In this document: piece after piece, positions 1-25,081 of the stretch | How positions within the stretch are numbered: the first letter of the stretch is position 1 | How the letters are laid out: every line of letters starts with the position of its first letter | DNA from: a virus | Length of the DNA: 25,081 nt | Strand: one strand, 5' to 3' | Virus record (IMG/VR): IMGVR_UViG_3300037153_000257 | Span: 1 to 25,081 of that record | Position numbers and translations under genes: made by a program | The notes under the pieces: model-generated | Database searches by the model: none | What the model saw: only the letters and a program-made list of their open reading frames with translations | Told to the model about the DNA's origin: nothing

Positions 1-77
1 GCGCGACTACTATGGACGGGGGCTCGTTGGACGCCTGGCCGGCAGCACGCGGGCCCCTTGTTTTCCTTGCTGCGACG

Positions 78-293
78 CTAGTGATCGGGGCTCGTCGCCG
101 CCCCACTTTCCACTCTGCGAACACAAGTTCGTTTTGCACGGCTCGTCGCTCGCCCGAGTGGCCTTCCCCGCATCGCGCGGTGTCGCCACAGGTCCGCCAC
201 GATCCGTTGCCGGCGTATCTCGTTCCGGGCATAACGCAGCCTCGTTTTGAGATCAATCACAGCCCGCAACAGCTCTCGTTCGGCAGCAGTCAT
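78..293 (-). CDS. small basic phage protein, unknown function
   Basis: This 71-aa ORF starts at an ATG two bases after the stop of the upstream gene, so it is the last visible member of the left-hand minus-strand train. The N-terminal half (MTAAERELLRAVIDLKTRLRYARNEIRRQ) has helix-forming, coiled-coil-like composition. The C-terminal half is Arg-rich. I do not recognise a family. It is supported mainly by its position and spacing in an otherwise continuous gene train. Downstream (bases 1-77) I see no further convincing gene. Confidence 0.55.
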   Translation of the reverse strand: MTAAERELLRAVIDLKTRLRYARNEIRRQRIVADLWRHRAMRGRPLGRATSRAKRTCVRRVESGAATSPDH

Positions 294-295
294 CG

Positions 296-514
296 CTAGA
301 CAACCGTTTCCTGGTTGACGTTGACGCCCTGCCGCGTCCGGTCGACGCAGAGGCCGTGCGCGAGCTCGTCCATTGGCTCGCGGAGGACGATGTCGGAGCC
401 GCCGCGTCGGCTCTCGGCGTGTGCTTTCCGTTCCCAGCCTGTGATTTTGCGGTAGACGCTGTAGCCGTTCGGATCGACAGGCCGACCGCAGAAGGCGCAG
501 ATGGCGGCGTTCAC
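296..514 (-). CDS. small zinc-finger-like protein
   Basis: This 72-aa protein begins MNAAICAFCGRPVDPNGYSVYRKITGWERK. The CxxC near residues 7-10 followed by GRPVD resembles half of a zinc ribbon, as in many phage micro-proteins. The central part (SRRGGSDIVLREPMDELAHGLCVDR) has another Cys that could complete a site. The start codon overlaps the stop of the upstream 80-aa gene (ATGA), so the two are probably translationally coupled. Function is unknown; nucleic-acid binding is only a guess from the finger. Confidence 0.7.
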   Translation of the reverse strand: MNAAICAFCGRPVDPNGYSVYRKITGWERKAHAESRRGGSDIVLREPMDELAHGLCVDRTRQGVNVNQETVV

Positions 515-753
515 GGCCCGTACTCCTGCTCGAGGATGGCGGCGTAGCCGTGGGCGCGGTTCCGCAACGATTCGAAGACGCCGTGGTCGCCGAGCCTCCG
601 GCGGTCGGTGAGCCTGAACCCTTCGCTCGACCAGCCCGCCATGCGCCGGTAGCAGTCGGCGCTGTCCAAGACGACGACGTCGATGTGGAGCTGGTGCCTT
701 GGGCCCTTGCTCCCGGAGGGCCAGAACATCTCGCCGACGACGAACCTAGACAT
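511..753 (-). CDS. hypothetical phage protein (80 aa)
   Basis: The ORF reads MSRFVVGEMFWPSGSKGPRHQLHIDVVVLDSADCYRRMAGWSSEGFRLTDRRRLG and looks like an ordinary small globular protein with a beta-rich start. I do not recognise the family. The ATG lies inside the last codons of the upstream gene, and its own stop overlaps the next start, so it is embedded in the coupled gene train. No membrane segment or catalytic motif is visible. Confidence 0.65.
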   Translation of the reverse strand: MSRFVVGEMFWPSGSKGPRHQLHIDVVVLDSADCYRRMAGWSSEGFRLTDRRRLGDHGVFESLRNRAHGYAAILEQEYGP

Positions 754-955
754 CGGATGTTTGCCAGGGTGAGCGACAGTCGAGGTGCCAGGCCCAGAAC
801 CGGCCGTTCTCGTTGTGTTCCTGGTAGCCCTCGCGGCTGACGAAGACGCGTTGGCCGCAGTCGTGGCAGACGAGCTTCAGCGGCTTCGCCAGAACACCGC
901 CACGAGCAGCAGCAGGAACAGCAGCACGAGCAGCTGACTTGTCGTCACCGGGCAT
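746..955 (-). CDS. small protein with CxxC zinc-knuckle motif
   Basis: This 69-aa protein has a low-complexity Ala/Arg N-terminus, then KLVCHDCGQRVFVSREGYQEHNENGRFWAWHLDCRSPW. The order CxxC, a spacer with His, then HxxC is a plausible four-ligand zinc site. Such small fingers are common in phage early regions, usually without known function. The start (ATG at 955) overlaps the stop of the 35-aa gene upstream. Confidence 0.65.
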   Translation of the reverse strand: MPGDDKSAARAAVPAAARGGVLAKPLKLVCHDCGQRVFVSREGYQEHNENGRFWAWHLDCRSPWQTSDV

Positions 956-1062
956 CAGTAGTCGGGCGGGAACTCGTTGTAGGCGCCGCGGCGGCGTGAG
1001 CCGGGCGGGACCGGGATCGCGGCCTGCCCGGCCTGCTCGAGCTCCAGGTTCTGGGCGCTCAT
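955..1062 (-). CDS. 35-aa micro-ORF
   Basis: The short reading frame MSAQNLELEQAGQAAIPVP... ends in RRRGAYNEFPPDY. It exactly fills the gap between the RecT-like gene and the zinc-knuckle gene. Its ATG overlaps the TGA of the upstream gene (ATGA) and its TGA overlaps the ATG of the next (TGATG). Both junctions match the rest of the train, which is the main evidence that it is translated. No function can be assigned. Confidence 0.6.
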   Translation of the reverse strand: MSAQNLELEQAGQAAIPVPPGSRRRGAYNEFPPDY

Positions 1063-1748
1063 GCGCCCTCTTCTTTTGGGGTGCCGGCGGCGCGGCGTGT
1101 CATGTCGCCGAAGTCAGGGCCGGGCTCACCGTCGGCGGGTGTCCAGTCGGCGTCCTCGGCCGGTTCGTCGGCCGGGTTCGGCCACGGCTGCGGCACCGGC
1201 GCGGGCTGGCCGATGATCTCGGCGCGTTCGTCGTCGGTGTAGATCCCCAATGTGACCTCAGGGGCGTAGTCGTCGAGGACGTATTTGGATGCTCTCGCCC
1301 AGAGCATCCGGGCGGGATGGGTTTTCCAGGCGCCCCGGTCACGGATGAGGCCGGCCCGTTTGGCGTCTTCGATCGTGAACGTGTAGCGGCCGAGCTCGCG
1401 GCCGCTGCCGAGGTCTTCGACGGCGGCGGTGCATGTATCGGGGGTCGACTCGATCTGGAGGACGCGGTAGCCGCGCTGCGCCGCGAGGGCACGCAGGAGT
1501 TTGGCGCCGACGAAGACGCGGCCGTTGATCACGCTCAGCTCGGCGGCGGCCAGTGGCGGCAGGCCGAGCTCGCTTGCGTAGTAGAGCCGCAGAGCAGCGG
1601 CGGCGCCCCTTGCCTTCTCGGATTCGGATCCGCTTTCGGCGAGCGAGAGCCAGTAGCCGACGGTGCGGAACCGTTCGAGGTCAGCCGGCGGGTCGGGGAT
1701 CGGGGCCGGCAGCGTCTCCGCCGCCGGTTCTGTCGTGTTCGTCGTCAT
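1059..1748 (-). CDS. RecT-like single-strand annealing protein
   Basis: This 229-aa protein probably anneals single-stranded DNA during phage recombination. After a Pro-rich leader, residues ~55-100 contain ASELGLPPLAAAELSVINGRVFVGAKLLRALAAQRGY. Residues ~140-190 contain YTFTIEDAKRAGLI, AWKTHPARMLWARASKYVLDDYAPEV and LGIYTDDE. This series of motifs (GLPP, 'NGR' strand, Ft.edAkrAGL, W..hP..ML..RA, P.v..GiYt.dE) is what I know from RecT/SSAP-type phage proteins. The tail is Pro/Asp-rich. No exonuclease partner lies beside it. The start overlaps the end of the upstream gene by 68 bp; no better start exists downstream. It is recognised by pattern, not by search. Confidence 0.7.
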   Translation of the reverse strand: MTTNTTEPAAETLPAPIPDPPADLERFRTVGYWLSLAESGSESEKARGAAAALRLYYASELGLPPLAAAELSVINGRVFVGAKLLRALAAQRGYRVLQIESTPDTCTAAVEDLGSGRELGRYTFTIEDAKRAGLIRDRGAWKTHPARMLWARASKYVLDDYAPEVTLGIYTDDERAEIIGQPAPVPQPWPNPADEPAEDADWTPADGEPGPDFGDMTRRAAGTPKEEGA

Positions 1749-1932
1749 CTGCGAGGTCTCCGATCACGGTGAGGAGGTACTCCGGGTAGAAGTTCGGGCC
1801 TGTGCCGGCGTAGTCGGGGTCGTCGAGGAGGACTTTGCCGCGGCGTTTGCCGTCCGACAGCAGGATGAAGCCGAGCAGGGTTCCTTCCCAGCCCAATGCG
1901 GTGCGGACACGGTCGCCTACCTGCACGACCAT
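1681..1932 (-). CDS. small protein with SH3/KOW-like start, unknown
   Basis: This 83-aa protein begins MVVQVGDRVRTALGWEGTLLGFILLSDGKRRGKVLLDDPDYAGTGPNFYPEYLLTVIGDLADDDE. The opening 'GDRVRT..G.EGT..GF' is like small beta-barrel (SH3/KOW-type) domains that bind nucleic acid or protein, but this is a weak analogy. The acidic then Gly-rich C-terminus overlaps the RecT-like gene. Its start overlaps the last codons of the lytic transglycosylase gene upstream. Confidence 0.65.
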   Translation of the reverse strand: MVVQVGDRVRTALGWEGTLLGFILLSDGKRRGKVLLDDPDYAGTGPNFYPEYLLTVIGDLADDDEHDRTGGGDAAGPDPRPAG

Positions 1933-2414
1933 TCACTACCGCGGCCGTGTGTGTGCATCCAGCCGGCCGCCAAAGCGTTCGCGTACGGCGACCAGACGCT
2001 GAACCGGCCGTACGGGGTCGACGCCCAGGTGGACGGAAGGAACTGGTAGAGGCCCGCAGCCCCGGAGCTCGAGTTGAGGCTGCGGGGGCTGAGGGTGCCG
2101 CCGGTTTCGCACTCCGCCTTCCGCCACAGGGTGCTGCAGTTGCCGTAGGTGGCGCAGGCGAGGTTGATCGCCTCGACGACTTTCGGGTCTGCGATCAGGA
2201 TCCTGTGCAGCCGCCGGACTTCGTGGCGGAGGGTGAGGATCTGCCTGTGCGCGTGCCGGAACCGGGCGGCCCACCGTTCGGGGCCTAATCCGTCGAAGCG
2301 GATCTGGCCGCGTCCGATGGTGCGCCGGTCGCCTGCCTGCACCGCCGCGACGGCGACCGCGGCGACAACGCCGAGCAGGGCGAGGAGGAGGATCGCGATG
2401 CGGCGGCCGATCAC
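1917..2414 (-). CDS. secreted lytic transglycosylase / lysozyme-like protein
   Basis: This 165-aa protein starts with a strong signal or membrane-anchor segment (residues ~3-27, MIGRRIAILLLALLGVVAAVAVAAVQAG). A basic helical stretch follows. A C-terminal lysozyme-fold domain contains LWRKAECETGG, in which Glu103 is the likely catalytic acid. Then come GAAGLYQFLPSTWASTPYG, SPYANALAAGWMHTHG and SEWSCR. GLYQFLPSTW is typical of SLT/Rpf-type transglycosylases that cleave peptidoglycan glycan strands outside the membrane. Three Cys residues in the domain could form disulfides. It lies far from the CHAP endolysin, in a run of small membrane proteins, so it may serve infection or host-envelope remodelling rather than final lysis. 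Confidence 0.8.
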   Translation of the reverse strand: MIGRRIAILLLALLGVVAAVAVAAVQAGDRRTIGRGQIRFDGLGPERWAARFRHAHRQILTLRHEVRRLHRILIADPKVVEAINLACATYGNCSTLWRKAECETGGTLSPRSLNSSSGAAGLYQFLPSTWASTPYGRFSVWSPYANALAAGWMHTHGRGSEWSCR

Positions 2415-2521
2415 CGCTCCTCCCGCCAGATGTCGTAGAGGTCGAGGCAGTCCTGCCAGAACACGGCGGCGAGCCAGCCGGCGGCCAATCCGATCAGGAA
2501 CAGGAGCACGCCGGCCGTCAC
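2411..2521 (-). CDS. 36-aa single-pass membrane micro-protein
   Basis: The ORF starts at GTG (GTGA overlap with the upstream stop) and encodes VTAGVLLFLIGLAAGWLAAVF followed by WQDCLDLYDIWREER. The first 21 residues form one transmembrane helix; the tail is charged. Its stop overlaps the ATG of the transglycosylase gene. It could be a small holin-like or accessory membrane protein; nothing more specific can be said. Confidence 0.6.
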   Translation of the reverse strand: MTAGVLLFLIGLAAGWLAAVFWQDCLDLYDIWREER

Positions 2522-2685
2522 CGTCTGGGCCTCGGGTGGGTGCGGAGGTACCAGTCGGCGAACTCGCGGGAGTCCGACTGCAGGATCCGGCGTCGCCGTT
2601 TCAGGTAGGCGCCGAACGTGAGCCACTGCCCGGCGGCGAGGGCCCAGCCGGCGGCGGCGACAGGAACCCAGAACCAGCCGCTCAC
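2518..2685 (-). CDS. 55-aa membrane micro-protein
   Basis: A GTG start overlaps the upstream TGA (GTGA), and the stop overlaps the next GTG in the same way. The protein starts MSGWFWVPVAAAGWALAAGQ with one hydrophobic segment. A very basic stretch KRRRR follows, then a soluble tail ending RTHPRPRR. The positive-inside rule would place the tail in the cytoplasm. Together with the 36-aa neighbour and the transglycosylase it forms a run of three membrane or exported products. Family unknown. Confidence 0.6.
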   Translation of the reverse strand: MSGWFWVPVAAAGWALAAGQWLTFGAYLKRRRRILQSDSREFADWYLRTHPRPRR

Positions 2686-2903
2686 CGGGCATCCCTGGGG
2701 CCGGGCCGCTCGGGGTCACCCGGTTGGCATGCCGCTACGGCAGCGGCTATGTAGCGCGGTGGGGCAGAGCCCGATATGGCAGGTCGCCCACGGCCCGGCC
2801 CCAAGCTTGCCCGTAGCCGCTCGATCTCGAAGAGCTTCTGGGTGATGTAGATGTCCCAGACCGCGGCCCGCGACAAAACCGTCGAGTCCGCTAGGCCGGT
2901 CAT
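2682..2903 (-). CDS. hypothetical protein (73 aa)
   Basis: I choose the ATG at 2903, which overlaps the upstream TGA as ATGA, over a longer in-frame extension that runs into the upstream gene. The product begins MTGLADSTVLSRAAVWDIYITQKLFEIERLRASLG, an amphipathic helical region. The C-terminus is Pro/Arg/Ala-rich and looks disordered. Its first residues (MTGLxD) echo those of the upstream gene (MTGLPDG), hinting at copied 5' ends in this region. Function is not recognised. Confidence 0.6.
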   Translation of the reverse strand: MTGLADSTVLSRAAVWDIYITQKLFEIERLRASLGPGRGRPAISGSAPPRYIAAAVAACQPGDPERPGPRDAR

Positions 2904-3118
2904 CGCTCCACCTTGAACGGACAAAGCTCCAACACTCTCGGCGTGTTCTCGGTCAGCCAATCGAGAACAGCATCACGGCGGGACAGTTCGTTTCGCAGCC
3001 ACTCGATCTCGGCGGCCAGCTGCTCGTAACCGGGATTCTGATCCACTAATACCGGATCGAGATGTATGGCATAAGGCCGTTTACTGGGACTGGGGCTTCC
3101 ATCCGGTAGGCCCGTCAT
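2900..3118 (-). CDS. hypothetical coiled-coil protein (72 aa)
   Basis: The protein reads MTGLPDGSPSPSKRPYAIHLDPVLVDQNP and then a clear coiled-coil segment (YEQLAAEIEWLRNELSRRDAVLDWL, residues ~32-56). It is the first gene of the left minus-strand train and is divergent from the plus-strand gene at 3166. Only 47 bp separate the two starts, and that space carries one arm of a 14-bp inverted repeat. Its first codons correspond to a repeated segment found again at 3654-3692. Confidence 0.65.
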   Translation of the reverse strand: MTGLPDGSPSPSKRPYAIHLDPVLVDQNPGYEQLAAEIEWLRNELSRRDAVLDWLTENTPRVLELCPFKVER

Positions 3119-3123
3119 GCGGC

Positions 3124-3129
3124 TACACT
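3124..3129 (+). promoter_or_regulatory. candidate -10 box for the plus-strand gene
   Basis: TACACT matches the bacterial -10 pattern TANNNT, about 37 bases upstream of the ATG at 3166. It would put the transcription start about at the left arm of the 14-bp inverted repeat. I find no convincing -35 at 16-18 bp, so this is weak. Confidence 0.3.
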
Positions 3130-3134
3130 TGCTG

Positions 3135-3148
3135 CTGTCACGGTTCCC
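3135..3148 (+). repeat. left arm of 14-bp inverted repeat (CTGTCACGGTTCCC)
   Basis: This sequence recurs as its exact reverse complement at 3584-3597, directly after the stop codon of the enclosed plus-strand gene. It lies between two divergent starts and just before the Shine-Dalgarno AACAGGAG. It could be an operator, a terminal inverted repeat of a small cassette, or a 5'-3' pairing element in the mRNA. Confidence 0.75.
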
Positions 3149-3165
3149 CTAACAGGAGACTTGAG

Positions 3166-3582
3166 ATGCCGACCGGCATGGCTTACCCGCAGGTATCGAT
3201 CACGTTCGAGCGCGAACAGATTCCCGTCCACAGCTTCAGGCCGGACTTGGTCCCGGACGAGAAGTGGCGGTACCTCGACCAGCGCGGACACGGGCATTGG
3301 TGGAACGGAACTGACCTTCCGACGCTTGAATGGGTTGTCACCGGGACGGAGTCGATCGGTGACGAATACAGCTGGGACGAAATCGAGGTTGGCGAGTATC
3401 GGTGCCGACTCTGCGGTGAGGTTGTCGAGCCGGCGAAACGCGAGGTTCCAGGTCCCGATTACATTCCGGGCCTTGTGACCGTCACGGTTTCGATTGATGG
3501 TGAGTCGTTTCTCCTCACCCAGGAGGAATACGCGCGTTCTTTGGAGCAGTGGGCGGGTCTGCTTCGTGGTTCCGCGGCCTAG
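3166..3582 (+). CDS. plus-strand moron-type gene, hypothetical Cys-containing protein
   Basis: This 138-aa protein is on the strand opposite to all neighbours and has its own ribosome site (AACAGGAG, 8 nt before ATG) and terminator. It begins MPTGMAYPQVSITFEREQIPVHSFRPDLVPDEKWRYLDQRGHGHWWNGTDLPTLEWVV. Later it has YRCRLCGEVVEP (CxxCG, residues ~93-96) and PGPDYIPGLVTVTVSIDGESFLLTQEEY. The overall pattern (aromatic-rich start, W/H-rich middle, one CxxCGE..EP element) resembles uncharacterised proteins I know from actinobacteria and their phages; a metal-binding or adaptor role is possible. Base composition looks lower in GC than the flanks. It is a good candidate for a gene expressed independently of the lytic programme. 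Confidence 0.85.
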   Translation: MPTGMAYPQVSITFEREQIPVHSFRPDLVPDEKWRYLDQRGHGHWWNGTDLPTLEWVVTGTESIGDEYSWDEIEVGEYRCRLCGEVVEPAKREVPGPDYIPGLVTVTVSIDGESFLLTQEEYARSLEQWAGLLRGSAA

Positions 3583-3583
3583 C

Positions 3584-3597
3584 GGGAACCGTGACAG
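3584..3597 (+). repeat. right arm of 14-bp inverted repeat
   Basis: GGGAACCGTGACAG is the exact reverse complement of 3135-3148 and begins one base after the TAG stop. The next bases inward also nearly match (CTA on both arms after a one-base offset). Together the arms bracket one gene of 417 bp. Confidence 0.75.
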
Positions 3598-3621
3598 GCT
3601 CTCGCCTCTAGCCGCGGTCTG

Positions 3622-3651
3622 ACGGCCCTCGGGAACGGGGGCCGTTCTTTT
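3622..3651 (+). terminator. Rho-independent terminator of the plus-strand gene
   Basis: A nine-pair stem (ACGGCCCTC with GGGGGCCGT, one G-T pair) closes a GGGAAC loop and is followed by TTCTTTT. It lies 40 bp after the stop of the 138-aa gene and points the same way. It is the clearest terminator in the window. Confidence 0.85.
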
Positions 3652-3653
3652 CA

Positions 3654-3692
3654 GCCGTTTACTGGGATTCGACTCCGGTAGGCGTTCAGTCA
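3654..3692 (-). repeat. diverged direct copy of the 5' end of the 72-aa gene
   Basis: This segment shares GCCGTTTACTGGGA (14 bp) and TCCGGTAGGC (10 bp) with 3076-3111, in the same order and orientation, and both end at an ATG on the minus strand (3692 and 3118). The two copies flank the plus-strand cassette. On the minus strand it would encode MTERLPESNPSKRL, comparable with MTGLPDGSPSPSKRP, but it then runs antisense into the cassette, so it looks like a 5' remnant. Confidence 0.65.
3661..3681 (+). repeat. 21-bp T-arm-like repeat, copy 1
   Basis: The core GGGATTCGACTCCGGTAG is identical to 3915-3932, and the identity runs 21 bp (3661-3681 versus 3912-3932). It can fold as a short stem (ACTGG with CCGGT, one G-T) around a TTCGA loop, like a tRNA T-arm. 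A form with a 5-bp insertion is at 3084-3109 and a diverged one at 5884-5901. Confidence 0.7.
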
Positions 3693-3940
3693 TGGTGAGC
3701 CTGGTCGATGTGATTGAGCGCAGCAGTACGAGCGGCGTAGGCGAAGGCGACATTGCCCTCGATCAACTCGGCTCCTTTCATGCCGTGCAGCGCGATGCAG
3801 TAGCGGCACACCCACCAGTCGCCGTAGGGGGTAGATCGTGGTCTTCACCGGCTGATCCCACGGGATTTCAGGGAAACGCTCGCGCAGGGCGCCCTCGTCC
3901 AGCGGAGTGAAACTGGGATTCGACTCCGGTAGCGACGCAC
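3687..3940 (-). pseudogene. small Cys-containing protein gene with apparent indels
   Basis: Two overlapping frames together give one sensible protein. The first reads LPESNPSFTPLDEGALRERFPEIPWDQPVKTTIYP. After the CCCCC run (3827-3831) the adjacent frame continues YGDWWVCRYCIALHGMKGAELIEGNVAFAYAARTAALNHIDQAHHD and stops at 3687. Removing one C from the run would join them. The upstream frame has no start codon, but one extra C near 3934 would connect it to GTG at 3940 (MRRLPESNPS). CRYC could be half of a zinc site. The stop overlaps the ATG at 3692 as expected for the train. Either the gene has decayed or the sequence has homopolymer errors. Confidence 0.6.
3912..3932 (+). repeat. 21-bp T-arm-like repeat, copy 2
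   Basis: Exact copy of 3661-3681 located at the 5' end of the disrupted Cys-containing gene. On the minus strand it encodes LPESNPS, the same peptide as in copy 1. Confidence 0.75.
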
Positions 3941-3970
3941 CAGAAGTGGCTTATCGTGCGTTCCGCTCAC

Positions 3971-4325
3971 AGGGGAACCTCGCCTAGGCCAGCCTGGCGG
4001 CGCCCAACCCCGCCGGGAGGAGTCACGCCTGGCCGTGCCAGGCCAAACCGTTCCGCGCCAGTCCGGGCCTCGACTTGCCCCGAGCCGGGGGAGCCTCGCC
4101 CCGTCTTGCCGCACCCGGCCCCGCCACGCCTTTGGGAAGCCGAGTCAGGCCGGGCCGGAACCAGCCTGGACTCGCCGCGCCACGTTAGGGAAGCCATACC
4201 CCACCCCGCCGAGCCCATCAGTGCCCAGCCGTGCCGAACGTGCCCGGCTAAGACGCTCCGTCCCGGACCCTGCCCGGCCGCGCCTGGACCTGCCGCAAGT
4301 AGGGAAGCCCTGCCATGCCCAGGTG
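3971..4325. repeat. CCNNG pentanucleotide tract A with purine-rich headers
   Basis: About 355 bp have no convincing gene but show clear five-base periodicity: successive units read CCTGG, CCGTG, CCAGG, CCAAA, CCGTT, CCGCG on the plus strand, mostly CCNNG. The phase is reset at short purine-rich headers near 3971, 4015, 4087, 4134, 4185 and 4298 (AGGGGAA, GGGAGGAG, GGGGGAG, GGGAAG, TTAGGGAAG, AGTAGGGAAG). The units are not identical, so it is a pattern constraint and not a simple tandem duplication. It lies downstream of the 61-aa gene in the transcription direction. Five is not a multiple of three, which argues against protein coding. Confidence 0.85.
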
Positions 4326-4331
4326 AGGCCG

Positions 4332-4517
4332 TCACGCGAGTGCAGCCTCCAGCTCGTCGGCGACATGCTCGAGCTGCTCGACGAGCTGCTCGACACGAAC
4401 GGCGAGCTCGCCGCCGTTCAGCTCGGCCCGGCGTGCGTCGGCGGCGCGGCACCGGAGGGCGCCGGTCGCGGAGGCAAGCCGGTCGAGAACACGGCCGAGC
4501 GCGGCGTAGGCGCTCAC
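4332..4517 (-). CDS. small coiled-coil protein (61 aa)
   Basis: The protein MSAYAALGRVLDRLASATGALRCRAADARRAELNGGELAVRVEQLVEQLEHVADELEAALA is largely helical, with heptad-like leucines in the second half. Its ATG overlaps the TGA of the 221-aa gene upstream (ATGA), so the two are probably co-translated and may work together. It ends just before CCNNG tract A. Family unknown. Confidence 0.7.
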   Translation of the reverse strand: MSAYAALGRVLDRLASATGALRCRAADARRAELNGGELAVRVEQLVEQLEHVADELEAALA

Positions 4518-5179
4518 GACTTCTTCCCCTTCGCGGCAGGCTCGTCAGCCGGCTCGGGCTCGTCGGCGTCGAGCTCGACGAGGCCGAGGAAACGGCCGTA
4601 GACGGGCCGCATCTCCGCCATCCCCTCGTAGGTGCCGGCGTCCTTCCACGCGACCCGGACGGTGTGCACGTCGAAGACGATCGGGTCGACCTCGACCGGC
4701 AGCCGGAACTGCCAGCCGGTGAAGATCGGCCGGGTGCGGACGGTGCGTGACCGTTGCACCCCGACCGTCTTTCTGAGCCAGTAGCCCTCCTGCCAGCGCT
4801 CAACGAGACCGGTCGGCCCGTCGAAGACGAGCGGGGCCTGCTCGGCGAGCGGGTAGATGCCGCGCAGCACGTCCTTGCCGCGCTTCTGCCGGGTCGCGCC
4901 GGCCTGCAGGCAGCGTAGGATGTTCCACGCCGGGACGACGATTTCCTGGCCGTTCAGGTCGGCGGGGCTCGAGATCAACGGGTTGGTGTAGAGGCCTCCG
5001 TAGAACTCGAGCCGGCCGATCTCCTCCTGGTCGGCCTCGGTCTTGTTGCGTTTCTTCGAGAGGCCGCCGATCGTCTTCACGAACTCGTCCAATGGGTCGG
5101 CGAGCCGTTCGTTGTGGGTGATCAGGGTTGAGGGGCCGCCGGCGGCCTTACTGCCGTCAGCGATCAGTGTGAGTTTCAC
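4514..5179 (-). CDS. conserved-type phage protein of unknown function (221 aa)
   Basis: The start is GTG at 5179, seven bases after a clear AGGAG; an ORF extending upstream into the five-base repeats is not credible. The protein begins MKLTLIADGSKAAGGPSTLITHNERLADPLDEF, then KKRNKTEADQEEIGRLEFYGGLYTN, VVPAWNILRCLQAGATRQKRGKDVLRGIYPLAE, and near the end GTYEGMAEMRPVYGRFLGLVEL. I recall similar proteins (LL..HN..L.DPL, E..GGLY, RGKDV, MRTRP.F..W, MRP.YGRF) as conserved hypotheticals in phage recombination or replication regions. The tail is acidic then Lys-rich. It is flanked on both sides by CCNNG tracts, an arrangement seen nowhere else here. Confidence 0.75.
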   Translation of the reverse strand: MKLTLIADGSKAAGGPSTLITHNERLADPLDEFVKTIGGLSKKRNKTEADQEEIGRLEFYGGLYTNPLISSPADLNGQEIVVPAWNILRCLQAGATRQKRGKDVLRGIYPLAEQAPLVFDGPTGLVERWQEGYWLRKTVGVQRSRTVRTRPIFTGWQFRLPVEVDPIVFDVHTVRVAWKDAGTYEGMAEMRPVYGRFLGLVELDADEPEPADEPAAKGKKS

Positions 5180-5223
5180 TTGTTGCTCCTTTCGGTTCGT
5201 GCCCGCTGTCGTGCGGGCTGAAT

Positions 5224-5815
5224 GAGGAAAGGGGAGCCATGTCTCGTTCACGCCATGCCTGGCCGTGCCGGGACTGGCCGCGCCGGGACTCGCCTGAGCC
5301 GTGCCAGGCCGCAACACGCCTGGCCTGGCCAGGTCCAACCGCGCCTCGGCTTGCCACGAAAAGGGGAGCCGTGCCCAACCCTGCCAATCCCGTCCAGGCC
5401 ACGCCTTGCCCCGACCGGCCCAGCCGGGCCTGCCCAGCCTCGCCATGCCGCGCCGCGCCCCGACGGACCCCGCCTGGAGTAGGGAAGCCGAGCCCAGCCT
5501 CGCCAGTCCTGGCCCCGCCGGACCGGCCCAGCCCCGCCGAAGCCCGGTCCAGCCTGGCCGGGCCGGGACATGCCGCGAATAGGGAAGCCTTGCCGCGCCG
5601 GGCGGAGCCGGGCGCAGCCGGGCCTTGCCCGGGCTTGCCGCGCCGCGCCTCGACCCACCGCGCCGGACCCAACCCACCAAGCCCCGACGAGCCGCGACCC
5701 GGGAGGAGAGCCTCGCCCTGCCTGACCTCGCCCAGTCCGGCCAGGCCAGACCTCGTCCCACCTTGCCGCGCCTTGCCCGGCCAGACCATACCCGGCCCCG
5801 GAACGCACGCCTTCA
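5224..5815. repeat. CCNNG pentanucleotide tract B with purine-rich headers
   Basis: About 590 bp repeat the structure of tract A on a longer scale. Headers occur at about 5224 (GAGGAAAGGGGAG), 5358 (GAAAAGGGGAG), 5478 (AGTAGGGAAG), 5578 (AATAGGGAAG) and 5701 (GGGAGGAGAG), spaced roughly 100-135 bp. Each is followed by runs of CCNNG units such as CCGCG, CCGGG, CCTGG, CCATG. Long open frames across it on both strands arise from the composition (few A/T, hence few stops). It lies between the methyltransferase and the 221-aa gene, whose normal ribosome site begins just outside it. Confidence 0.88.
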
Positions 5816-5832
5816 CCGCTTATCGGTACTTC

Positions 5833-5860
5833 GGTTTTCGCGTGAAATGCAGGGAAAACC
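5833..5860. repeat. 7-bp inverted repeat GGTTTTC/GAAAACC
   Basis: The arms 5833-5839 and 5854-5860 are exact complements around a 14-nt loop. It sits between tract B and the longer hairpin at 5864-5905. In minus-strand RNA it follows that hairpin and supplies a short U-rich stretch, so the two may act together as a terminator. Confidence 0.45.
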
Positions 5861-5863
5861 AGG

Positions 5864-5905
5864 GGTGCTAGCGGAGGCTTACAGCGGTTCGACTCCGCTA
5901 GCACC
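5864..5905 (-). terminator. 12-bp hairpin after the methyltransferase gene, tRNA T-arm-like
   Basis: GGTGCTAGCGGA (5864-5875) and TCCGCTAGCACC (5894-5905) are perfect reverse complements with an 18-nt loop, starting one base beyond the methyltransferase stop. After the stem on the minus strand comes CCTGGTTTTCC, a weak U tract, so a terminator role is likely but not certain. On the plus strand the same bases contain GCGGTTCGACTCCGC, a tRNA-like T-arm, and a 7-bp acceptor-like stem, but there is no D or anticodon arm. Confidence 0.5.
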
Positions 5906-5906
5906 T

Positions 5907-6825
5907 TCAGGATCCGCCCACTTCAAGTAGTGACAACTGGCCTTCAGCTGCCTCGAGGTTCCGGCATGCGGTCTTGAAATAGCTCGGCTTCAACTCGACG
6001 CCGACGAAACGGCGCCCAAGCTTCAACGCCATATAGCCCTCGGAGCCGATCCCGACGAAAGGCGAGAAGACGAGATCGCCCGGATTCGACCATAGCTTCA
6101 CCGCCCGCTCGACGACGCCGAGCTGCAGAGGGGCGATGTGCCGCTCATCGGCATTGTCACGGGCAATCGCCACGTTCAAAACATCCGTCTCGCGGATGCC
6201 GCCCGGGTAGCCTTCACCGGCCCGATACCAGACCGGTGCCGCCCATTCGATCCACTCATCGGCGGTGATCCATCCGTCCGCGTTGTCGTAGCGTTGCGAG
6301 ATGCCGGCCCCGGATTGGTTCAGCGTTGTCGCCCGGTTTGCGGAACTGCAGCAGATAGTCGGCGAGAGCCATGTGCATCCGTGCCGAGTCGGTCGCAAGC
6401 GTCTTGAACAGCAGTCCCTGGTCTTTGGTGCGGATCGCTTTGACTTGCGGGTCTTTGTCGATTGCGACCTCGCCGTAGTAGACGAAGCCGCCGTCCTCCA
6501 TCGCGTTGATGACGGCGCCGCGGAAGTCGCGCAGCCCGGAGTAGCCGTCGAGGTACTTGACGGTCACCATCTGGCAGAGATGGACGCAGACGGAGCGTCC
6601 CGGCTTGACGACCCGCAGCAACTCAGGGATCAGGAACGAGTAGTGCTTGACGAGCTCTGCCAAGGAACGGGCGTTGCCCATGTCGCGGGGCGAGGCGGAG
6701 TAGACGTACATGCCGGGGAATGGCGGGGAGAACACCGCCAGCCCGACCGACTCGTCGGCGATCTCGGCAGCGCGTTCGACGCAGTCACCGAGCAGCAGAG
6801 TCCAGCGCTCACCGGCCCTATCCAT
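5907..6825 (-). CDS. beta-class DNA methyltransferase, interrupted by a frameshift
   Basis: Two frames make one enzyme that methylates adenine N6 or cytosine N4 in DNA. The first frame (6825 down to ~6310) has MDRAGERWTLLLGDCVE, motif IV as SPPF (residues 33-36), then LLRVVKPGRSVCVHLCQ and ADYLLQFRKPGDNAEPI. The second frame (~6310 to 5907) has WIEWAAPVWYRAG, VERAVKLWSNPGDLVFSPFVGIGSEGYMALKLGRRFVGVELKPSYF, which is motif I with its FxGxG loop. Motif IV before motif I is the beta order. The join is a GGGG run (6308-6311); one G fewer would restore the frame. The start overlaps the helicase stop by 8 bp. No restriction endonuclease is adjacent, so an orphan or anti-restriction role fits. Confidence 0.8.
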
Positions 6826-8146
6826 TCATCGCCTCAATCGTCGCCTCGACGATCTCAGCGAACATCTCGCGCGACTGCCGTTCCTTGCGGCGGATGTTCT
6901 CGAGTACCGTCTGCTCCCGGTTCGAGGCGACGATGACGACCCGTACCGGCTGCTGCTGGCCGTAGCGCCAGCAACGCCGAACAGCCTGGTAGTACTGCTC
7001 GTAGCTGTCGGAGAGACCGACAAAGAGGACGTTGGCGCAGTGCTGCCAGTTCAGGCCCCAGCCGGCGATCGACGGTTTCGTGATGATCACTCGTGCCTCG
7101 CCGGTCGTGAACGCGATCAGCCGTTCCTCTTTAACGTCAGGGTGGTCGGATCCGCGCACCTCGATCGCATCGGGGATCGCTCGTGTCAGCGCCTCCGATT
7201 CGGCGTTCAGGTCGCACCAGACGACCCAGGGCAGTCGGCTGCCGTTGACTATCCGCTCGGCGATCTCGACCCGCTGGCTGATCGATTCGCGACGGGCTTG
7301 ACGACGCTCGGCGAGCGTCGCGACCGGGACGGGGAAGAGGCGATCGTCGCTGACAGCATCAGCGTCGACGCTGATCGTTTCGACATCGAGCGGCGGAAGC
7401 GCGAACTCGTCTTCGTCGTAGCCGAGATCGCGTGGCGAGCGTAGCGCCCGCGCCCAGGTCGCGACCCAACGCCAGTAGGCGGCGCGGGCATGGCCCTTGA
7501 GCCGCCATGAACCGCTACTGATTCCGTCGTTGACGTAGAACTCGGCGAGCATCTGTTTGTGTGACAGCACGCCGAGGAAGTCGGCGTGCCCGCCGAGCTC
7601 CTGGTAGTCGTTCGGGCTGGGGGTGGCGGTGCAGCAGAGCCGGTACGGGAACCGCTGCGCCCACCTGATCAGGGCGGTACGTGTCTTGCCGTCGAACGCT
7701 TTCAGGATCGACGATTCGTCGAGGACGACGCCTGCCCAGGGATGGTCTGCGAACCGGCCGAGCCGGTCGTAGTTAGTGATGTTGACGCCGTCCCAGATGT
7801 CTCCCAGCTCCCGGCAGACGGTGACGGGAATGGAGAATTTGTCGCCTTCGCGTGCGGTCTGGGCGGACACGGCGAGCGGCGCGAGAATGAGGATGCCGCC
7901 GCCGACCTCCCGGCTGACGCGGTGCGCCCATTCGAGCTGCATAGGGGTCTTGCCGAGCCCACAGTCGGCGAAGATCGCGGCACGGCCACGCCGAAGCGCC
8001 CATTCGGTCAGTTCACGCTGGAATGGGTAAAGGGCATCCGAGAGGATGTCTGGGCTGAAGCCGCTGTCCGGGTCACGGCGCCGCTTGCGTTCGATGAAAT
8101 CGGCGTAGGTGACTGCCGATCCCGGCGTGCGGCTCACCGCGGCCAC
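6818..8146 (-). CDS. SNF2/DEAD-type superfamily 2 helicase
   Basis: This 442-aa ATPase should unwind or translocate on DNA in phage replication or recombination. Visible motifs are: LYPFQRELTEWALRRG (Q-like motif, ~40-54), Walker A CGLGKT (62-67), Ia ILAPLAV (87-93), Walker B DESS (143-146), motif III CTATPSPND (172-180). The C-terminal lobe has VIITKPSIAGWGLNWQ and the arginine-finger region YYQAVRRCWRYGQ followed by VRVVIVA. The DESS form and 'CTATPSPND' are typical of phage DEXDc/SNF2-like helicases. It overlaps the HTH gene upstream and the methyltransferase downstream, so the three form one unit. Confidence 0.88.
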   Translation of the reverse strand: MAAVSRTPGSAVTYADFIERKRRRDPDSGFSPDILSDALYPFQRELTEWALRRGRAAIFADCGLGKTPMQLEWAHRVSREVGGGILILAPLAVSAQTAREGDKFSIPVTVCRELGDIWDGVNITNYDRLGRFADHPWAGVVLDESSILKAFDGKTRTALIRWAQRFPYRLCCTATPSPNDYQELGGHADFLGVLSHKQMLAEFYVNDGISSGSWRLKGHARAAYWRWVATWARALRSPRDLGYDEDEFALPPLDVETISVDADAVSDDRLFPVPVATLAERRQARRESISQRVEIAERIVNGSRLPWVVWCDLNAESEALTRAIPDAIEVRGSDHPDVKEERLIAFTTGEARVIITKPSIAGWGLNWQHCANVLFVGLSDSYEQYYQAVRRCWRYGQQQPVRVVIVASNREQTVLENIRRKERQSREMFAEIVEATIEAMNG

Positions 8147-8481
8147 CGCTTCTGCACAGCCTGTTTCGTGGTGCCGAGCACGATCCCGATCTGCCTATCG
8201 GTGTAGCCGCTGCGCCGCAGGCCCGTGACGGCGATCAGCCACGCCTCTTCAAGCGCCGTGTCTAGTCGCAGCAGGTATCTGAGCTCGATCGTGTCTTCGA
8301 CCGCGACTCGTTTGCCGACCGCGCGGATCAGCCTCGCGGTTGCTTTGACAACGTCCGGTGTTTCCCGGTAAGCCCGTTGCGGCGACAACCCTGGGTTGTC
8401 GGCCGGGCGAAGCTGGGGGACGCTCGCCCCCTGCCCAGCCTGACTTGACATAACACCGCTTTTCTTGGCCAGGTTGTTCAT
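8134..8481 (-). CDS. helix-turn-helix DNA-binding protein
   Basis: This 115-aa protein ends with GYTDRQIGIVLGTTKQAVQKRWPR (residues ~91-115), a clear helix-turn-helix like region 4 of sigma factors or small phage regulators. The middle (ATARLIRAVGKRVAVEDTIELRYLLRLDTALEEAWLIAVTGLRR) is helical. It may control or assist replication of the operon it heads with the helicase. The start at 8481 overlaps the upstream stop as ATGA. The N-terminal 40 residues are low-complexity and probably flexible. Confidence 0.78.
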   Translation of the reverse strand: MNNLAKKSGVMSSQAGQGASVPQLRPADNPGLSPQRAYRETPDVVKATARLIRAVGKRVAVEDTIELRYLLRLDTALEEAWLIAVTGLRRSGYTDRQIGIVLGTTKQAVQKRWPR

Positions 8482-8789
8482 ACGGAGAGAGCACCGATCC
8501 TATAACGGTGCCCTGTCAGGTTCTCGAGCCGGCCTGCGAGGTCTGCCGCAAGTTCCGCTAAAAACGTGATTTCCTGGGTTTCGGCGCGGCGGTTGTCGAC
8601 GGGTGTGATGATCAGGGCAGGGTTGGGATGCCCGTCGAGCTCGGCGGCGAGCAGCTGCCAGCAATATCCGACGGTGTCGGCGATCATCGTCCAGGTGAGG
8701 TAACCGTCGCGGCTGTGGCGGCCGTCGATCAGGAGGCTCAATGCGCGGAGCTGCTGCTCCGCCTGGCGGATACGATCGGTTGTTGCCAT
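8478..8789 (-). CDS. hypothetical protein (103 aa)
   Basis: The product reads MATTDRIRQAEQQLRALSLLIDGRHSRDGYLTWTMIADTVGYCWQLLAAELDGHPNPALIITPVDNRR. It looks like a small helical protein with no motif I can name. It heads the helicase operon, 112 bp after the collagen-like gene and downstream of the hairpin at 8816-8857. A purine-rich AAAGGA lies about 10 bases before the ATG. Confidence 0.65.
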   Translation of the reverse strand: MATTDRIRQAEQQLRALSLLIDGRHSRDGYLTWTMIADTVGYCWQLLAAELDGHPNPALIITPVDNRRAETQEITFLAELAADLAGRLENLTGHRYRIGALSV

Positions 8790-8815
8790 CGCAAACTGAT
8801 CCTTTGCTTTGGTCT

Positions 8816-8867
8816 GGGCGTGGGGTCCCGATACGGAGAGTTGAGGGACCCGCGCCCGCTTTGTTTT
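8816..8867 (+). terminator. long hairpin between lysis and helicase operons
   Basis: GGGCG-TG-GGGTCCC (8816-8829) pairs with GGGACCC-G-CGCCC (8845-8857) in a 12-13 bp stem with one bulge and a 15-nt loop. The T-rich tail (GCTTTGTTTT, 8858-8867) is on the plus-strand side, so as an intrinsic terminator it would stop plus-strand (antisense) RNA. For the minus-strand operon it would be only a hairpin between two gene groups. Confidence 0.5.
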
Positions 8868-8901
8868 GGAGGGAGGCTAGCCGCGGCGTGGCCGGGTCGC
8901 G

Positions 8902-9213
8902 TCACCCTTTCAGGCAGGTCACGATCTGGGTCGGCCCCTGCCCCTGCACGATGATCACCAGGGCGCTGAACGTGTAACCGGCCGGGCAGGACTCGGCGCC
9001 CGGGGTGCCCGGGTCGCCTTTCGGGCCCGGCGGGCCTGCCGGGCCGGGAGGCCCCTGCTGTCCCTGCTGGCCGGTGCCGGTCGGGATGCTGATCGTGACC
9101 GTGCTCGTCGGCTGCTGCTTGCCGGCCGCGAACACCTGCGAGGCGAGGAACCCGGACGCGCCCGCCAGGGCGAGGCTAGCCATGCTCAGAACGATCGTTC
9201 TCCATCTTGACAC
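8902..9213 (-). CDS. membrane-anchored collagen-like protein
   Basis: This 103-aa protein starts at GTG (an internal ATG at 9183 is possible). Residues ~4-30 form a signal or membrane anchor (RTIVLSMASLALAGASGFLASQVFAA) after a basic start. Residues ~48-73 are Gly-X-Y repeats (GQQGQQGPPGPAGPPGPKGDPG), which normally form a trimeric collagen helix. A short C-terminal domain with two Cys follows. Phage collagen-like repeats are usually spacers in tail fibres; here the anchor and the position after the holin-like gene suggest an envelope or lysis-related role. The start overlaps the end of the holin-like gene by 38 bp. Confidence 0.75.
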   Translation of the reverse strand: MSRWRTIVLSMASLALAGASGFLASQVFAAGKQQPTSTVTISIPTGTGQQGQQGPPGPAGPPGPKGDPGTPGAESCPAGYTFSALVIIVQGQGPTQIVTCLKG

Positions 9214-9388
9214 CGCCTACACGCATCCCTTCCCTGAACGCCTCGAACCGGTCACGGCACATTTTCTCACCTCGGCGGCGCTCGTAGTGGATCGCCCCCA
9301 GGGCGGTGAGGATCGAGCCGGCGCCGGACAGGAAGACGCCGATGGTGCCGAGGATGTCACCGGACGGTTCAGGCAATCCGACGAGCAC
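9176..9388 (-). CDS. holin-like small membrane protein
   Basis: I choose the GTG at 9388, two bases after the endolysin stop; a longer frame overlapping the endolysin is a shadow. The 70-aa product MLVGLPEPSGDILGTIGVFLSGAGSILTALGAIHYERRRGEKMCRDRFEAFREG has one hydrophobic segment (~11-32) followed by a strongly charged cytoplasmic tail. Size, topology and place directly after the endolysin fit a holin or holin partner that lets the endolysin reach the wall. Family membership cannot be shown. Confidence 0.6.
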   Translation of the reverse strand: MLVGLPEPSGDILGTIGVFLSGAGSILTALGAIHYERRRGEKMCRDRFEAFREGMRVGGVKMENDRSEHG

Positions 9389-9390
9389 AT

Positions 9391-10284
9391 CTAGGGCTCC
9401 GCTATCCGGACGAACACGATCGACGCCTGCGAGCTCGAGCGGTTCCGTTCGAAGACGCCGCCGCCGTTCGACTGGCTGCCGCTCGAGCCTTCTGCCGACG
9501 TGTTCGCCTCGATCGTCGTGAACGAGCTGCGGCTGCCGTGGGAGAAGAGGCCGACATGGTCGAAGGTACCGTCCCACTCGAAATCGAACGCCACGGCGTC
9601 GCCCGGTTGCGGGTCGCTGGTGATCGTCAATCCGTTTCGGGCCTGGGCGGCGTCGCTGACGATGTAGGGGACGTAGGCGTATCTCGAGCCGCGGGCGAAG
9701 CTGGGTGAGCCGCCCGCTTCGACCTCGAACCAGTAGGTGACGGCCATCGCGCAGTACGGATTGTGGTTGAGGCCGTACCAGCGGCCGAACTCGGTGTTAT
9801 TGCTGCCGGCCGGGGATTCGGTGTAGCCGACCCAGCTGCGAGCCCCGTCGAGCGCACGTTCCCGGACGGTGCTCTTCGGCACCGGCTTCGGGTGGAACTT
9901 CGCGTACGCCTCGCTGATCAGATTCGCGGCGGCCGCGTCCATGCACATCTCGCCTGTGTGCGGCCGGCCCTCCGGCACCCGCATCGAGCGGAGCGTGTTG
10001 AACATCTGCTCGTCGATGACGCCGTTGTCGGGCATGTTCTGCTGGCGCTGGACGCCCGCTATGCCGGTGTCGATCACGTTCGGGCCGCAGCCGATCGAGA
10101 ACCCTTTCGAGAATGTGTCGTCGAACCTCGAGGCGGGACCTTGCCAGCGGCCCGCTCGCCAGACGGTGCGTTTGTATCCGATCACATCGGCACCGTCCTT
10201 GTCGCCGACCCGAAGCTCGCGAGGAAACCCGGTCACCGGAACCAGCGGGCCTCCCCGGTACGGCGCCTGCCACCACTCTGTCAC
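9391..10284 (-). CDS. endolysin with peptidoglycan-binding and CHAP domains
   Basis: This 297-aa lysin should cut host peptidoglycan peptide bonds at the end of infection. The N-terminal region (~75-100, GIAGVQRQQNMPDNGVIDEQMFNTLR) resembles a type-1 peptidoglycan-binding domain. Residues ~140-297 are a CHAP amidase/peptidase: catalytic Cys178 in NPYCAMAVTYWF, His243 in GTFDHVGLF, and an Asn/Glu in TIEANTS, with the usual PGDAVAFDFEWDG strand. The order binding domain then catalytic domain is unusual but known. It starts with GTG in a GTGA overlap. No signal peptide is present, so export depends on a holin. Confidence 0.85.
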   Translation of the reverse strand: MTEWWQAPYRGGPLVPVTGFPRELRVGDKDGADVIGYKRTVWRAGRWQGPASRFDDTFSKGFSIGCGPNVIDTGIAGVQRQQNMPDNGVIDEQMFNTLRSMRVPEGRPHTGEMCMDAAAANLISEAYAKFHPKPVPKSTVRERALDGARSWVGYTESPAGSNNTEFGRWYGLNHNPYCAMAVTYWFEVEAGGSPSFARGSRYAYVPYIVSDAAQARNGLTITSDPQPGDAVAFDFEWDGTFDHVGLFSHGSRSSFTTIEANTSAEGSSGSQSNGGGVFERNRSSSQASIVFVRIAEP

Positions 10285-10442
10285 GGGTACGTCTCGATCT
10301 CCTCGTCGCGCGTCGGCCGCCCGTCGCGCTCGGCCTCGGACTCGGCGATCCTCGCTTGCGCCAGTTCCAACTGCTCCTCCAGCACGCAGACCCGTTCGAG
10401 CGCGTTGGCGAGCAGCATTTTGTAGCGTTCTGTCGCGGTCAT
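10281..10442 (-). CDS. 53-aa coiled-coil micro-protein
   Basis: The short ORF MTATERYKMLLANALERV... ends RPTRDEEIETYP and is an almost continuous amphipathic helix with heptad leucines. It starts with ATGA overlap after the tail-fibre-like gene and ends with GTGA overlap into the endolysin gene, so it fills the space exactly. It may be a small tail or lysis accessory protein; no family recognised. Confidence 0.7.
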   Translation of the reverse strand: MTATERYKMLLANALERVCVLEEQLELAQARIAESEAERDGRPTRDEEIETYP

Positions 10443-11176
10443 ACGACGTGCAGCACCCCGGACGAGTTCCAGACCTGGCCGGTTGTCAGCCCGCTGGCGC
10501 TCGTGGGAAGACCGTAGAACCAGAGGCCGGTCGGGGAACCGGGCCGGACGCGGACGGCCGGGTTCGTCGGCGTCATCGCTGTGATTCCGTAGGTGCCGTT
10601 CCGGGTCACTGTTTCGCCCCCTTGAATCAGGAAGTCGCTTCCGGCCGGTGTCAGCTTGATCCCAACGCCGTTAAAGTCAGCTCCGGACGACCAGAGCAGG
10701 ATGCCGTCCTCAGCGTTGTAGAGCCGTGTCTGGCCGCTCGTCGAACCGATGAGAACGGTCGGACGAATGCGGGGGCTGGCGTGGCTTCCCCCGTCCTGCC
10801 TGGCGAGGAAGCCGATGTACTCCTTGCCGTCGGTCGACAGCGTCTGGCCGTATTCGGTGGAGTATCCGGTCCCGTACGAGAACGGAGTGCCGTAGCCGTA
10901 GTTCTCGAATGAGATGACGCCGTCACCGTCGTTGATGATTGACATGTCGCCGGTGATGCCGGTGTTCCGGAATCGGAAGGCGAATGTGCGCGAGCCGATG
11001 ACAAGACCTGGATCAGGGCCGGTCATGTAGATGTCGAAATAGCTCGCCTCTGTTCCGGTGGCGTCGAACTCGTTCGTCTTGTTGAAGTCGATGCCGGTAC
11101 CGCCGCCGCCGGGGATCGGGTCGGCGCCGCCGGGGGCGTGGTCGCGGCCGTGGATCGTGATCGGCTGCCGGGTCAT
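10439..11176 (-). CDS. minor tail / receptor-binding type protein
   Basis: I start at ATG 11176 (ATGA overlap with the upstream stop). The 245-aa protein begins MTRQPITIHGRDHAPGGADPIPGGGGTG, a sequence typical of actinophage minor tail proteins of the receptor-binding region. The rest is beta-rich and repetitive (FAFRFRNTGITGDMSIINDGDGVISFENYGYGTPF, YIGFLARQDGG, LIGSTSGQTRLYNAEDG) and ends SGLTTGQVWNSSGVLHVV, a common fibre-tip type ending. It probably forms a trimeric fibre or tip at the tail end. Confidence 0.78.
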   Translation of the reverse strand: MTRQPITIHGRDHAPGGADPIPGGGGTGIDFNKTNEFDATGTEASYFDIYMTGPDPGLVIGSRTFAFRFRNTGITGDMSIINDGDGVISFENYGYGTPFSYGTGYSTEYGQTLSTDGKEYIGFLARQDGGSHASPRIRPTVLIGSTSGQTRLYNAEDGILLWSSGADFNGVGIKLTPAGSDFLIQGGETVTRNGTYGITAMTPTNPAVRVRPGSPTGLWFYGLPTSASGLTTGQVWNSSGVLHVV

Positions 11177-12549
11177 GTGCCGTCCCAGTGCGGCGGCGCC
11201 GTCGTGTAGTAGGCGCCCGGCGACAGGTCGAGGGTGCAGACGACGTTCGGGACCGTGCTCGAGCCGGGCTGGATCTGGTAGCTGATCCCTTCGACGAAGT
11301 AGTTCGCGCCGACGAACCCGATCCCGTGCGGGGTTTGCAGGTTGACCTCGAGGACGTCGCCGAGCTCGATGTTGCAGAGCATGTTCCAGTGCGCCTCCGC
11401 GTTCGCCGCGTCGGGGCGGACGGGCCGGAAGGTGGCTTGCGCGATCCTGGTGGCGGGGTCTTTGAAGTTGTCGATGTACCACTGCCCGAACATCTGTGTT
11501 TCGGCGAGCGGGTCGCCTTCGTTCGGGGTGCCGGTCGTGCCGCCGGCGGTCAGCAGGTCCATGCCGGTCAGGGAGCGGGGGCCGTACTTGTCGATCGAGG
11601 TTGTGTTGTAGAACAGCTGCCCTTGCCGGTAGCTGCCGCTTCCGAGTGACACGGCCGGGGCGGGGGCGATGTCGGCGTCGGCGATCCCACGCGGGCAAAA
11701 GAGCGCGCTGTTGATGATTTTGTTGAGGTCACGGTCGAGCACGAAGTCGTCGTGGGCTAAGAGGGCGAGGGTTGGGTCGGAGGCGACCTGGTCGGCGCCA
11801 CCGACCGGCCAGGTGTGGATCCCGTACGGGTTCCCCGGGCCGGAGTCGAACCGGGCGAGCCGGCCTCTGAAGCTGACGATCCCTTGCGAGCTGACGAACA
11901 GGTTCGCAATTCCGGGCCATTCAGCGTCGGCCGCATCCTGGCAGGCGGCGAGCACGGTGTAGCCGGGGCTGTAGGTGGTGCGGAGGACACGGACGTTGCC
12001 GGTGTAGACGCTGAACATGCCGGACGGGACACCCGCATCGAGCAGCAGCGCCTTGATCCGGTCGTCGACCTTCGACTCCTCGTAGATGATGTTGCCGCTC
12101 GTGTTGGCGCTCGACGAGGCGGTGCCGTCGGAGTCGAAGGTGGTGCTCGCCGGGAGCTCCTTCAACGCCAAAAGCGCGAACAGGTCGACCAGGGGGATCG
12201 TGCCGCGGTTCGCGCGGGAACCGTTCGCGGACACCGTCAGCGGGCAGCCCTGCACCTGCCCCTGGAAGATCTGGACGAGGTTGCCGGTGAACGGGTTCCG
12301 GAGATGGACCTGGGCGGGGCAGTTCGGGTCCATCGGCCAGTAGGCACCGGACACGTTGGTCGGGTCGAGGTCGCCGCTGGTGTCGACGAACCCGATGTCG
12401 CAGGTGCCGGCGTCGGTCTTGTCGGTCAGGTACTGGCGGCCGCGGCGGACCGCGATGCTGGTGCAGAAGCTGGTGATGTCGTGGTAGGTGGGGCTTGCCG
12501 CCAACGCGTTCGAGCCGTAGGCGACCTTGACCTGGCACGGGGTTGTCAC
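11173..12549 (-). CDS. tail protein (distal/minor tail, 458 aa)
   Basis: The start is GTG 12549, overlapping the tape measure stop (GTGA); a 256-codon upstream extension inside the tape measure gene is rejected. It begins MTTPCQVKVAYGSNALAASPTYHDITSFCTSIAVRRGRQYLTDKTDAGTCDIGFVDTSGDLDPTN. That pattern (RGR.... L....AGT....  DtsGdldP.N) is typical of phage tail proteins after the tape measure. The C-terminal part (GDVLEVNLQTPHG.GF.G.NYFVEGISYQI) looks like a late beta domain. It probably joins the tail tip to the fibre. Confidence 0.82.
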   Translation of the reverse strand: MTTPCQVKVAYGSNALAASPTYHDITSFCTSIAVRRGRQYLTDKTDAGTCDIGFVDTSGDLDPTNVSGAYWPMDPNCPAQVHLRNPFTGNLVQIFQGQVQGCPLTVSANGSRANRGTIPLVDLFALLALKELPASTTFDSDGTASSSANTSGNIIYEESKVDDRIKALLLDAGVPSGMFSVYTGNVRVLRTTYSPGYTVLAACQDAADAEWPGIANLFVSSQGIVSFRGRLARFDSGPGNPYGIHTWPVGGADQVASDPTLALLAHDDFVLDRDLNKIINSALFCPRGIADADIAPAPAVSLGSGSYRQGQLFYNTTSIDKYGPRSLTGMDLLTAGGTTGTPNEGDPLAETQMFGQWYIDNFKDPATRIAQATFRPVRPDAANAEAHWNMLCNIELGDVLEVNLQTPHGIGFVGANYFVEGISYQIQPGSSTVPNVVCTLDLSPGAYYTTAPPHWDGT

Positions 12550-15284
12550 TGCAAGGCCCGGCCGGCGTTGATCCCCGACGTTTGGACGGCGCGGTGGCGA
12601 ACCTGTTTCTGCTGATGCTGGGTGACCGTGCGGGCGACGAGGGAGCCGTCGAGGTTGATGCTGGTGTGGACCTCGATCGGGTGTCCCTGCACCGTGACGG
12701 CGCCGGGGAGGTGGCCGCCGTGCGCGATCAGCGACGCGACCCTGCCTTCCTCCATCCTTCTCGCGGCGGCCGACGCGAACGCGATCCCGGCGGTGATCTG
12801 CTGTGAGCTCGCGACCGGGCCGGTCGGCCCGAACCCGGAGCCGCTGGTGTCGCCGGCGATGTCGTTTAGTTCCTGCTCGATCTCCTGCGCCGGCCCCGGC
12901 TCGATCGTGCCGTAGGTGTCCAAGACGAACCGGATCCGGGCGAGCCTGGCCCGGTTCGCGACCGTGTCCGCCGCGGTGCCTTTGATCTTCCGCTCGACCT
13001 GCGCCAGCCGCCGCCGCAGCCAGCGGCCGCTCTTGGCGCGCTGGCCGCCGCTCGCGGTCAGGCCCAAGGCCCGGTACTGGGCCGCGGCGAGCTGCGACGT
13101 GAAGCTGGTGTCGATCCTGCCGACCTGGGCGACGGCGGCCTTGTTGATCGCGGCGACCCGTTCGGCTGCAGCCTGCGCGCTCTGCTTCGCGACCTCGGCC
13201 TGCTGCTGCAAGATCGCCGCGATCCCCTGCTGCGACTCGAGCAGACGCTGCTCGAGCTCCGCCGTTTTGCCCTGAATCTTGATCTGTTCCCTGACCAGGG
13301 ACTGGTACTTCCGCCACGCTTTCAGGTCATCGTCGAGGCTTTTGGTCAGGCCGGCTTTGTCGACGTTGAAGCGGGCGGCGTCGAGCATCGCGTTGATCGC
13401 GGCCTGATGCTTTTGCTTGATGTCGGCGGCGGCCTGTTTCGCGTCGGCGGTGATCTGCGCGGTGATCGACCGGATCTGCCGGTTGATCTCCTTGATCGTT
13501 TCGCCGAGGTTGATGCGGCGGGTCAGGTCCTTGGTCGCGGCCAGCGATTTCTGGACGCGGGCGCGGATCTGCTGCAGCGCCGCGATCTGTCCTTGCGGGG
13601 TCGTGACGTCCTGGACATCGCCCAGCAGCCGGCTGATCAACGCGTCGAACCAGCCTTCCTGCTGCGGGATACGCAGCCGCTGACGGGTGATGTTCCCGAA
13701 CGCGTTCCTTGCCGCCTGCGGGACACGCTCGATGTACGCCTGGAAGATCCCCTGAACCTCCCTCAGCGGTGCATTGCCGGCGATCATGCGGAGCTCGTCG
13801 ACGAACCCTTTGTTGAAGGCGTTGCCGACGACGCCGGCGGCCTGCCTGCCGGCCTCCTGGAACTTGGGTGCCTCCTGCTGCAGTCCGAGGTCTTTCAGCC
13901 AGTTGGCCGGGTTGAGCGCGTGCAGCCAGTCGTGCAGCGAGGTGAGCTTGTCACCGGGGCCGCCGGCGTCCGGCCTGGTAAGGATGTTGACGGCGAGCGT
14001 GACCGCCACCAGCGTCGGCACCTTGCCCAACGCGGCGCTGAGGCCTCGCACCTTGCCGGCGGAGAGCTCGGCTTCGGTGCCGACGGTGGTGATGCTGCTC
14101 GCGAGGAGACCCCAGCGGATCAGCGCTGCCCGTGCTTTCATGACGACGAACGCTGTCCCGAGCAGTTTGATCGCGTTCGTGGCGCCGCCGACGGCGCCGC
14201 TGAAAGTTTTGAACGCGGCGGCGGCGATATGCAGAACCGCGGCGGCGTCCTTGACGATCTCGTTAACGTTCTTCTGCAGCTGCCCGGACTCGTTCTGCTT
14301 CTGCAACCAGTCACCGAGCGAGCCGAGGTACTTGTTCAGGGTTGGTAGCAGGGCGCGTCCAACAATCTCCTCGGTGTCGTGCAGCGTCGCCCCGAACTTC
14401 TCCGACGCGGTCGTGTTGGCGGCGGCCTGGCCGCGAAGCTTCTCGGCGGCCTGCTGGATCAGGTCGTAGCCGTGCGCTGTCTGCGACAGGCCCGGTACCG
14501 CCCGGCGCAACGCCGTCTCCTGACCTCCGAATACCTTTCCGACGGCCGCAGCCGCGTCTGCGAGTCCGATGTTCTTCGCCCGGGCGAGGTCGGCGGTGAC
14601 GCCCTGCAGCTGGATCGCTTTGTCGATCGAACCGGTCGCACGCTCGAGCACCGTCAGGCTCTGGATCACCTCGTCGTTCTGGAACCCGAACTTGCCGTAG
14701 CTGACCGCGACCTGCTCGATCCGTTTCCGGTTGTCGGCGAACGACTCCCCGGACGCCTTCATCTGCGCCGAAAGGGACCGCTGCGCAGCGCCGGCTTCGC
14801 GGGCAGCAGTGACCGAGTCGGTCAGGAACTTCGAGACGCCCTCGAACGCGAGGAAGCCGCCGGACGCGAACGCAAGGCTGCGGGTGAAGCCGTGCAGGGC
14901 GCCGCTGCCGCTGATCGCGCCGCGGGTCATGTGCTCGAAGTCTTTGCCGAGCCCGCGTGCGTGACCGCGGGTACGAGCAGTGGCGCCGCCGGCCGCGCCG
15001 AGCGACGCTGCGAGCCGCTCCTCCGCCCTCGCAGCCAGGTTCGCGGCTGCGACCTGCTCCGCCGACCCTTTCTCCGCGGCGGCGGCGAGTTCCCGGTACG
15101 CGACCACCTGCGTCTTCAAGGCTTCGGTGGTCTTGACTGCGGCGGTAACTTGCGCCTGCGCCATCTTCTGCGAGTCGACCGTGACCTCTCTCGCGAAGAC
15201 GCTGGTGGCCTTGTCGGCCTCCCGCAGCCCCTTGATGTACTGGCTGATGTCGGCGAAGACGGGGACGTAGAGGCCGCGGGCCAT
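12546..15284 (-). CDS. tape measure protein
   Basis: This 912-aa protein is the longest gene and sits directly after the tail assembly chaperones, as in all siphoviruses. It sets tail length and is carried in the tail lumen. It starts MARGLYVPVFADISQYIKGLREADKATSVFAREV and is mostly long helices (AAAAEKGSAEQVAAANLAARAEERLAASLG, EQIKIQGKTAELEQRLLESQQGIAAILQQQAEVAKQ). Hydrophobic segments (KLLGTAFVVMKARAALIRWGLL and TLVAVTLAVNIL) may help DNA delivery. No lysozyme or peptidase motif is evident. The ATG overlaps the TAA of the frameshifted chaperone. Confidence 0.93.
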   Translation of the reverse strand: MARGLYVPVFADISQYIKGLREADKATSVFAREVTVDSQKMAQAQVTAAVKTTEALKTQVVAYRELAAAAEKGSAEQVAAANLAARAEERLAASLGAAGGATARTRGHARGLGKDFEHMTRGAISGSGALHGFTRSLAFASGGFLAFEGVSKFLTDSVTAAREAGAAQRSLSAQMKASGESFADNRKRIEQVAVSYGKFGFQNDEVIQSLTVLERATGSIDKAIQLQGVTADLARAKNIGLADAAAAVGKVFGGQETALRRAVPGLSQTAHGYDLIQQAAEKLRGQAAANTTASEKFGATLHDTEEIVGRALLPTLNKYLGSLGDWLQKQNESGQLQKNVNEIVKDAAAVLHIAAAAFKTFSGAVGGATNAIKLLGTAFVVMKARAALIRWGLLASSITTVGTEAELSAGKVRGLSAALGKVPTLVAVTLAVNILTRPDAGGPGDKLTSLHDWLHALNPANWLKDLGLQQEAPKFQEAGRQAAGVVGNAFNKGFVDELRMIAGNAPLREVQGIFQAYIERVPQAARNAFGNITRQRLRIPQQEGWFDALISRLLGDVQDVTTPQGQIAALQQIRARVQKSLAATKDLTRRINLGETIKEINRQIRSITAQITADAKQAAADIKQKHQAAINAMLDAARFNVDKAGLTKSLDDDLKAWRKYQSLVREQIKIQGKTAELEQRLLESQQGIAAILQQQAEVAKQSAQAAAERVAAINKAAVAQVGRIDTSFTSQLAAAQYRALGLTASGGQRAKSGRWLRRRLAQVERKIKGTAADTVANRARLARIRFVLDTYGTIEPGPAQEIEQELNDIAGDTSGSGFGPTGPVASSQQITAGIAFASAAARRMEEGRVASLIAHGGHLPGAVTVQGHPIEVHTSINLDGSLVARTVTQHQQKQVRHRAVQTSGINAGRALQ

Positions 15285-15816
15285 TACGTATCGCCTTTCG
15301 CGGCGTCGGCCATCGCGATGAACTGGTGCAGCGTGTGGTCCTGCATGTCAGCCCGTTTCAGGCCGAACAGGTGCGCGATCCCGGGTGACCACATCAGGCC
15401 GGGGTCACGCTGGATGTCGCGTATGCCTCCTCGGCCTGCTCCGAAGGCGTGGATTTCGGCGGCGAGGGCGATCCTTCGCCAGTCGACCCGTTCCCCTCGG
15501 CCGTTCCGGCTGGGGGGACCTGCCCCACCGCCTGCTCCTGCTCGTCGCCGCTGATGAACGTGACATCGCCGAGGTTCAGGTCCATGACGAGCCTGATCAC
15601 CCGTTCAACGGTCCAGTCGGGGTGGCCCGCCCGGATCGACGTCGCGATCAGCGTCAGGAGGATCGGGCCGCGGCCGCGTTCGTGGTCGTCGTCGACGAGC
15701 TCGAAGAACTCCTGGATCGGCAAGCCGGCGAACCGGTCGATCAGCATCAGGTCTTTGGCGATGTCGGTGACGCTCCAACGGTAGAACTCGCCCTGGTACT
15801 CGAACCCGTCCTCCAT
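15284..15816 (-). CDS. tail assembly chaperone, -1 frameshift fusion product (~177 aa)
   Basis: After ~102 residues of the short chaperone frame, a -1 slip at CCCCCCA (15517-15511) opens a second frame. It continues SRNGRGERVDWRRIALAAEIHAFGAGRGGIRDIQRDPGLMWSPGIAHLFGLKRADMQDHTLHQFIAMADAAKGDT and ends at TAA overlapping the tape measure ATG. The second part has the composition and features (DWRRIALAAEI..FG) usual for GT-type extensions. Ratio-controlled production of G and GT proteins is needed for tail assembly in siphoviruses. Confidence 0.8.
15394..15816 (-). CDS. tail assembly chaperone, unshifted product (140 aa)
   Basis: The unshifted product begins MEDGFEYQGEFYRWSVTDIAKDLMLIDRFAGLPIQEFFELVDDDHERGRGPILLTLIATSIRAGHPDWTVERVIRLVMDLNLGDVTFIS and then has a flexible Pro/Ser/Gly-rich tail. 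Position between tail tube and tape measure, length and acidic helical start match G-type chaperones that bind the tape measure and bring in tube subunits. The frame ends at TGA about 110 bp before the tape measure. Confidence 0.85.
   Translation of the reverse strand: MEDGFEYQGEFYRWSVTDIAKDLMLIDRFAGLPIQEFFELVDDDHERGRGPILLTLIATSIRAGHPDWTVERVIRLVMDLNLGDVTFISGDEQEQAVGQVPPAGTAEGNGSTGEGSPSPPKSTPSEQAEEAYATSSVTPA
15511..15517 (-). promoter_or_regulatory. -1 programmed frameshift site CCCCCCA
   Basis: In the chaperone frame the codons read GTC CCC CCA, so the heptamer has the canonical X XXY YYZ phase and both tRNAs can re-pair after a one-base slip. The slipped frame is open for 75 codons and ends exactly at the tape measure start. 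I did not find a definite stimulatory pseudoknot by eye. Confidence 0.8.
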
Positions 15817-15826
15817 GCAATGCTCC

Positions 15827-16222
15827 TTAGTGGTTGAAGGCGTCGATTGCGTGGTTGAGCACGGCTTCTATTCGCCGCTCGATCTCGGCCTCGTTTCGGT
15901 GCAGTGCGGGCTCCATCGCCCAGTCGAGCAGCCTGGCGGCGAAGATCCGGTCTGAACGCACCTGTGCCTCGCTGCGGGCTCCGCGGCCGCGGCGGCCGTG
16001 CTCACGCGGAGCGACATACACGAGGTTCTGGGTGACGCCGATCCGCATCTTCGACCAGCGCGGCCCGATCCGTCTGAGCCGCTGCGGCGCGAGCATTTCG
16101 GAGTCTCGCTTGACAGGCTCGGCGATTGCCCGCTCTTCGGCGCGCAGCCTAAGCCGGGTGTCCCGCTCGAGTGTCTTGAAGTCGCGGGACAAGTCCCGGA
16201 GTCCGGTGACGTAGAACGCCAT
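15827..16222 (-). CDS. HK97 gp10-like tail completion / tube terminator protein
   Basis: This 131-aa protein MAFYVTGLRDLSRDFKTLERDTRLRLRAEERAIAEPVKRDSEMLAPQRLRRIGPRWSKMRIGVTQNLVYVAPREHG has the long helical start and 'vyvapr.hGrrgrg' strand of HK97-gp10-type proteins. These act at the head-tail interface or in tail completion. Its place here, after the tail tube gene in transcription order, differs from the usual place before the tube. It is rich in Arg. Confidence 0.72.
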   Translation of the reverse strand: MAFYVTGLRDLSRDFKTLERDTRLRLRAEERAIAEPVKRDSEMLAPQRLRRIGPRWSKMRIGVTQNLVYVAPREHGRRGRGARSEAQVRSDRIFAARLLDWAMEPALHRNEAEIERRIEAVLNHAIDAFNH

Positions 16223-16226
16223 TCGG

Positions 16227-16652
16227 TCAGCTGGTGCCCCAGGTGAAGCCGGTGTTCGAGGCGGGCTTGAAAGTGGCCGTGATCTCGCCGCGGGCGTTCA
16301 ACGCACCGGCGAGACCGTTGTAGTCGTACATCGAGGCAGTGCCGCCGAACGTCGGATTGCCCGCGCTGACCGGAGCGGTCGCGTCGGCCTGCACCGAGAT
16401 CGCGAACGTGGTGCCGCTCGAGAACAACGGCTGCAGAACCCGGTGCGGCTCCGAGCTGCCGAACCCTTGCAGGAACCCGATCGTGATCGTCTGATCATTC
16501 TGGCCCGGCAGATAGCTTCGGGCCCCGAGCGGGTTGAACCCCGATACGTCTACCTGCTCCTTCGTCTCCGGGGTGTCGAGCGAGAACCCGAACGAGCTCA
16601 GGTCGGTTCCCGCCACCATGATCTTGGCGTTGGTCAAGAGGTATTTAGGCAT
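16227..16652 (-). CDS. major tail (tube) protein
   Basis: The start is ATG at 16652, nine bases after GGGAG, rather than the longer frame at 16679. The 141-aa protein MPKYLLTNAKIMVAGTDLSSFGFSLDTPETKEQVDVSGF continues GARSYLPGQNDQTITIGFLQGF, LFSSGTTFAISVQAD and GEITATFKP. This is a beta-sandwich tube protein of the siphovirus type: 'vdvsgF...g.r..lpG..d.tit..f.Q.f' is characteristic. Short for the family (no added Ig domain). It follows the glycosyltransferases. Confidence 0.88.
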   Translation of the reverse strand: MPKYLLTNAKIMVAGTDLSSFGFSLDTPETKEQVDVSGFNPLGARSYLPGQNDQTITIGFLQGFGSSEPHRVLQPLFSSGTTFAISVQADATAPVSAGNPTFGGTASMYDYNGLAGALNARGEITATFKPASNTGFTWGTS

Positions 16653-17298
16653 GCAACGAAACTCCCTTCTTTTCGACAAGCTCGCGCATCAGGGCGGCGC
16701 GGACATGGACAGGGCTGCCGGGCGCGACGTGCGCGAACCGCGGCAAGGGGTCGAGGTCGACGCCAGGCAAAGCGAGGGCGTTCCATTCGAGTGAGAGCCA
16801 GCAGGTGCGGTCGGACAGCTCGGTCTCGTGGTCCTGGTGGACGGGGATCTCCAAGGGCGTGTAGCCGAGCAGCTCCTGCAGGGCTCCTTGTTCCCACCAC
16901 TTGAAGTGCTCGTACTTCGTCAGCCGCCAGATCGCTTCGAGCACAGGCTGCAGCTGCTGGCGCACGTACCAGACACCGGCTGAGGGAACTTCGCCTTCCG
17001 GGGTTTGGTGGCGGGTGATGCCGTGCCAGGCCCAGGCGGGGATGTCGTCGGCGAGGTCCCAGTTGCTGTCGAGAATGAGGACGTCGCAGTCGACCCAGAG
17101 CACCTCGTCGTACTCCTCCAAGGCGTCGAGCAGGCTCGTGATCTTGTGCCACGACGGCGGCCGGGTCAGCAGCGACGGCGGCCGGGTGATCAGGTCGTAG
17201 CCGTGCCGGCGTGCATAACTATGCAGCCCGGGCGCCGAGATCTCGAGCAGTTCGGCGAAGTCGCCGACGCCGAAGCTGACCAGGGCCCGGTCTCTCAT
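16645..17298 (-). CDS. GT-A fold glycosyltransferase with DxD motif
   Basis: This 217-aa enzyme probably transfers a sugar from a nucleotide donor. It begins MRDRALVSFGVGDFAELLEISAPGLHSYARRHGYDLI, then WHKITSLLDALEEYDEVLWVDCDVLIL, where Asp70-x-Asp72 is the metal/nucleotide motif of GT-A enzymes. Next come GVWYVRQQLQPVLEAIW, KWWEQGALQELLGY and RFAHVAPGS, matching GMA12/MNN10- or GT8-like folds. It overlaps the GT-B enzyme upstream (4 bp) and the tail tube gene downstream (8 bp). The likely substrate is a virion protein, since it is inside the late operon; host-wall or DNA modification is an alternative. Confidence 0.82.
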   Translation of the reverse strand: MRDRALVSFGVGDFAELLEISAPGLHSYARRHGYDLITRPPSLLTRPPSWHKITSLLDALEEYDEVLWVDCDVLILDSNWDLADDIPAWAWHGITRHQTPEGEVPSAGVWYVRQQLQPVLEAIWRLTKYEHFKWWEQGALQELLGYTPLEIPVHQDHETELSDRTCWLSLEWNALALPGVDLDPLPRFAHVAPGSPVHVRAALMRELVEKKGVSLHA

Positions 17299-18509
17299 AC
17301 CGCGGCCTTCTGTTTGGCGCGGCGCTGCTTTCGGTTTAGTCCCGCCGGCGACGGTGATGCGGCCCCGCCGCCGGCGAGCTTCTCCAAAACCGGCCGCCAG
17401 TACGTATCGGTGATGAGGTCGGCGTCGTAGGACTGCGCGAACTCGACAGCCCGGGTACGCAGCCCGGCGTTACCCCGTTCCGCGTAGGCGTGCTCGAGCC
17501 GGTCGACGATCGAGCTGATGATCGGAATCGTGAAGTCGGCTTCCTGCGCCTCGTCGTTCCATGGCTGCCCGTCGACGAGCCAGCCGGCACCGCAGAGCTC
17601 GGTCATCGCGGAGTGGTCCGAGGTGATGACGGGGACGCCGCACGCCTGCGCCTCCAGGAGCGGGATCCCGAACCCTTCGCCCATACTCGGCAGCAGCAGA
17701 ACGTCGAAGGCCTGGTAGGCGAACGCGACGAACCCGTGCGGGATGCCGCGGTGCCAGGTCTCGTCGGTCGGGATCCGGATCCGGCCCGGCGGCAAACCTC
17801 TGCGGCCGGCGAGCCGGTGCAGGTTGACGCCGCCCGCGCCCGGCCGCGGGTTGCCTTCGCTGTGGCAGTAGAACCACGCATCCTTGCGAGCGCGTGCGAA
17901 TTCAGCGACGGCGGCGAACGCCTCCGGGAACGCTTTCCGGGGCGCGGACGGGTTGCCGACGTTCGCGGCGACCATCCCGACCAGGAACGCATCCTCGGGA
18001 ACACCGAGATCCTGGCGGGCCTGGTCGCGGAGCTCCGGCCGCGGCCGGAACAGCTGCGTGTCGATCCCGTGCGGGACATAGAACGGCCGTAGCCGTTCCG
18101 CCTGCAGCAAACGTTCCCCGAACCGGCTCATCGCGACCGGCCGGATCCGCTCGTGGGCGAGCACGTCCCGCACCGCCGCCGGCAGGCTCGAGTGGTCGAC
18201 GGGCGCCCAGTTCGCGACCGGCGGCGTCTCAGCCCACTCGCCCGGTTTCAGCACCCAGGCATCACACAATGCGACCACGAGGTCGGCCTGCCAGTCGGAC
18301 GCGAACGTCGGCATCGACCGGTTGCCGTAGACGCCGTCGGCGGGGTAGCAGCGGAGGCCGCCCCACTCGAGCGTCGTGTCGTGCAAGCCGAAGTTGCACG
18401 CCAACGCGACCTCATGCCCTTGCTGGGCGATCCGCGGGATGAACAACCCGGCCTGCTCGCCGTAGCCGGACCCGAGCCAGGGCGGGTTGCCTAACCACAA
18501 AATCTTCAC
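17295..18509 (-). CDS. GT4-type (GT-B fold) glycosyltransferase
   Basis: I prefer the GTG at 18509, which overlaps the upstream TGA (GTGA) as at several other junctions here, over ATG 18524. The product then starts MKILWLGNPPWLGSGYGEQAGLFIPRIAQQGHEV, the usual GT4 N-terminus. The C-terminal domain has FYVPHGIDTQLF, DVLLLPSMGEGFGIPLLEAQACGVPVITSDHSAMTELCG, including the EGFGIPLLEA donor-binding Glu motif. The last ~25 residues are Lys/Arg-rich (NRKQRRAKQKAAV). The enzyme should be a retaining glycosyltransferase, paired with the GT-A enzyme. Confidence 0.87.
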   Translation of the reverse strand: MKILWLGNPPWLGSGYGEQAGLFIPRIAQQGHEVALACNFGLHDTTLEWGGLRCYPADGVYGNRSMPTFASDWQADLVVALCDAWVLKPGEWAETPPVANWAPVDHSSLPAAVRDVLAHERIRPVAMSRFGERLLQAERLRPFYVPHGIDTQLFRPRPELRDQARQDLGVPEDAFLVGMVAANVGNPSAPRKAFPEAFAAVAEFARARKDAWFYCHSEGNPRPGAGGVNLHRLAGRRGLPPGRIRIPTDETWHRGIPHGFVAFAYQAFDVLLLPSMGEGFGIPLLEAQACGVPVITSDHSAMTELCGAGWLVDGQPWNDEAQEADFTIPIISSIVDRLEHAYAERGNAGLRTRAVEFAQSYDADLITDTYWRPVLEKLAGGGAASPSPAGLNRKQRRAKQKAAV

Positions 18510-18886
18510 CAGCGCACCAGCCATTCGCAGCCGAGCAGGTCGCCGGCGTAGCCCTGGAACCCGGTCCGCTCGAGTACCGCGAACCGCGGGTCGGCCTGCA
18601 GGGCGGCGATCACGCTCGCAGGCCCCTGGATGTCCATCAGCCCGAGCAGCACGTCCTGCGCCGCAATGTCGTCCGGGGTCGTGACCCGGGCGCGGACGGT
18701 GACGGTCTCGTCCCAGCCGTTCCGAAACGACCCCGGCTCGCCCGACAGCGACGCCGGGTAGACGTCGATCGACGGCGGCGTCGGGGCCGGGTTCTGCCGG
18801 TTCGTGATCTGCAGGCCGGCGACCTCGAGGGTGAGCGGGTCGAGGCTCGCAGCGACCGCGTCCATCAACGCTGCGAGCCCCGACAT
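18506..18886 (-). CDS. tail completion / neck protein
   Basis: The start is ATG 18886, five bases after the connector stop; a longer frame is out of phase with the connector gene and rejected. This 126-aa protein MSGLAALMDAVAASLDPLTLEVAGLQITNRQNPAPTPPSIDVYPASLSG continues WDETVTVRARVTTPDDIAAQDVLLGLMD and ends GYAGDLLGCEWLVRW. The pattern (helix, strand with 'v.vra.v...D...Q..L..lmd', C-terminal 'll..ew.v.w') is that of head-tail joining or tail terminator proteins. Family name is not certain. Confidence 0.7.
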   Translation of the reverse strand: MSGLAALMDAVAASLDPLTLEVAGLQITNRQNPAPTPPSIDVYPASLSGEPGSFRNGWDETVTVRARVTTPDDIAAQDVLLGLMDIQGPASVIAALQADPRFAVLERTGFQGYAGDLLGCEWLVRW

Positions 18887-18890
18887 GGCC

Positions 18891-19220
18891 TTATGCGACC
18901 CCTTCGTGGACGCGGAGCGGGTCGAGCATGCGGTGCCATCGAGCCCAGGAGTCGTTGCCGGCGTAGGCGAGCAGGTCCGACGCCAGCAGGGCGGCCCCGA
19001 ACGTTGCGTAGCCGAGGTTCCAGAGCTCCCGGGCACGGCCGTAGTTCACGACCGGCAGCAATGCCGGCAGCGGCGCCGGCACGTCGGTGTCGTAGCTCAG
19101 GTCCCAGTTGATCTCCGAGGCGGACGCATCGAGGCACAGCTGCGCCTGCTCGACCTGAACCTGCGTCGGCGTCGAGATCTGAAGCCGCCGCAGCAGCTCA
19201 TCGGTCGAGCCGTACGCCAT
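18891..19220 (-). CDS. gp6-like head-tail connector
   Basis: This 109-aa mostly helical protein, MAYGSTDELLRRLQISTPTQVQVEQAQLCLDASASEINWDLSYDTD..., fits the adaptor that binds under the portal (gp6/gp15 type; 'EllrrLqi...t...ve.a...ldaAs.eIn'). The C-terminal part (NLGYATFGAALLASDLLAYAGNDSWARWHRMLDPLR) carries the second helical half. It is in the usual place after the capsid gene. Its ATG follows the stop of the 52-aa gene directly. Confidence 0.82.
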   Translation of the reverse strand: MAYGSTDELLRRLQISTPTQVQVEQAQLCLDASASEINWDLSYDTDVPAPLPALLPVVNYGRARELWNLGYATFGAALLASDLLAYAGNDSWARWHRMLDPLRVHEGVA

Positions 19221-19379
19221 CTACTCCTCTTTCACCTTGTCGCTCCGGCTCGACGACCGCTTCGGCTTCCCGTCGTCCTCCTGCTGCTGCGACCCGCCTG
19301 TGCCTTCCTCGGACGGATGCGACTGGTCGGGGCGGACGACCTGCTGGTTTGGCGAGTCCCAGGTCTGCTCGTCGGCCAT
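19221..19379 (-). CDS. 52-aa hydrophilic protein between capsid and connector
   Basis: The short ORF MADEQTWDSPNQQVVRPDQS... ends KPKRSSSRSDKVKEE. It is highly charged and low in hydrophobic residues, so probably disordered. Its start overlaps the capsid stop (TGATG), and its TAG abuts the next ATG. Similar short acidic/basic tails lie after capsid genes in many phages, but the role is unknown. It is real by its fit between two confident genes. Confidence 0.75.
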   Translation of the reverse strand: MADEQTWDSPNQQVVRPDQSHPSEEGTGGSQQQEDDGKPKRSSSRSDKVKEE

Positions 19380-20632
19380 CAGGCGACCGTCACTTTCACG
19401 ATCCCGCCCGCGGCCACGACCAGCGAGGCGAAATTCCCGGCATAGGCGACCTGGACGCCGAGGACACTCGGTTCTACGACGGACAGCGGGCCGATCCGGT
19501 CCTCGTAGACCTCGCCGGCCGCCGTGCTCATGATCATCAGCCGTTTCGTGGCGGTCCCGAAGCCGGCGGTGACGTAGACGGGGATGCCGCCGATCGAGCC
19601 CATCGCGCCCTGACCGAACGTCGACGCCGTGAACCCGGCCGACTGCGCGTCGATCGGGTTGACCGGCGCGAACAGGCCGCCCAGGCTTCCGAGCACGTCC
19701 GGGGAGGCGGCCGCGATCAGCCGGCCCTGCCCCTTCGTCGCGGTGTAGACCTGGCCGGCCGCGCCCCAGAACGCCGCCGCGACATTGTCCGAGCTGGGCG
19801 TGCCGGGGATCGTGACGGTGCCGGTAGTGCCGCCCGCGTAGAACGCCTGCACCGCGGTCGCCTCGGTCAGGATCGCGTACTGCGTCGCCAGATCACCGAT
19901 CACGATGTCCATCGCGGACGCGCCGCCGACAGTGCCGTAATCGATCAGTTGCCTCGAGACGTTGACGTAGCCGCCGTAGGTCGCCGGCGAGACGGCCAGC
20001 TTGTCGATCACCATCGCCTGCGACGTCAACTCCGACTTTTCCGCGCCCTGCGCCGCGACGGCGGTATGCGTCGTCACTTTCGGCCGGCTGAACGACCAGC
20101 CCGGCAGCTGCCGCGGCCCGAGCGCCGCCACGACCGGCCGGGCGGCGTCGATGAAATTGACGACCGGCGCCACGATCGGCGTCGGCACGAGCCCGGACGC
20201 GTTCACGGTCGTCTGGTGCGCCGCGGCGCGGTGCTCCCGGTTCCAGCGGTCGAGCCGTGCTTTCGCCTCGACGTCGCCGAGGCCGGCGTCCCACAAATCG
20301 ATCGCGTAGGCGCCGGCGCCGCCCATGTCGAGGCCGCCGTTCGAGCGGTACTCGACCTCCGCCGGCGGCTCCTTCTTCACCATCAGGTGCGCGATCGCGG
20401 CGATCCGGTCGGCCGACGCGGACGAGAGCTCCCGAACCTCGGTCAGCTCGTCCATCAGCCCGCTGACCTTCTTGATCCGTTCCCGCTGCGTCTTGATGTG
20501 CTCGACCTGCTCTTCGCTCAGGTCGCCGTTTTCGCCTTTCGGCTCGGCGACGAGCTGGTCGATGAACGCCTGCCGCTCCTCGATCTCCTTCGCGTGCTGG
20601 AGCAACACCGCGTCTGTTTCGTGACGGAGCAT
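19379..20632 (-). CDS. HK97-fold major capsid protein
   Basis: This 417-aa protein assembles the icosahedral shell. The N-terminal ~100 residues are coiled-coil (ETDAVLLQHAKEIEERQAFIDQLVAEP, EEQVEHIKTQRERIKKVSGLMDELTEV), a scaffold-like delta domain that the S78 protease normally removes. The rest has HK97-like strands: TPIVAPVVNFIDAARPVVAALG, SFSRPKVTTHTAVAAQGAEKSEL, YGGYVNVSRQLIDYG, GGIPVYVTAGFGTATKRLMIMSTAAGEVYEDRIGPLSVVEPSVLGVQVAYAGNFASLVVAAGGIVKV. AGGAGTAT... is the usual late beta-rich portion. A ribosome site (GGAG) precedes the ATG. Confidence 0.9.
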   Translation of the reverse strand: MLRHETDAVLLQHAKEIEERQAFIDQLVAEPKGENGDLSEEQVEHIKTQRERIKKVSGLMDELTEVRELSSASADRIAAIAHLMVKKEPPAEVEYRSNGGLDMGGAGAYAIDLWDAGLGDVEAKARLDRWNREHRAAAHQTTVNASGLVPTPIVAPVVNFIDAARPVVAALGPRQLPGWSFSRPKVTTHTAVAAQGAEKSELTSQAMVIDKLAVSPATYGGYVNVSRQLIDYGTVGGASAMDIVIGDLATQYAILTEATAVQAFYAGGTTGTVTIPGTPSSDNVAAAFWGAAGQVYTATKGQGRLIAAASPDVLGSLGGLFAPVNPIDAQSAGFTASTFGQGAMGSIGGIPVYVTAGFGTATKRLMIMSTAAGEVYEDRIGPLSVVEPSVLGVQVAYAGNFASLVVAAGGIVKVTVA

Positions 20633-20667
20633 AACGTCGAACTCCTAACTCCGCATCAACCACTACT

Positions 20668-20682
20668 GAGGACAGGGTCCTC
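20668..20682. repeat. small palindrome GAGGAC-agg-GTCCTC
   Basis: A perfect 6-bp inverted repeat with a 3-bp centre lies 36 bp upstream of the major capsid start. This is a good distance for an operator or promoter-associated element of the capsid operon. Otherwise 20633-20894 holds no gene I can support. Confidence 0.35.
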
Positions 20683-20884
20683 GCGCGAGTTCGGGCGTGT
20701 CCCCCGCTAGCCGCCGGGCGCACTCTGTGCTGACTACACGGCGGAAGTTCGACGCTCAACGGCGAGCATACCCCGCCGGGCGGACGGCCGCAAAACCAGA
20801 ACAGGCGTTTCCTGCGCCGCCCTGTTTTCAGGCATCCAATGACAAGAGCGGAGGCCTCGGAGGGCGTTAGAGCGGCTCCTGTGG

Positions 20885-20933
20885 CCTCGAAAACGGGGCC
20901 GTGCCCGCACATGGACGAGCGGGCAGCGGCCCC
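20885..20933 (-). terminator. minus-strand Rho-independent terminator before the capsid gene
   Basis: Two arms of 14 bp (20895-20908 and 20919-20933) are complementary except for one bulged base (GGGGCCG+TGCCCGC with GCGGGCA+G+CGGCCCC) around a 10-nt loop. On the minus strand the stem is followed by GTTTTC. It would stop RNA from the terminase-portal-protease unit after it has crossed the antisense side of the plus-strand gene, so the capsid gene must have its own promoter in 20633-20884. Confidence 0.65.
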
Positions 20934-21012
20934 GGCCAGTCACGGTACGCCATCCAGGGTCCGGCCGAGACTGCCCGGATGGGTGGTTCCGCCGCCGCCT
21001 CGGCCGGGCTAC

Positions 21013-21018
21013 GGTGGC
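21013..21018 (+). promoter_or_regulatory. candidate -10 box of the plus-strand membrane protein gene
   Basis: TACGGT fits TANNNT and lies about 55 bases before the ATG at 21071, with TTCCGC 17 bases upstream as a poor -35. The exact promoter is uncertain. Bases 20934-21070 contain no credible gene. Confidence 0.3.
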
Positions 21019-21070
21019 CGTGAACCCGGCCGCACTGAGGCGCCGGGGAACATGGACGAAAGGAACCCCA

Positions 21071-21436
21071 ATGCAGTCATTTCGGCTCGACAGGCCGGAC
21101 TCGGCCCAGCCGCGGCGCCACTGGTTTCGCGAGCTGCTCGGAATCTTCGTTCTCTGCGGCATCGCTTACATCGGCATCCAGCACATCGCCCACCGCAGCC
21201 CCGCCGACAACTCCGCGGCCGTCGCAGCCGAAAGCGGCGCATCAAACTGCTCGAGCAGCGGCTACTACCTCCGGAGCCGCCTCGACGGCTCCCAACAAGT
21301 GATCTACGACTGTCAGTTCCCGCAGCGGATGCGTTGCGTCGGCGAGCAGGGCGGCGTCACCAGCGACATCACCGCCGAGGTGCGGCTGCTGTTCGACAGC
21401 ACGCTCGGCGCCGACAAGCCGCTCTGTGTCAGCTAG
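21071..21436 (+). CDS. plus-strand moron-type gene, single-pass exported protein
   Basis: The preferred ATG at 21071 follows a purine-rich GAAAGGAA. The 121-aa product MQSFRLDRPDSAQPRRHWFRELLGIFVLCGIAYIGIQHIAHRSP has one transmembrane helix (residues ~20-36) after a basic N-terminus. An outside domain follows with paired Cys (NCSSSGYYLRS, IYDCQFPQRMRCVGEQGG, PLCVS), likely disulfide-linked. It lies between capsid and protease genes, opposite in strand, and its TAG overlaps the protease TAG end to end. It is likely expressed separately, for example in lysogeny or at infection, perhaps in surface modification or superinfection exclusion. Family unknown. Confidence 0.75.
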   Translation: MQSFRLDRPDSAQPRRHWFRELLGIFVLCGIAYIGIQHIAHRSPADNSAAVAAESGASNCSSSGYYLRSRLDGSQQVIYDCQFPQRMRCVGEQGGVTSDITAEVRLLFDSTLGADKPLCVS

Positions 21437-22056
21437 CGGCTGAGACCGTACCGCCGGTCGAGCTCGGCCGCCTGTTCCCGGAACCGGTCGAGCTCGAGCC
21501 GGTCCCGGTTCGGCGTCACCGCCGCCGCCGCGGCGAGCTCCGGCCGGCCGCGGACGGCCAGCACGTTCGCGGTCTCGTATGCCGGCTCCGGCGTCAAACC
21601 GATATGCCCGAGGTGGATCTTGTTGAGGCGGCGCCGGTCCTTCGCCTCCCACGTTTCAGCGTCCGGGTAGGTCGGCCCACGGCCGCCGTCCTGGCGCAAG
21701 AGCATGAACCCCGCCGACGCGTCGAGCACGCCGTCGTCGGCGAGCACCAAGGTCTCGTTGCCGAGCTCGGTCTCCGAGATCCTGATCTCAGCGACGAGGC
21801 CTTCCTGCCGGGACGGATGGAACCTGACCGCCCGCCCGACCGTCCTCCTGACGTCATGGTCACGGTTGACGCGGACACGGTCGTTCCTCGCCTCGATGCC
21901 GTCGTAGGCGCCCCGCGAGCAGATCTCGGTGATCAGCTTGCCGCGGTGCGCGACCACGGTTTCGGTCTCGTACGGCATCACGATCAGCTCGATCAGACGC
22001 TTCGGGAACGACACCCCGGCGAGTGTCGCGACACGGTATTCGAGCTCGTCGCTCAT
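21433..22056 (-). CDS. prohead maturation protease (S78-type)
   Basis: I start at ATG 22056 (ATGA overlap with the portal stop). The 207-aa protein has the strand order of phage prohead proteases: ELIVMPYETETVV, RGAYDGI, RVRVNRDHDVRRTVGRAVRF with the catalytic His, RISETELGNETLVLADDGVLDASAGFMLL where Ser of SAGF is the nucleophile, and IHLGHIGLTPEPAYETANVLAVR. It should cut the capsid delta domain. It lies between portal and capsid as usual, except that a plus-strand gene is inserted before the capsid gene. Confidence 0.87.
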   Translation of the reverse strand: MSDELEYRVATLAGVSFPKRLIELIVMPYETETVVAHRGKLITEICSRGAYDGIEARNDRVRVNRDHDVRRTVGRAVRFHPSRQEGLVAEIRISETELGNETLVLADDGVLDASAGFMLLRQDGGRGPTYPDAETWEAKDRRRLNKIHLGHIGLTPEPAYETANVLAVRGRPELAAAAAVTPNRDRLELDRFREQAAELDRRYGLSR

Positions 22057-23309
22057 TTCAGCACCCCGCTCGATAGGTCGTCTGGTCTGCTGTTGTCGAG
22101 CCGCTCCGCGGCCCGGATCTCGTCGACCGTCAACGCCCGCTGCCCCGTCACCGGGTCGACGATGCCGAACAGGATCTGCGCGGTCTGCGCCCGCTCGAGC
22201 GGCTCCGCGGCGACGTACTCGTCCCGGTTCAGCTCGACCTGCGTGCCTCGCGGCAACGCCCAGCCCGACAGGGCACTCATCACCCGTTGCGCCTTCGGCC
22301 TGAGGCCGGCCCGCCAGTGCATGTCGAACCACATCGTCACGTTTCGGTAGGTCATCGGGTCGGTGTTCGTCGGGATCCCGACAAGCTCGGACGGGATCCC
22401 CAGCAGGTGCGCGATCCGGCCCTCCTCCCGGTCCAAGAGCGCCGTCAACCCGAGGTCGGTCGGGTTCACCTGCGTCGGCGTCCACTTGATCCCGCCCGAC
22501 AGGACCGCCGGCTCGCCGATCCCCGACAGCCGGGCCGTGACCCAGTCCTGCTTCAGCTGCTGCGCCTGCGCCGGCGAGATTTCCGCGGGATGTTCGAGGA
22601 CGCCGGACGGGATGCCGCCGCCGCTGATCAGATTCGCGCCGTACTGGACGAGCATCTGCGCCGCCAACATCCGGTAACGCCCAGCCTCGAGCGGCCCTTC
22701 CCCGTGCGCGTACCCGACCTGCGACCGGTAGCGGATATGCAAAAGGTCGCCGTTCACGTCCTCGCCGCCGATCGAGTAGTGCCGCAGCCCGTCCTCGATA
22801 TCGATCGTGACCATCCACGGCGGCACGACATGAAACCGGGCCGGCCAGCCGGTCGCGTAATGCGCCGTCGCGAGCACGAACGCCTCGCCGAGCTGGTAGT
22901 CCCAGAACAGCTGATGCAGGAACTCGCCGACGTCCGAGTAGACGGCCGGATCCGGGTTGTTCAACCAGTCGGCCTGCAGCGACGGCGCCGCATCCTTCAG
23001 GTAGATCGGCATCCCCGCCGCCTGCTGCGCGTTGAAGTCGATGCACATCCAGGCGGTGTCGGTCAGAACGCTCGGGAACATGCCGCCCGACGACCAGTTC
23101 GGCGTCAGCCAGTCGGCGGGCCAGCCCGACCAGGCGGACGGGCGGATGCTCGGCGGCATCCAGTCGGGCGGGTCCGCGCCGGACAGAAGCACCCCGTTCG
23201 GGTCGCCCGCGGTCGCGGCGGGCGGGCCGACGGTCGCCGGCGGCACGTCCGCCGGGTCGTTCGAGTTCGGGATGTCCGGCGGGCGGATCGACCTGGTGAA
23301 CAGGCCCAT
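22053..23309 (-). CDS. portal protein
   Basis: The start is ATG 23309 (TGATG with the terminase stop). The 418-aa portal forms the dodecameric DNA channel at the head vertex. After a Pro-rich flexible start it has TDTAWMCIDFNAQQAAGMPIYLKDAAP, LHQLFWDYQLGEAFVLATAHY, WPARFHVVPPWMVTIDIEDGLRHYSIGGEDVNGDLLHIRYRSQVGYAHGEGPLEAGRYRMLAAQMLVQYGANLISGGGIPSGVLEHP, and RIAHLLGIPSELVGIPTNTDPMTYRNVTMWFDMHWRAGL. These are characteristic of HK97-type (phage_portal) proteins. The C-terminus includes the long helix and ends near the protease start. Confidence 0.9.
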   Translation of the reverse strand: MGLFTRSIRPPDIPNSNDPADVPPATVGPPAATAGDPNGVLLSGADPPDWMPPSIRPSAWSGWPADWLTPNWSSGGMFPSVLTDTAWMCIDFNAQQAAGMPIYLKDAAPSLQADWLNNPDPAVYSDVGEFLHQLFWDYQLGEAFVLATAHYATGWPARFHVVPPWMVTIDIEDGLRHYSIGGEDVNGDLLHIRYRSQVGYAHGEGPLEAGRYRMLAAQMLVQYGANLISGGGIPSGVLEHPAEISPAQAQQLKQDWVTARLSGIGEPAVLSGGIKWTPTQVNPTDLGLTALLDREEGRIAHLLGIPSELVGIPTNTDPMTYRNVTMWFDMHWRAGLRPKAQRVMSALSGWALPRGTQVELNRDEYVAAEPLERAQTAQILFGIVDPVTGQRALTVDEIRAAERLDNSRPDDLSSGVLK

Positions 23310-25054
23310 CAGAACACCACCGGCATCGGCATCGGCTTGTGGGCCGCCCCGACAGCCCAGACGAGCGCGTTCACGAGATGCCGGCTGCCTCCCGGCACCA
23401 GCGTCAACCCGAGCACGCCCTCTTTGACGCGGGCGCCGGTGACGGCCTCGTCGAGCTCCCGGGTTGTCGTGTCGTGCACGACCAGACCGTTCGCGCACAG
23501 ATCACGGAACACCGCCAACCCGGGCCGGGTCTCGGCGCCGCCCGCCGGCGTCGGCATCGGAACCGTCCCCGACGGGACACGGTCGAACATCGACGCGCCG
23601 ACATGGAGCTGCCGGATCTGCCGCGTCAGCCCCAAAAGCCGCACATCCTCGAGCGCTGAGTCCCAGTCGTCGGCGAGCCAGCCGTCGACCTCGAGCCGGC
23701 CGTCATCGGTGGCCGCAACTGCGGCCACGGCCGCGCCGTGGCCGTAGTTGTCCTCGACCGCCACATACAGCGGTCCCGCCGAGCGGACGCCGTCCTCGGC
23801 GAGCGCCATCCAGGTTCTCGGCGGCAAAAGCTCCTCACCCTGCAGCACCGTCAACCCCTTCGGCCACTGGTTCAGCCACTGCGCCCGGAAGCTCGAGGCC
23901 GGGTCGGACTCGGTCGCGTCCTGTGTCTCACCGGCATACATCGCCTCGAGCCGCCGACTAATCAGCCGCTGCCGCTGCGGCGTCCAGTGCGGCGACGCGA
24001 GCCGCCACGCCGCCAGGTCGTCGATCGGGGCGCCCCGCGGCGCCGACCACTCGATCAGCAGATCCCCGCTGCCAGTCTCCAGGTTCTCCAACGCGACCCG
24101 CCGCCGTGTCAGCATCAGCGACGACGCCAGCCGGTGCGCCGTCGACACCAGAAGCAGCTGCGGGCTGACACGCTCGACCATCGTCGGCGCGACGCCCTCC
24201 TCGATGTAGTTCGTCTCGACGTTCCAGGCCTCGTCGACGACGGCCTGCGAGATCGTGTACCCGTACGGCGCCCCCTTCGCCTTCACGAGCCAGCGGCCGC
24301 CGGGCGCCGGCAGATACTCGATCCGCTGCTCCCCGTTCGCCTCACGGACAACGTACTGCTCCTGCGGCCTCGCCCACAGCCTCGCCGTCCGCTGCACCTC
24401 CACACAAACCGCCAGATCCTTGCCGGTGTGCAGAACGTCCTGCGGCTCCCCGAACCGGCCGCCCTGCTCGATCCGCCACAAACACAGCTCCCGCAGAAGC
24501 CACGACTTCCCGAGCTGCCGCGCCAGCGACAGAAGCGCCGCGTCCCAAACCAGCTGCCCGCGGTCGTCGACCTCGAGCAGCCTGGCCGCGACCAGCTGCT
24601 GCCACCAGCGAAGCTTGCCGCCGTCGCGGCCGTCGGCCCAGCGGACGAACTCCGCGCCCAGCGAACCGGCCGCCCGCGGATGCGGCACCGTCATCAGCCT
24701 CGGCCAGGTCGCGTTCCTCGGCACCCGCAGAAACCGTTTCAGCCACGGCACCCGCCAACGCGGGTCGTCGCGGCCGAGCCCGTCCCGCTCGACCAGCTCG
24801 AGCTCGACGACCGGCGGCGCCAGCCGCTCCGCGCCACGGTTACAGGCGACATGCTCCGGCCCCGCATACCTTGACCGGTCGCCGTCGGCGTGGCCGAGAT
24901 CCCACGGCTCGCCCGGCCGGATCGGCCGCCGGCAGCGCCAGCACTGAACACCGCCGGCGAGCACGAGCGGCTCCAGCTCGAGCCGTAGCCTCTTATGCGC
25001 CGAACCGTAGCCGCGCTGGTTCGTTGTGCCGCGAAGCTGGCTACTTACCGGCAC
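23309..25054 (-). CDS. large terminase with N-terminal HNH endonuclease domain
   Basis: The 581-aa protein packages DNA. Residues ~8-75 are an HNH domain: [21 protein letters not shown] (38-41), DLGHADGD (Asp52, His55), [10 protein letters not shown] (His68, Cys71, Asn72). The terminase part follows: [13 protein letters not shown] (variant Walker A, ~178-185), AVVDEAW (Walker B, ~271-277), LLLVSTAHR (coupling motif), and a C-terminal nuclease region with [11 protein letters not shown] and [14 protein letters not shown] nucleases are normally separate genes beside the terminase. The GTG at 25054 is a plausible start, but the frame is open to the window edge, so the true N-terminus may lie outside. 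Confidence 0.85.
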
Positions 25055-25081
25055 GATCCACCGAAGAGAGAGATTTTCGAC

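Follow-up and report, generated by a model that had tools for sequence, protein, structure and literature searches.

The question raised by this locus is what keeps a five-base pattern running through nearly 600 bp of a phage genome. The stretch, at positions 5224-5815 of the 25,081-nucleotide virus record IMGVR_UViG_3300037153_000257 (here called the window), had been described in a first-pass annotation as an array of CCNNG pentamers, interrupted by purine-rich headers and lying beside the gene of a 221-aa protein. The window contains capsid and terminase genes. The nearest cultured phages by capsid protein are mycobacteriophages (about 43% identity), and the source phage is apparently an uncultured actinobacterial one. 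At 5907-6825 on the minus strand, a DNA methyltransferase gene is split into two overlapping frames, which match consecutive parts of phrog_67 and therefore point to a frameshift near 6256-6398.

The identity of the stretch to itself at a lag of five bases was 0.535, far above that of 500 dinucleotide-preserving shuffles (0.326±0.018, maximum 0.378), and it was also raised at lags 10, 15 and 20. A second region, tract A (3975-4325), was found to be the same kind of sequence, with a lag-5 identity of 0.458 versus 0.309±0.022 in shuffles; the original stretch is called tract B. A phase model of tract B gave a minus-strand profile of G (0.96), G (0.84) and C (0.82) or T (0.13), followed by two positions (NN) at background frequency. 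The pattern therefore reads most naturally as GGY-NN on the minus strand, the one that also encodes the neighbouring genes. Autocorrelation and profile together confirm the grammar first proposed, with C, C and G fixed and the middle bases free, and also the view that the pattern is kept while the sequence diverges, the GGY triplet being held and NN being at background. The boundaries first given were correct within ~25 bases, as the units run from 5797 to 5250 and the last tail extends to ~5229. Another 100-bp stretch of the window, 8801-8900, also has a raised lag-5 identity (0.48).

That tract B is a translated repeat protein or a slippage artefact is scarcely conceivable. Some frames are open for at least 200 aa, but stops are rare anyway in GC-rich GGCNN units. 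The period does not fit codons, as first reported. Units of 4 and 6 nt in tract B also break the frame, and in related arrays none of the three frames of the array strand is free of stops (9, 10 and 4 in the upstream tract of phage SapYZU01). A protein encoded by a long open frame was rejected because of these frame-breaking units and the stops in relatives, and the non-coding role envisaged at first is borne out. Recent slippage, already doubted in the first pass, is excluded by the background frequency of NN.

On the minus strand, the pentamers are organized in runs (Table 1) of 17-23 units in tract B and 8-21 units in tract A, and several of the tract B runs are interrupted by 4-nt and 6-nt units. 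The purine headers AGGGAAG and GGGGAG correspond to GGCTTCCC and GGCTCCCC on the minus strand, where they close each run at its 3' end. They are real, as GGGRAGCC occurs 11 times in the window and 8 of these occurrences fall inside tracts A and B, but what had been taken for a header is the 3' tail of a guide read backwards. The window and nine related contigs together supply 84 such ends, with the tail consensus GGC-T-Y-C-C-C-T and about six unconstrained bases between the tail and the next GGC. An invariable 3' tail after the repeats is thus present in the clade of the window, as a motif rather than a structure. Folding of the guide RNAs gave z scores of -1.2 and -2.2, barely better than shuffles and with no convincing structure. 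Since the arrays also flank the 221-aa gene on both sides, tract B is no structured leader of this gene, as had been suggested.

Promoter and terminator scans gave nothing beyond chance. An Rfam search returned one sub-threshold match in the window and only ordinary tRNAs in 13 related loci, and no DNA similarity to tract B was found in phage and plasmid collections. Two tRNA T-arm-like hairpins with a TTCGACTCC loop, at 5863-5906 and ~3885-3925 on the plus strand, flank the pair of arrays. Both are opposite to the guide strand, and the one at 5863-5906 has a matching 7-bp acceptor-like stem. They could be inverted tails, an att core or a terminator.

Table 1. Features of the array region in window coordinates.
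Feature	Position	Strand	Basis
Tract A: four or five further putative vrRNA units and a 3-unit stub (4325-4303)	3964..4325	-	lag-5, phase model
Tract A units	4294-4191, 4181-4137, 4130-4091, 4079-3975 (last with internal tail near 4017)	-	
Nine units of guide A4, NN = AA GA CC CT GC AC TT CT AC	4035..4079	-	NN also present in one guide of IMGVR_UViG_3300005937_000014
Candidate vap, 61-aa ORF, start overlapping vipr stop by 4 nt	4332..4517	-	RTGA overlap in relatives, AF2
vipr, 221-aa RAMP protein (phrog_4652)	4514..5179	-	phmmer, profile, AF2, Foldseek
Tract B: five putative vrRNA units of 17-23 GGY-NN pentamers	5250..5797	-	lag-5, phase model
Tract B units	5797-5708, 5698-5585, 5574-5485, 5474-5366, 5355-5250	-	
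3' tail of last tract B guide, GGCTCCCCTT	5229..5238	-	tail consensus
Tract B 3' tail, GGCTCCCCTT	5361..5370	-	tail consensus
Tract B 3' tail, GGCTTCCCTA	5480..5489	-	tail consensus
Tract B 3' tail, GGCTTCCCTA	5580..5589	-	tail consensus
Tract B variant 3' tail, GGCTCTCCTCCC	5701..5712	-	

The 221-aa protein belongs to phrog_4652, the function of which is listed as unknown. In phmmer searches, the window protein alone matched the Vipr protein of Escherichia phage SUSP1 (PDB 36pp) with E=1.6e-9, and a profile of 72 sequences matched it with E=2e-50. The AlphaFold2 (AF2) model (pLDDT 94.8) had as its best Foldseek matches the Csm3/Cas7 subunits of type III and VII CRISPR complexes. The protein is a phage-encoded CRISPR RAMP-like protein, Vipr. 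It has the Cas7-like RAMP fold of the Cas7/Csm3 backbone of class 1 CRISPR-Cas systems, in which, as proposed for Vipr, repeated RAMP subunits bind a guide RNA. The window differs from these systems by a degenerate pentamer repeat and by guide information that would be spread over NN pairs. No CRISPR repeat-spacer array is present in the region, which contains only degenerate pentamers, and no cas family was found among the window proteins tested.

VIPR was described in Escherichia phage SUSP1 in a 2026 bioRxiv preprint (PMC13142463) as a system of a phage RAMP protein (Vipr), a vap gene and GGY/NN guide RNAs (vrRNAs). The SUSP1 vrRNAs consist of alternating GGY and NN, carry 3' tails and are encoded in long flanking intergenic regions (PMC13142463). 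They were shown to be guides, and they read DNA with one base skipped per NN pair (PMC13142463). The window contains a phage Vipr homolog, GGY-NN repeats beside its gene and an invariable 3' tail. As in SUSP1, the long intergenic regions that flank vipr hold coding-strand tandem repeats, with several guides per locus, an invariant tail after the repeats and a small, here putative, accessory gene downstream. In contrast, the tail of the window is a short UYCCCU without evident structure, whereas that of SUSP1 is a structured pseudoknot, and some of the pentamers are replaced by irregular units of 4 and 6 nt. Furthermore, 9-16 repeats per vrRNA were reported for the SUSP1 and P. fulva clades (PMC13142463), a range exceeded by the tract B guides and extending neither as low nor as high as that of tract A. 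This mismatch is not taken to exclude membership, because the published figure is descriptive and VIPR architectures vary among seven types (PMC13142463).

Relatives were found by scanning IMG/VR for the header-plus-pentamer pattern, which returned unrelated contigs with the same arrays, and in these contigs the arrays mostly adjoin a homolog of the 221-aa gene. Protein similarity was used to fetch 92 loci, 80 viral and 12 bacterial. Dense GGY pentamers were present within 2.5 kb of vipr on its own strand in 81 of the 92 loci and on the opposite strand in three. The link between array and 221-aa gene suspected at first is thereby borne out, as GGY arrays track vipr and its strand across loci, and tracts A and B are therefore very probably two VIPR guide-RNA arrays flanking their own vipr gene, with about 9-10 guides together. 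This assignment draws on what was observed here, namely the grammar, its strand, the linkage to vipr, the RAMP identity of the protein, the tail motif, a coupled ORF and the recurrence of the NN string of one guide in an unrelated phage. The same linkage bears on the proposal that the tract is a DNA element, that is, a coating or partition site, an origin or a recombination region, acting via the RecT-like annealing protein of the phage. A RecT-like gene is indeed present at 1062-1748 and the array is noncoding and periodic, but the arrays follow vipr and its strand even where the vipr region sits among tail genes, and the units bear a 3' tail motif with strand polarity. We consider such an element very improbable. 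Of the roles first listed, coating by a protein is possible; nothing points to a ParB site, an origin or a selfish repeat.

The grammar was also recovered in cultured phages, where the same arrays surround the same gene in Trine, LittleE, the Felix O1-like SapYZU01 and the Pseudomonas phage Medea1. Among these, the GC-rich relatives have GGC-NN tracts and the AT-rich one has GGT-NN tracts; compared with SapYZU01, the window favours GGC over GGT. LittleE (Mycobacterium) and Trine (Gordonia) resemble the window in having a phrog_4652 Vipr with coding-strand GGC-NN arrays, and differ from it by tRNA T-arm-like minihelices between the units and by a second gene that is longer, at about 128-189 aa. 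In LittleE (L049), the vipr pair and its arrays resemble an inserted cassette, in antisense orientation and with the tape measure gene on one side and the tail genes on the other. The minihelices, of about 41-45 nt, were detected by scan as repeated elements between vrRNA runs on the coding strand of L049, L083 and L084. The element of Trine (L048/L094) resembles them by eye, has a shorter acceptor stem and was not scored by the scan. They may be signals for tRNA processing (RNase P or RNase Z) that act as vrRNA tails, and minihelices between vrRNA runs are absent from the main text of the VIPR preprint (PMC13142463). Three other loci (L029, L035 and L043) carry GCCNN arrays and no homolog of the window Vipr by tblastn; they perhaps represent another VIPR type or have their vipr outside the fetched stretch.

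The start of a 61-aa ORF overlaps the stop of vipr, and the same RTGA overlap was found in all 12 clade relatives that have a separate small ORF. Its product is predicted to form one long helix (AF2 pLDDT 92.0) and matched no known family at the family cut-off. This ORF is probably the gene of a VIPR accessory protein (candidate vap). The single helix has no recognised DNA-binding fold, and Felix O1-like phages have a longer gene beside vipr. In five relatives (L062, L064, L066, L069 and L071), Vipr is longer at its C terminus (238-255 aa) and the separate overlapping small ORF is missing, which suggests a Vipr-Vap fusion. The preprint distinguishes six vap families, vap1-6 (PMC13142463).

In total, 322 guides were decoded and their NN strings were compared between loci, with shuffled NN order as the control. 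A score of at least 14 was reached by 29 guide pairs from different loci and by none after NN shuffling. Some of these pairs come from near-identical phages, and several do not. Over nine consecutive units, guide A4 matches a guide of the 68-kb contig IMGVR_UViG_3300005937_000014, with all 18 NN bases in common while 4 of the 27 scaffold bases differ (score 18, versus 12 for the best shuffle). That contig belongs to an unrelated phage, the Vipr of which is 52% identical to that of the window. In a second pair (L059-L063), 20 of 22 NN bases are common and 14 of 33 scaffold bases differ, so that 14 of the 16 differences sit in the scaffold (hypergeometric p 0.007). This per-position comparison is only suggestive, since NN similarity was the criterion for choosing pairs; the excess of NN sharing over shuffles is unaffected by that choice. 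Judged from these sequence comparisons, the NN dinucleotides rather than the GGY scaffold appear to carry the information.

The array might instead be an RNA or DNA scaffold for the RAMP protein without guide function, such as a decoy, a sponge or an autoregulatory element, in which the NN positions simply drift. The length and irregularity of the window guides would suit such a scaffold, as would the outcome of the target searches described below. However, unrelated phages share NN strings far more often than expected by chance, with differing scaffold bases, the L059-L063 differences are concentrated in the scaffold (with the selection by NN similarity noted above), and the SUSP1 vrRNAs were shown to be guides (PMC13142463). 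We therefore regard a non-guide scaffold as improbable.

No target of the window guides was found in 2.4 Mb of DNA scanned at skips of 0-3 with shuffled controls, the skip-3 results being contaminated by the arrays themselves. For all guides, skip-1 matches in the same 2.4 Mb showed no clear excess over shuffles (best score 19 versus 17). Searching the window itself revealed no target of its own guides, and there was no convincing target for three window guide cores scanned over IMG/VR with extension, for two shared guides against 50 whole phage records, or for two guides of distant relatives against 298 alphaproteobacterial genomes. One gene, present in seven contigs, matched guide B1 at 26 of 36 positions, 16 of which are required by the pattern, so it is not claimed as a target. 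In another locus (L124), a guide at 2313 has a candidate self-target at 3945, ~1.6 kb downstream on the same contig, where reading at skip 1 gives agreement at about 21 of the 24 NN bases (local score 19 versus 17 for the best shuffle).

With no window target found, the 1-nt skip rule, DNA targeting and repression are carried over from the preprint; transcription and RNP assembly are likewise taken from it rather than from observation here (PMC13142463). Under the VIPR reading, each guide would be a minus-strand run of GGY-NN pentamers closed by the short UYCCCU tail. If the system works as in SUSP1 (PMC13142463), Vipr subunits would line the repeats by binding their GGY scaffold, probably with one Vipr per pentamer, as we infer ourselves. 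The NN pairs would then be presented for base pairing with double-stranded DNA, with a gap of one base between successive pairs, and the genes silenced in this way would be those of rival phages or other mobile elements.

VIPR as a kind has been known since 2026, and the window locus is a new, somewhat unusual example of it. Its long guides, short tail, helical accessory ORF and irregular units may denote a subtype or one of the seven published types. Tentatively, and with the odds rather against it, the locus could represent an undescribed actinophage subtype, with long guides of 17-23 units, a minimal pyrimidine tail for processing or anchoring, a single-helix Vap that is translationally coupled to Vipr and fused to it in some relatives, and NN strings that unrelated phages retain or acquire anew as the GGY scaffold drifts.

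VIPR, the guide code of which skips bases, has been proposed as a relative of class 1 CRISPR and as its precursor. The present locus recovers this system independently, from raw sequence, and its clade contributes about 20 GC-rich phage contigs, the guides of which can be decoded. That the information lies in the NN positions rather than in the scaffold is supported here by sequence evidence separate from the E. coli experiments of the preprint, and the decoded NN strings provide a directly testable prediction of targets in actinobacterial phages.
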